Assembly: GCA_902561585.1 (NCBI GenBank)
Contig: CACEQK010000002.1
Location: forward strand, 1-64,000
Reading direction: 5' to 3'
From: an uncultured Pelagibacteraceae bacterium
GTDB lineage: Bacteria; Pseudomonadota; Alphaproteobacteria; Pelagibacterales; Pelagibacteraceae
DNA: 64,000 nt
Part shown: piece by piece, positions 1 through 64,000 of the stretch
Position numbering within the stretch: position 1 is the first letter of the stretch
How the letters are laid out: the number at the start of each line of letters is the position of its first letter
Notes under the pieces: generated by a model
The model's database searches: none
Seen by the model: the letters and a program-made list of their open reading frames with translations, nothing else
Told to the model about the DNA's origin: nothing
Translations under genes and position numbers: made by a program

Positions 1-928
1 TACCATCAAACTCTAAGATAATATCACCAGCTTTAATTGCAGCTTTGTCAGCAGGGCTATTTTCGCCAACGCTTGCTACTAAAGCACCTTCTGGTTTTTT
101 TAATTTTTCTACGTCAGCGATTTCTTTTGTTACTTCCTGAATTCTTACTCCCAACCAACCTCTTTTTGTTTCACCAAACTCCATAAGTTGATCAATTACA
201 TTTGATGCAGCGTTTGATGGAATTGCAAAACCAATTCCAATTGATCCTGATTGACCTGGCGCTATGATTGCAGTGTTAATACCGATCACTTCACCTTTTA
301 AATTAAATAAAGGTCCGCCAGAATTACCTTGGTTAATCGATGCATCTGTTTGGATGAAGTCGTCGTATCTTGTTAAATTAATATCTCTGTTACGTGCAGA
401 AATAATTCCTGCTGTTACTGTTCCGCCTAAACCAAATGGATTTCCAATTGCAACTGCCCAATCTCCAACTCTCGCTTTGTCAGAATCACCAAAACTAACT
501 GTAGTAAATTTATCTTTTGTCTCCATTTTTAAAACAGCAATATCCATGTACGGATCAGCACCAACTACTTTTGCTTTGTATTCTTTATCTCCTACTTTGA
601 CTAAAATATCTTCAGCGTTAGCTATAACGTGATTATTTGTAATTACTGTTCCGTTCTCTTTAATTATAAAACCAGATCCTAAAGAAGAAGCTTGTCTCTC
701 TCTTGGTTGATCAAAATCCTTAAACATTTCGCCAAATGGCGATCCTGGAGGAAACTGAAAGGGAAAAGGATTAGAGGTTGTTCTTACTGTTTGTGTTGTT
801 GAAATATTTACAACTGAAGGCATTAATTTATCAGCTAAATCTGCAAATGAGTCTGGAACAGGTTTAGCTTGTAAAACTGTAAAACTAAATATGAAAAATC
901 CGAGAAATATTTTTCTTAAAAAGATCAT
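1..928 (-). CDS. degP: DegP/HtrA-family periplasmic serine protease (C-terminus cut by window edge)
   Basis: Minus-strand reading from ATG at 928: MIFLRKIFLGFFIFSFTVLQAKPVPDSFADLADKLMPSVVNIST...NNHVIANAEDI...DIAVLK...TDASINQGNSGGPLFN (catalytic GNSGGP) followed by PDZ-like sequence. Open at position 1, so absent from the ORF track. Confidence 0.93.
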   Translation of the reverse strand, partial: MIFLRKIFLGFFIFSFTVLQAKPVPDSFADLADKLMPSVVNISTTQTVRTTSNPFPFQFPPGSPFGEMFKDFDQPRERQASSLGSGFIIKENGTVITNNHVIANAEDILVKVGDKEYKAKVVGADPYMDIAVLKMETKDKFTTVSFGDSDKARVGDWAVAIGNPFGLGGTVTAGIISARNRDINLTRYDDFIQTDASINQGNSGGPLFNLKGEVIGINTAIIAPGQSGSIGIGFAIPSNAASNVIDQLMEFGETKRGWLGVRIQEVTKEIADVEKLKKPEGALVASVGENSPADKAAIKAGDIILEFDG

Positions 929-1113
929 TTAATTTTTATATACCAAATTATTAAAAAACCTATAATCAAAAAAACAATTCCTAAGGTTCTTAGTTTACTC
1001 TCAGGTATGTTTTTAATTAATTCTAAAATATTTTTTATTCTTGACGGGAAAATGGCTAAAAAAAGTCCCTCAATAAATAATAGTAAACCTATTGCTGTAA
1101 TTAACTCTTTCAA
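925..1113 (-). CDS. DUF2065 (YjeT-like) small membrane protein
   Basis: 62 aa, two hydrophobic segments, located between hflC and degP as in many alphaproteobacteria. Confidence 0.8.
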   Translation of the reverse strand: MKELITAIGLLLFIEGLFLAIFPSRIKNILELIKNIPESKLRTLGIVFLIIGFLIIWYIKIK

Positions 1114-1124
1114 TTGTGGACAAC

Positions 1125-2000
1125 TTATCTTTTTATTACTGGCTTAATTGATTTGCCAAAGAATTTAAAGAATTCACTATCAGGTGATAAAACTAACGAA
1201 GTCTCTCCACCTATTAATGCTTTTTCATAAGCTTGCATCGCTCTATAAAAAGCAAAAAATTGAGGGTCTCTTCCAAAGGCATTAGCAAAAATTTTATTTC
1301 TTTCACCATCGCCTTCACCCTTCATGATCTCAGATTTTTTATTTGCCTCAGCTAAAATTACTGTTACATCTTTGTCAGCTGTTGATCTAATCTTTTGTGC
1401 AATCTCAGCACCTTGAGCTCTAAATTCTTTCGCTTCTCTCTCCCTTTCAGTTTGCATTCTTTTATAAATCGCGTCACTGTTTGCTGGAGGTAAGTCTGCT
1501 CTTTTAATTCTCACATCAACAATCTCAATTCCAAAGTTTTTAGCTTCAGCATTAACTTGAGATTGAATGAGTTGCATTTGTCTTGCTCTATCCGTTGATA
1601 ATAAAGTAGCAAGTTCCTGCGTACCTAATACACCTCTAATTCTTGAATTAATAATCGTTGAAAGTCTTGATCTTGCAACTCTTTCGTTTCCAACAGAAAT
1701 ATAAAACTTTAAAGGATCTACAATCTTAAATCTTGCAAATGCATCTACAATTAATCTTTTTTGATCAGCTGCAATAACTTCTTCGGGATCATTATCTAAG
1801 TTTAAAATTCTTTTATCTAAATAAACTACGTTTTGAATAAATGGTAATTTAAAATTTAATCCAGCTTTAGTTACAATTTTTTTAGGATCACCAAACTGCA
1901 GCACGATTGCTTGGCTTATTTCTTGAACAATAAATAAAGATTGAAATAATACTACTGCTATTAAAACTATTGCAGGAATTATAAGTTTAGCGCCTTTCAT
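1125..2000 (-). CDS. hflC: HflC, SPFH-domain modulator of FtsH
   Basis: 291 aa; SPFH-type sequence (VVLFQSLFIVQEISQAIVLQFGDPKKI...); adjacent to hflK. Confidence 0.93.
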   Translation of the reverse strand: MKGAKLIIPAIVLIAVVLFQSLFIVQEISQAIVLQFGDPKKIVTKAGLNFKLPFIQNVVYLDKRILNLDNDPEEVIAADQKRLIVDAFARFKIVDPLKFYISVGNERVARSRLSTIINSRIRGVLGTQELATLLSTDRARQMQLIQSQVNAEAKNFGIEIVDVRIKRADLPPANSDAIYKRMQTEREREAKEFRAQGAEIAQKIRSTADKDVTVILAEANKKSEIMKGEGDGERNKIFANAFGRDPQFFAFYRAMQAYEKALIGGETSLVLSPDSEFFKFFGKSIKPVIKR

Positions 2001-3118
2001 TAATTATTGCTCCCTGATTTTTTTAGTTCCGGTAAAGGTAAATAAGGTACTACACCTGAACCTGACTCTTTATCTATAATAACTTTATCAATATCAGCTA
2101 AAACTTTTTCCATCGTCTCTAAATACATTCTCTCTTGTGTAACTTGTTTTGCATTTTTATATTCATTGTAAATTGCTAAAAATCTGCTCGCTTCACCCTC
2201 CGCTTTAGCAACTACCTCTTTTTTATAAGCTTCTGCCTGTTGTAAAACCTGTTCTGCTTCCCCTCGCGCTCTTGGTATAACATCGTTAGCGTAAGCTTCG
2301 GCTTCGTTCTTAGATCTTTCTCTGTCAGCCCTTGCAGCTTGCACATCTCTAAATGCATCGATCACCTGTTCAGGTGGGTCGGCTTGTTGGGTCTGAACCT
2401 GAGTGATTTCTATTCCAGAGCCGTATTCATCTAAAATTTTTTGTGTAATATTTTGAACCTCAATTTCAATACTTGCTCTTCCCTCGGTTAAAATATTTTG
2501 AATTTTGTTTTTTGCTATTACTTCTCTCATTGCTGTTTCAGATGCAGCTTTTACAGTCTCTACTGGACTTTGAATATTGAATAAAAATTTCTGCGCATCT
2601 TTTATAACCCAGAAAACTGAGTAGTTAATATCTACAATATTTTCATCTCCTGTAAGCATTAAACTTTCTTCAGGAACGTTGCCTACACCTGACGATCTAC
2701 CACTATCACTTGCTGGTCTAAAACCAACATCCACTCGGTTAACTTTTGTAACTTTTGGAGTGAGTACTCGCTCAAAAGGAGTTGGAAAGTGATAATGTAA
2801 TCCAGGTTGAGTTGTGTTTACATATTTTCCAAATCTTAAAACAACGCCTTGTTCATCTGGTAAAACCCTGTAAAGGCCACTTGCAACATAAAGCAAAACT
2901 AAAATTAATAATCCAATAACTATTGGTCTTGTGCCTCCAGATTTTCCACCTGAAAATTTATTTATGGTTTTTTGTAAATTTCTTATAATGTCATCAAGAT
3001 TTGGTGGATCTTGTCTTGTGCCAGATCCATTTCCACCAGGAGGACCTTTTCCACCTCCACCTGGAGGCGAACCCCAGGGTGATTGATTCTTTAAAATCTT
3101 GTCTTTAAAACTCATCAC
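2000..3118 (-). CDS. hflK: HflK, SPFH-domain modulator of FtsH
   Basis: 372 aa; Gly/Pro-rich N-terminus, one TM segment, SPFH domain (VLPDEQGVVLRFGKYVNTTQPGLHYHFP). Confidence 0.93.
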   Translation of the reverse strand: MMSFKDKILKNQSPWGSPPGGGGKGPPGGNGSGTRQDPPNLDDIIRNLQKTINKFSGGKSGGTRPIVIGLLILVLLYVASGLYRVLPDEQGVVLRFGKYVNTTQPGLHYHFPTPFERVLTPKVTKVNRVDVGFRPASDSGRSSGVGNVPEESLMLTGDENIVDINYSVFWVIKDAQKFLFNIQSPVETVKAASETAMREVIAKNKIQNILTEGRASIEIEVQNITQKILDEYGSGIEITQVQTQQADPPEQVIDAFRDVQAARADRERSKNEAEAYANDVIPRARGEAEQVLQQAEAYKKEVVAKAEGEASRFLAIYNEYKNAKQVTQERMYLETMEKVLADIDKVIIDKESGSGVVPYLPLPELKKSGSNN

Positions 3119-3156
3119 ACTTTATATAGTGACTTTTCACTCGAAAACAAGTTAAG

Positions 3157-3162
3157 AAGGAG
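3157..3162 (+). promoter_or_regulatory. Strong Shine-Dalgarno AAGGAG for the micro-ORF at 3170
   Basis: AAGGAG ends 7 nt before ATG at 3170. Confidence 0.6.
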
Positions 3163-3169
3163 CGCTAAA

Positions 3170-3202
3170 ATGTCTAAATTGTTTAAGAAAGTAAAAAGAT
3201 GA
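3170..3202 (+). CDS. Putative 10-aa leader peptide [10 protein letters not shown] overlapping the mrp start
   Basis: ATG TCT AAA TTG TTT AAG AAA GTA AAA AGA TGA; canonical SD; its stop overlaps the mrp ATG at 3199 as ATGA. Confidence 0.45.
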   Translation: MSKLFKKVKR

Positions 3203-3993
3203 GCCAAAAACCACCTCCAAAACATTTCGTCAAAACTCCAATTAATGGAACTAAGTCTGTTGTGTTAGTTTCTAGTGCAAAAGGTGGTGTTGGAAAATCT
3301 ACAGTCGCAGTTAATATTGCTTTTGCTCTTCAAAATTTGGGACTAAAAATTGGAATACTTGATGCCGATGTTTACGGACCATCAATTCCAAAACTTATTA
3401 ACTTAAATGAAAAGCCAAAAAGTGAGGATGGAAAAGCAATGATACCTTTAGAAAAATATAACGCACAATGTATGTCTATGGGTTTTTTAGTTGATGAACA
3501 AACTCCTATGATCTGGAGAGGGCCAATGGTTATTAGTGCAATCAAAACAATGACTCAAAATGTTTTATGGAAAGATAGAGATATAATCATAGTTGATATG
3601 CCACCAGGAACTGGCGACACACAATTAACTTTTGCTCAGCAAGTTAAAGTTGATGGAGCAGTAATTGTTTCTACGCCACAAGATTTAGCCTTGCTAGATG
3701 TTAAAAGAGGAATTCAAATGTTTGATAAAACTGGAGTTAAAATTTTAGGCTTAATTGATAATATGAGTTACTTCAAAGGAGATGACGGTAAAGATTATAA
3801 AATTTTTGGTGAGAGTGGTGTTGAAAAAACTGCAAAAGAGTTTACTAAAGATTTCTTAGGTAGCATACCAATTCATCAAGATTTAAGATCTTCAGCTGAT
3901 AAAGGCGAGCCTTTAACTCTTTCAAATCCAGATCATGAAGTTTCAAAATTATTTATGAGTATGGCTGAAAAAATTAAACAATCTTTTCATTAA
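3199..3993 (+). CDS. mrp: Mrp/ApbC-family P-loop Fe-S carrier ATPase
   Basis: 264 aa; [10 protein letters not shown] deviant Walker [13 protein letters not shown]. Confidence 0.93.
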
Positions 3994-4921
3994 AGTTAAA
4001 AGAGGTCATTAGTTCATTCCATTCTCTCTTGGATAAACCAGAACTTTCATGAGATACTTTTTCTCCTTTAACCATTTGTTGAATTACTTTTTTACCTTTA
4101 GCTGAAACATGCACTGCGCCTACTCTATAATCTAAAAATGCTGCGTGAGTAATAGGAACCCATTTTTTAACTGTTTCTAACATAGCTTCAGCATAAACTC
4201 TTATTTCATATTGAGCGTGACTATCAGCTCTTAAAAATAAAAAATTTAATAAATTTAATAAATCTGTTTTCCAGTACCACTGGGTGTAGGAGTTTAAAGT
4301 TAAATTCATTCGCGCTAACTCTCTTGCAAGTCCTACTTTTGCCTCATCTATAGTTGTTCCATCAAATCTTTCGTTAAGCATTTTTTCATAATTATCGTAA
4401 GTTCTTGTAGCGTCATCTTTTAAAATTTTAAGAACTTCATCGGCTTGCTCACCAGTAATTAAATCACCTCTACCTTGTCTATTAGAATTTGATTGTGCTG
4501 ATAATTGATCTTTGGCTGGAATATAAAATTCTTTATCTAATATTGAATACCTTGCTGAGTACTCGTTAACATTTGCTGTTCTGTGCCTAATCCATTGACG
4601 CGCTATAAATATTGGAAGTTTTACATGATATTTTATTTCGCACATTTCAAATGGTGTTGAATGCCAGTGCCTCATTAGATACTTAATTAAACCTTCGTCA
4701 GTTGAAACTTTTTTTGTTCCTTTGCCGTAAGAAACTCTAGCTGACTGAACTATGGAATTATCATCTCCCATATAATCAATTACTCTTACAAATCCATGGT
4801 CTAAAACAGGTAACGCTTCGTAGAGAATTTTTTCTAATTCTTGAGAAGTAACTCTTTTTGTTAAGTTTTTTTGTGCCTGTTGTTCTGTAATTTCTTGCAA
4901 TTGCTCATTGGTTAACTTCAT
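3974..4921 (-). CDS. thyX: FAD-dependent thymidylate synthase ThyX
   Basis: 315 aa; [14 protein letters not shown] matches the ThyX signature RHRxxxxNExSxRY. Confidence 0.95.
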
Positions 4922-5038
4922 GATAGAAAGATTTATATATCTTTATCTATCAAGAAAAAATTAGTAATTTTAAGTTTTTTAAATACCTTGTTAATAATTT
5001 TTTAGTGAATTATACAAAAAAAAGAAAAGAATATTATA

Positions 5039-5728
5039 ATGAAATACACTGGGTGGGAATTAAAGTATTTTGACTCCTCGTCGAATTTTAGAAAATATCA
5101 ATTCTCTTTAATTAATGAGTATATTGGAGAAAAAATCTTAGAAGTTGGTCCAGGAAGTGGTACCTTTGCAAAAAATTTTCTAATTAAAAAAGCTAAAACA
5201 TTACATCTTACTGAAATCAATGAGGATTTATTTGAAAAATTAAAATCTAAATTCAATAGTCACAGTAATGTGGATGTGTACTCAAAAAAAATTAATGAAA
5301 TTGATACAAAATTTGACTCAATTTTTTATTTTGATGTTTTAGAACATATCGAAAGTCATGAGGCAGAAATTGAAACAGCGCTCACAAAATTGAATAAAAA
5401 CGGAAATTTAGTAATAATTGTTCCTGCATTTAATCATTTATATTCTTACTACGATAAATCAATTGGTCATTATAGAAGATATGAAAAAAAATTTTTTAAA
5501 GATTTTATAAGGAAAAATAATTTAATAAAAAAGAAACTTCATTATTTTGACTCAATTGGTTATTTTTTTCTTCTTTTAAATAAATTAATTGATATGAGAA
5601 GTGAGAATAGAGTTAGCCTCGGTACTATAATTTGGAATTTTTTGTGCCCAATTTCGAGAGTCATTGATAAATTATTTTTTCACAAATTTGGTAAGAGTTT
5701 AATTTGTGTTATTCAAAATAATGAATAA
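5039..5728 (+). CDS. Class I SAM-dependent methyltransferase
   Basis: 229 aa; ILEVGPGSGTFAKNF motif I, FDVLEHIESH. Confidence 0.85.
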   Translation: MKYTGWELKYFDSSSNFRKYQFSLINEYIGEKILEVGPGSGTFAKNFLIKKAKTLHLTEINEDLFEKLKSKFNSHSNVDVYSKKINEIDTKFDSIFYFDVLEHIESHEAEIETALTKLNKNGNLVIIVPAFNHLYSYYDKSIGHYRRYEKKFFKDFIRKNNLIKKKLHYFDSIGYFFLLLNKLIDMRSENRVSLGTIIWNFLCPISRVIDKLFFHKFGKSLICVIQNNE

Positions 5729-7295
5729 TAAATCTATAAATATAAGATTTTTTATCTTATCTATCTTGGCATTAAATTATCTAATTCCAATATTGTTCTT
5801 TGGAAACGTTACATTATTTTATCATGATGCTCTAGAGGCTGAAATTGTTTATAATCACGTTATCGGTAAATACCTAGAAGGAAATAAAGAAGCATTTAGT
5901 TTGTTTCTTAATGAGCAAATTCAAATAGAATATTTAAGAAGAGTTTTCCAGCCATTTATTTTTTTATACGTAATTTTTGAGACAGAGACAGCTTACTGGG
6001 TAACAGATATTTTAGTAAAAATCATTTCTTATTTATCTTTTTATGTCCTAGCAAAAAATATTTGTAAAGAAAAATATTATTGCTGTTTGGTAGGTGTATT
6101 ATACGCTTCCATAAATTTGCCCACTCACATTGGTCTAGGCTTTGCTATTGTTCCATATTTAATATATCTGATAAATTTTAAGAATGTTCTAAGATTTAGA
6201 AATTATTTAATTATTATATTTGCAGGTATTAATACTGACATTGTTACAATTATTTATTCAATACCAGTTCTATTTATTCTATCCATTATTTTAAATGACT
6301 CATTGAATATAAAAATTTTCAAAAGATACTTATTAGTAATTCTAATCTTTTTTGCATCAATATTAGTTTCAAATCTTAATCTATTGTCAATTTATTTTGG
6401 TAATTACGAAATACACAGGCTCGAATTCACTAAAGATTATTATTCATTAACGCAATTCATTATAAGTTTTTTTAAGAATTTATTTTATATACCAACTAGT
6501 TTTAATTGGGGGTTTTTTTACAGTTTGCCAATTTTAATTTTTTTGCCTTTACTTTACTTAAGTTTTATTTTTTTAAAGGACAAAAAAACTAAATTTATTT
6601 TTTCCTTAATTTTAACAATTATTTTTCTTATTGAGATAATAAACGTCGAAATATTCGGTCAAATTAAAAGTAATTTACTTGGGTCATTAAATTTTGATTA
6701 TTTTAAAAAAATTCTTCCTTTTATATTTTGTATTTCAATTCTAATTATTCTTTCTAATAAAAAATTTATTTTAAGAAAAGCTTTAATTGCCGCTGTTTCA
6801 CTTTCTATATTTATTTCTCAAATAAATTCCTCGATAATTCCTTTTTACAAAAAATTTATTCTTAATGAGCCTAACTATCGAAATATTTATACTTTTAAAG
6901 AATATTATCTTCATGATGATTATAAAAAACTAAAAAAAATTATTCAGAATGAAAAAACTATATCAGTGGGAATTGATCCAATGATTGCAATTATAAATGA
7001 TATTGCGACTATTGATGGTTACCACAATATTTATCCTTTGAGTTACAAAAAAAAATTTAGAAAAATTATTGAGAAAGAATTAGAGAAGAATTTAGTTTTA
7101 CAAAAATATTATGATAATTGGGGTAGTAGAGTTTATGCTTTTCAAAGTGATCCAAATGAAATTTTGATTAACTTTGAAGAAGCTAAAAATTTAGGTGCAA
7201 AGTATGTTATATCTACTCAAGATTTAGGTGTTGATGGTTTAAAGTTAGTTTGTAGTAAATGTTCAAAATACGTAAAACTATTTTATATTGAATAA
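5721..7295 (+). CDS. Polytopic membrane protein, DUF6044-like
   Basis: ~525 aa, many TM segments; FYHDALEAEIVYNHVIGKYLEGN near the N-terminus; start chosen at the second Met (ORF track starts at 5706). Confidence 0.6.
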   Translation: MNNKSINIRFFILSILALNYLIPILFFGNVTLFYHDALEAEIVYNHVIGKYLEGNKEAFSLFLNEQIQIEYLRRVFQPFIFLYVIFETETAYWVTDILVKIISYLSFYVLAKNICKEKYYCCLVGVLYASINLPTHIGLGFAIVPYLIYLINFKNVLRFRNYLIIIFAGINTDIVTIIYSIPVLFILSIILNDSLNIKIFKRYLLVILIFFASILVSNLNLLSIYFGNYEIHRLEFTKDYYSLTQFIISFFKNLFYIPTSFNWGFFYSLPILIFLPLLYLSFIFLKDKKTKFIFSLILTIIFLIEIINVEIFGQIKSNLLGSLNFDYFKKILPFIFCISILIILSNKKFILRKALIAAVSLSIFISQINSSIIPFYKKFILNEPNYRNIYTFKEYYLHDDYKKLKKIIQNEKTISVGIDPMIAIINDIATIDGYHNIYPLSYKKKFRKIIEKELEKNLVLQKYYDNWGSRVYAFQSDPNEILINFEEAKNLGAKYVISTQDLGVDGLKLVCSKCSKYVKLFYIE

Positions 7296-7319
7296 TTGTA
7301 TAAATTTAATTTTTTTTTT

Positions 7320-7596
7320 GCTAGAATGAATCGTTGGCTTTCCAACTATGACGATAAACGAATTTCGTAATAAACATTACGGACGTGGGGGCAGTACCCA
7401 CCACCTCCACCAAAATTAACAAACGGGGGTGAATTAGGATCGACGGATGTCTAAAGGCTATTCTTTCGTACGAGATGGCTCCGACGTAACGGGCTAATTT
7501 ACAAATGCAAATCAAAAATTTGCACTTGCAGCTTAATTAACTTAGTTAATTAAGTTACGGGGTTCGGGGCACCTGGCAACAGAACGCCCCTTCAGT
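7320..7596 (+). ncRNA. ssrA: Circularly permuted (two-piece) tmRNA
   Basis: Acceptor piece ends GTGGG-GGCAGTA-CCCAC (T arm) CACCTCCACCA at 7412. Coding piece begins GGGGGTGAATTAGGATCGACGG at 7425. GGGGGUG pairs with CACCUCC (acceptor stem). Tag ORF GCA AAT CAA AAA TTT GCA CTT GCA GCT TAA at 7507-7536. Downstream hairpin CTTAATTAAC/GTTAATTAAG and a GTTC..GGGGC..GAAC..GCCCC pseudoknot. Outer ends approximate. Confidence 0.93.
7507..7536 (+). other. tmRNA proteolysis tag reading frame, ANQKFALAA*
   Basis: Direct reading inside the tmRNA; ALAA terminus is typical of ssrA tags. Confidence 0.88.
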
Positions 7597-7612
7597 TTTT
7601 TGTAACTTTATA

Positions 7613-8734
7613 ATGACGATAAAAATAGACTTTGTACATAAATTTAAAATAGACAATCAATTAGTAAGAGATTTTTTTAGGGAAAATTGGAAAAGAAAAA
7701 TTGCTCTTCCAGACAAAAATTTTTACGAATGGCAGTTTATTAATGCTCCAGAAAATAAATCAAAAGATTATTGTATAATTGCATTTGATACAAAAAAAAA
7801 GAAAATTTTTGGCGCACTCGGAATTAACAAAAGAACTTTTTTTTTAGAAAATCAACCTATCAAAAGTGCAGAGTTTACAACTTGGGCTGTCTCAAAAGAT
7901 ACTAAAAAATTCGGTTTAGCATCAAATATTGGTTCAAAAATTCTTTTATTTTCAAAATCAAAATTTGATATTTTGATTGGAATGGGTAGCACTGAAGAAG
8001 CGCTTCCTTTGTATATGAGAAGTGGTTTTAAATTTGTTAAATCAATACCAAGATTCGTAAAAGTGATTAATTTAAAAAAGATAGAAAAATTCTCAAAGAT
8101 TAATAAATTAGGTAAAAGACTTTTAATTCAATGGGATTTAAAAGATTCTTTTAAAAATAAATACTCAGTAATTCCTGTAGATAACAAACAATATCAAAAA
8201 CTATTTAATAATTTTAAAAAAAAAAATAATCTTTTTTCAAGAGACTTGCGGCATAAAAAATGGCGATTTAAAAAACATCCATATTATAATTACAAAGAAT
8301 TTTTAATTAAAAAGAATGAAACGAATAAATATTCTTATATTTCTTTTAGGCAAGAAGACTCGATTAAAGATTTTAAGATGATTCATTTGATAGACCTTTA
8401 TGGAGATGAATTTACAAATGAGTGTGCTTTGAATTATATTGTGCAATATGCAAAAAAAAATAGTTATGATGTTATAGACTTTTATTGCACTTCAAGTAAA
8501 ATTTTCAAACATCTTATAAATAATAATTGGTTTTCAATTAATGATGATGACTGTTTTCAGTTTCCCCATTTGTTTCAGCCAGTCGAGATGAGAAGTCCAC
8601 CAACAACTTCATTACTTTATTGGTCAAAAAATAATTTATCTAGTTTAGCGAATTTATCAAAACTTTATGTGACAAAACAAGATGTGGATTTAGATCGCCC
8701 AACCATGCATACTATTAATCAAATTAATAAATAA
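7613..8734 (+). CDS. GNAT-like acetyltransferase domain protein
   Basis: 373 aa; N-terminal GNAT-like region (SAEFTTWAVSKDTKKFGLASNIGSKIL...GMGSTEEALPLYMRSGFKFVKSIPRFVKV). Confidence 0.6.
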   Translation: MTIKIDFVHKFKIDNQLVRDFFRENWKRKIALPDKNFYEWQFINAPENKSKDYCIIAFDTKKKKIFGALGINKRTFFLENQPIKSAEFTTWAVSKDTKKFGLASNIGSKILLFSKSKFDILIGMGSTEEALPLYMRSGFKFVKSIPRFVKVINLKKIEKFSKINKLGKRLLIQWDLKDSFKNKYSVIPVDNKQYQKLFNNFKKKNNLFSRDLRHKKWRFKKHPYYNYKEFLIKKNETNKYSYISFRQEDSIKDFKMIHLIDLYGDEFTNECALNYIVQYAKKNSYDVIDFYCTSSKIFKHLINNNWFSINDDDCFQFPHLFQPVEMRSPPTTSLLYWSKNNLSSLANLSKLYVTKQDVDLDRPTMHTINQINK

Positions 8735-8747
8735 AAATTTAAAACAG

Positions 8748-8831
8748 TTAAAAAATATATTTATCAGCCAAGTAGATAAATATTCCAGCTGCAATACCTA
8801 ACAAAATCCAATAAAAATTTTCTTTAATCAT
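8748..8831 (-). CDS. Putative 27-aa single-TM microprotein [27 protein letters not shown]
   Basis: Uninterrupted minus-strand reading from ATG at 8831 to TAA at 8748; start overlaps the upstream gene's TGA (ATGA). Confidence 0.55.
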   Translation of the reverse strand: MIKENFYWILLGIAAGIFIYLADKYIF

Positions 8832-9199
8832 GCCACAAATTTACTTAAATCTGGCTTAAAGTAATTTGGTCCCTTCATTACTTTACCTTTTTCATTAAAA
8901 ATTGGTTTACCATCAGCGCCAAGTTTACTCATGTTAGAGTTTTGTATTTCTTTAAAACATTTATCTAAATCAATGCCAAATGCGTGGCCAGCTCCATAAG
9001 TGACATATAAAATATCAGTTAAGGCATCTGCTACTTCTTTGATATCTTGTTTTGTAATAGCCTCTTTAAGTTCATTAAGCTCTTCTTTAATTAAATCATA
9101 TCTAAGATTTGTAATTTTAGCATTAGGAAATGTAGCTTTTTCTTTGATTTCCTGACCGAATACCTCCATAAATTTTTTTACTCTTTCAAAATTAGTCAT
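8828..9199 (-). CDS. MazG-like / phosphoribosyl-ATP pyrophosphohydrolase-like protein
   Basis: 123 aa; [33 protein letters not shown] (all-alpha NTP pyrophosphatase motif EExxE...DxxxD). Confidence 0.85.
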
Positions 9200-9258
9200 T
9201 TTTTATCCTTTTAATTTATAATTATATTATAAGAGTGTATTATATCAGAGAATCAAAC

Positions 9259-10647
9259 ATGAAATATAGGGTAGAATTTGATAGCATTGGAAGAATAAAA
9301 GTTCCTGGTGATAAGTATTGGGGTGCATCTACAGAAAGATCAAATAAATATTTCAATATTGGAGATTTTTTAGTAAGGCCTTTAGTAATACATTCGATTG
9401 CAATCATAAAAAAAGCTGCAGCAATTGTTAATGCAAAAAATAAAGATCTAGATCCAAAAATTAGTAAATACATAATTAAAGCAGCAGAAGAAGTTATTAA
9501 AGGCAAACATGACTCTCATTTCCCATTAAAAGTTTGGCAAACTGGTTCTGGAACACAAACAAATATGAATGTAAATGAAGTAATTGCTAATAGAGCAATT
9601 CAAATGATGGGCGGTATATTAGGTTCGAAAAAACCAGTACACCCAAACGATCATGTTAACAAATCTCAATCTACTAATGATGTTTTTCCAACAGCAATGC
9701 ATATAGCTATAGCTCTAAAATCAAGGCAGAAGCTTTTACCCTCGCTTAAAATGCTTGAAAAAGAATTACATAAAAAATCAAAAGAATTTAAAAAAATTGT
9801 TAAAGTTGGCAGGACTCATTTACAAGATGCTACACCACTTACTTTGGGACAAGAGTTTTCGGGATATTATTCTCAATTGAAAAAATGCATACTTCGAATA
9901 GAAAATGCATTGAAAGAAATTTATTATTTGGCTCAAGGTGGTACAGCAGTAGGAACTGGATTAAACACTAGAAAGGGTTTTGATAAAAAAATAATTAAAG
10001 AGATTAGTAAAATAACTAAGATCCCATTTAAGCCTGCTACAAATAAATTTGCAGCTTTAGCGGCTCACGATGAAATTGTAAACTTTTCTGGCACTTTAAA
10101 TACTACGGCCGTATGTTTAATGAAAATTGCTAATGATATTAGATTTCTAGGTTCAGGGCCGAGAGCGGGATACGGAGAACTTATTCTTCCTTCAAATGAG
10201 CCAGGTTCTTCTATAATGCCAGGAAAAATAAATCCAACTCAATCAGAAGCAGTCACAATGGTTTGTGTAAAAGTAATTGGAAATCATAATGGTATTACAA
10301 TGGCAGGATCCCATGGTCACTTTGAATTAAATGTTTTTAAACCATTAATTATTCATAATATTTTGCAATCAATCGAAATTATGAGCGACTCCGCTAAAAC
10401 TTTTTCCATGTATTGCGTAAAAGGAATTAAACCTGATAAAAAAAGAATTAAAAATTTGTTAGATAATTCTTTAATGTTAGTCACAGCATTGGCACCAAAA
10501 ATTGGTTACGACAAAGCCGCTTTAATTGCAAAAACGGCCTATAAAAATGGCACTACTTTAAAACACGAAGTTATTAAAACTGGGCTTATAAAGGAAAATG
10601 AATACAATAAAATTATGAATCCTTTGAAAATGACAAAACCTAAATAA
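9259..10647 (+). CDS. fumC: Class II fumarate hydratase
   Basis: [13 protein letters not shown] signature; [16 protein letters not shown]. Start set at 9259 ([11 protein letters not shown]) rather than the ORF track's 9235. Confidence 0.95.
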
Positions 10648-12028
10648 TATCTAAAATATATTTTTTAATTTTTTTTGTTTCGAATATCTCTAAAAAACTT
10701 TTATTAAACAGAATAGTTTCAAAAGAATTCTTAAGGTATTTTAAATCTTCTTTTGGTATTTTTTTTTCATTTAAGGATATTCGGTAAAAATTAATTTTTT
10801 TACTTAGTATATTTAAACTTCCCTTTGCTTTTAATTTTAAGGTGCTATTACTACTTTTGATATTTATTGAAAATTTTTTTAGAAGTTTTTTTTTATCATT
10901 TGTAACTAATGAGCAATCAAAAAATAATAACGGATATTCCTCTAATATATTTAAATCACCTTCACATTTGAAAAGACTGTTATTAATCGAAAAATTTTTT
11001 TTATAATTTATTCTTCCATATGCTAAATCTATTTTTAAGCTTAAGTCATCAACCATATTGTTTGAAAAATTTTTAGATTTATAAATTATGGTATTTTTAC
11101 TATTAATCTTTTTAATGATATTCTTGTACTCCATTAATTTAGCTAAATTAATTTTTTTAAGTATTTCATTATCTAATTCCTCAAGTTCTAAATTTGTTTG
11201 AATATCTAAAAAAGGGGCAAAAGTAATTAAAGTTTCGTTATTAAATGAAATATTTTTATTTCTAAAATAAGAATTATAAATTTTTAGTTTTTCAATATCA
11301 TATTCATAATTAAATTTGAGATTTGCATTGAGAATTTTAGATTTTACAGCACCGTTTTTTGTTTTTTTGTCTAAATCAATATCAGTGCTAATTCCTGAAT
11401 TAGGCAGTTCAAATTTAATTGATTTAAGATTGTCTCCCAATTCTGTCTTGAACTTTTTTCCAAATACCTTTCCTTCAATAAAATTTTTTTTATAACCAAA
11501 ATTCGAAAAATGTATATTTTCAAATCTTACTATTGATTTAGAATCATCTACAATTTTTAAGTTTAAATTTTTAATGGATATTTTTTTCTTTTGTTTCAAT
11601 AATTGTTTAATAAAAATAGAGAAATTTGAAGTTTTAAGGCTACCAATATTTCCATTAAAAATAATTTTGTTAGCCTCAAGGTGACTAAAGTTATAAATAC
11701 TTAATATTTTTGGATAAATTGTAAGGTAGTTTACGTCTAAATTTGTGTTTGATTTTAAAAACTTTATTTGAACTTTTTTTAATTCCAAGCTGGGGAGAGG
11801 AAATGCTTTATATTTAATATTTTCGTACCCATTTATTTCGAATTCATAATTCTTTAAAAAGTAATTTTTTAAAAGATCTACCTTTTTTTCATAATTAAAA
11901 ATTATTGGAATAGTCATAAATAATGTAATTGATACAAAGAAAATTGCAAATAAATATCTTAAAAAAAAAATAAACTTAAAAAATCTTGAATACTTATTGT
12001 GAATATTTTTAAAAAATTTATTTAACAT
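10640..12028 (-). CDS. AsmA-like membrane-anchored protein
   Basis: 462 aa; one N-terminal TM, long beta-rich body, [18 protein letters not shown] resembling AsmA N-terminus. Confidence 0.5.
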
Positions 12029-12072
12029 TTTTTTTATCTTTTCAACTAGTATATAAATGAAAATTCTTTCTT

Positions 12073-14105
12073 ATGAATAACATAGATAACTTAATAAAAA
12101 ACCTTAACAAAGAACAAAAAGAAGCAGTTCTAAGTACTGAGGGCCCCAACCTAATCGTTGCAGGAGCTGGTTCAGGGAAAACAAGAGTTTTAACAACAAG
12201 ACTTGTTCATATAATAAATGAAAAAAAAGCATGGCCTAACCAAGTTTTGTGTGTGACGTTTACCAATAAAGCTGCGAAAGAAATGCAAAATAGGGTTATG
12301 CAATATGTAAAAGGTAATTCTAATGCAGTTCCTTGGTTAGGAACGTTTCACTCGATTAGTGTAAAATTTCTAAGAAGGCATGCTGAAGCCTTAGATTACA
12401 AAAGTAATTTTACAATTCTTGATACTGATGATCAAAAAAAACTAATCCGAAATATTGTTAAAGGTGAAGATTTAGATGCAAAAAAATTTTCTCCACAATT
12501 AATTATGTATCACATTGATCAATGGAAAAATAAAGGTTTGTTACCAAAAGATGTAAAAATTGAAAAAACAGGCGCAATTCTTAAATCAATATTAAAAGTA
12601 TACAAAATTTACCAAGACAAAACTAAAGATTTAAATGCTTTTGATTTTGGTGATCTAATTTTGTTCTGCGTAAAACTTTTTGAGGAACATAGAGATATAA
12701 GAGAAATATATCAAAAAAATTTTAAATATATATTAGTTGATGAGTTTCAAGACACAAATTTTATTCAAAATAAATGGTTAAATCTTCTTGTAAATGAAAA
12801 TGAGAATATTTGTTGTGTTGGTGACGATGATCAATCAATTTATAGTTGGAGAGGTGCAGAAATAAAAAATTTTCTCACTTTTGATCAAATTTATAAAAAT
12901 TGTAAAGTATTTAAATTGGAACAAAACTATCGATCTACAAAAAATATTTTAGACACTGCATCAAACTTAATTTCGAATAACTTAAACAGAGTAGGAAAAA
13001 AATTATGGTCTTCAGCTAATCAAGGAGAACTTGTAAAATTGAATTGTTACAGAACTGGCAAAGAAGAGGCACAAGGAATAAGTGATATCATAGAAAAAAA
13101 ACTTAAAAAAAAATATTCTTTAAATGATGTGTCTATTTTAGTTAGAGCTATCTATCAAACTCGGGAGTTTGAAGAAAGATTTCTTCAGGTTGGAATAGGT
13201 TATCGTGTCTTGGGTGGAATAAAATTTTATGAAAGAGCTGAAATTAAAGATGCAGTGTCTTATCTTAGAATTATTAATCAAAAATTTGATGATTTGGCTT
13301 TAGAAAGAGTAATAGGAGTTCCTAAAAGAGGGATAGGTGAAAGTACATTGAACCAAATTTATACTTTTGGCAAATCAAATAAATTATGCCTTGAGGACTC
13401 AATTATTAAGCTAATAGAAAAAGGTGATTTAAAACCGAAGATAAAAACTGCCCTTAGCCAATTAATTAATATTATACATAAATGGCGAAACGATACATCT
13501 AAAATGAAACATTTTGATTTATTGAAGTTAGTATTAGATGAGTCTGGTTACTCCTCAATGTTAAAAAACAAGAAAGATTTAGAAAATGAAAATAGATTAG
13601 AAAACCTAAAAGAGTTATTAAGAGCGATGCAAGATTACGATAACTTGCAAAGTTTTTTAGAACATGTGGCATTAGCTACCTCAATAGATCAAGAATGGGA
13701 AGGAGCAAAAATAAATTTAATGACTATGCACGCTGCTAAAGGTTTGGAGTTTGATGTTGTATTTCTACCAGGTTGGGAGGAAGGTTTGTTTCCGCATCAA
13801 AAATCTCTTGAAGAAAAAGGAGATTTCGCTTTAGAGGAAGAGAGGCGACTTGCTTATGTAGGTATTACTAGAGCTAAAAAAGAAGCATATTTATCATTTG
13901 CAATGAAAAGAGCTTACCATGGTGACTGGATGGATGCGCTACCATCAAGGTTTATTAATGAAATACCTGACGAAAGTGTGGAGAAAAATGAGATAGACTT
14001 TAATGATGGCGATGAATTTGAATTTAACCAAGATAATTCTATAGAATTTAATGACGAATACAGAAGTCCTGGATGGGATCGATATAAAAAAAATAAAATT
14101 TTAAA

Positions 14106-14118
<13 letters not shown>
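12073..14118 (+). CDS. uvrD: UvrD/PcrA-family SF1 DNA helicase
   Basis: 681 aa; AGAGSGKTRVLTTR, DEFQDTN, GDDDQSIYSWRGA, TMHAAKGLEFDVVFLPGWEEGLFPH. Confidence 0.95.
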
Positions 14119-18682
<4,564 letters not shown>

Positions 18683-18731
18683 AACTAAATTAATAACAGA
18701 TTAATAAAAAATTAATATGTTAAATTTATGT

Positions 18732-19658
18732 CTATGCGTTTACAGCAAGTTTACTAATTTGATCTGAATCTTGTTTATTAGAAATGGCTATGTTGTTCAA
18801 TTCTATAAAATCTATCGAAGGTTTATTCTTAAATAATTTTTTTAAAAACATATTACTTAATTCATGTCCACCTTGATGACATTTAATTTTACCGATAAGT
18901 CTATATCCTGATAGTAAAAAATCACCTATTAAGTCCAAAATTTTGTGATTAACAAACTCTTTTTTATTTCTTAAACCACCCTCATTTATAACTTTATCGT
19001 TATCAACCACAATTGCGTTTTCTAAAGATCCACCTTTTGCTAAACCATTTTTTTTTATTTTTTCTATATCATCGTATAAACAAAATGTTCTTGAATCTGA
19101 TATATCTTTTATATTATCAGTCAAAAGATTAAATTTGTTTCTTTGTTTACCAATTACTTTATTTTCATAATTTAATTGAAAGTCTACCTCAAAAGAAGAA
19201 TGAGCTGGCTCTATAGAGATTTTTCTATTTCCATCAATTAATTCGACTCTATCTATAACTTTAAGATACTTTCTTTTTTTTGAAAGGTTTATTAACTCTA
19301 CTTTATTTAAAATATCTATAAAATTTTTAGCTGAACCATCCATAATTGGAACTTCTTCGTTGTCAATTTCAATAATAACATTATCAATTCCAGTAATATA
19401 AAGAGCAGCAAGTAAATGTTCTACGGTCGATACTTTGACACCATGGCTATTCTCTAGAGTGGTACATAGTTTTGTTGATGTAACGTTTTTAAAATTTGCT
19501 TTAATAAAATTATTAATTTTAATATCTACTCTTTTAAAAACTATGCCACTGTCTTCATTTCCTGGTAAAAGAGTTAACTTACATTTTTTCCCAGTATGAA
19601 GTCCTACGCCTTCAAAAGTAACTTTTGTACTTAGGGTTTTTTGATATATATCGTACAT
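18732..19658 (-). CDS. lpxC: UDP-3-O-acyl-GlcNAc deacetylase
   Basis: KTLSTKVTFEGVGLHTGKKCKLTL; TVEHLLAALYITGIDN; NHKILDLIGDFLLSG. Start at internal Met (19658); the ORF track's 19802 start overextends into ftsA. Confidence 0.94.
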   Translation of the reverse strand: MYDIYQKTLSTKVTFEGVGLHTGKKCKLTLLPGNEDSGIVFKRVDIKINNFIKANFKNVTSTKLCTTLENSHGVKVSTVEHLLAALYITGIDNVIIEIDNEEVPIMDGSAKNFIDILNKVELINLSKKRKYLKVIDRVELIDGNRKISIEPAHSSFEVDFQLNYENKVIGKQRNKFNLLTDNIKDISDSRTFCLYDDIEKIKKNGLAKGGSLENAIVVDNDKVINEGGLRNKKEFVNHKILDLIGDFLLSGYRLIGKIKCHQGGHELSNMFLKKLFKNKPSIDFIELNNIAISNKQDSDQISKLAVNA

Positions 19659-19723
19659 CTGATTTGTTATACTTGAGAGATTATCTAAAATTAAAACAAC
19701 AAATGTTTCTAAAAATAACGACG

Positions 19724-20917
19724 TTAATGAAATATTTCTTGAAAAATTCGGGTTAAAAAGGTTTTTTTTGATTTTGTGACAGGAATCGCCTCTTTTTTCC
19801 AACCAAATTGAGCAATATTGTCTGCTTTATTTATAATTTGCTCAATCTCTGGCTTTTTCACTATTTTTAACTCATATTTTTTATTAAAGGCAAAACTTTT
19901 TTCATAAGCATGGTTAAAACAGGTAAAATGCTGTTGATCATTTATTTCTAAAAAAATTACATCAGTTTGCTCTAAAAGTTTTTTTAAATTTATGTTTCTG
20001 AAGTAAAATTTATCAGATAATTCATCAATTCTTGCTTCAGCAATTTTTGCGATTAAGCTTTTTTTTATTTTTCTATATTTTTGGCTATTGAAGTATTTTT
20101 CTTCTAATAACTCTTTATCTGAAATTTTACATATATTTTTGTTTTCTGAAATTATATTTTTTACTAAATTATTTTCTAAAAATGTGATTTTACAAATATC
20201 ATTTACTATTATTTCTGTTCCAAAATTAAATTTTTGCTCAAATTTAATTGCATTATTTTCGACATAAAATATTTTCGAATTATTTTTTTCAATTTGAGTG
20301 TAAAAAAAAGTATCAATTTTTTGATTAGTTTCGTTAACCAAAGATCCTTTTACAAAGCTCTCTAGTAAAATTTTTTTAATTTTTAGATTACATTGTTTAA
20401 AAATATTTTCTAAATTTTTATAATCATTTTTATTAATCAAATTGAATGCTAACTCATGAGAGTAAAAATCACCAAATAAACCTATAGGTAAGTTATCTAA
20501 TTTTTTTTTATCTAAACAATATCTTGAGTTAAAAATATGTATAATTTTTTTATTTTCTTCAAATTCTTCAACATATGATTTTAACAAATTTAAAATATAA
20601 GTAATATTTTCTTTAGAAATTTGTGTTCCATTAAGTCTTTTAAAACCAGATAAGTTTAAAAAGGAAGTTTCGAGATTATCTAAAATTAAGATTATTTCTT
20701 TAAAAGTATAATTTACTTTTTGTTCTATAAGTAAAATATTTCTTTTTATGAGATTAGTAACCTTGTTTAGATCTAAAATTTTATTTTCTTTGATACCATC
20801 GATTGGTGAAATTAATTTTTCTAAAATTTCAAAACTATTTGGTTCATCGGATCGTCCTATAATTATAGATATTTTCTCGTTGTCAATACTTATAAAGAGC
20901 TTAGGTAAATTATTCAT
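19724..20917 (-). CDS. ftsA: Highly divergent FtsA-like cell division protein
   Basis: 397 aa, position ftsQ-X-lpxC; C-terminal amphipathic helix KKTFLTRIFQEIFH; recognisable mainly by synteny and C-terminus. Confidence 0.7.
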   Translation of the reverse strand: MNNLPKLFISIDNEKISIIIGRSDEPNSFEILEKLISPIDGIKENKILDLNKVTNLIKRNILLIEQKVNYTFKEIILILDNLETSFLNLSGFKRLNGTQISKENITYILNLLKSYVEEFEENKKIIHIFNSRYCLDKKKLDNLPIGLFGDFYSHELAFNLINKNDYKNLENIFKQCNLKIKKILLESFVKGSLVNETNQKIDTFFYTQIEKNNSKIFYVENNAIKFEQKFNFGTEIIVNDICKITFLENNLVKNIISENKNICKISDKELLEEKYFNSQKYRKIKKSLIAKIAEARIDELSDKFYFRNINLKKLLEQTDVIFLEINDQQHFTCFNHAYEKSFAFNKKYELKIVKKPEIEQIINKADNIAQFGWKKEAIPVTKSKKTFLTRIFQEIFH

Positions 20918-20921
20918 TAAT

Positions 20922-21581
20922 TTATTTTAAAATTAACTGATTACCCAATCTATAATCAAAAATTTTATATTTTTCAAAATTAGTTTTATTTTTAATTTTC
21001 ATAAAATTAATCAAACTTTCAACATAATTTTTTTCTGGTAATTTTATAATTTTCTTATCCATCATTTTAATATCCCATCGATTTAGATTTAAAAGTCGAT
21101 AGTTAAGAATAAGTTCAACAGGAAAATTAATTTTAATTAAGTTTATAAATAATTTTTTAAAACTTTTTTGCTCACCTATTACAACCGGTAAATTTTTATA
21201 TTCCAAGATTTTATTGTATTCAATTAAATCAATTTTTTTATCTAAATAAAATTTTTTTTGGTTTTTATCTATTAAAATTGCTATAGGTTCTTTTTCAAAA
21301 ACTTTTATCACTAATTTATTCGGAAAGATTTTTTTTATTTCAACTTTTTTTATAAAACTTTTCTGATCTATATTGTTTTTTAATTCATAAGAATTCAAAA
21401 AAATAATATTTTTGTTGTATAAAAAAGAAAAAATTTGAATTAATTCTTGTTCTTTCAAAATATTGTTATTTTCTATCTTTATTTCTTTAATTTCAAATTT
21501 ATTAAATGTGAATTTATTTTGGGAAATAATAGTTGTAAATAAAATCAATAATGCAATTCCTAAAATAGGTTTATTTTTCAT
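20922..21581 (-). CDS. ftsQ: Cell division protein FtsQ
   Basis: 219 aa; N-terminal TM, POTRA-like region (FEIKEIKIENNNILKEQELIQIF), position after ddl. Confidence 0.82.
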   Translation of the reverse strand: MKNKPILGIALLILFTTIISQNKFTFNKFEIKEIKIENNNILKEQELIQIFSFLYNKNIIFLNSYELKNNIDQKSFIKKVEIKKIFPNKLVIKVFEKEPIAILIDKNQKKFYLDKKIDLIEYNKILEYKNLPVVIGEQKSFKKLFINLIKINFPVELILNYRLLNLNRWDIKMMDKKIIKLPEKNYVESLINFMKIKNKTNFEKYKIFDYRLGNQLILK

Positions 21582-22513
21582 TTATTGATACTTGCATCCA
21601 TCAAAATTTTTTCAACTAATTGTTCAAAACTAATACCTTCATAATTTGCTATTTCAGGTACTAAAGAAAGGCTTGTCATACCTGGTTGGGTATTAATTTC
21701 TAATAAATAAAAATTACCTTTATAGAATTTAAAATCTGCTCTTGTAACTCCTCTACATTTAAAAGCATCATGTGTTTTTTTGGCAATATTTAAAACTTCT
21801 AAATACTTTAACTTAGATAATCTTGCAGGCATAATATGTTTTGTTTTTGCAGATTTAGTATATTTTGCTTTATAATCATAAAATTGACGCTTAGGTATAA
21901 GTTCAATAGCGCCGAGTGGCTTTCCATTAATAATAGCTACCTGAATTTCTTGTCCTGGAATATATTGTTCTATCATTACTCGACCATATTTTTTCACTAA
22001 CTTCTTCATTGAACTTAATAAATTTTTTTTATTTTTACATAACTGTACGCCTAAGCTTGATCCCTCATTTATTGGTTTAATAATAACTGGATAAATAATT
22101 CTTTTTAATTTTAACTTTTTATCTACCGATGAAATCTTATAATTTTTAGCTATTGAAAAATATTTTGGTGTTTTGATTTTATGTTTTAAAAAAATTTTTT
22201 TAGAAATTAATTTATCCATTGCATTAAATGAACTTATTACTCCAGAATGAGTGTAGGGAATTTTAAGATATTCAAAGTAACTTTGAGCAATACCATCTTC
22301 GCCATCCTTACCATGTAAAGCATTAAAAATAGCGTCAGTTTTACTTTTATTTATTAAGTTTAAATTTTTTTTTTGGGGGTCAAAGGAAGATACTTTGAAA
22401 TTAATTTTTTTAAGTGCTTTAATACAAGCCTTGCCACTTTCCAAACTAACAGCTCTTTCACCTGAAGTGCCGCCTAAAACTACTAGAATATTTTTAAATT
22501 TTTTTTTATTCAC
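21578..22513 (-). CDS. ddl: D-alanine--D-alanine ligase
   Basis: LVVLGGTSGERAVSLESGKA; HGKDGEDG; EINTQPGMTSLSLVP. Confidence 0.95.
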   Translation of the reverse strand: MNKKKFKNILVVLGGTSGERAVSLESGKACIKALKKINFKVSSFDPQKKNLNLINKSKTDAIFNALHGKDGEDGIAQSYFEYLKIPYTHSGVISSFNAMDKLISKKIFLKHKIKTPKYFSIAKNYKISSVDKKLKLKRIIYPVIIKPINEGSSLGVQLCKNKKNLLSSMKKLVKKYGRVMIEQYIPGQEIQVAIINGKPLGAIELIPKRQFYDYKAKYTKSAKTKHIMPARLSKLKYLEVLNIAKKTHDAFKCRGVTRADFKFYKGNFYLLEINTQPGMTSLSLVPEIANYEGISFEQLVEKILMDASINK

Positions 22514-23411
22514 CTACTATCTTTATCTCTAGTTCTAAATCAATTTTAGTTTTTTCATAAACTTTACTTTTTACTTTTTTAATTAAGTTTTCAATATCTG
22601 ATGATTTTGCGTTTCCCTTATTTATAAAAAAATTACAATGTTTTTTTGAGATAACAGCATCTCCTACTTCATAATTTTCACATCCAGACTCTTTAATTAA
22701 CATCCAAGCTTTTTTTTCTTTGCTTATATTTTTGAATGTACTTCCACAAGTTTTGATTTGACTAGGCTGTGACAATTTTTTTCTCTGTACTAAATCACTT
22801 TGTTTTTTTTCAATTTTTTCTTTTTTATCTAAAGATCCTTTTAGTTTAGCCGAAATAATAATTAAATCTTCAGATAAATTATTACCCCTGTATACAAAAT
22901 TTATATCTTCTTTTTTAATTTCAATTTCTTTACATTTTTTCTTATCTATTACTCGGATTGATATTAATATTTGAGAAATATCCTGATTGTAGCACCCGCT
23001 ATTCATGATAATTGCACCTCCTATAGAACCAGGAATACATGATAAAAATTCTAGGTTTGTAAGATTATTTTCTTTTGCGAAATCTGACACTTTACGATCT
23101 AATGTACCGGCACCAACTTCAATAATGTCTTTTCCAATTAATCTTGTGAATGAAAAATTTTTACCAAGCTTTATAACAGCTCCTTTAACTCCATTGTCTC
23201 TGAACAAAGTATTTGATCCTGCACCTAGGAATGTAGTTTTAATTTCATTTTTTTTTGCTTCTTTAAAAAATTCCAATAATTCTGTTTTATCTTTTGGTTT
23301 AAAAAAGAATTCAGCGTTTCCTCCTAAATTAAACCAGCTATAATTGGATAGTTTAACTTTTTGACTTAAACTCTCGCCAAACCTCTTGGTAAAATCAATC
23401 AAATTACTCAT
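22506..23411 (-). CDS. murB: UDP-N-acetylenolpyruvoylglucosamine reductase
   Basis: NYSWFNLGGNAEFFFKP; GAGSNTLFRD; GSIGGAIIMNSGCY. Confidence 0.95.
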   Translation of the reverse strand: MSNLIDFTKRFGESLSQKVKLSNYSWFNLGGNAEFFFKPKDKTELLEFFKEAKKNEIKTTFLGAGSNTLFRDNGVKGAVIKLGKNFSFTRLIGKDIIEVGAGTLDRKVSDFAKENNLTNLEFLSCIPGSIGGAIIMNSGCYNQDISQILISIRVIDKKKCKEIEIKKEDINFVYRGNNLSEDLIIISAKLKGSLDKKEKIEKKQSDLVQRKKLSQPSQIKTCGSTFKNISKEKKAWMLIKESGCENYEVGDAVISKKHCNFFINKGNAKSSDIENLIKKVKSKVYEKTKIDLELEIKIVGE

Positions 23412-24805
23412 AAAGAAATTTTAAGTCCGTAAATCCATTTAGAAATTAGTCCTGCACCCATTCCAATAATTATTTCATTGCTAATTAAGTTCTTTTTAAA
23501 AAAATTACGAAGTTCTATTTCATTTTTGACCATTACTACTTGAGTCGAGGAATTTTTAGCGATTAAAGAAGAAAACTTATTAATATCAAATTTTGGATCT
23601 CTTTTTTCGCCAGCAGCATATAAAGGGCAAACGACTACTAAATCAGATTTTTTGAAACACTTCGAAAACTCATTTTTTAATGAGATAACTCTGGAGTATC
23701 TGTGGGGTTCAAATACGCTTATTATCTTTCTCTTTTGATTTACATTTCTTACTCCGTCTAGTATTGAGCTTATTTCTGTAGGATGATGAGCATAATCATC
23801 GTAAAAATCATTTTTATTCTTTGAAAATACTTTAGTCATTCTTCTTTGGACGCCAGAAAAATTTTTAAGCGATTTTTTTATTGTATTTTGGTTTACACCT
23901 AAATTTAAACAAACTATTAATGCTGCTGCAGCATTCAATACATTATGTTTTCCTAATAACTTAACATTTATATTTTTTATTGTTTTTAAACTTTTGCTCT
24001 TATCTTTGAAACTTAAATCAAATTTTGTACTTTCGTAGTGATATTTAATTTTTGACACTTTGAAATTTGCTTGGTTATTTTCTCCATAGGTCACTATATT
24101 TTTATTTTTTACTTTTTTTAAAATCTTTTTAATATTATTATTGTCGGCGCAAATAACAGATTTACCTGTTGGTGGTGTTTTATTGATAAACTCTATAAAA
24201 GATTTTTCCAGATTAGAATAATTTTTATAATAATCTAAGTGTTCATAATCAATATTTGTAACAATTGAATAGTTTATAGGTAACTTTAAAAAACTCCCAT
24301 CAGACTCATCGGCTTCAAGGATTGCCCAATCTCCTTTCCCAAGTTTTGCGTTACTTTTAAAAGAATTAATTACTCCGCCATTAATGATTGTGGGGTCTAA
24401 TTTTTGATCACTTAATATTTTTGAAACTAAAGATGTTGTAGTGGTTTTTCCATGAGAGCCAGTAATAATTATATTTTTTTTTAATGAAACTGCATCTGCT
24501 AAAACTTCAACTCTGTTATAGACTGGAATTTTATTTTTTTTAGCAAATTTAATTTCGATATTATTATTTTTTATCGCAGTAGATTTGACAATTATAGTCG
24601 CTCCTCTTAGATTTTTAGTTGAATGACCTATAAAAGTCTTTATCCCATTTTTAATACAGGAAATTATATTTTTATTTTTAGCTTGATCACTTCCTTGAAC
24701 TTTAAAACCCATATTTTTCATTATTTGAGCGAGCCCACTCATGCCGATACCGCCGATACCTATAAAATGAATTATATCTTTTTGGCCTAAATTAATTTTT
24801 TTCAT
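23408..24805 (-). CDS. murC: UDP-N-acetylmuramate--L-alanine ligase
   Basis: HFIGIGGIGMSGLAQI; ITGSHGKTTTTSL; DDYAHHPTEI. Confidence 0.96.
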   Translation of the reverse strand: MKKINLGQKDIIHFIGIGGIGMSGLAQIMKNMGFKVQGSDQAKNKNIISCIKNGIKTFIGHSTKNLRGATIIVKSTAIKNNNIEIKFAKKNKIPVYNRVEVLADAVSLKKNIIITGSHGKTTTTSLVSKILSDQKLDPTIINGGVINSFKSNAKLGKGDWAILEADESDGSFLKLPINYSIVTNIDYEHLDYYKNYSNLEKSFIEFINKTPPTGKSVICADNNNIKKILKKVKNKNIVTYGENNQANFKVSKIKYHYESTKFDLSFKDKSKSLKTIKNINVKLLGKHNVLNAAAALIVCLNLGVNQNTIKKSLKNFSGVQRRMTKVFSKNKNDFYDDYAHHPTEISSILDGVRNVNQKRKIISVFEPHRYSRVISLKNEFSKCFKKSDLVVVCPLYAAGEKRDPKFDINKFSSLIAKNSSTQVVMVKNEIELRNFFKKNLISNEIIIGMGAGLISKWIYGLKISL

Positions 24806-25886
24806 TAATAATTTTTTCTATATTAAAATTTAATTTATTGAAAACATCTTTGTCAGAATATTGTTTTTGATTTAATATAATACTATTAAACTTTGTATTA
24901 TCTTTAAAATTAGAGGAAATAAGCTTATATAAATCCTCAGAAATATTTTTTTCTTCTAAAAGAAAACACATTCCTTTTTTTTCGTAAAATTTTGCATTTA
25001 TGTATTGATGGTTTTCAGCTGAGGATGGTAGCGGAATAGCGATTAATGGAATTTTAACATTAATTAATTCTCCTAAAGCCGAAGCTCCAGATCTTGTAAT
25101 TACGAGATTTGATTTACTATAATAATCAGAAATTTTATTTGTAAAATTAAATATTTCAAATTTTATATTTTGATTTTTATAAAATTGAGATAACTCATCT
25201 TCCTGATTTGTTTGACACTGCTGATAAACCATAAGAGGTATTCCGCTTTCTTTTAAGTCTTTAAAAACTTGAGGTAACTTTTCTGCAAAAATTTTTGCCC
25301 CCTGGCTGCCTCCAAGAACTAGAATATTAATAATATCAAATTTATTTTTCAAATCATCATGATTATTAAATTCAATTATTTCCTCTCTAATTATATTGCC
25401 AACTACAATTACTTTTTTTTTATTTTTTTCTTTAATTCCCGCAAGATCTTTGTACGAAACAAAAATCTTTTCAGCAAAATTTAGTAAATATTTATTAGCT
25501 TTTCCAATAATTAAGTTATTTTCATAAATGGTAAATTTTATTCTTAAAATTGTTGCTGCAATACAAACAGGAAATGAAGAGTATCCACCCATCCCTATAA
25601 TTATATTAGGTCTATTTAAAGAAAGTAAAAAAAGGGACTTCACTGTTGAGTAGCAAATCAACAATGCAGAATATATTAATCTAAAGATGTTTTTTTTTAC
25701 TAACGGAGATGAAGTTATTTTTTTTAAATTTATCTCATTTATATCACTCAGGTATTTTAAACCTCTTTTGTCAGTAGTAAGTATAATATCATAATTTTTT
25801 TTAATTAAATTTTTTGCTAAACTTAACGCAGGAAAAATATGTCCACCGGTACCTCCTGTTGCAATCAATATTTTTTTTTTAGTCAT
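24792..25886 (-). CDS. murG: Lipid II synthase glycosyltransferase MurG
   Basis: IATGGTGGHIFPALSLA; GMGGYSSFPV; LGGSQGAK; TRSGASALGEL. Confidence 0.96.
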   Translation of the reverse strand: MTKKKILIATGGTGGHIFPALSLAKNLIKKNYDIILTTDKRGLKYLSDINEINLKKITSSPLVKKNIFRLIYSALLICYSTVKSLFLLSLNRPNIIIGMGGYSSFPVCIAATILRIKFTIYENNLIIGKANKYLLNFAEKIFVSYKDLAGIKEKNKKKVIVVGNIIREEIIEFNNHDDLKNKFDIINILVLGGSQGAKIFAEKLPQVFKDLKESGIPLMVYQQCQTNQEDELSQFYKNQNIKFEIFNFTNKISDYYSKSNLVITRSGASALGELINVKIPLIAIPLPSSAENHQYINAKFYEKKGMCFLLEEKNISEDLYKLISSNFKDNTKFNSIILNQKQYSDKDVFNKLNFNIEKIINEKN

Positions 25887-27006
25887 ATAAATAAGTTTTA
25901 TTTTTAGTATAATTTAAAATCAAACCAGCTAAAATCGCGCTGCTCATCAGAGAAGATCCGCCATAACTCAAAAAAGGTAAAGTCATTCCAGTCGTTGGCA
26001 ATAAATTAGTATTTACCCCTGCATGTATAAAAGTTTGAAATATAAATAATGATGCTAAGCCGCTTAAAGAAATCTTAATAAATTCATTATCCTGATTAAA
26101 GCAACTTTTGATTACCCTGAATGCTATATATAAAAAAATTGCAATTATAATAATCGAGACTATAGAACCGTATTCTTCAGAAATTACAGCAATTACGTAG
26201 TCAGTATGAGCTTCTGGAACGCTCTCTTTTAAAATACCTTCACCCATTCCTTGCCCGGTTAAACCTCCTAGTTTAATTGCATCTAAAGCTGCAGATGATT
26301 GAAATTTATCACCTTGGCTAGGATCAAAAAATGAAATTAAACGATTGATAATATATCCAAACTTTTCAGGTAAAAAAAATAATAGTGAGCTAAAAAGTAT
26401 TAAAAAAATTGTGAGAAAAATACCAATATATATTAGGCTAACTCCAGATACAAAAACAGTTGCGATCCAGCTACTAGTTAATAATATTGACTGTCCTAAA
26501 TCAGGCTGATCTATTAATAAAATGATCACGCAACTTAAAAGTATGAAGCTTAAAAAATATTTTATGTGATAATTTTGAAAATTTTCGTAAGTAAGTATTT
26601 TTACTGTCATCAAAATAAATAATGGTTTTAATATTTCTACAGGCTGTAGGTTAAAAAAATACAGATTTAACCATCTTCTAGCTCCTTTTGCTTCTACTCC
26701 AATTATTGGAACTATCGCCAAAAAAATAAAAGAAACTACAAAAGCTGGAATAACAAGTTTAATCAATACTTCTGTTCGAATAAATGAAATTATCATCATG
26801 ATTGATATAGCTAAAATTGTAAAAATTAAGTGTTTAGTAAAAAAGAAATAATAGTCTTTGTTTAATCTTTCTCCTGCGAGCGAAGATGTTGATGAAAATG
26901 AAAAAAATAATCCTAGGAAAAATAGTATCAAAAAACAAAACAAGATTTTTTTATCAATACTTCTCCAATAATTAAGTGTGAAAAATTTAAATGAATTTTC
27001 TTGCAT
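25879..27006 (-). CDS. ftsW: SEDS peptidoglycan polymerase FtsW
   Basis: 375 aa polytopic; INTxLLPTTGMTLPFLSYGGSS-type motif (NTNLLPTTGMTLPFLSYGGSSLM). Confidence 0.94.
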   Translation of the reverse strand: MQENSFKFFTLNYWRSIDKKILFCFLILFFLGLFFSFSSTSSLAGERLNKDYYFFFTKHLIFTILAISIMMIISFIRTEVLIKLVIPAFVVSFIFLAIVPIIGVEAKGARRWLNLYFFNLQPVEILKPLFILMTVKILTYENFQNYHIKYFLSFILLSCVIILLIDQPDLGQSILLTSSWIATVFVSGVSLIYIGIFLTIFLILFSSLLFFLPEKFGYIINRLISFFDPSQGDKFQSSAALDAIKLGGLTGQGMGEGILKESVPEAHTDYVIAVISEEYGSIVSIIIIAIFLYIAFRVIKSCFNQDNEFIKISLSGLASLFIFQTFIHAGVNTNLLPTTGMTLPFLSYGGSSLMSSAILAGLILNYTKNKTYLYD

Positions 27007-28264
27007 ATTTTTTACATAATTTTTTGAATTTGTTTCCTCTTACTTCAAAATTTTTAAATTGATCAAATGATGCAGCTGCTGGACTTAACAAAATTAAGCA
27101 CTTTTTCTTCTTATAAAATTTATAATCTTTAATTATTTGATTAATTGCGCTGTCAAGGGTTTTTGAAATTGAGAAAGAAACTTTTCCTTCTATTTGCTTT
27201 TTAAAAAAATTAATATTTTTTCCAATTAGATAACATTTGATTATATTTTTTTTGTAATTAAATAAATTAATTTTATCCCCTTTTTTTGGAAGACCCCCTA
27301 AAATCCAAAAAATATTTTTTAAGCCGGATATAGCTGTAATAGCAGATTCACAGGTTGTCGCTTTGGAGTCGTTGATGAAAGTAACGTTCTTTTTTTTCAT
27401 AAAAATTTCAAATCTATGCTCTAATCCTTTAAAAGATTGAATGGATTTAACAAATGATTTTTGGCTTATATTAATCAATTTAGACAATTCAAAAACAAAG
27501 CTCACATTTTCATCATTAATATTTGAAGCTAAATAACTATTTTTTATTTTATACTTAATTTTTTTATAATCTCTTAATTTAGGAATAATTAATTTACTCT
27601 TAAAATTTTTCTTTTTAAAAGCTATCTTTAAAGTTTTGTTTGTAAAAGCATATTGTTTTTTATTCTGATTTTTAAATATTTTGAGTTTTGCATTTAAATA
27701 TTTGTTTGTGCTTCCATGCCAATCTATATGATCATTAGTAAAATTTAGAAAAAGAGCAAAGTCTGGACAAATAAACTTTGAATGTGAAAGTTGGAAAGAC
27801 GAGGCTTCTATTATTACAAAACTATTATTTACTTTTTTTAAACTTAGTAAAGGCTTGCCTATATTCCCTCCCAATAAACATTTAAATTCATTTTTTTTTA
27901 AGACATGGTCAAGTAATTTACACGTAGTTGATTTTCCATTTGTTCCTGTTACAACAATACTTTTGAATTTTTTTCTATCTAAATAAAATAAATCTAAATC
28001 AGTTATGATTTTTTTTTTATATTTCTTTAGATTTTTGTTTTTATTTAAGCTAATTCCTGGCGACAATATAATATAGTCTACTTGCTTTAATGATTTATCA
28101 AGATTTTTTGTCCTATAGCTTTGAAAAAGGTTTTTACGTTTATCATCATAAACTTTGAAATTTGAAATTTTTTTTTCTTTAAAAAAATTAATTACAGAAC
28201 TACCGGTTATTCCAAGCCCATAAACAAGGAACGAATGTTCTTTGAGTTTAGGAGTTTTAAACAT
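26987..28264 (-). CDS. murD: UDP-MurNAc-L-Ala--D-Glu ligase
   Basis: VVTGTNGKSTTCKLL; FTNDHIDWHGS; SFKGLEHRFE; NDSKATTCESA. Confidence 0.95.
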   Translation of the reverse strand: MFKTPKLKEHSFLVYGLGITGSSVINFFKEKKISNFKVYDDKRKNLFQSYRTKNLDKSLKQVDYIILSPGISLNKNKNLKKYKKKIITDLDLFYLDRKKFKSIVVTGTNGKSTTCKLLDHVLKKNEFKCLLGGNIGKPLLSLKKVNNSFVIIEASSFQLSHSKFICPDFALFLNFTNDHIDWHGSTNKYLNAKLKIFKNQNKKQYAFTNKTLKIAFKKKNFKSKLIIPKLRDYKKIKYKIKNSYLASNINDENVSFVFELSKLINISQKSFVKSIQSFKGLEHRFEIFMKKKNVTFINDSKATTCESAITAISGLKNIFWILGGLPKKGDKINLFNYKKNIIKCYLIGKNINFFKKQIEGKVSFSISKTLDSAINQIIKDYKFYKKKKCLILLSPAAASFDQFKNFEVRGNKFKKLCKKYARKFI

Positions 28265-28265
28265 C

Positions 28266-29351
28266 TTACCTTAATTTTAATGTTGCTAATCCAATCAATG
28301 CTAAGATTATGGCAATAATCCAAAATCTAATTACAATTGTAGATTCTGCCCAACCTTTTTTTTCGAAATGGTGATGAATTGGAGCCATTTTAAATATTCT
28401 TTTTCCCGTTAATTTAAATGAAATTACTTGGATGATTACAGAAACTGTTTCTAAAACAAATAAACCACCAATTATAGCTAAAACTATTTCATGTTTTACA
28501 ATAATTGCGATTGCCGCCAATGATCCTCCTAAAGAAAGTGAGCCAGTGTCACCCATGAAAATTTTTGCGGGAGGTGCATTATACCAAAGAAAACCTAAAC
28601 AAGCTCCCACAACTGATCCGCAAAAAATAGACAATTCTCCGACATCCGGAATATATTGTATTTGCAAATATTCAGAGAAAATTGTGTTTCCTACGACATA
28701 GGAAATTAATGTAAAAGAAAGTGCTACTAACATTACAGGTACAGTAGCAAGTCCATCTAGACCATCAGTCAAATTTACTGCGTTGGATGCTCCAATTATC
28801 ACAAATAATCCGAATGGAATAAAAAATAGACCCATTTGCCAGATTAAATTTTTAAAAAATGGAAAATAAAGATTGTATAAATATTGGTGATTAGAAAATT
28901 TAATTAATAATGTTAAAGTTATTACACCTATAATTAATTGACCAAGAAATTTTAAGCTTGATTTAAGTCCTCTTGAATTCTTATATTTTATCTTTAAAAT
29001 ATCATCTGTCAGTCCTAAACCTCCCAAAGATAAAGATACAAATATTAATACCCAAACATATATATTTCTTAAGTCAGCCCATAACAACGTGCCAGAAATA
29101 ATTCCAATAATAATGATTACTCCGCCCATTGTAGGTGTGCCAGACTTTTTTATAATATGATCAATTGGACCATCTTGTCTGATAGGCCCGGTAATCATTT
29201 TTTCTGAAAATAGCTTGATAAGTGGTCCTCCAATAATAAATACGACTACCAAAGACGTTACAACAGATAATCCAGTTCTAAATGTAAGATATTTAAAAAC
29301 ATTTAAAAATGAGTATTGGTCAACTAAAGATGTTAAAAGACTAAAGAGCAT
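28266..29351 (-). CDS. mraY: Phospho-MurNAc-pentapeptide transferase
   Basis: GTPTMGGVIII; NAVNLTDGLDGLA; MGDTGSLSLGG; MAPIHHHFEKKGW. Confidence 0.96.
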   Translation of the reverse strand: MLFSLLTSLVDQYSFLNVFKYLTFRTGLSVVTSLVVVFIIGGPLIKLFSEKMITGPIRQDGPIDHIIKKSGTPTMGGVIIIIGIISGTLLWADLRNIYVWVLIFVSLSLGGLGLTDDILKIKYKNSRGLKSSLKFLGQLIIGVITLTLLIKFSNHQYLYNLYFPFFKNLIWQMGLFFIPFGLFVIIGASNAVNLTDGLDGLATVPVMLVALSFTLISYVVGNTIFSEYLQIQYIPDVGELSIFCGSVVGACLGFLWYNAPPAKIFMGDTGSLSLGGSLAAIAIIVKHEIVLAIIGGLFVLETVSVIIQVISFKLTGKRIFKMAPIHHHFEKKGWAESTIVIRFWIIAIILALIGLATLKLR

Positions 29352-32108
29352 TTAAATTCCTTTTATAATATTTTTACTAAAGTTATTTAAACCTGTAGCA
29401 TTAGATCCTTTAACCATTAAGTAATCATTATTAGAAATTATACTTCTTAAGTTAAAGTCTATATCCTCTGTGTTTTGCAAAATATTTCCTCTTTTATTTT
29501 TATTTAGATTCTTATAGGTGAATATAGTTTGTTTTCCCTTAACGAATACTTTGTCGATATCAGAATTGTTAATAACTTTTGAAATTTCTTCATGATATTT
29601 TCTCGATTTATGGCCTAATTCCAACATATCGCCCAATACTAAATATTTTTTAAATTTTTCTTTTTTTAATGAGTCAAATCTTAAAATGGCATTTTTTACT
29701 GACAGTGGGTTTGCATTATAACTTTCATCAATAAATCTAAATTTTTTCTTATATCTTAAAATATTATATTTTTTCCCTCTTCCCGCTGTTGGTTGTAAAT
29801 TCTTTATTAGTGATTTTATCTTATTGATATCAATTTTTAATGCATGCAGTACAGCTAAGCTCGCCAGAATATTATAAATATAAATATCTCTAAATTCATA
29901 AATTAAGCTCTGATTATCTATATTTACAAAAATTTTTGTATTTCCATTTTTTTCATAAATCTTTTTCAATAAGATATTTGACTTTCTATGTTTGCCAAAA
30001 GTAATTATTTCAAGATTAAAGGATTTTGCTTTTTGATATAAAAAATTAAAAAATTTGTCATCTCTATTTAAAATAATTTTTCCACCTCTTTTGATGCTTT
30101 CTATTATTTCAGATTTTGCTTTAGCTATTCCTTTTACATTTTTAAAATTTTCTAAATGTGCTTCACCAATATTTGTAATTATACCTAAATGAGGTCTTAT
30201 TAATTTTGATAAGTTTTTAATTTCCCCTGCCTTGCTCATTCCAACTTCGAAAACACCGTATTTATCGAATGAACTTAAATTAGATAAACTTATAGGAACA
30301 CCTAAGTGATTGTTAAAAGATTTTGGTGAAAAATATGTTTCACCAAATTTTTTTAGCAAATGACCTAGTAAATTTTTAAGAGATGTTTTTCCAGCACTTC
30401 CAGTGATAGCAATTATATTTGCAGAAGATTTTTCACGTTTTAGTTTTGCGAAGGAATTTAAAAATGAGATAGCATTTTTTACCTTGATTATGTTTTTTCC
30501 AATTTTTTTTGCAGAGTCAGATACGACACAACTTGCGCCTTTGTTTAGAGCATCTTTAACAAATCTATTTCCATTATTTTTTTTGCCTTTGAGTGCTAAA
30601 AATAAATTACCCTTTTTTATTGATCTAGTATCAGTGGACAATCCATCGAAATTAATAAATCTTTTATAACCCGTAATTTTTTGTAAAATTAAATTGTTTT
30701 CAAAATGATTCAATTTTTTTTTAGAGAGATTTGCTGATTTTATAGTAGTTTCTTTTATAATTTTTTTATCAGATGTTTTATAAATTTTATTTTTATAAAT
30801 TTGAATTTCCTCATGCCCTTTTCCTGCTACTAATATTATTTCTCCAGGAATTGCCTTCTTAATAGACTGTTGAATAGCATTACGTCTATTTCCAATATTA
30901 AAACTTTTTTTTCTTGGAATATATTTTAAGAGCTCTTTTCTAATTTTTTGAGGGTCTTCATTCCTTGGATTATCGTCTGTTATATATATTTTGCTACAAT
31001 ATTTATTTGCTATCCTAGCCATTAATGGTCTTTTTTTTTTATCTCTGTCTCCTCCGCAACCAAAAACAATAGTTATATTTTTTTTATTTTCATTTTTTAA
31101 ACACTCTAAAGTTTTTAAAAGGGCATCTGGGGTATGAGCATAATCTAAAAAAACTTTTATTTTATTTGGAAATTTTTTTACTAATTCTAATCTTCCATTT
31201 ACATCATTGATTTTTTTTATTTTTCCGTAAATTAAATGATCTTTTAGTCCACATATTTTTGCAACTAAAATTCCCATAGCTAAATTCTTTTTCTTAAAAT
31301 CTGGAAAAGCTGGTAATTGATTTTTAACCTTTAAAAATTCATTATTTATATCAACTAATTTAAATCCTCTTTTTTTGGATATCTTTTTTAAAATTTTAAA
31401 TGGTAAAATATCTTTATCTGAAATTATTTTAGTTTTTTTTCTCAAAATTTTTCTGAACAAAATAAGCTTAGCATTCAAATATGCTTTCATATTCTTATGA
31501 TAATCCAAATGGTCTTGACTGAAGTTAGTAAAAACAGCCGATTTAAAATCTATATGATGAAGTCTCTCTTGTTGCAAACCGTGACTTGAAGCCTCGATAA
31601 TTACATTTTCAATCTTTTTTTTTTTAAGAAAGTTTAGAGTTTTATGTAATGATATCGTGTCAGGTGATGTCAAACTTGTTTTTAAAAATTTGTTATTATA
31701 TTTAATTCCCAACGTTCCAATTGAAGCAACAGGTTTATTGTTTAACCTAAATAGTTGATAAAACATATCAGCAACAGATGTTTTTCCATTAGTGCCAGTA
31801 ACAGCAATTATGTTTTTCGGTTTTAAGTTATAAAACCTTGAAGCAATTTCGCTTAAAAAATTTCTTACATTTTTCTTTTTAATTACAAGTATATTTTTAT
31901 CTTTGAATTTACATTTATTTGAACAAATTATGACGGAGGCCCCTTTATTAATTGCTTGTTTGATAAAATTTTCTCCGTTCTCCTTTTTTCCCTTAATGGC
32001 AAAAAAGATAAAATTTTTTTTTGTGCTGTTACTATTTGATGAAATTCCTTTTACTGAAATATTTCTTTTATTAAAAGGGATTTCTTTAATTAAATTTTTC
32101 AACAACAT
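29352..32108 (-). CDS. murE-murF: MurE-MurF fusion
   Basis: Single 918-aa ORF: MurE half (TGTNGKTSVADMFYQL, DYAHTPDALLKTL, DNPRNEDP) and MurF half (LSTDTRSIKKGNLFLALKG, TGSAGKTSLKNLL, DESYNANPLSVKNAI). Confidence 0.95.
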   Translation of the reverse strand: MLLKNLIKEIPFNKRNISVKGISSNSNSTKKNFIFFAIKGKKENGENFIKQAINKGASVIICSNKCKFKDKNILVIKKKNVRNFLSEIASRFYNLKPKNIIAVTGTNGKTSVADMFYQLFRLNNKPVASIGTLGIKYNNKFLKTSLTSPDTISLHKTLNFLKKKKIENVIIEASSHGLQQERLHHIDFKSAVFTNFSQDHLDYHKNMKAYLNAKLILFRKILRKKTKIISDKDILPFKILKKISKKRGFKLVDINNEFLKVKNQLPAFPDFKKKNLAMGILVAKICGLKDHLIYGKIKKINDVNGRLELVKKFPNKIKVFLDYAHTPDALLKTLECLKNENKKNITIVFGCGGDRDKKKRPLMARIANKYCSKIYITDDNPRNEDPQKIRKELLKYIPRKKSFNIGNRRNAIQQSIKKAIPGEIILVAGKGHEEIQIYKNKIYKTSDKKIIKETTIKSANLSKKKLNHFENNLILQKITGYKRFINFDGLSTDTRSIKKGNLFLALKGKKNNGNRFVKDALNKGASCVVSDSAKKIGKNIIKVKNAISFLNSFAKLKREKSSANIIAITGSAGKTSLKNLLGHLLKKFGETYFSPKSFNNHLGVPISLSNLSSFDKYGVFEVGMSKAGEIKNLSKLIRPHLGIITNIGEAHLENFKNVKGIAKAKSEIIESIKRGGKIILNRDDKFFNFLYQKAKSFNLEIITFGKHRKSNILLKKIYEKNGNTKIFVNIDNQSLIYEFRDIYIYNILASLAVLHALKIDINKIKSLIKNLQPTAGRGKKYNILRYKKKFRFIDESYNANPLSVKNAILRFDSLKKEKFKKYLVLGDMLELGHKSRKYHEEISKVINNSDIDKVFVKGKQTIFTYKNLNKNKRGNILQNTEDIDFNLRSIISNNDYLMVKGSNATGLNNFSKNIIKGI

Positions 32109-33807
32109 ATTGGTTTAAAAAATCCTTATTATTTATGGCTAAAATTGGTCCAATTTTTTCTATTATTTTGCCAGCAACATAAACAGAATTCCAACCAGAG
32201 GTATTATATGGTGCTTTAGTTTTTATTCCGCGATAGTTATAAACAAGATCTTTATTAAGTTTTGGATTTTCTAACATTACAAATAATGAATAGTTTGGTT
32301 TTTTTGTAGGAAAAACAGAAATAAATGAATTTATTCTTTGTTTATTATTTCCGTAGCTTTCTGCAGTCCCTGTTTTTCCTCCTACATAATACCCGTCTAT
32401 ATCTGCCAAACTTGCTGTTCCGTTTTCGCTACTAACAACTTGCCTTAAAATACTTGATATTTCTTTACTTGTTTCATTAGATATTATTTTTTTTTTTTCA
32501 ATTTTATTTCTATCTTTTATTAAACTAGGCGTGACTAAATTTCCTCCGTTAGTGAGGCTGGCATATAACGCTGTGGCTTGAAGAGGAGTGGTTGTTATTC
32601 CATGGCCAAAAGAAACCGTTTCAATCTTGCATTTATTCCATTTTATTTCATGAGGAGTCCCAACTTCTTCGAGTTCAATGACTGGAACTTTTGTTAAATT
32701 AGTATTTTTTAAAAATTTTTTGAAAACATCCTCACCTATTTTTTGAGCTAAAATAACTGACCCAACATTTGAAGATCTTACTAAAATTTCCTCTGTTGAA
32801 AGGCTGCGGGGATGCTCTTTCATATCAGTAATTTCATGAATAGAACATTTCAATTTTCTGGGAATATTTTCAATAACTGTATCCTTTCTAACAATATTTC
32901 TTTCAAGAGCTAATGCTACAGTAAAGGTTTTAAAAATGGATCCTAATTCATAAACACCTTTTGTAATTTTATTAATATAATTTTTGTCTGTAATGGTTTT
33001 ACGTTGATTTATATTAAAATTGGGTAAAGATACTAAAGATAATATATCGCCATTATTTACATTCATTAATAAAGCTGCAGCTCCTGAAGCATCAAAAGTT
33101 TTTACAGCTTCGCTTAATTCTTTGTTAATTATATATTGAATATTGCTATCTAAAGTTAACTCTAATGGAGTATCTTTTAAATTTTTACTTTTTAATTCTT
33201 TATCAAAATATTTTTCAAGTCCTGAAATTCCAAAGTTATCATAATCGACTTGACCTATAACATGGCTAAATAGATCTCCATGCGTATACATTCTGGCTTG
33301 AAATGGTTCAAATTTTATTGCTTTTTCTCCTAATGACCAAAGTTTTTGTTTTTCGTTTTGAGTTATCCTTGTTTTAATACGAAAATATTTTTTTCCGTTA
33401 AGTTTTTGTCTAATCTCATCAGTTGGAAGATTAGGAAAAATAAATCTTAATTTTATTAAAAAATTTTTCTTATCTTTTACTAATTTTGGATCAACCGCAG
33501 CATGATATGCGTTAATATTTCTTGAAATTATTATACCATTTCTGTCAACTATATCTCTCCTTAATAAGTTAAATTTAGACTTTTGATTATTAAAGCCCAA
33601 TATCTCTTTTTGGCTTAATGAAATATATGCTATTTTTATTGAGAAAATTGTAATTAGAGAAAAAAAGAAAAAAAATAATAAATAATTTCTATCCTCAAAA
33701 TTATTATGTTTTTTTAAACTTTTTGATTTTTTATTTGTTTCTAGATAATCTTCAAAATAAAAACTTCTTTGATTGGTTGTTTTATTTTTTCCTGATTTTT
33801 TTTTCAT
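32086..33807 (-). CDS. ftsI: FtsI/PBP3 transpeptidase
   Basis: 573 aa; one TM, GSIFKTF (SxxK), SSN, KTGTAE. Confidence 0.94.
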   Translation of the reverse strand: MKKKSGKNKTTNQRSFYFEDYLETNKKSKSLKKHNNFEDRNYLLFFFFFSLITIFSIKIAYISLSQKEILGFNNQKSKFNLLRRDIVDRNGIIISRNINAYHAAVDPKLVKDKKNFLIKLRFIFPNLPTDEIRQKLNGKKYFRIKTRITQNEKQKLWSLGEKAIKFEPFQARMYTHGDLFSHVIGQVDYDNFGISGLEKYFDKELKSKNLKDTPLELTLDSNIQYIINKELSEAVKTFDASGAAALLMNVNNGDILSLVSLPNFNINQRKTITDKNYINKITKGVYELGSIFKTFTVALALERNIVRKDTVIENIPRKLKCSIHEITDMKEHPRSLSTEEILVRSSNVGSVILAQKIGEDVFKKFLKNTNLTKVPVIELEEVGTPHEIKWNKCKIETVSFGHGITTTPLQATALYASLTNGGNLVTPSLIKDRNKIEKKKIISNETSKEISSILRQVVSSENGTASLADIDGYYVGGKTGTAESYGNNKQRINSFISVFPTKKPNYSLFVMLENPKLNKDLVYNYRGIKTKAPYNTSGWNSVYVAGKIIEKIGPILAINNKDFLNQYVVEKFN

Positions 33808-34120
33808 CTATATTTATTAAATTGGATAACTTCTTTTCGAGTGTATTAAAATCGTCAACATCGTAAAATATGTTTGAATGTTTAATTGGTTCAAATTTTT
33901 CTAAATCTTTGCTATTAAATTTTTTCTCAATTTCATTTGGTGAAGATAAGTATGAAAATTCCATTTCAGCTTCACTAATGTTTTTTTCTTTAGCTATAAT
34001 TTTGATATTTAAACCTTTTATTTGTTTTTCTATTATTCTTGACTGATTTTTAACTAAAGAAGTTATTATTAAAAAAAATGTAAATACAGCTAACGAGAAA
34101 AATAATTTTGAATTAAACAT
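33782..34120 (-). CDS. ftsL: FtsL-like bitopic division protein
   Basis: 112 aa, N-terminal TM, between rsmH and ftsI; identified by synteny. Confidence 0.65.
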   Translation of the reverse strand: MFNSKLFFSLAVFTFFLIITSLVKNQSRIIEKQIKGLNIKIIAKEKNISEAEMEFSYLSSPNEIEKKFNSKDLEKFEPIKHSNIFYDVDDFNTLEKKLSNLINIDEKKIRKK

Positions 34121-35123
34121 TTGCTGACTCCAGTTCTAAATAATTTTTAAACTTATCTATTAACTCATGAGGATATTGAAAATCAGTATTGCTTCTAATT
34201 GCAAACCTTAACTTCGCAGATCTTGCTCTATTGTTTATTTCCAATTCTTTTTTAGAGGGTTTAAGAGCTTTATTTTTGTATGCCTCAAACAAATATGCCT
34301 GTTCAATCTTATTTTCGGGAAGATATCTTGATGATCGTGATTTGTTTTTTGAATAATTATTAAAAAAAAATTTTACTATTTTATCCTCAATAGAATGAAA
34401 GGTTACAACTAAAATTTTTCCACCTGGTTTTAATTTTTTAGTAGCATTAATAATTCCATTTATTAACTCGCTTATTTCTTTATTTACAAAAATTCTAAGA
34501 GCCTGAAATGTTTTAGTGCAAGGATTTATTTTTTTTGAAAAATTTTTTTTTTTACTTTCTTCAATAATTTTTACTAGTTGATTAGTTTTGGTTATCCTTT
34601 TTTTCTTTCTAGAATTAACAATGTTTCTTGCAATTCTTGTGGCTTCTTTTTCATCACCAAGAAATTTAATTATCGACTTTAAATCTGTTTCACTAAGATT
34701 ATTTACAGCATCTAAAGCTGAGATATTATTAAGGCCCATTGCCATGTCCAATTGTTTATCTGACTTGAATGAAAAACCTCTTTCAAGGTTATCTAATTGA
34801 ATGGAAGATAGACCTAAATCAAATATTATTGCATCAACATGATCCTCGATAATAGTATCTAGCTGACTAAATTTTATTTGATAAAATTTAAATCTTTTTG
34901 GGAATTTTCTTTCTAGTTCTTCTGCAATTGATTTAATATTATTATCTCTATCTATTGCTGCTATTTCAGTTTTTGGAATTTTTAAAATTTCTTTAGAATA
35001 TCCACCTCCACCAAATGTACAGTCAATATATTTGCCTCCATTGAATGGAGAGGTTATTTTTAGAACCTCATTCAACATCACTGGAAAATGGGAGGATTCC
35101 AGTGATGATGTATGATTGTTCAT
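34113..35123 (-). CDS. rsmH: 16S rRNA m4C1402 methyltransferase
   Basis: HFPVMLNEVLKI; DCTFGGGGYSKEIL; ARSAKLRFAIR. Confidence 0.95.
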   Translation of the reverse strand: MNNHTSSLESSHFPVMLNEVLKITSPFNGGKYIDCTFGGGGYSKEILKIPKTEIAAIDRDNNIKSIAEELERKFPKRFKFYQIKFSQLDTIIEDHVDAIIFDLGLSSIQLDNLERGFSFKSDKQLDMAMGLNNISALDAVNNLSETDLKSIIKFLGDEKEATRIARNIVNSRKKKRITKTNQLVKIIEESKKKNFSKKINPCTKTFQALRIFVNKEISELINGIINATKKLKPGGKILVVTFHSIEDKIVKFFFNNYSKNKSRSSRYLPENKIEQAYLFEAYKNKALKPSKKELEINNRARSAKLRFAIRSNTDFQYPHELIDKFKNYLELESANV

Positions 35124-35141
35124 TGCTTAATGATTTTTTCA

Positions 35142-36635
35142 TTAAAATTTTTGTTTCCTTAAGAAGGCAGGAATTTCAAAATCTTCTTCTTCATTTAGAT
35201 CCTGATCAAATAATTCATCTGAGTCTCGGTTAGATTGTTCGTTATTTTCATTATTAATTTCTTCGAACGTATTATTTTCTTCAGAAAATAGTTTAGGCGT
35301 ATATTCTTCCTCATTATTTATACTATCTGCCTGCTCTGTAATTTCTTCATTGTTCTCTAAACTGGAGTTCTCAATATAAGAGGCGCTTTCAATTGATACT
35401 CCTGTCGGAAGATCATTATAATTATTTTCAGTATTAACATTGTTTGCCTCTTCATTATTTAAGCTAGTTGAAGCATCATTAATTACATCGTTTTGAAGTT
35501 CATCTTTAATTTCAAAACTTTCGTCAAGTTTTAAAGCTGTTGCTCCATCAATCGCGCCTAATGCACTATTATCCATTCTAGGATTATGAGAAAACAAATT
35601 TTCTGAGTATCCAGAATTTCTATTCTGAATTCTTGATACCATATTCAAAACTGTTTTGTTTTCTGTTTTGTGACCATCTAGTGCAGTTGCAACAATTGAA
35701 ACTCTAATTTTTCCATTAAGTTCGGTATCTTCAATTGCTCCAAAAATTAATTCTGCTTCAGGGTCTACCTCTGCTCTAATTCTATTAACGGATTCTTCTA
35801 CTTCAAATAAAGTTAGATCATCTCCTCCAGTTATATTCACTAATAATCCTTTTGCTCCCTTCAAAGAGTACTCATCAATAAGAGGATTATTTAATGCCAT
35901 TTCAGTAGCTGCTTTACCTCTATTTTCACCTTCAGCTTCACCAGTGCCCATCATAGCTTTGCCCATTGAACTCATTACAGTTTCTACATCTGCAAAATCA
36001 AGGTTTATCATTCCAGGTCTTACCATAAGATCTGTCACACTTTGAACTCCGTGTTTAAGTACATTGTTTGATAAGATAAAAGCGTTTTTAAAAGTTGTAG
36101 TTTCACTAGCAATTTTGAAAAGATTTTGATTAGGTACTACTATAACTGTATCTAAATGTTTTTTAAATTCTTCCAAACCTTGCATGGCTCTTCTCATTCT
36201 TTTTGGGCCTTCATAAGAAAAAGGAAGTGTCGTCACTCCAACAGTTAAAATGTTTAGCTCTCTAGCAGCTTTTGCAATTACATGTGAAGCTCCTGTGCCA
36301 GTTCCCCCTCCCATTCCTGAGGTTATAAAAACCATATTTGCACCTTGTATATAACTTGTTATTTCATTTAATGACTCGTCAGCTGCAGCTTGGCCAATAT
36401 CATCTTTGGCTCCCGCGCCTAAACCTTTAGTTAAGTTCATTCCAATTTGAATTTTTGCATCAGCTTTACTCATTTTCAGATCCTGAGCGTCTGTGTTAAC
36501 TGCAACAAATTCTACACCCTTCATACCAGAGTCAATCATTGCATTTATTGCATTACCTCCAGCACCACCTACTCCTAATACTAAGATCCTTGGTTTTAAT
36601 TCTTTAAGTTCACCACCACCAATATTTATACTCAT
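35142..36635 (-). CDS. ftsZ: Cell division GTPase FtsZ
   Basis: GVGGAGGNAINAMI; GGGTGTGAS tubulin signature; long acidic/Asn-rich linker; C-terminal EIPAFLRKQKF. Confidence 0.97.
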   Translation of the reverse strand: MSINIGGGELKELKPRILVLGVGGAGGNAINAMIDSGMKGVEFVAVNTDAQDLKMSKADAKIQIGMNLTKGLGAGAKDDIGQAAADESLNEITSYIQGANMVFITSGMGGGTGTGASHVIAKAARELNILTVGVTTLPFSYEGPKRMRRAMQGLEEFKKHLDTVIVVPNQNLFKIASETTTFKNAFILSNNVLKHGVQSVTDLMVRPGMINLDFADVETVMSSMGKAMMGTGEAEGENRGKAATEMALNNPLIDEYSLKGAKGLLVNITGGDDLTLFEVEESVNRIRAEVDPEAELIFGAIEDTELNGKIRVSIVATALDGHKTENKTVLNMVSRIQNRNSGYSENLFSHNPRMDNSALGAIDGATALKLDESFEIKDELQNDVINDASTSLNNEEANNVNTENNYNDLPTGVSIESASYIENSSLENNEEITEQADSINNEEEYTPKLFSEENNTFEEINNENNEQSNRDSDELFDQDLNEEEDFEIPAFLRKQKF

Positions 36636-37096
36636 TACAGTTCTCCCTTCTGTTTATTTTCCCATTTTAAATTAGATCTATTTTGAAAAGCCTTTTTTCT
36701 TGCAACTATTTTAAATTTATCAAAATTATTTGGCTCCCAAATTTGAAATGTTTTTCCTAAACCAACAAATAAAACACTGTTTTTAATTTTTGCATGATTG
36801 AGTAACTTTTCTGATAGTGAAATTCTGCCTTCAGTATCAAACTGTAAATTTTCACTTTCAGATAAGATCGAAGTAGCAAAAAAATCTCTTTTTTCCTCAA
36901 AAGGGTTTAATGAGTCTATGGTGTTTGAAAGTTTTTCAATTCTGTCTTGTGAGCAAGCTTCTAGTGCGGCATAATTAAAAGATGGGTAGCTGACAAACCC
37001 ATTATAGCCAAGTGAACTCAAATGTGATCTAAAAGTTGCTGGCACTGAAACGCGTCCTTTCTTGTCTATTTTGTTTTCGTAACTTGATAAAAACAT
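36635..37096 (-). CDS. mraZ: MraZ transcriptional regulator
   Basis: 153 aa; NKIDKKGRVSVPATFR and FDTEGRISLSEKLL (two AbrB-like repeats). Confidence 0.93.
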   Translation of the reverse strand: MFLSSYENKIDKKGRVSVPATFRSHLSSLGYNGFVSYPSFNYAALEACSQDRIEKLSNTIDSLNPFEEKRDFFATSILSESENLQFDTEGRISLSEKLLNHAKIKNSVLFVGLGKTFQIWEPNNFDKFKIVARKKAFQNRSNLKWENKQKGEL

Positions 37097-37147
37097 TTTT
37101 ATTTAAAAAACCTCTATAATTTAAAATTTTAAACATACTCTCCATAA

Positions 37148-37172
37148 TGGGATTAAATGGGATAGTATGGGT
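37148..37172. promoter_or_regulatory. Putative MraZ operator: three TGGG boxes at 10-bp spacing
   Basis: TGGGATTAAATGGGATAGTATGGGT on the + strand. Confidence 0.7.
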
Positions 37173-37189
37173 TTTTAGAAATTAGTCAA
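37162..37189 (-). promoter_or_regulatory. Putative sigma70 promoter of mraZ
   Basis: Minus strand TTGACT-16 nt-TACTAT; the -10 lies between TGGG boxes 2 and 3. Confidence 0.5.
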
Positions 37190-37242
37190 TAAGTTTGTAT
37201 TTACTTAAAAAGTACAAAAGTAGAACATTATAATAGAATTAA

Positions 37243-37597
37243 GCCAGATAATCTGTAAGCCGGGTTCTGTCATTGAAGATGTCATTTCTCTAGGCTTAAA
37301 TTCACATTTAAGCTCAAGCGGTTAACCCAGAAGACTAACTAAAGACTGTTTTTTGTGTTTCCACGATGTCTTCTCTATTTAACCTTGCTCCCAGTGGGGT
37401 TTGCCTTGCGTTTTTTGTTACCAAAAAACCGGTGAGCTCTTACCTCGCCGTTTCACCCTTGCCTTGATAAGGCGGTTTGTTTTCTGTGGCACTATCCCTG
37501 AAGTCACCTTCGCCAGTCATTAACTGGCACTGTGTCTTTATGGAGCCCGGACTTTCCTCTATTAGAATTCTAATAGTAACAATCCAATTATCTGGCA
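37243..37597 (-). ncRNA. rnpB: RNase P RNA, bacterial A type
   Basis: Minus strand contains GAGGAAAGTCCGGGCTCC and GAAGGTGACTTCAGGGATAGTGCCACAGAAA; P1 stem GCCAGATAAT/ATTATCTGGC closes the ends. Confidence 0.95.
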
Positions 37598-37602
37598 CAG
37601 TT

Positions 37603-37631
37603 TTAATATTTCAAAATGAACAATTAATCAA
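37603..37631 (-). promoter_or_regulatory. Putative rnpB promoter
   Basis: Minus strand TTGATT-17 nt-TATTAA just upstream of the rnpB 5' end. Confidence 0.5.
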
Positions 37632-37642
37632 GTTTTTAAAAA

Positions 37643-38350
37643 TTAATGAGTCAAAAAATGGCTAATTTCGTAAGTTTTTTCATCTATTTTTCCAGTAACA
37701 TTTTTAGGTCGATAATGCTGTTGAAAGGATTTAATAATTTTTTTATCATTCTTGGATCTTTTGTAAGGATTAAAATACCTATAACCCAACTTTTGTAAAT
37801 TTTTAAAAAATAATAGAGTTCTCACTTTTTTATTTGGCCAAATAATTTTTGAGTTTTTATTATACCATTTGCCAAAATTAGACGCACTTAATCTTTTCCA
37901 GGGAAACTTTTCTCCAGGATCATTTTTCCTTAATGGTGCAATATCTGAATGACCTAAAAAATTCTCTTTATTAATTTTATATTTGTTTTTGAGATATTTG
38001 CATAATTTCAATAAACTTTTAATTTGATGATTGCTGAATTTCTGGTATCCAAATTCATGACCTTTATTTACTAACTCTATACCCAAAGATTTTTTATTAA
38101 GGTTTGTAAAATTTTTCCACTTAGACTTTCCTGCGTGCCAAGCTATATTTTTATCTTTCACTAACTGGGTAATTTTGCCCTTTCTATTAATTAAATAATG
38201 ACAGCTTACTTTGAATTTAGGATTTTTAAGTCTTTTAATTGATTCAATTTCTGATTGCATTCCAGTATAATGTATAATTATGAACTTAATGTTACTTTTT
38301 GACCTTATTTTTGAGGAGAAATTTGGAGATAAATTTGGTGTTATTTTCAT
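37643..38350 (-). CDS. N-acetylmuramoyl-L-alanine amidase (AmpD/amidase_2-like)
   Basis: 235 aa; IIIHYTGM, HYLINRKGKITQLV, AWHAG, GHSDIAP, FPWKRL; C-terminal peptidoglycan-binding-like tail. Confidence 0.9.
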   Translation of the reverse strand: MKITPNLSPNFSSKIRSKSNIKFIIIHYTGMQSEIESIKRLKNPKFKVSCHYLINRKGKITQLVKDKNIAWHAGKSKWKNFTNLNKKSLGIELVNKGHEFGYQKFSNHQIKSLLKLCKYLKNKYKINKENFLGHSDIAPLRKNDPGEKFPWKRLSASNFGKWYNKNSKIIWPNKKVRTLLFFKNLQKLGYRYFNPYKRSKNDKKIIKSFQQHYRPKNVTGKIDEKTYEISHFLTH

Positions 38351-38443
38351 TGCCCAAAATTCATGTTTATTCTTCCCATATTTTAACCAAATTTAAGTTA
38401 AATTTTATATACAATATAGGCTAAAATTATATATATAACCATT

Positions 38444-39187
38444 ATGCAACTAGTAAAAAAACTTAAAAAAGGTTTAATTATATTATCAGTTTTAACTTTA
38501 ATAACACCTGCGGTCTATTCAGCTGAAGAATGTTTCGAAGGGACTAGTAGAGCAATATTTAAATTTAATATGGCTTTGGATGACATTGTGCTGGAACCCC
38601 TAGCAAAAGGATACAACAAATTACCCTCTCCGATTAAACAGGGAACAAGTAATTTTACCTCTAACATTGGATTATTGTTATCGATTCCTAATAATTTATT
38701 ACAAGGAAATTTTCAAGAACTAGGTCAGTCAATTGGTAGTTTTGCAATTAATAGTACTGTTGGTATTTTGGGCTTTTTTAACCCAGCGGAAAAAATTGGT
38801 TTAAAACCTCATAAAGAAGACGTAGGTCAAACACTAGGATCTTATGGTATTGGTCCAGGATGTTACTTTGTTCTTCCAGTACTAGGACCTACAACTGCGA
38901 GGGACGGCTTTGGCTTGCTAGTTGATACTTATTTGGATCCTTTTGCTCATATAACTTTGAGAGAAAAAGAACTTTTTAGCACATCTGGTAATTCTTTGGA
39001 TTACTATTCTGTAAAAGCTACAACAGCAATCGATTTTAGAGCTGATAATGAAAAGAATTTTGAAAGCCTAGAAAAAAACTCAATAGACCTTTACTCATCA
39101 TTAAAAAGTATTTACTTACAGGATAGAGAAAATAAAATTAAAAATTCTTTTGATGACAGTGATGAATGGGGAAATTTAGACAAATAA
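38444..39187 (+). CDS. mlaA: MlaA/VacJ-family phospholipid-transport protein
   Basis: 247 aa; signal peptide; RAIFKFNMALDDIVLEPLAKGYNKLP; DVGQTLGSYGIGPGCYFVLPVLGPTTARDGFG. Confidence 0.92.
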   Translation: MQLVKKLKKGLIILSVLTLITPAVYSAEECFEGTSRAIFKFNMALDDIVLEPLAKGYNKLPSPIKQGTSNFTSNIGLLLSIPNNLLQGNFQELGQSIGSFAINSTVGILGFFNPAEKIGLKPHKEDVGQTLGSYGIGPGCYFVLPVLGPTTARDGFGLLVDTYLDPFAHITLREKELFSTSGNSLDYYSVKATTAIDFRADNEKNFESLEKNSIDLYSSLKSIYLQDRENKIKNSFDDSDEWGNLDK

Positions 39188-39195
39188 AATACTAA

Positions 39196-39792
39196 ATGAA
39201 AAGAATAGGTATTTATTTAGTTTCACTGGTTTTATTCTTCAGTAACTCATTACTAGCTTACAGCACAAATCCTAAGGATTTTGTGAATGAGTTAGTCAAT
39301 GATGCAATAAGCAAACTATCAGATAAAAATCTTAACGAAGATCAAAAAAAAACATTTATTGAGAAAATAGCTCTTGAAAACGTTGATATTAATGCATTGG
39401 GTCTTTACACCCTTGGTGAATTGAGAAAATCATCAAATGAGGAAAGTATTTTAAATTATCAAAAATCATTTGAAAAATATTTTTTAAAAAGCCTTACTTC
39501 TAGACTTTCAGATTATTCTTCAAGTAAATTTGAAGTAATAGAAGAAGACAAAAAAAGTTCAAACTATACCATTGTACAATCAAAAGTTACCCCGTCAGAT
39601 GGTGGACCAGAAATAAAAATCGATTGGAGGGTTTATACGAAAAATCCTGACAAACCCTTAATAAGAGATTTAATTGTTGAAGGTTTAAGTCTTGCCAGAA
39701 CTCAAAAAGAGGAATTTTCATCAATTTTGAGTTCAAACAACAATGATATAAAAATACTTATCAATAAGTTAGACGAATTTACAAAGAAATAA
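39196..39792 (+). CDS. mlaC: MlaC/Ttg2D-family periplasmic phospholipid-binding protein
   Basis: 198 aa; signal peptide; MlaC-like architecture and position after mlaA. Confidence 0.85.
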   Translation: MKRIGIYLVSLVLFFSNSLLAYSTNPKDFVNELVNDAISKLSDKNLNEDQKKTFIEKIALENVDINALGLYTLGELRKSSNEESILNYQKSFEKYFLKSLTSRLSDYSSSKFEVIEEDKKSSNYTIVQSKVTPSDGGPEIKIDWRVYTKNPDKPLIRDLIVEGLSLARTQKEEFSSILSSNNNDIKILINKLDEFTKK

Positions 39793-39795
39793 TTT

Positions 39796-39872
39796 TGGTG
39801 GGCCCGCCAGGACTCGAACCTGGGACCAATACATTATGAGTGTACTGCTCTAACCAACTGAGCTACAGGCCC
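39796..39872 (-). tRNA. tRNA with CAU anticodon (elongator Met or Ile2)
   Basis: Minus strand GGGCCTGTAGCTCAGTTGGTTAGAGCAGTACACTCATAATGTATTGGTCCCAGGTTCGAGTCCTGGCGGGCCCACCA; CCA encoded. Confidence 0.93.
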
Positions 39873-39900
39873 AAAAATACGACTGTTATATCACAATTAA

Positions 39901-41766
39901 TTATTTTTCTAAGAAACTTTTTAGTTGCTTTGATCGGCTAGGATGCTTTAGCTTTCTTAAAGCTTTTGCCTCAATTTGTCTTATTCTTTCCCTTGTAACA
40001 GAAAATTGCAAACCTACTTCTTCAAGGGTATGGTCGGTATTCATCCCTATACCAAAACGCATTCTCAAAACTCTTTCCTCTCTAGGTGTCAATGAGGCTA
40101 AGATTTTTGTTGTAGACTCGCTTAAATTTGATTGAATTGCGGTGTCTAATGGCTGAAGTGCGTTTTTATCTTCAATAAAATCTCCTAAACTACTATCCTC
40201 CTCATCTCCAACAGGTGTTTCTAATGAAACAGGTTCTTTAGCAATTTTAAGAACTTTTCTGACTTTTTCTAAAGGCATGGCTAATTTTTTTGCTAGTTCT
40301 TCAGGAGTTGGCTCTCTACCAAATTCACTCATTATTTGTCTCTGAGTTCTGACAATTTTGTTTATAGTTTCTATCATGTGAACTGGTATTCTTATGGTTC
40401 GAGCCTGGTCTGCAATCGATCGAGTAATCGCTTGTCTTATCCACCAAGTAGCATAAGTAGAAAACTTATATCCTCTCCTATATTCAAATTTATCAACTGC
40501 TTTCATTAAACCTATATTTCCCTCTTGAATTAAATCTAAGAACTGAAGACCTCTGTTAGTATATTTTTTGGCGATTGAAATCACTAGTCTTAAGTTGGCC
40601 TCTACCATTTCTTTTTTTGCAACTCTAGATTCTCTTTCGCCTTTTTGAATTCTGCTAACTAATTTTTTAAACTCGCCAACTGATAAACCAATTTTTTTAC
40701 TAAATTCAACTAATCTATCCTTAATTTCTGAAAAATCTTTTTTATATTTCTTAAAAAAAGCTTTCCAAGTTGGGTTATCTTGTAAAAAAGACTCAAATTT
40801 AGGATTTATTTCATTTCCAATATAATATTTTAAAAACTCTTCTCGAGAAATCTTGTTATCTGTTGCTAATCTTAATAGAACTCCCTCTAAAGACACGATC
40901 TTTTTATTTTCTTTATAATGTGATTGCACTAATTCTTCAACAACATTTGGTGCAAGCTGCAAGTTTTTAAAATTATCAACTAACACTTCTTGAATTTTCT
41001 TGAAATTTTTATTTTTTGAAATTGATAATTCTTTTGAGGCCAGCAAACATTCCAGTTTTTCAGTTTGATATTTTTTTAATTTTGAATAATTTTTATTTAA
41101 AGAGTCCAATAAACTAATAATTTTTGGTTTAATTTCTTCCTCCATCTTTGCAAGTGAAACATTGAACTCATCTTCCTCGTTATTTTCACTCTCTTCTTTT
41201 TTATTTGATTCATTATTTGGTTCTATATTTTTTTTTGATTTTGATTTTTTATCGGCCTTTAAATCGCTGTCGTTGTTTGATGACTCGAAATCCTCATAAG
41301 TAGAATCAATATCAATTATATCTCTTACCAACATCTGTTGATTTTCTATAAGTTCTTTCCACTCAGATATTTTTTTTCCCACAATTGGACTTTGTGTTAA
41401 AGCATTGATCATAACATCTTTCCCAGCTTCAATTCTTTTAGCAATGGCAATCTCTCCTTCTCTTGAAAGAAGTTCAACACCACCCATTTCTCTCAAATAC
41501 ATTCTAATTGGGTCGTCACTTTTATCAGAAGTTTTTTCTTCAGTTTGATTTACATTTTCTTTCTTTTTATTAGGTTGAAAATCTGATTTTTTTTCTACTA
41601 AAGTAACTTTTTCTTCTGCAATAATTATAAAAGCACGTTCAACATTTTCATGGGTGCTGTTTCTTTTTCCTAGGGATTTTCCAAGTTCTTCATAAGTTAT
41701 AAAACCTCTATGCTTCCCCTTATCAAGAATTCTTTCAAATGATTTTGTGATTAGTTTTTCCGACAT
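39901..41766 (-). CDS. rpoD: Primary sigma factor RpoD
   Basis: 621 aa; [117 protein letters not shown]. Confidence 0.97.
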
Positions 41767-41817
41767 TTTGATCAGAAGATATATATAATGTTTAAGTTCA
41801 AAAAATCTATACTTTAT

Positions 41818-43605
41818 TTAATCCCTATTTAACTGACTTTTAAGCTTAATTAGTTCTGAATACGAGCTTTCATCTAAATTGTTAATAAGTTCTTGCTCAA
41901 GAGTCTCTATTTTTTTTAAATTTCCTTGTTCTCTGTGATCATGAGTAAGCTCCTTCAAAAGAATTAAAATCTCCTCATCGGTTTTATGATTTGAAATTAT
42001 TCGAATATTTGAATAGGCACTAACATCATCAATAATTTTGAAAAACTCATTATTAATTCTTTTATTAAAATTTTCTTTATTAATACCTTCTGTTAATAAA
42101 TTAATTATTGTATTTTTAAAATTTTCATTTCTTTCATTAAAAAACTTAATTTCTGATAGCTCTTCTAGATTGTTTGAAGCTACGCTAATATAATTGATCA
42201 TTAAATATAAAATTGAAAATTCAATAATTTCAATTTTTGAAAAATTTTTTCTTTTTTGGTGTAAAATTTTAGTCTCTTTGAGAATTTGATAATCTTTCTT
42301 TTTTTTGTATGAATAATTCTTAAAATTTTCTCTTAAGGACTGAATTGGTGTTAAATTTTTAATTTTTTTAAGAAAATCCTCTAGAACATACTTTTTAAGT
42401 GTTTCATCTTTAATTGAATATGACAAAGTTTTTATTTCTTTCTCAAATTTTGAAATTTCATAAGGATTATTATGATCTATTTTGCTTAGATGATAGTTCC
42501 AAATAAAAGATTGAATTATTTCTTTTTCTTTTAATAAGTTGGCTAGTCCATTTTTACCTTTTTGTTTAATATATTCATCTGGGTCATTTCCTTCAGGCAT
42601 AATAGAAAAATAAATTTTATTTTTTTCATTAATTAATGAAAATAACTTTTCTGCAATTCTAATAGCTGCTTTTTGTCCGCTCTCATCGCCATCTAAACAA
42701 ATAATTGGATTTGAAAAAAATTTCCATATCAAATTTATTTGTCTTTCCGTCAGAGCTGTTCCTGAATTAGCAATAACATTTTTCACACCAGAAGAGTAAA
42801 CACTTATAACATCCATATAACCCTCTACAATTAAAACTTCATCAGTTTCTGATCTTGTGTCTTTTGCTTTATCCAAATTAAATAACATGCTTCCTTTTTT
42901 ATAAAATTCTGTTTCTGGAGAATTTATATATTTAGCTAGCTTGTTTTCACGAATAATTCTTCCACCGAAAGCAATTGTGTCTCCAGTTATATTATTGACA
43001 GGAAACGTTACTCTAGAATTAAATCTATCAATAAATTTTCCAGTTTTATCGTTTTTATAATATAAACTTGTTAAATTAATTTCTTCCTCAGAATATTTTT
43101 TTAAGAGCTCAGCATAAAAGGTATTTTGCCATGGTATATATCCTAGTTGAAACTCTTCAATAGTATTTTTATGCAAACCTCTTTTTAGAAGATATTCTAA
43201 AGCTTCCTTATTTTCTGAATTAAATAATTGTTGATGAAAATAATTTGAATAATCTTTGAAAATATTTTTGTAAGTTTGGAATCTAAGATCTTTCTCTTTG
43301 TCAAAATTAGAAAATCTAAAGGGCTGCATACCTGCTTCAGCTGCCAAAGATCTTACGGCTTCTCCAAACCCAATAGACTTAGTTTTCATTAAAAAATCGA
43401 AAATGTTTCCGTGTTCGCCACTGCTAAAACAATGATAAAATTCTTTTTCATCATTTACTGTGAAAGATGGACTTTTCTCATTCTTAAAAGGTGAAAGTCC
43501 AATAAACTCTTTTCCTCTTTTTTTTAATTGAACTGTTTTTCCTACAACTTGAGAAACTTTTAGTCTCAATTTGATTTCATCAAGATATTCTTTAGGATAT
43601 TTCAT
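41818..43605 (-). CDS. dnaG: DNA primase DnaG
   Basis: 595 aa; RGKEFIGLSPFKNEKSPSFTVNDEKEFYHCFSSGEHGN; TOPRIM VEGYMDVISV, CLDGDESGQKAA. Confidence 0.95.
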   Translation of the reverse strand: MKYPKEYLDEIKLRLKVSQVVGKTVQLKKRGKEFIGLSPFKNEKSPSFTVNDEKEFYHCFSSGEHGNIFDFLMKTKSIGFGEAVRSLAAEAGMQPFRFSNFDKEKDLRFQTYKNIFKDYSNYFHQQLFNSENKEALEYLLKRGLHKNTIEEFQLGYIPWQNTFYAELLKKYSEEEINLTSLYYKNDKTGKFIDRFNSRVTFPVNNITGDTIAFGGRIIRENKLAKYINSPETEFYKKGSMLFNLDKAKDTRSETDEVLIVEGYMDVISVYSSGVKNVIANSGTALTERQINLIWKFFSNPIICLDGDESGQKAAIRIAEKLFSLINEKNKIYFSIMPEGNDPDEYIKQKGKNGLANLLKEKEIIQSFIWNYHLSKIDHNNPYEISKFEKEIKTLSYSIKDETLKKYVLEDFLKKIKNLTPIQSLRENFKNYSYKKKKDYQILKETKILHQKRKNFSKIEIIEFSILYLMINYISVASNNLEELSEIKFFNERNENFKNTIINLLTEGINKENFNKRINNEFFKIIDDVSAYSNIRIISNHKTDEEILILLKELTHDHREQGNLKKIETLEQELINNLDESSYSELIKLKSQLNRD

Positions 43606-44060
43606 TAATTCAAAAGATTTTTTATAATCGAGCTGACTTTTGAAAAATCAAGAGTATCTGCATGTTTTGATTTTAAGACACCCATTATCTTTCCCATATC
43701 TTTCATGGAAGATGCTCCAGATGATTTTATAGCTTCTTCGCATATTTTTTTAGTCTCTTCCTCGCTAAGCTGTTTAGGCAAAAAAGCACTAATCACCTCG
43801 ATTTCCTTAGTTTCGTTTTCTAAAAGTTCATTCCGTCCCGCTTTTTTGTATACATCACACGACTCATTTCTCTGTTTAATCATTTTTTTTAAAATAGCAG
43901 TCAATTCACTATCAGATATTTCCTTTTGACCTTTAGTTCGGCTTGCTATCTCAGCATCTTTTATTGCTGATACTATTAGCCTTAGAGTTGGATACTTGCT
44001 CTTGTCCTTAGCCTTAAGCGCTTCGTTAAGTTTTTCTTCAATTTGCTTTTTTAATGACAT
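43605..44060 (-). CDS. GatB/YqeY domain protein
   Basis: MSLKKQIEEKLNEALKAKDKSKYPTLRLIVSAIKDAEIASR; start at internal Met 44060; upstream of dnaG-rpoD as in many alphaproteobacteria. Confidence 0.9.
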   Translation of the reverse strand: MSLKKQIEEKLNEALKAKDKSKYPTLRLIVSAIKDAEIASRTKGQKEISDSELTAILKKMIKQRNESCDVYKKAGRNELLENETKEIEVISAFLPKQLSEEETKKICEEAIKSSGASSMKDMGKIMGVLKSKHADTLDFSKVSSIIKNLLN

Positions 44061-44181
44061 GTTTAAAATTGTTTTAATCACAATTCTTATCCAAAATAAA
44101 AAGAACTTTCTTGACGATTTTATTACTATTTCATATGTTTCGCAAAATCATGTTTATAAGTTTTTTACTTTAACTTATGAG

Positions 44182-45390
44182 TTGTATTTGAAACCTTCTA
44201 TTCAAAATATAAACTCAATTAAAAATCTTAAAGAGATCGATTCCACAGCTATTTTAATCCTTCAAAATGGTAAGTTTTTTAGAGGTATAGGCTTAGGTTA
44301 TCAAGGTACAGTTACTGGGGAAGTCTGTTTCAATACATCAATTACAGGTTATCAAGAAATTATTTCAGATCCTTCTTATGCTGAACAAATTATAACATTT
44401 ACTTTTCCTCATGTCGGCAATGTAGGTACTAACAAAGAGGATCATGAGTCAGATAAAATTTGGACAAAAGGCGTTATTATCAATTCTGAAATTACTAGCC
44501 CCTCTAACTACAGGTCTCTTAAAAGTTTAGACGAGTGGCTTAAGAAAAATAAAATAGTAGGAATAACTGGAATTGACACTAGAAGTCTTACTAGTTTTAT
44601 AAGAGATAAAGGCGCACCTAAAGGTACAATATCTTTTTCTAAAAAAAATAAATTCAATATCAATAAACTTTTGAGGCAAACTCATAAATGGAGTGGATTA
44701 AAAAATTTAGATTTAGCAAAAGTAGTATCCACTAAGAAAAAATATAATTGGAAAGATTTGAAGACTTGGAAAAAAAGTAAAGGTTTTGAAAAAAATAAAA
44801 AAAAATCTTTTCATGTCGTAGCAATAGATTATGGGGTTAAAAAAAATATACTGAGATATTTTTCAGATTTTAATTGCAAAGTCACTGTTATTCCATGCAA
44901 AACAACCGATGAAGATATATTGAAATTAAAACCACACGGCATCTTTTTATCTAATGGGCCTGGTGATCCAGCAGCTACTGGAAAATATGCAATTCCAATC
45001 ATTCAAAAGTTAATAAAAAAAAATTTACCTATTTTTGGTATTTGTCTCGGACACCAAATTCTTGCATTAGCTTTAGGTGCAAAAACAAAAAAAATGAGCT
45101 TGGGTCACAGAGGGGCTAATCATCCTGTTAAAAATTTGTTAAAAGGTAATGTTGAGATTACAAGTCAAAATCATGGTTTTGAAGTCATAAAAAATAGTTT
45201 AACTAGAAATGTTCAAATTACTCATCAATCACTGTTTGATAATAGTATTGAAGGAATAAGATTAAAAAATAAACCGGTTTACTCAGTTCAATATCACCCA
45301 GAGTCAAACCCGGGTCCACAAGATAGCGTTTATCTTTTTGAACAGTTTGTAGAAAGTATGAAAAAATATGCCAAAAAGAAAAGATATTAA
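44182..45390 (+). CDS. carA: Carbamoyl phosphate synthase small subunit
   Basis: [70 protein letters not shown]. Start uncertain: no plausible in-frame ATG; TTG at 44182 or 44188 are candidates. Confidence 0.93.
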
Positions 45391-48300
45391 AAAAATTCTA
45401 GTTATAGGTGCCGGACCAATAATCATCGGTCAAGCGTGTGAATTTGATTATTCGGGAACTCAAGCGTGTAAAGCATTAAGAGATGAGGGTTATAAAGTTA
45501 TTTTAATTAACTCAAATCCAGCAACAATAATGACAGATCCTAATGTTGCAGATAAAACTTATATAGAACCTATTACTCTAGAAGTTTTAGAGAAAATTTT
45601 AGTTAAAGAAAAGCCTGATGCAATTTTGCCAACAATGGGGGGTCAGACAGCTCTTAACCTTGCAATGGAAGCTGAAAAAAAAGGTGTGCTTAAAAAATAT
45701 AAAATTGAACTTATAGGTGCAAATTCAAAAGCCATAGCAAACGCAGAGGATAGAAAAAAATTTAGAAAAAATATGATTGAAATTGGTTTAGATTTGCCAA
45801 AATCCCAAATAGTTAACAATCTTAAGCAAGCATCTAAAGCACTAAAACAAATTGGACTGCCTGCAATCATTAGACCTGCTTTCACACTTGGTGGTCTTGG
45901 GGGAGGAATTGCTAAAAACAAAAAAGAATATCAAAAAATTATCAAAAGTGGACTACAAGAATCTCCGGTATCCCAAGTCTTAGTCGAAGAGTGTTTAGAA
46001 GGCTGGAAAGAATTTGAGATGGAGGTAGTAAGAGATAAAAAAGATAATTGTATAATTGTTTGCTCAATTGAAAATGTTGATCCAATGGGTATACACACTG
46101 GGGACTCTGTTACTATTGCTCCGGCTTTAACTCTCACGGACAAAGAGTATCAAGTGATGAGAAATGCATCTATTGCTTGTCTTAGAAAGATTGGCGTAGA
46201 AACTGGTGGTTCAAATGTCCAATTCGCTATTAATCCAAAAAACGGAAGAATGGTAGTGATTGAAATGAATCCAAGAGTTTCAAGGTCTTCAGCTTTAGCA
46301 TCTAAAGCCACTGGTTTTCCGATAGCAAAAGTAGCGGCTAAACTTGCAGTTGGTTACACTTTAGATGAACTTAAAAATGAAATTACAAAAACTACCCCAG
46401 CTTCATTTGAACCTACGATAGATTATGTAGTAACTAAAATTCCAAGATTCACTTTTGAAAAGTTTTCATCCTCTAAAGCAGAATTAGGCACGTCAATGAA
46501 ATCTGTAGGTGAAGCAATGTCAATTGGAAGAAATTTTAAAGAGTCCCTTCAAAAAGCGTTGATTTCACTAGAAACAGGTTTTTCAGGATTAGATCAAATA
46601 TTTAACCTTAATATAAAGCAAATAGAAAAAAAACTTAAAGAAAACATACCTAACAAGATATTGCTAGTAGGAGAGGCATTTAGAAAAAAAATAAATATAA
46701 GTAAAATTCATAGGCTCTCAAAAATTGACCCTTGGTTCTTAAGTCAAATTAAAGAAATTGTTGATGTTGAAAGTGAAATTAAGAAAAAAGGACTGCCAAA
46801 TAATTTTAATGAATTTAACTTTATAAAATCAATTGGTTTTTCTGATAAAAAACTTTCTGAGCTCAGAGATATAAAAGAAAATATTGTAAGAAATAAAAGA
46901 CAAGCTCTCGGAATTTTTCCAGTTTACAAAAAAGTCGATACCTGTGCTGCTGAATTTAAATCATTTACACCTTATATGTATTCTACCTATCAAAGAAATT
47001 TTTCAACAAATAGTGAATGTGAAGCAGAACCTTCAAATACAAAAAAAATTATTATATTAGGTGGTGGGCCTAATAGAATTGGTCAAGGTATAGAATTTGA
47101 TTACTGCTGCTGTCAAGCAAGCTTTGCTTTAAAGGAGGCTGGGTTCGAAACAATTATGGTTAATTGTAATCCCGAAACTGTTTCAACTGATTATGACACC
47201 AGCGACAGATTATATTTTGAACCATTAAAAGAAGAATATGTTTTTAATATAATCAAAAAAGAAAAATCTAAAGGAAACCTTTTAGGAGTTATAGCTCAAT
47301 TCGGAGGTCAAACCCCGATCAAATTAGCTAAATTTTTACATGAAAATAAGCTACCAATTTTAGGTACGCAATATTCTTCGATAGATTTAGCGGAAGATAG
47401 GGATAGATTTAGAAATCTTCTTAAAAAATTAAAATTAAAACAAGCTAAAAGTGGAATAGCAAAAACTTTTTCTCAAGCAATTAAGATAGCTGAAAAAATT
47501 GGACTTCCATTAATGGTAAGACCATCTTATGTTTTAGGAGGAAGAGCGATGGAAATTGTGCACGAAAAAAGTCAACTCAAAGATTTTGTACAAGAAGCTT
47601 TTAAAGCTGCAGAAAAAAATCCAATACTGATCGACAAATTTATTGATCATGCGATGGAAATAGATGTAGACGCACTTTCAGACGGTAAAGATGTTTTTGT
47701 AGCAGGAATTATGCAGCATATTGAAGAAGCTGGTATTCATTCAGGGGACTCGGCTTGTAGCTTGCCCCCTGTTTCAATCAAGCCTTTTTTAATTAAAGAG
47801 ATAGAAAATCAAACAAAAAAGTTAGCATTAGCTTTAAGAGTAAAAGGTTTCATGAATATTCAATTTGCAATTAAAAATGATGAAATTTTTGTTATTGAGG
47901 TTAATCCAAGAGCCAGTAGAACAGTACCATTTGTATCTAAAGCTAAAAGTATTCCTCTTGCTAAAATTGCATCAAGAGTGATGGCTGGAGAAAAACTAAG
48001 TAAATTTAATTTAAAGAGCAAGACTAAAAAAATGTTTGCTGTAAAAGAAGCAGTCTTCCCATTTAATAAATTTCCTAATAGTGACTTATTACTAGGACCA
48101 GAAATGAAATCAACTGGAGAAGTAATGGGCTTTGATGAAGATTTTGGTATGGCATTTGCTAAAAGTCAGATCGCTGCATCAAACTCTTTGCCTACAAGAG
48201 GACTGGCGTTTATCTCATTAAAAAATAGTCATAAAGATGAAGGTGTAGAGCTAGCTAAACAGTTAGTAAAACTAAACTTTAAACTTTGTGGTACTGGTGG

Positions 48301-48598
48301 AACAGCCAGATATATTAATAGCCATGGAATAAAGTGTAAAAAGATCAATAAGGTTAACCAGGGGTCTCCACATATAGTGGATGTTTTAAATGCTAAAAAA
48401 ATTGCATTGGTTATTAATACTGGCGGTGGAAATAGTGAAAAACAATTAAGTGATGCAAAAGCATTAAGAAGAGCAACATTGATTAATAAAGTTCCATATT
48501 GTACTAATATGTCAACAGCTCAAGTTTGTATTGAAGGGATAAAATCTCTTAAGAACAAGAAACTAACTGTAGCGTCTCTACAGGAAATTAAAAACTAG
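45368..48598 (+). CDS. carB: Carbamoyl phosphate synthase large subunit
   Basis: 1076 aa, duplicated ATP-grasp halves, [26 protein letters not shown]. Confidence 0.97.
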
Positions 48599-49257
48599 TA
48601 AACTTTCCAGTCCGTTGGAAATGTAACATAATTTACCTGGATACATCTTCTCTCTTTTTTAATCTCTTTTTTTTCCATACCATGCCATGAGTCTGGACCG
48701 CTAGTAAAAAAGTATCCATAATTATGTTTATAAGGAACAGTTTTAGTAAGTTTTAAATTCTTATCATAAAAGTCTGTACCTAAATTTTCAGACTCGTCGT
48801 GCAAATTTATAAAAATAATAGAGGACATTAATTTTTCTTTAATATCGCAGTGGGGTTTAAGCCAAAATCCTTCTCGGTCACAAATTACTTCCAATCTTAC
48901 ATAAGAATTGCTTAAATCTTTTCCAATAAGCGAACCAATTTTTTTATAAACTTTTTCTGATCTTAATTCTTCAATTAGTTTTGTTAAATTTGGAAATTGA
49001 TTTGAGTTTTCTTTAGTAACATAACATCTAAGTTTTTTTGCTTTTCCTCCATCTTTTATTCCGGATCTGAAAGCACCATCACCTCCATCTAGAGCTCTTG
49101 TTCCATCATATTTAAGATTTTCATTTCTAGGATCTGCTATTTCTGCATTACTTATTTCTTTGATTGCTTCTTCAGTAAGAGGCTCGTTGATTTCAAAGTG
49201 TTGAAAAGGATCACTAAAATTTTTTGTTTTTGTTTCTAGAGATTTAAATAATTCCAT
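48595..49257 (-). CDS. Fe(II)/2-oxoglutarate-dependent oxygenase-like protein
   Basis: 220 aa; KPHCD...[22 protein letters not shown] (HxD...H...R facial triad pattern). Confidence 0.7.
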
Positions 49258-50197
49258 TTTGTTTCATTCTTGATTTTATTAATGGAGCAATTCTACTAAC
49301 TTCATTTAAACTTTCATAGCTCCAATTTTCAACTATATTATTTAATTCTTTTGTTATACCTAAATTGCTGAGCTGAGAGTAGAATTTTTTAAACCTTAAA
49401 TTCCTTTTTTTAGGCTTCATCATTGCTATATATACTGGTTTTCCAGTAACAGCAGCTTCAGAAATCATTGAGGTAGAGTCACAAGTAACAATTGTAAAGT
49501 CTGCAATAGCAAGAGAGGAAAGATAAGCTTTTTTATCAATTGTTTTTACTACATGATGATTAGAACTGAATGCATCGTATGCTTTTTTGATAACTTCTTC
49601 TGGAGTCCTGTAAGAGGGAATAATTACTATTTTAAATTTATCTGGTGTGAATAATGTTTTAACTTTTGTGAACAGTTTATGTAGCTCTTCGTCTGAATAG
49701 TTATAATACTTATTCGGTCCTCCAATTATAAAGCTTACAATTTGCTTTTTCTTTTCTAGATTTAAATCTAGATAATTTGAATTTTCTTTAATTTCTTTTT
49801 TTGTTAGATAATGAATTGCTCCTTTTGTATTAATTACGTTTTCACCTTTAATATTATCGTGCTCTGGGCTTATAATCAAATCGAAATGTTTGAATGAAAC
49901 TTTTGGATCTTGAATATGAATAGTAAATATCTCATTGCCTAATCTTTTTTTTAAGGCAATCGAAGGAATAACACTTTTCCTGCCGCAAGAAATAATTACT
50001 TTGCTATCACAAACAAATTTATTTTTTACTAAATTTTCAGAAATTGGGGAAAGCTTTGGAGGTATATAGTTCCAGAATGTTTTAAGTTTTATATTTTGGT
50101 GTTTAAAGTTTAGATTTAATCCTTTAGCCAGTCCTTCAACCTGGCTAACCATACCGTGCATACCTTGTGTCAAAAGAATCGCTTTTAATTCTAACAT
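49244..50197 (-). CDS. ELM1/GtrOC1-family (DUF1022-like) putative glycosyltransferase
   Basis: 317 aa; LLTQGMHGMVSQVEGLAKGL; ISCGRKSVIPSIAL; IIGGPNKYYNYSDEE; VTCDSTSMISEAAVTGKPVY. Confidence 0.8.
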   Translation of the reverse strand: MLELKAILLTQGMHGMVSQVEGLAKGLNLNFKHQNIKLKTFWNYIPPKLSPISENLVKNKFVCDSKVIISCGRKSVIPSIALKKRLGNEIFTIHIQDPKVSFKHFDLIISPEHDNIKGENVINTKGAIHYLTKKEIKENSNYLDLNLEKKKQIVSFIIGGPNKYYNYSDEELHKLFTKVKTLFTPDKFKIVIIPSYRTPEEVIKKAYDAFSSNHHVVKTIDKKAYLSSLAIADFTIVTCDSTSMISEAAVTGKPVYIAMMKPKKRNLRFKKFYSQLSNLGITKELNNIVENWSYESLNEVSRIAPLIKSRMKQNGII

Positions 50198-50223
50198 TTG
50201 TTACTATATATAATCTTATCGTA

Positions 50224-51174
50224 ATGAATAATAAAACACCTAAACATACAAAAGTGTTAATTCTTGGATCAGGTCCTGCAGGTTATACGGCTGCAATTTA
50301 TGCGGCTAGAGCAATGTTAAAACCTATACTTGTTCATGGGTCTCAGCCTGGTGGTCAGTTAACTACAACAACAGATGTGGAAAATTATCCAGGTTACTCA
50401 AAGGTGATTCAAGGACCATGGCTTATGGAAGAAATGAAGGGCCAAGCAGAGGCAGTTGGCACAGAAATGATACAAGATCACATAAATAAAGTAGACCTCT
50501 CTAAACAACCTTTTGAAGCTGTTGGAGATAGTGGTCAAGTTTACACTGCGGATAGTTTTATAATATCTACAGGTGCTCAAGCAAGATGGCTAAATTTAAA
50601 ATCTGAGCAGGAGTTTCGAGGGTTTGGAGTTTCAGCTTGCGCTACTTGTGACGGTTTCTTTTTTAAAGATAAAGAGGTTGCTGTAGTTGGTGGTGGAAAT
50701 GCTGCAGTAGAGGAAGCAATTTTTTTAACAAAGTTTGCATCAAAAGTTAAATTAATACACAGAAGAAATGAGCTTAGAGCAGAGAAAATGCTTCAAGAAA
50801 AATTAAAGGCAAATAAAAAAATTGAAATTATTTGGGATAGTGTTGTTGACGAAGTATTGGGTGATAATGAGCCTAAAGGTGTAACTGCAATTAAAATCAA
50901 AAATGTAAAAGATAATAAAATCTCAGAATTAAAAGTTCACGGTTTATTTATTGCTATAGGGCATGACCCAGCTACTTCTTTATTTAAAGATCAGTTAAAG
51001 ATGGATAAAGAAGGGTATTTAATTACTAAGCCAGACTCAACTGAAACAAATGTACCTGGAGTTTTTGCTGCAGGTGATGTGAAAGATAAAATATTTAGAC
51101 AAGCGGTAACTGCAGCAGGTATGGGTTGTATGTCTGCTTTAGAAGCTGAAAAATATTTAACTTCTAAAGCTTAA
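50224..51174 (+). CDS. trxB: Thioredoxin-disulfide reductase
   Basis: ILGSGPAGYTAAIYAARA; CATCDG redox motif; AAGDVKDKIFRQAVTAAGMGC. Start moved to 50224. Confidence 0.96.
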   Translation: MNNKTPKHTKVLILGSGPAGYTAAIYAARAMLKPILVHGSQPGGQLTTTTDVENYPGYSKVIQGPWLMEEMKGQAEAVGTEMIQDHINKVDLSKQPFEAVGDSGQVYTADSFIISTGAQARWLNLKSEQEFRGFGVSACATCDGFFFKDKEVAVVGGGNAAVEEAIFLTKFASKVKLIHRRNELRAEKMLQEKLKANKKIEIIWDSVVDEVLGDNEPKGVTAIKIKNVKDNKISELKVHGLFIAIGHDPATSLFKDQLKMDKEGYLITKPDSTETNVPGVFAAGDVKDKIFRQAVTAAGMGCMSALEAEKYLTSKA

Positions 51175-51183
51175 AAAATGGCA

Positions 51184-51206
51184 ACTCAAAAATTATTTTT
51201 TTGAGT
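51184..51206. terminator. Putative bidirectional terminator hairpin at the trxB / Gfo-Idh 3' junction
   Basis: ACTCAAAAA-ttat-TTTTTTGAGT; AT-rich stem, overlaps the end of the minus-strand CDS. Confidence 0.4.
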
Positions 51207-52103
51207 AGATTTTAAAACTGAGCTACAAATTCTTTGTGTTTGAATTCCTTCACTAAGCAAAATTGTTTTATCTTTATAAATAAAATCTTTGAGGCATTTT
51301 AAATAGCTATCCTTATGTTTAATATCAAAGTTTTCATACAAAATATTTTTTCTAAAATATTTATTTGAGTCTATTACAAAATTGTTTCCAAAAAGTTTAA
51401 TCCTTTCTTCATGGCCAAGTCGGCTTGATCTGCTAAATATAAACTCTACTACACTTCCATTGTTAAACTTCATATTAATAATAGCATCTGAAAAATCTTT
51501 TTTATCCAAAAATTCTTTTCTACTTATGGATTTGGCAATAGTTTTTATATTTTTTGGCATTGAATTTACAAACCAATTTGCAAGATCAAAAAAATGAAAA
51601 CCTTTATCCATAAATAAACCGCCATTTCGAACTGATTGATTTACATTAGCTTTAAAAGATCTAGATATGATTTGAGCTATTTTTACTTTTCTGTTTTTTA
51701 GAATTTTTTTCATTTTGAGATAAGGGTATGAATATCTCCTATTTAAACCTATGCAAATTTTAATTTTGTTTACTGCTATTTTTTTTTTTAATAAATTTAA
51801 TTTATTAGAATCTAAAGAGATTGGTTTTTCACAATAAATCATCTTTTTAAGATTGATGAGTTTAGTTAAATAATACTCATGAGTTGTTGTGGGTGAGGCT
51901 ATGATGAATAATTTGATGCTTTTATCTTTTAGGATGCTATTAAAATTACTTGAAGATAAACAATTATATTTTTTTGAAATTTTCTTCCTTAAGTCAGGAT
52001 CAACATCGAAAACATAAGATAACTTAGTTTTTTTTATTTTTTTTAGGTTACTACAATGAATTTGTCCAATTTTTGATAATCCTATCACACAGGATTTGAT
52101 CAT
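51186..52103 (-). CDS. Gfo/Idh/MocA-family oxidoreductase (1)
   Basis: 305 aa; Rossmann VIGLSKIGQIHC; IYCEKPISLD. Confidence 0.88.
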   Translation of the reverse strand: MIKSCVIGLSKIGQIHCSNLKKIKKTKLSYVFDVDPDLRKKISKKYNCLSSSNFNSILKDKSIKLFIIASPTTTHEYYLTKLINLKKMIYCEKPISLDSNKLNLLKKKIAVNKIKICIGLNRRYSYPYLKMKKILKNRKVKIAQIISRSFKANVNQSVRNGGLFMDKGFHFFDLANWFVNSMPKNIKTIAKSISRKEFLDKKDFSDAIINMKFNNGSVVEFIFSRSSRLGHEERIKLFGNNFVIDSNKYFRKNILYENFDIKHKDSYLKCLKDFIYKDKTILLSEGIQTQRICSSVLKSTQKNNF

Positions 52104-53234
52104 TTAAAATGAGACCCATTTCTTTTTTGAAGAGGATTTTACGCACCCATCAATAAACTTGGCTGTAAGCAAACCTTCATAAGCTGTTGGGAATAAAAAT
52201 CTTGTATTTCTATTATTAGAATTAATTTTTGAAGCTATTTCTTTATATAAGTTTGAAAAAGCACTTAGGTAACCCTCGGGATGACCATATTTAATTCTTG
52301 AAAATTTTTTTGAGAAATGACTTTCATTAAATCCTCTTTCTAAAATTTTAGTTGCACCATTCGCCGAACTAAACTTTAAATAATTTGGTTCATTTTGAAC
52401 CCACTCCATACTACCTTTTGATCCAAATACTCTTATTTTTAATCCGTAAATACCGCCCTTAGCAGTAGTCGATGCCCAAAACAAACCCTTAGCTCCATTC
52501 TCATAATTTATAAAAACTTGAGCGTTTGTATCAAATCTAATTTTTTTTGAATATTGTTTGATATCTGCAAATAAGCTTTTTCCTTTAAGACCAGTAATGT
52601 AATTACATAAATGATATGCATGAGATCCAATTTCATTTAGTACAGTAGAAACTCCGGCTATTTTTTTATTTAACTTCCATTTGAATATTTTTTTTGCAGA
52701 ACTTACGGTAACTTTTTTACCATTAGACCAGTCCTGGACATACTCAACATTAATATATTCAATACTTCCAAGTTTATTATCTTCTACTAATTTTTTAGCA
52801 TACCTTACCATTGGGTAAGCCGAATAATTATGTGTAAGTCCGTAAACAATTTTTTTATTATTTTTAATTGTTTTATAAAGTTTTTTAGCTTGAGTAAGAG
52901 AACCTGCAAAAGGTTTGTCGGATATTACATGAATGTTATTTTTAATAAATAATTCTGCAATCTCTTGGTGACTTCCAGGGGGTGTCATAATTGCCACCAC
53001 ATCGATACCATTTTTAATTTTTTTTTCAAAATAGCAAAGATCTTTATAACTTTTGTAACATCTATCTTTTTTTACTCCTATACTCGTTCCAAAAGATTGA
53101 TTGATTTTAAAATTTCTTGAAAAAACGCCTGCTACAATTTCATATTTATCATCAAATCTTGAAGCTATCCTATGAACATGACCAATCCATGATCCAGGAC
53201 CACCACCAATAATACCAAGTTTAAGTCTTTTCAT
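52104..53234 (-). CDS. Gfo/Idh/MocA-family oxidoreductase (2)
   Basis: 376 aa; GIIGGGPGSWIGHVHR; VISDKPFAGS. Confidence 0.9.
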   Translation of the reverse strand: MKRLKLGIIGGGPGSWIGHVHRIASRFDDKYEIVAGVFSRNFKINQSFGTSIGVKKDRCYKSYKDLCYFEKKIKNGIDVVAIMTPPGSHQEIAELFIKNNIHVISDKPFAGSLTQAKKLYKTIKNNKKIVYGLTHNYSAYPMVRYAKKLVEDNKLGSIEYINVEYVQDWSNGKKVTVSSAKKIFKWKLNKKIAGVSTVLNEIGSHAYHLCNYITGLKGKSLFADIKQYSKKIRFDTNAQVFINYENGAKGLFWASTTAKGGIYGLKIRVFGSKGSMEWVQNEPNYLKFSSANGATKILERGFNESHFSKKFSRIKYGHPEGYLSAFSNLYKEIASKINSNNRNTRFLFPTAYEGLLTAKFIDGCVKSSSKKKWVSF

Positions 53235-54274
53235 TAGTTTACTTTAATTTTTTTTCCAGTTTTTGTACTTCTTAGTATGGCATCAAATATCTTAAGTGAT
53301 TGCAAGCCATCATTCCCACTTACTTTTGGTTTAGCTTTACCAGATACAACATCGCATAAATGATCAATTTGATTTATTAAAGTAAATCTACTCAAACGAA
53401 TATTTAAATCCTTATGAAAAATTGGTTTCCACCAACTTCTCTCACCTTTATTATACCAATGTTTTAAATTAGGAAATTGTATCGAGCCTTTTGTCCCTCC
53501 AATAAAATATGCTGATTGATTTGTTATAGGGTAGGCAGGATTTTCTCCAGCTGTAAGCTCATAACTATAAGGAGCTACAATTGTATCTGAAACACTTAAT
53601 GTACATAACGCACCTGATCTGAAGGAAAAATTAACAATTGCTGTATCCTCAACTTCATATTTTCTAATTTTATTTGAAGTTGTTGCTTGAACATGAGTTA
53701 TGGGACCTAATAAATAACAAATAAGATCAATATCATGGACTAGATTAATACCTAAAGGACCTCCACCTTTTTTAATACGCCATTTTTCTTTGTACCAATC
53801 TTTATTTTTGTATAACCAACACATAACATTAGCAGCAACAATTTTTCCAAGATTTCCGCTATCAATCTGTTTCTTTACTTTTGTAACTATACTGTTGTGC
53901 CTTCTATGATAGCCGATAAGAAGGTGAGTTTTATTTTTTTTTGAGCTCTGAATAATTTTTTTTGCTTTTGAGATGTTATCGGAAATTGGTTTTTCTAATA
54001 AAACAGGTATTTTTGCATCTAAAAAGCTTATCGTATGCTTTTCGTGAAACTGATTGGGTGTAGCTACAATTACAGCATCTGGTTTATTATTACTAAGTAA
54101 TTCAGTCGATGATTTATAAAATGGAACTTTAAACTTTTTAGCATGAATAATTGAATTTTTATTTACATCAACAACTGAATGGAGTTTTGCTTTTTTTGAA
54201 ACCCTTAAAGCTTTTAAATGTTGACTGCCCATCAGACCAATTCCAACAACTGCAATCTTTATTTTGTTTTTCAC
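53234..54274 (-). CDS. Gfo/Idh/MocA-family oxidoreductase (3)
   Basis: 346 aa; VVGIGLMGSQHLKAL; VLLEKPISDN; GGGPLGINLVHDIDL. Confidence 0.92.
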   Translation of the reverse strand: MKNKIKIAVVGIGLMGSQHLKALRVSKKAKLHSVVDVNKNSIIHAKKFKVPFYKSSTELLSNNKPDAVIVATPNQFHEKHTISFLDAKIPVLLEKPISDNISKAKKIIQSSKKNKTHLLIGYHRRHNSIVTKVKKQIDSGNLGKIVAANVMCWLYKNKDWYKEKWRIKKGGGPLGINLVHDIDLICYLLGPITHVQATTSNKIRKYEVEDTAIVNFSFRSGALCTLSVSDTIVAPYSYELTAGENPAYPITNQSAYFIGGTKGSIQFPNLKHWYNKGERSWWKPIFHKDLNIRLSRFTLINQIDHLCDVVSGKAKPKVSGNDGLQSLKIFDAILRSTKTGKKIKVN

Positions 54275-54275
54275 T

Positions 54276-54680
54276 TTAATATTTAAAATTGAATTTATAG
54301 TTATTTTGTCGATAACCGCTTTTCATGACTTTAAGATAATACTTTGCGGGTTTTAAGGTAGGAGTTTTTCGTTTCATAAAATAATACATTACTTTTTTTC
54401 TATTTTTATTAAAAAATTTTTTTATATATAACTTAGGATAGTCTTCGTATCTATCTAATTTTTTCTCGGTTGCTTTATCTATTTCATAAATAATACCTTT
54501 TACACTTGAACCTTTTTTTCTTTGTATATCTGGAACTCTATATTTTGATCTAAAGACTAATTCAAAACCTTTTAAAATATACTTGCTTTGATATTTTGCA
54601 TTTTTATATTTCTTTACAAAAATTTTTTTATTTAGATTTGTACCATAAGCAAAGTACAAAAGTTTCTTAGTATTTAGCAT
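54276..54680 (-). CDS. Gamma-glutamylcyclotransferase-like (GGCT/AIG2) protein
   Basis: 134 aa; YFAYGTNLNKKIF; VKGIIYEIDKATEKKLDRYED. Confidence 0.85.
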   Translation of the reverse strand: MLNTKKLLYFAYGTNLNKKIFVKKYKNAKYQSKYILKGFELVFRSKYRVPDIQRKKGSSVKGIIYEIDKATEKKLDRYEDYPKLYIKKFFNKNRKKVMYYFMKRKTPTLKPAKYYLKVMKSGYRQNNYKFNFKY

Positions 54681-55330
54681 TAAAAAATTTTATTTGAGAT
54701 TTGAACTTGGTCCGGATGAATACAAGCTTTACCACCAAAACCTAATTTTTTAACAAAATTACATGATTTTTCAAATCCATTTAAATCTTTGAAATTCAAA
54801 TATGAGGTATCTATTGGGCTATTAATATTCTTAGACTTATTTACGATGTTTTTTCTAAATTCTAATATTTCTTTTTCATCTTCTGAAATCTTAAGATTTA
54901 TCGATTTAGCTAAATCATGAGAGCCGAAAGAAATGATTTGAATTCTTTCTGAAAAAGAACAAATCTCCTCAAGATTAGCCAGTCCATTTATACTTTCTAA
55001 AATTGGAATTATATCAGTTTTTAATTTCTCGGATTTTTTTAACAAAGCATCTATTTCAATTAACTGATTTTTTGTTTCTGTAAACGGAAGAAAAATTCCG
55101 GGGAATTTTTCTGATGTTACAAATTCTAAATCTGAATTATTATTTATCCTTATATATGTTTGATCTTTTTTAACATTACATTCTTTTATTATTTTCTTGG
55201 CCTGTTCTTTTTGATCATCAGGAACAGTTGACTCTAAATCAAGAACAACTAAATCTGCTTTTAATGTATAAGCTTTTTTAATTTTTTTTTCTTCATGTCC
55301 TGGAACGAATAAAACAGATCTAAATTTCAT
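54680..55330 (-). CDS. CitE-like / HpcH-HpaI-family lyase
   Basis: 216 aa; RSVLFVPGHEEKKIKKAYTLKADLVVLDLESTVPDDQKE; GFGGKACIHPDQV. Confidence 0.85.
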   Translation of the reverse strand: MKFRSVLFVPGHEEKKIKKAYTLKADLVVLDLESTVPDDQKEQAKKIIKECNVKKDQTYIRINNNSDLEFVTSEKFPGIFLPFTETKNQLIEIDALLKKSEKLKTDIIPILESINGLANLEEICSFSERIQIISFGSHDLAKSINLKISEDEKEILEFRKNIVNKSKNINSPIDTSYLNFKDLNGFEKSCNFVKKLGFGGKACIHPDQVQISNKIF

Positions 55331-56408
55331 ATTTACTTAATTTATTATAATCTAAATCAATACCAAGACCCGGTCCTGAAGGTAATTTATATTTCCCATT
55401 TAATGCTCTTTTAAAATTTGGGTAGAATTCTTGATCAATTTCTAAATAGAATCTTTCTATATAGGTGTCCTTTTTCATCAATGCAGCTAATTGAAGAGTA
55501 GCTAAAAAACCTGGTCCAAAATAAGCAGTGTGAGGCATTACAGAGACATTATTTTTTTCTGCATGCTGAATAATTTTAAACATTTCATAAATACCACCAA
55601 CTTTAATTACTGATGGTTGAACAAAAGTAACTGCTTTTTGTTTGATCATTGATTTAAACTCAAATTCTGTACACGCATTCTCCCCGCAGGCTAAGGGTAT
55701 TCCAAGTTCTTTATTTAATTTTGCAAGAGTTTCATAATCTTCTGGCGGGTAAATAGGTTCTTCCAACCAAGTTAGTTTCATACTTTTTAAAAAATCTTTT
55801 TTGGATAATGTTTCTTCATAAGTCCAAGGACAATTAGTATCTAACATTAAAGGAAGATTACCTGTTCCTTTTCTTCCAGCTTCAATGCAATCATTTTCTA
55901 TTTCATGAAGTTTTATAGCTTGGTAACCATCATCTAATGATTGCTTACATTTTTGCTCTATTATTTTTGGATCACCATATCTAAAAAGACTTGAATAGGC
56001 TTTAAATAGATCTTTATTTTTTTTTCCTAACAATTCATGAATTGGCTTATTTTTTTCTTTGCCTAAAGCATCCCATAATGCAATTTCAACACCAGATATT
56101 GCAAACATTGTTATCCCGTATCTACCAAATAAGTGCAAAGATTTTTGAAGAGTTAAAAGAAGATCTGGTATATTACTCATATCTTTTCCAACGAGTAGTG
56201 GAGCCACCATCTCTTCAATTGCTATTTTTACTGCTTTCCAACTTGTATAACCAAAGGCTTCACCCCAACCAGTGATACCTTTATCTGTTTCAATTTTTAC
56301 TAAGTTAAATTCTAAACTTTTCCATTCTTTTCCATGAAAAATTACCTTTTTTCCTCCATGGCTAAACGGCATACTCAAAGTGATTACTTTGATTGATTTA
56401 ATTTTCAT
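55320..56408 (-). CDS. Enolase-superfamily (mandelate racemase/muconate lactonizing type) enzyme
   Basis: 362 aa; GWGEAFGY; KLHEIEND; LMLDTNCPW; WLEEPIYPPEDYETL; PLACGENACTEFEFK. Confidence 0.9.
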   Translation of the reverse strand: MKIKSIKVITLSMPFSHGGKKVIFHGKEWKSLEFNLVKIETDKGITGWGEAFGYTSWKAVKIAIEEMVAPLLVGKDMSNIPDLLLTLQKSLHLFGRYGITMFAISGVEIALWDALGKEKNKPIHELLGKKNKDLFKAYSSLFRYGDPKIIEQKCKQSLDDGYQAIKLHEIENDCIEAGRKGTGNLPLMLDTNCPWTYEETLSKKDFLKSMKLTWLEEPIYPPEDYETLAKLNKELGIPLACGENACTEFEFKSMIKQKAVTFVQPSVIKVGGIYEMFKIIQHAEKNNVSVMPHTAYFGPGFLATLQLAALMKKDTYIERFYLEIDQEFYPNFKRALNGKYKLPSGPGLGIDLDYNKLSKYEI

Positions 56409-57178
56409 TATCTAAATTTTTTGAAATTTGGCTTTCTTTTTTCTAGAAAGGCCTTTGCGCCTTCAGCCTGTTCTCCAGTTTTAAAATAACCAGGAGCAAC
56501 TTCTTCAACCATACCTTTTTGTGTAATTTTTAAAATTTCTTCAAATTGTTTTCTAAAACTTGCCTTTAATATTTTTAAACAAGTTGGTGCAGCTTTTAAA
56601 ATTTCATCGCCATACTTTTTAACTTCCTCATCTAATTTATCTTTTTTCACTACTGAATTTACCAAACCCCAATTCATCATCTCTTTTGCAGAGTATCTTT
56701 TACAAGTCATCCACATTTCTCTTGCTCGTTTATGTCCTAAAATATTCGCAGAATGAGCAACGATAGCTCCTCCGGCTGGAGAACCAACTCGGGGACCATT
56801 TTGTCCAAATATAGAATTCTCACTTGCTATAGTTAAATCACAAAAGTAAGCCATATGATTTCCACCACCAATCGCGTACCCATCAACTTTAGCTATGATT
56901 GGTTTACTACATTTTGTTAAGTGAATGTGAAATTCGTATTCATGATCTTGAAATTCTTTAGAACTTTCCCAATTCATATCTCCACCAGAGCAAAAGGCTC
57001 TATCTCCAGTACCTGATAAAACTATTACTCCAACTTCTTTATCTTTTTCTGCAGCATCAAGAGCTGTCTTAAGTTCTTGAAGAGTTACTGGTGTAAAAGC
57101 ATTTAACACTTTAGGTCTATTTATAGTGACATGAGCATAGTCACCTTTGACTTCATATAATATATCTTTAAATTGCAT
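56408..57178 (-). CDS. Crotonase-superfamily enzyme resembling BadI/MenB
   Basis: 256 aa; VLNAFTPVTLQELKTAL; GDRAFCSGGDMNWE; GYAIGGGNHMAYFCDLTIASENSIFGQNGPRVGS; EKRKPNFKKFR C-terminus. Confidence 0.88.
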   Translation of the reverse strand: MQFKDILYEVKGDYAHVTINRPKVLNAFTPVTLQELKTALDAAEKDKEVGVIVLSGTGDRAFCSGGDMNWESSKEFQDHEYEFHIHLTKCSKPIIAKVDGYAIGGGNHMAYFCDLTIASENSIFGQNGPRVGSPAGGAIVAHSANILGHKRAREMWMTCKRYSAKEMMNWGLVNSVVKKDKLDEEVKKYGDEILKAAPTCLKILKASFRKQFEEILKITQKGMVEEVAPGYFKTGEQAEGAKAFLEKRKPNFKKFR

Positions 57179-59081
57179 GCGATCTAATCTCCTCTACAGA
57201 TTCTGGATTTAATAGCGTTGATAAATCACCTGGGTCTTGGTTTGCTAAACATGATTTTATAACTCTTCTCATAATTTTCATATTTCTTGTTTTAGGTAAA
57301 TCTTTTACAAAAATTACCTTATCAGGCTTAAATGATTTCCCTAAATCTTTTATAACTAAATCTTCAAAAAAACTTTCTTTTTGATCATTATTTTCTGCTG
57401 GAACGATAGATAAAATAATTTTTGACCCTTTATTTGCGTCAGGTATTCCAACAGCAGCGACCTCTTTTGCTTTTCCACTTTTGACTATTACGCTCTCGAG
57501 CTCTGATGGACCAATTCTTTTGCCTGATACTTTTATGGTATCATCAGATCTTCCATGTAAATACCAATGACCATCAACATCTTTACTTGCAAGATCACCA
57601 TGCACCCAATAATCTTTAATTATACTCCAATAATTATCGATGTAACGCTTATCATCGTTCCATAAGCTCTTAGTTAATCCGATTGATGATTTTCTCATGA
57701 CTAATTCACCCATCTCATTTGTGGAAACTTTTTGTCCATCTAAATTTAAGATATCCGCGCTCATTCCGGGAATGGGAGCATTAAAAGATCCAACTTTGAA
57801 AGGACGATGTAAACAACAATGTAAAATAGAACCTGAAACCTCAGTACCTCCAGCTGAATTCATAATAGGAACTTTAGATTTACCAATGACTTGAAATAAC
57901 CATTTCCAAGGTTTTTCAGTCCAAGGTTCTCCACCAGTACAAATCATTCTAAGTGAGCTTAAATCTAAATCTTTAAAAAGTTTTTCATCTTTAATCATTT
58001 GTGATCTGATGAGAGCGGGGGAAAGCTCCGTCCAGGAAATTTTGTATTTTTCAATAAGTTTCCAAAAACGAACCTCATCGGGAAAATCAGGCACTCCTTC
58101 AGCAATTACCATTTGCGCTCCGTGTACAGAAGCAATTGTTGCAGACTTAGAACCCACCATCCATCCCATATCAGCCATACATAAATGAATATCTCTTTGT
58201 TTAAAGTCTGCTAAAACTCCTTCATCAAAAGACATCTTAGCAACTAAACCAATATGAGTGTAAACACATCCTTTGGGTTTTCCGGTTGTACCTGATGTAA
58301 AGTGTATAATAGCAGGATCCTCAGCATCGGTTTCCTCTGTTTTTAAATTATCAGAAACATTTTGAAAATTTTCCCAATTAAAGATTTTCTTTCCTTTCTC
58401 TTTTCCTAACAAAAAAACTTTTTCTAAAGAAATGACTTGATCTAATTCATTTTTAATTTGATCAAACATTCTTATTTCTTTTGCTTTTCTAAATGTTTTT
58501 TCAACAGTAAAAATACCTTTAGCTTTTGCTATATTGAGTCTTTCAATAACTGCCTTTGATCCATATCCGGAGAATAATGGTAGCACTACACATCCAATTT
58601 TTAAAATAGCAAAGTAAGCAACGTAAGTTTCTATAAATTGAGGCATATATAATGCGATCACATCACCTTTTTTAAAACCATTAGTCTTTAAAGTATTCCC
58701 AACCTTTGATATTTGCTTATCAAATTCTTCATAAGTAATTGAGCTTTCTTTCCCGTCTTCTCTTTCGGCAAAAATAAAAGTATTTTTAAAAAATTCCTTA
58801 TCTTTATGTCGATCTATACAATTTAAAACTATATTAGTTTTTCCCCCGATACACCACCTTGTCCAAGGAGTCCCTTTTGATTCATCTAATATTTTTGAGT
58901 AAGGTTTATAAAATTTTAAATCTGAAAATTTTATTACATTGTCCCATAACCATCCAGGATCAGAAAAACTTTTTTTCTCAAGTTCATCGTAATTTTTTAA
59001 TTTACAATGTTGTATAAACTTAGTTAGTTTTGAATTCCTAATCTGCTCTTTTGATGCATGCCAAATAATTTCTTTAGACAC
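57168..59081 (-). CDS. AMP-dependent acyl-CoA synthetase (acetyl/acetoacetyl-CoA synthetase-like)
   Basis: 637 aa; IHFTSGTTGKPKGCVYTH; YWVHGDLASKDVDGHWYLHGRSDDTIKVSGKRIGPSELES. Confidence 0.92.
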   Translation of the reverse strand: MSKEIIWHASKEQIRNSKLTKFIQHCKLKNYDELEKKSFSDPGWLWDNVIKFSDLKFYKPYSKILDESKGTPWTRWCIGGKTNIVLNCIDRHKDKEFFKNTFIFAEREDGKESSITYEEFDKQISKVGNTLKTNGFKKGDVIALYMPQFIETYVAYFAILKIGCVVLPLFSGYGSKAVIERLNIAKAKGIFTVEKTFRKAKEIRMFDQIKNELDQVISLEKVFLLGKEKGKKIFNWENFQNVSDNLKTEETDAEDPAIIHFTSGTTGKPKGCVYTHIGLVAKMSFDEGVLADFKQRDIHLCMADMGWMVGSKSATIASVHGAQMVIAEGVPDFPDEVRFWKLIEKYKISWTELSPALIRSQMIKDEKLFKDLDLSSLRMICTGGEPWTEKPWKWLFQVIGKSKVPIMNSAGGTEVSGSILHCCLHRPFKVGSFNAPIPGMSADILNLDGQKVSTNEMGELVMRKSSIGLTKSLWNDDKRYIDNYWSIIKDYWVHGDLASKDVDGHWYLHGRSDDTIKVSGKRIGPSELESVIVKSGKAKEVAAVGIPDANKGSKIILSIVPAENNDQKESFFEDLVIKDLGKSFKPDKVIFVKDLPKTRNMKIMRRVIKSCLANQDPGDLSTLLNPESVEEIRSHAI

Positions 59082-59086
59082 AGGTC

Positions 59087-60031
59087 CTATACGTACATAC
59101 CCTCTTTAATCTTAATAATATTGTACATGAGGTCATTTAAAGGCGTCTTAATCCCATGTTTTTTTCCAATTTTAGAAACAGCTCCACTTATGAAATCAAT
59201 TTCTGTTTTTCTATGCTTTACAACATCGAATGCCATTGATGATTTATTGGTTTGTCTTGAGTCTACTATTCTATTGAACATTTCTAAACAATCACTCTCA
59301 CTTACATCAACTCCATCGGCTTTTGCTACTTCTCTAGTTTCAAGGATTATATCCTTACCTAATTTTCGAGACATAGTCTGATTTTTATTAGAAATGTATA
59401 AATCTGTATGATGTAAATCAAATATTGCAGATAAAGGACCAATCGCTGTTAAAGCAAATAATTTCATCCATTTTCTTCTTTTAATATTTTCTTCTGCAAT
59501 TGTTTCTAAGCCATGTGCAGTAAAAGTTTCAGCTAAATCTTTTACCCTCTCACTTAAACCACCTTCGTATTCACCAATCCATGATGGTAAACTTGCGTGG
59601 TTTTGAATTATTCCAGGACCTTGAATACTAGAAGCTTGTGTTGTGGAACCACCTAAAACTTTTTCTTTACCAGCTATTTTTTGCATGATTTCTTCATGCC
59701 CAATACCATTTTGAAATGACATTAGTACTGTATTATCTCCGATAATATTTTTTGAATTGGATAAAGCTTGTTCTAAAGCTGTAGCTTTACACATAATAAT
59801 TATTGCATCGACTGGCTTTAAAGTTTTTGGATCAGTTGTAGCATGGATTTTTACTGTTCTATCTCCGCCATGACCCATCATTTTTAAACCTTTACTATTA
59901 ATTTCGTCTACATGTTCTTTCCAAACATCAATAAGATGAACCTCTAAACCTTTTTCAGCTAACAACCCGCCGAAAAGACAGCCCATAGCACCAGCACCTA
60001 ATACTGCAACTTTTGTATCTTTCCTTATCAT
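59087..60031 (-). CDS. Ketopantoate reductase-like (ApbA/PanE) dehydrogenase
   Basis: 314 aa; VLGAGAMGCLFGGLLAEKG; MSFQNGIGHEEIM; WMKLFALTAIGPL. Confidence 0.88.
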   Translation of the reverse strand: MIRKDTKVAVLGAGAMGCLFGGLLAEKGLEVHLIDVWKEHVDEINSKGLKMMGHGGDRTVKIHATTDPKTLKPVDAIIIMCKATALEQALSNSKNIIGDNTVLMSFQNGIGHEEIMQKIAGKEKVLGGSTTQASSIQGPGIIQNHASLPSWIGEYEGGLSERVKDLAETFTAHGLETIAEENIKRRKWMKLFALTAIGPLSAIFDLHHTDLYISNKNQTMSRKLGKDIILETREVAKADGVDVSESDCLEMFNRIVDSRQTNKSSMAFDVVKHRKTEIDFISGAVSKIGKKHGIKTPLNDLMYNIIKIKEGMYV

Positions 60032-61086
60032 TAAGCTTTCATTTTAACTTGAACACCAAAGAAGCCTGTTGGCTTGATCATTAAAACAACTATCATTAAT
60101 AAAAAGGCATATAAATCTTTGTGACTTCCAGAAATATAAAAAGAAGAAGCTGTTTCAAATATTCCAACTGTAAAACCTCCAACTATTGCACCAGGCAGAT
60201 TACCAAAACCACCTACGACCGCAGCAGCGAAAGCTTTCATTAGAATGATATAACCCATGAACACAACAACTTGATAAGTTGGACCAACTAACGTTCCTCC
60301 TATACCTGCTATTGCGCAAGCAATACCAAAGATAATTGATATGTATAGTGGTACATTTATTCCAACCAGATTTGAAACATCTTTGGAGTAAGCTACAGCT
60401 CTGATACCTAATCCCATTTTTGTTTTATTTAAAAAGAACCAAAGACCTGCAGCTACAGATAAACCAACTACAATCATCCAAATATAAGTAATCGGTAAAA
60501 ATAGTCCTCCAATTTCCATTGGCAAACCTAATTCAGCAGGGAAAGGTTTTGCTACTGGATTCCAAATTAAATAAGCAACGTTTATTAAAACCACTGAAAG
60601 ACCAAATCCACATATGATTATCCCCATTCCAGCTACAGTGTAACCACCACCTTTTTTTGTTAGAGGTCTTAAGAAAACTCTTTCAATAAAAACACCAAAT
60701 AAACCCATTGAAACAAAGGCTGTAAATAAACAAACGACATAAATTATCCAACCATAAGCATCAGGAAATATATTAAAAATCCAATCTTGATTACCCAAAA
60801 GATTAAACATGGTAAGACCGGCAAAAGCACCTATCATGAAAAATTCGCCGTGAGAAAAATTAACTACATCTAGACCTGTGTAGATCAACGAAATTCCAAG
60901 CGCAACTAAGCCATAAATAATACCAACAGATAGACCAATTGTTAAAACTGATTTAAGCGATTCAATATTCATATCGGGGCTATTCACACACCAGCCGATA
61001 TAAATAAGCACGAATGTTCCGAAAATGATATTTTCACCTTTTTTTCCAATTCTCAGTTTATTAAACATTGGCTTTAGTCCCTCCAA
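60031..61086 (-). CDS. livH: Branched-chain amino acid-type ABC transporter permease LivH
   Basis: 351 aa polytopic; VALGISLIYTGLDVVNFSHGEFFMIGAF; GIRAVAYSKDVSNLVGINV; AFAAAVVGGFGNLPGAIVGG. Confidence 0.93.
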   Translation of the reverse strand: MEGLKPMFNKLRIGKKGENIIFGTFVLIYIGWCVNSPDMNIESLKSVLTIGLSVGIIYGLVALGISLIYTGLDVVNFSHGEFFMIGAFAGLTMFNLLGNQDWIFNIFPDAYGWIIYVVCLFTAFVSMGLFGVFIERVFLRPLTKKGGGYTVAGMGIIICGFGLSVVLINVAYLIWNPVAKPFPAELGLPMEIGGLFLPITYIWMIVVGLSVAAGLWFFLNKTKMGLGIRAVAYSKDVSNLVGINVPLYISIIFGIACAIAGIGGTLVGPTYQVVVFMGYIILMKAFAAAVVGGFGNLPGAIVGGFTVGIFETASSFYISGSHKDLYAFLLMIVVLMIKPTGFFGVQVKMKA

Positions 61087-61780
61087 GATATGACTCTTTT
61101 ACACTTTCGTCGTACATTAATTTCTTACTATCGCCTTCAACATTGATCACACCGTCTTTAATTACATACCCGTAATCAGCAAGTAATAATGCCATCCTAA
61201 CATTTTGTTCAACGACTAGAACTGTTAGTCCATCTTGTCTAATTCTATTAATATTTTTAAAAATATCTAAAACAATTTGAGGCGCTAAAGCAGCACTAGG
61301 TTCGTCTAGCATTATCATTTTAGGATTAGACATTAATCCTCTTCCAATACATAACATTTGCAACTCACCACCTGATAAAGTTGCGGCTAACTGATCTTTT
61401 CTTTCATTTAATCTAGGAAAATAATTATAAACTTTTTCTAAATTATCTAATAGTTGTTGTTTGCTTTTTAAAATAAAGCCGCCCAATTTTAAATTTTCAG
61501 TGACAGACATTGCTGGGAAAACATCCTTTCCTTGAGTTACTTGCACCAATCCTCTTCCAACTATTTCGTGAGCAGGCAAGTTTTGAATTTGTTCACCATT
61601 AAATTCGATCGTACCTTTCCATGATCTAATTAATCCAGATGCAGCTCTTAGAATTGTTGATTTGCCTGTTCCATTACCACCGAGCAATGCAACTATAGAT
61701 TGTTTTTCAACTTTCATATTAGCTCCATTTAAAATTTGCACCGAGCCATATCCAGAAATAAGTTGATTAATCTTAAGCAA
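61061..61780 (-). CDS. livF: Branched-chain amino acid-type ABC transporter ATPase LivF
   Basis: 239 aa; LLGGNGTGKST; LSGGELQMLCIGRGLMSNPKMIMLDEPSAALAP; VVEQNVRMAL. Confidence 0.93.
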   Translation of the reverse strand: MLKINQLISGYGSVQILNGANMKVEKQSIVALLGGNGTGKSTILRAASGLIRSWKGTIEFNGEQIQNLPAHEIVGRGLVQVTQGKDVFPAMSVTENLKLGGFILKSKQQLLDNLEKVYNYFPRLNERKDQLAATLSGGELQMLCIGRGLMSNPKMIMLDEPSAALAPQIVLDIFKNINRIRQDGLTVLVVEQNVRMALLLADYGYVIKDGVINVEGDSKKLMYDESVKESYLGGTKANV

Positions 61781-61892
61781 TCATCCTCCAATTTTAATTT
61801 TCTGATTTACCAAAAATGTAACTATTAGTCATAGACATTATAACTATTATTTTATAGCCTTAGCAACAATTAAATAACAAATGGGGGAAATA

Positions 61893-63083
61893 ATGAATAA
61901 ACTTAAATTTGTTTTTTCAGCAATTGTCTTTTCCGTAGGTTTAGTAATAACAACTTTAGCTCAAGCAGAAACAATCAAAATTGGTGTTTCTTTTAGAATG
62001 CTATCAGATGTTGGTTATAAACACGGAGAGTTAATTACTGATACTGTTGCAAAGTGGAATAAAGAAGGCACTATCAACGGTCAAAAAATCGACTTAACAC
62101 TTTATAACGATGAGTGTAAATCTGAGAAAGGTGTAGCAAATGCAACAAAACTTGCTTACCAAGATAAAGTTCACGTTATAATTGGATCTAGCTGTAGTTC
62201 TGTAACATTACCTATGGTACCTGTTTCAGCAAAAGCTAAAGTTCCACAAATAATACCTCACTCAACAAATGCTGACATTACCAAAAAAGGTAGTGAATAC
62301 ATTTTTAGAGTACCTGTATCATCAAGATTTTACAAAATCGTACAAGGTAAATTTACTGCAGAAAATCAAGGTACTAAGATAGCTTATATCTATGGTCCAG
62401 ATGCTGCAGGTAAAGATTTTGCATTATCTTTAGCTGATTACATGAGAGAGAACTACAACGTTGAGCCAACTTATATGGTTCAATCTGGAGAAAAAGAAAC
62501 TGACTTTAGAAGTTACTTAACTAAAGCTAAAGCAACTAATCCAGAAGTTCTTGTAATTTCAGCCCTATTGGATGAAACAGTTCGAGGACTTGTACAATCG
62601 TATGAAGTTGGAATACCAAAATCTGTTCACAGAGTAACAGCTTCAATTGGCTCTAAAGTAGAGATACCAATAAATGCTGGTTCTGCTGCAAAAGGTGTAA
62701 CTTTCTCAGCTGCATTTGCTGCATCTGATACTAGACCTGTAGCTAAGAAATTTGTGAAAATGGTAAAAGACAAATATGGTGTTGTACCTGGTCACGACTT
62801 TTCACAAATGATGGACTTACTAGATATTCTAGAGATAGCTCTTAAAAAAGTTAAATTTACTGGAGATCTAGCAGCTGACAGAAATAAAGTTAGAGACGCA
62901 ATTGCTGCGACAACTGACTTTAGAGGTTTAGCTTCTGGTCCAATCAATTTCTGTAAATCAGGAACGCCTGAGTGTAGAGATGGTAACAGAACTCCTGTTA
63001 TGATTGAGTACACTAAAGGTGGAAAAAACTTTAAAACAAAAGTTGCTGGTACTGTAACATTTAATGCTAGCGCTGGTTTATAA
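61893..63083 (+). CDS. ABC transporter substrate-binding protein (LivK type)
   Basis: MNKLKFVFSAIVFSVGLVITTLAQAETIKIGVSF...; periplasmic-binding type I. Start at 61893, preceded by GGGGGA. Confidence 0.93.
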   Translation: MNKLKFVFSAIVFSVGLVITTLAQAETIKIGVSFRMLSDVGYKHGELITDTVAKWNKEGTINGQKIDLTLYNDECKSEKGVANATKLAYQDKVHVIIGSSCSSVTLPMVPVSAKAKVPQIIPHSTNADITKKGSEYIFRVPVSSRFYKIVQGKFTAENQGTKIAYIYGPDAAGKDFALSLADYMRENYNVEPTYMVQSGEKETDFRSYLTKAKATNPEVLVISALLDETVRGLVQSYEVGIPKSVHRVTASIGSKVEIPINAGSAAKGVTFSAAFAASDTRPVAKKFVKMVKDKYGVVPGHDFSQMMDLLDILEIALKKVKFTGDLAADRNKVRDAIAATTDFRGLASGPINFCKSGTPECRDGNRTPVMIEYTKGGKNFKTKVAGTVTFNASAGL

Positions 63084-63099
63084 TAGTTAAAAAAATTGT

Positions 63100-63130
63100 G
63101 AGCGGTAGGTAAAACTACCGCTCATTTTTT
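63100..63130 (+). terminator. Rho-independent terminator after the LivK-type gene
   Basis: GAGCGGTAG-gtaaaa-CTACCGCTC-ATTTTTT: perfect 9-bp GC-containing stem plus U tract. Confidence 0.88.
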
Positions 63131-63146
63131 CAAGGAAACCACAAAA

Positions 63147-64000
63147 ATGATAAACGTTAATAAATTGAAGAAAGTAAAAAGCAACTTTCCTGTAATGGTT
63201 GGCAAAAGTGCTATTTCAAAAAAAGATTGTGAAAAACTTATAGACGAAATTCGAAATGCAAAATCATTTGATGATTTAATACAAGGTGGTAGAAATAGAA
63301 TTAACAAAGGGTCAAGTAATTTTAAAAATTATTTAAAAAAATCAAAATTATCTAACAAATTATATAAACAATTTAATAGCCAATCTTTTTACAAAAAAGT
63401 TGAAAATAGATTTAAAAAAACTTTTAAGGATTATGGTTGGTCAAATGCATACTTGCCTAGCAAATTTTTGCGGGAAAAATTTACAAATAAAAAATTGATG
63501 AATTCAAAAGAATTAATGAAAATGTTAGGTAAAACTTATAAAAACCCGAATGTAAATTTAGACATAGATTTTTCTGTTTCTAGGGGCGGTTATAGATTAA
63601 GGCCGCACAGAGATGATGTAACAAGACTTTATAATTTTCTTATTTATTTAAACGATATACCAAAAAAAAATGGAGGAGCTTTATCAATTTTTAAAAAGAA
63701 AACTGATATGAAATATAGAAAAAGTTTTAAAAGATTTCCTGGTATTTCTGAACTAGCAAAAGTTAAAGAATTTACTCCGTCAAAAGGGAGTGTAATTTTT
63801 TTCCAATCTACACCTAACTCTTACCATGGCGTATCTTTATTCAGAGAAATCAAAGGCAAGAAAAGATTTTTCATTTATGGAAGTTATGCTTTAAGTAAAC
63901 CTGTTGTATGGAGATATAAAAACGTTAGCTATTTGCCCAAAATTAAGAAAACAAACAAAAGAATGCTTACATCTTCACATGACTCAGATTATTTAATGAG
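63147..64000 (+). CDS. Fe(II)/2OG-dependent oxygenase-like protein (3' end beyond window)
   Basis: Open frame from ATG 63147 to the window end: MINVNKLKKVKSNFPVMVGKSAISKKDCEKLI...FSVSRGGYRLRPHRDDVTRLYNFLIYLND...GALSIF...GSVIFFQSTPNSYHGV. HxD...H pattern. Absent from the ORF track because it is truncated. Confidence 0.75.
   Translation, partial: MINVNKLKKVKSNFPVMVGKSAISKKDCEKLIDEIRNAKSFDDLIQGGRNRINKGSSNFKNYLKKSKLSNKLYKQFNSQSFYKKVENRFKKTFKDYGWSNAYLPSKFLREKFTNKKLMNSKELMKMLGKTYKNPNVNLDIDFSVSRGGYRLRPHRDDVTRLYNFLIYLNDIPKKNGGALSIFKKKTDMKYRKSFKRFPGISELAKVKEFTPSKGSVIFFQSTPNSYHGVSLFREIKGKKRFFIYGSYALSKPVVWRYKNVSYLPKIKKTNKRMLTSSHDSDYLM

Follow-up and report, generated by a model that had tools for sequence, protein, structure and literature searches.

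The locus raises the question of whether the repeated boxes in front of mraZ in a SAR11 genome form the operator at which MraZ limits transcription of its own operon, and how such control would reach the division gene ftsZ. SAR11 bacteria, which rank among the ocean's most abundant cells, have kept few regulators; an MraZ operator with ftsZ as second gene would place division-protein supply among the few circuits retained. We analysed a 64-kb stretch of Pelagibacteraceae DNA (the window), for which a preliminary description had placed three TGGG boxes at an exact 10-bp period over the predicted mraZ promoter and had recognized a 153-aa protein as MraZ. Both observations were borne out. The array (37148..37171, plus strand, TGGGATTAAATGGGATAGTATGGG) has its boxes at 37148-51, 37158-61 and 37168-71 on the plus strand; because mraZ lies on the minus strand, these read CCCA, or gene-wise more fully CCCAT, in the orientation of the gene. 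The predicted -10 hexamer TACTAT (37162..37167, minus strand) lies between boxes 2 and 3, where it had been claimed to be (37167-37162), and a spacer of 16 nt separates it from the predicted -35 hexamer TTGACT (37184..37189, minus strand). These hexamers are consensus matches, of a kind that occurs 8 times in 800 bp against 2.3 expected. The array appears to cover the -10 and the probable start site, the latter predicted near 37153-37156.

The mraZ gene itself (36635..37096, minus strand, 153 aa) passes the curated equivalog model NCBIfam NF001477 with 173.9 bits (cut-off 162), and its product carries two tandem MraZ half-domains, with Pfam PF02381 above its cut-off in two stretches. It shares 95% identity with the MraZ of HIMB058, and solved MraZ structures match it weakly by sequence (best E 4.3e-5). 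It is the first gene of the dcw cluster, in the order mraZ-ftsZ-rsmH-ftsL-ftsI (ftsL being an ftsL-sized ORF assigned by position), followed by murE/F-mraY-murD-ftsW-murG-murC-murB-ddl-ftsQ-ftsA-lpxC as assigned from sequence and position. The mraZ stop and the ATG of ftsZ (35142..36635, minus strand, 497 aa) overlap by one base (TAATG), and rsmH (mraW; 34113..35123, minus strand) is here the third gene. Most mraZ-ftsZ junctions in the genus overlap, as ATGA/GTGA in 57/90 loci and as TAATG in 19/90. Between ftsA and lpxC, where ftsZ would usually stand, there is none; the gene lies behind mraZ instead, and no second ftsZ was found in the assembly. Every sufficiently long locus from the two Pelagibacterales families has ftsZ directly after mraZ, and rsmH takes that position in 115 other loci and in nearly all other proteobacteria sampled. 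The earlier proposal that ftsZ is the first gene under MraZ is thus upheld in that mraZ is followed by ftsZ, of which the assembly has no other copy, but the arrangement is order-wide and not local. Two loci from one further alphaproteobacterial family (L048 and L060) also have ftsZ right after mraZ; the rearrangement is therefore older than the order, or happened twice. We also noted that at 18732-20917 (minus strand) the ORF in the ftsA position is directly followed by an lpxC-like ORF with a 79-base overlap as listed, and that a 918-aa ORF (29352-32108, minus strand) is an apparent MurE-MurF ligase fusion in which two nucleotide-binding motifs, AVTGTNGKTS and AITGSAGKTS, were recognized by eye.

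The array is exceptional both within the genome and in its conservation. From base composition, the exact motif is expected ~1e-4 times per 64 kb and 3.5e-7 times in the gap between mraZ and rnpB. When up to 2 mismatches were allowed, the window still gave a single match, the exact array, against 0.59 expected at that tolerance, and it is the only exact three-box match in the 825-kb assembly. A search of that assembly for a wider MraZ regulon returned no second exact three-box site, and matches with 2 mismatches were about as numerous as with a reversed control. Exactly one exact site occurs in 53/61 genomes of the same genus (control pattern, 0), just upstream of mraZ wherever the coordinates of mraZ are known too. 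For footprinting we compared 300-bp regions upstream of mraZ, with dinucleotide shuffles as control. Arrays of three CCCA boxes with this period occur in 28/28 loci of the genus and in 31/37 other loci of the family, the remaining 6 having two boxes; in the sister family 12 of 13 loci have one, with box number ranging from two to five. Among 88 loci from other Alphaproteobacteria, at least three CCCA boxes occur in 61 and at least two in 77; coding-strand TGGG reaches at least three boxes in none and at least two in three. A MraZ match is absent from about 20 of the 144 alphaproteobacterial genomes in the class sample. The bias is reversed in 31 loci from other Pseudomonadota, including E. coli, where 16 have at least two TGGG and two have two CCCA; the gamma- and betaproteobacterial loci are a sample and not a census, having been taken as the top PF02381 hits in a draw across the phylum. 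Box pairs in the mraZ upstream regions of the two Pelagibacterales families lie 10, 20, 30 or 40 bp apart and at almost no other distance, with some 11-, 21-, 31- and 41-bp steps as well in the Alphaproteobacteria. Three boxes were never reached in the shuffles. The preliminary description had named a lack of conservation in close relatives as one observation that would refute it, and the boxes are kept in close and distant relatives alike. Since the same CCCA array precedes mraZ across the Alphaproteobacteria, the array travels with the gene.

Comparison with characterized MraZ sites reveals that the boxes, seen from the gene, occupy the strand opposite to that of the E. coli boxes, and that this flip is class-wide in the Alphaproteobacteria sampled. 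The E. coli Pmra operator likewise consists of TGGG direct repeats at an exact 10-bp period immediately upstream of mraZ, the first dcw gene; its coding strand carries TGGGAAATTGTGGGGCAAAGTGGG just before the mraZ ATG (locus L033), with the same period as here. However, in E. coli the boxes belong to the coding strand and come after the -10; here the template strand carries them, and they extend over the -10 and probable start site. The gene after mraZ is rsmH in E. coli but ftsZ here. Examined for coding-strand repeats downstream of the -10, the window instead shows CCCA on the coding strand and the -10 inside the array. The claim that the architecture is the same as in E. coli therefore holds for repeat and period but not for strand and placement. 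In Burkholderia cenocepacia, MraZ binding to direct repeats of 10-bp period was demonstrated by gel shift (PMC7761207). The PmraBc site shares the period (a 7-nt repeat plus a 3-nt spacer) and overlaps the start site, as the array here probably does. It differs in gene order and in having four repeats, which that study places downstream of the -10 'as in E. coli' (PMC7761207). The target in Mollicutes is the direct repeat AAAGTG[T/G] (Fisunov 2016, as cited in PMC8475190); it too consists of tandem repeats before mraZ in a reduced genome, but with a different core sequence and with ftsZ fourth there and second here. In M. genitalium a single motif of this type occurs in the chromosome, and it sits at the mraZ promoter (PMC8475190).

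We found no earlier description of the strand flip in a literature search that mostly covered papers accessible without subscription; its novelty is not proven, because this coverage is incomplete and lacks the original study of the operator in E. coli (Eraso 2014). The same search returned nothing on Pelagibacter mraZ or on MraZ with TGGGN, nor did it yield data on DNA binding or expression for MraZ from SAR11 or from any alphaproteobacterium. The flip makes a clear prediction on the placement of the MraZ ring on DNA relative to RNA polymerase, and alphaproteobacterial MraZ targets could be annotated correctly by searching for CCCAT, not TGGGN, before the gene.

Because the boxes are kept in the genus, in most of the family and in the sister family, an MraZ operator is the best reading of the array. 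We put the probability at about 0.88 that MraZ represses its own operon there, where binding, repression and the start site are deduced from the DNA and from known relatives of the system. The operator type is known; its layout is a variant, and a class-wide one. Elsewhere MraZ acts as an oligomeric ring on direct repeats and represses its own operon (PMC7761207, PMC8475190), and in studied species it is a ring-forming AbrB-type protein. Here MraZ would bind all three TGGG boxes from one side of the helix, as the 10-bp period suggests. In doing so it would occlude the -10 and probable start site and so block RNA polymerase. Since polymerase would be blocked at the covered promoter, MraZ would limit the transcription of its own operon, with less expression of mraZ and the genes behind it, ftsZ first and then the whole cluster. 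The earlier suggestion that the mra autoregulatory circuit survives here is accordingly favoured by the identity of MraZ, the conserved array and the single site per genome, but not in the form of an architecture identical to that of E. coli.

Several other explanations of the array have to be weighed against this. That the boxes are short is all that speaks for a chance pattern, and chance is ruled out by the conservation of the array in every locus of the genus, its expected frequency in the window and its failure to appear in shuffles. Another regulator of the alphaproteobacterial dcw promoter might bind the boxes, or they might be part of an unusual promoter; the array is tied to the promoter by a fixed distance from TTGAC, and its orientation is opposite to that of characterized MraZ sites. 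This distance is 18-19 nt from TTGAC to the array in all loci of the genus and in 30/31 other three-box loci of the family. In other Alphaproteobacteria TTGAC mostly lies 6-7 or 16-17 bp before the first box, and such a group-dependent register to the -35, together with a box number of 2 to 5, would not be tolerated by a core promoter element. TGGG core, 10-bp period and gene are moreover all as in known MraZ sites, and the single such site per genome stands before mraZ itself, so that we regard a different regulator or an unusual promoter as very improbable. A little less so, but still unlikely, is that MraZ binds the array and mainly activates, or only fine-tunes, the operon. Overexpression of MraZ in M. 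gallisepticum went with raised FtsZ (PMC8475190), but MraZ of E. coli and M. genitalium represses (PMC8475190), loss of mraZ in the latter raising the mraW, MG_223 and ftsZ transcripts (PMC8475190), and boxes that overlie the -10 and probable start site are placed like those of a steric repressor.

In addition to repression at the operator, a second layer of control on the mRNA is probable, in the form of a conserved out-of-frame leader ORF over the mraZ start that would be translated and would affect the gene. In the window this ORF (38 aa, 37029..37145, minus strand, +1 frame relative to mraZ) begins with ATGGAG directly after the array, has an SD-like GGAG at 37140-37143 and a second ATG at 37136, crosses the mraZ ATG and stops at mraZ codon 22. 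This frame had not been anticipated and surprised us more than the operator did. We followed the second frame through the Pelagibacteraceae loci (L003-L023, L063-L089, L131, L180-L194, L199 and L207-L286). In nearly all loci an SD-like site and a start codon directly follow the array, with the start codon at 1 mod 3 from the mraZ ATG, at distances of 7, 10, 13, 16, 22, 37, 40, 79 nt and others. The 27 distinct leaders of the genus contain 1 stop in 480 codons in the second frame; the other two frames have 79/476 and 65/480. Within mraZ the frame stays open through codon 19 and stops at codon 20 or 22 in 126/127 Pelagibacteraceae loci, against ~0.5 open loci of 127 expected from synonymous resampling; counting distinct versions of codons 2-19 only, 113/114 are open. 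Sites that could create a stop, and codon 18, are fixed, and neighbouring synonymous sites are free to vary. Where a T would make a second-frame stop, codons end in C at Tyr/Phe6 (127/127), Asn8 (126/127) and Asp11 (125/127), although the T-ending form is generally preferred and the C-ending background for such codons is ~10-30%; codon 10 is never ATT, although ATT makes up more than half of the Ile codons. Selection on the second frame is well supported by these patterns, with the qualification that related genomes are not independent.

The family has one exception (L220), in which the leader is in frame with mraZ (48 nt) and the codons AAT8 and GAT11 occur. In L278 the leader is also in frame (48 nt) and the C-ending codons are retained, and in L208 one extra A puts the leader in the third frame, possibly through an assembly error. 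Sister-family loci have their upstream start in the frame of mraZ, and the second frame is open in 1/13 of them. Several sister-family loci (L026-L032 and L196-L198) carry an in-frame N-terminal MraZ extension beginning MLIILITNFFLKMALFL from the upstream start, and four to five boxes.

The second frame is very likely a translated ORF, and we suspect that it acts in translational control. With the better ribosome site, an ORF in another frame would make initiation at the mraZ ATG less frequent. Its end is marked by a further invariant feature. Codon 18 of mraZ, a valine (37043..37045, minus strand), is GTG in 127/127 Pelagibacteraceae loci, where GTG accounts for 5-7% of Val codons in the background. 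In the window its first base precedes that of the overlapping ORF's stop codon by 14 nt, and in every locus except L220 the second frame stops 8 or 14 nt after the first base of this GTG. The fixed position of the stop next to this GTG, itself invariant and preceded by an SD, is suggestive of reinitiation at residue 18 with further coupling to ftsZ. Tentatively, the flipped operator and termination of the leader ORF may therefore form a two-layer switch, in which ribosomes would load at the leader ORF beside the operator, cross the mraZ start out of frame and terminate at codon 20-22; there they would reinitiate at GTG18 to give a shortened MraZ before moving on into the overlapping start of ftsZ. 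If so, FtsZ could be made with little full-length repressor.

A programmed frameshift that fuses the leader peptide to MraZ would explain why the leader start codons keep to one frame although their distances vary from 7 to 79 nt, and the sister family has its in-frame N-terminal extension at the same place. We judged this unlikely. The loci share no slippery site at the mraZ start, the codon-20 stops (TGC TAG) have no slippable codon before them, and an early frameshift would need neither the mraZ ATG, which is kept in 127/127 loci, nor a frame open 20 codons into mraZ. Constraint on the nucleotides or on an RNA structure was rejected as well: RNAalifold gave only -5.1 kcal/mol for 7 distinct leaders, and neighbouring synonymous sites are variable. 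A functional leader peptide fits less well, as its residues are poorly conserved. Regulatory uORFs and overlapping ORFs with termination-reinitiation exist in bacteria. Examples are given in PMC12121999 and PMC9841429. Like these, the frame described here is a short ORF with its own Shine-Dalgarno sequence that overlaps the next start out of frame; unlike them, its overlap is family-wide, reaches 20-22 codons into the gene and ends beside an invariant GTG. Our search found no literature report of an upstream or overlapping ORF at mraZ, and we take a frame so consistently held open as strong evidence, on evolutionary grounds, that translational control adds a hitherto unreported layer to the regulation of this key division operon.

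Upstream of mraZ lies rnpB (RNase P RNA class A, 37240..37595, minus strand, 308 bits), and an amidase gene on the same strand is also located upstream. The intervening DNA contains the putative motif GTTCTACTTTTGTAC (37212..37226, minus strand), conserved in the genus and like the alphaproteobacterial LexA box, 22 bp upstream of the -35. It is kept in most of the genus, in some members with GTGC; it is degenerate in some members and absent outside the genus. In the same genomes a umuD-umuC-like pair is preceded by GTTCTTGTTTTGTTC (L297, L312 and L320), to which the motif is similar, and through this likeness GTTCTACTTTTGTAC is a possible LexA box that would give the SOS response an input into mraZ-ftsZ.
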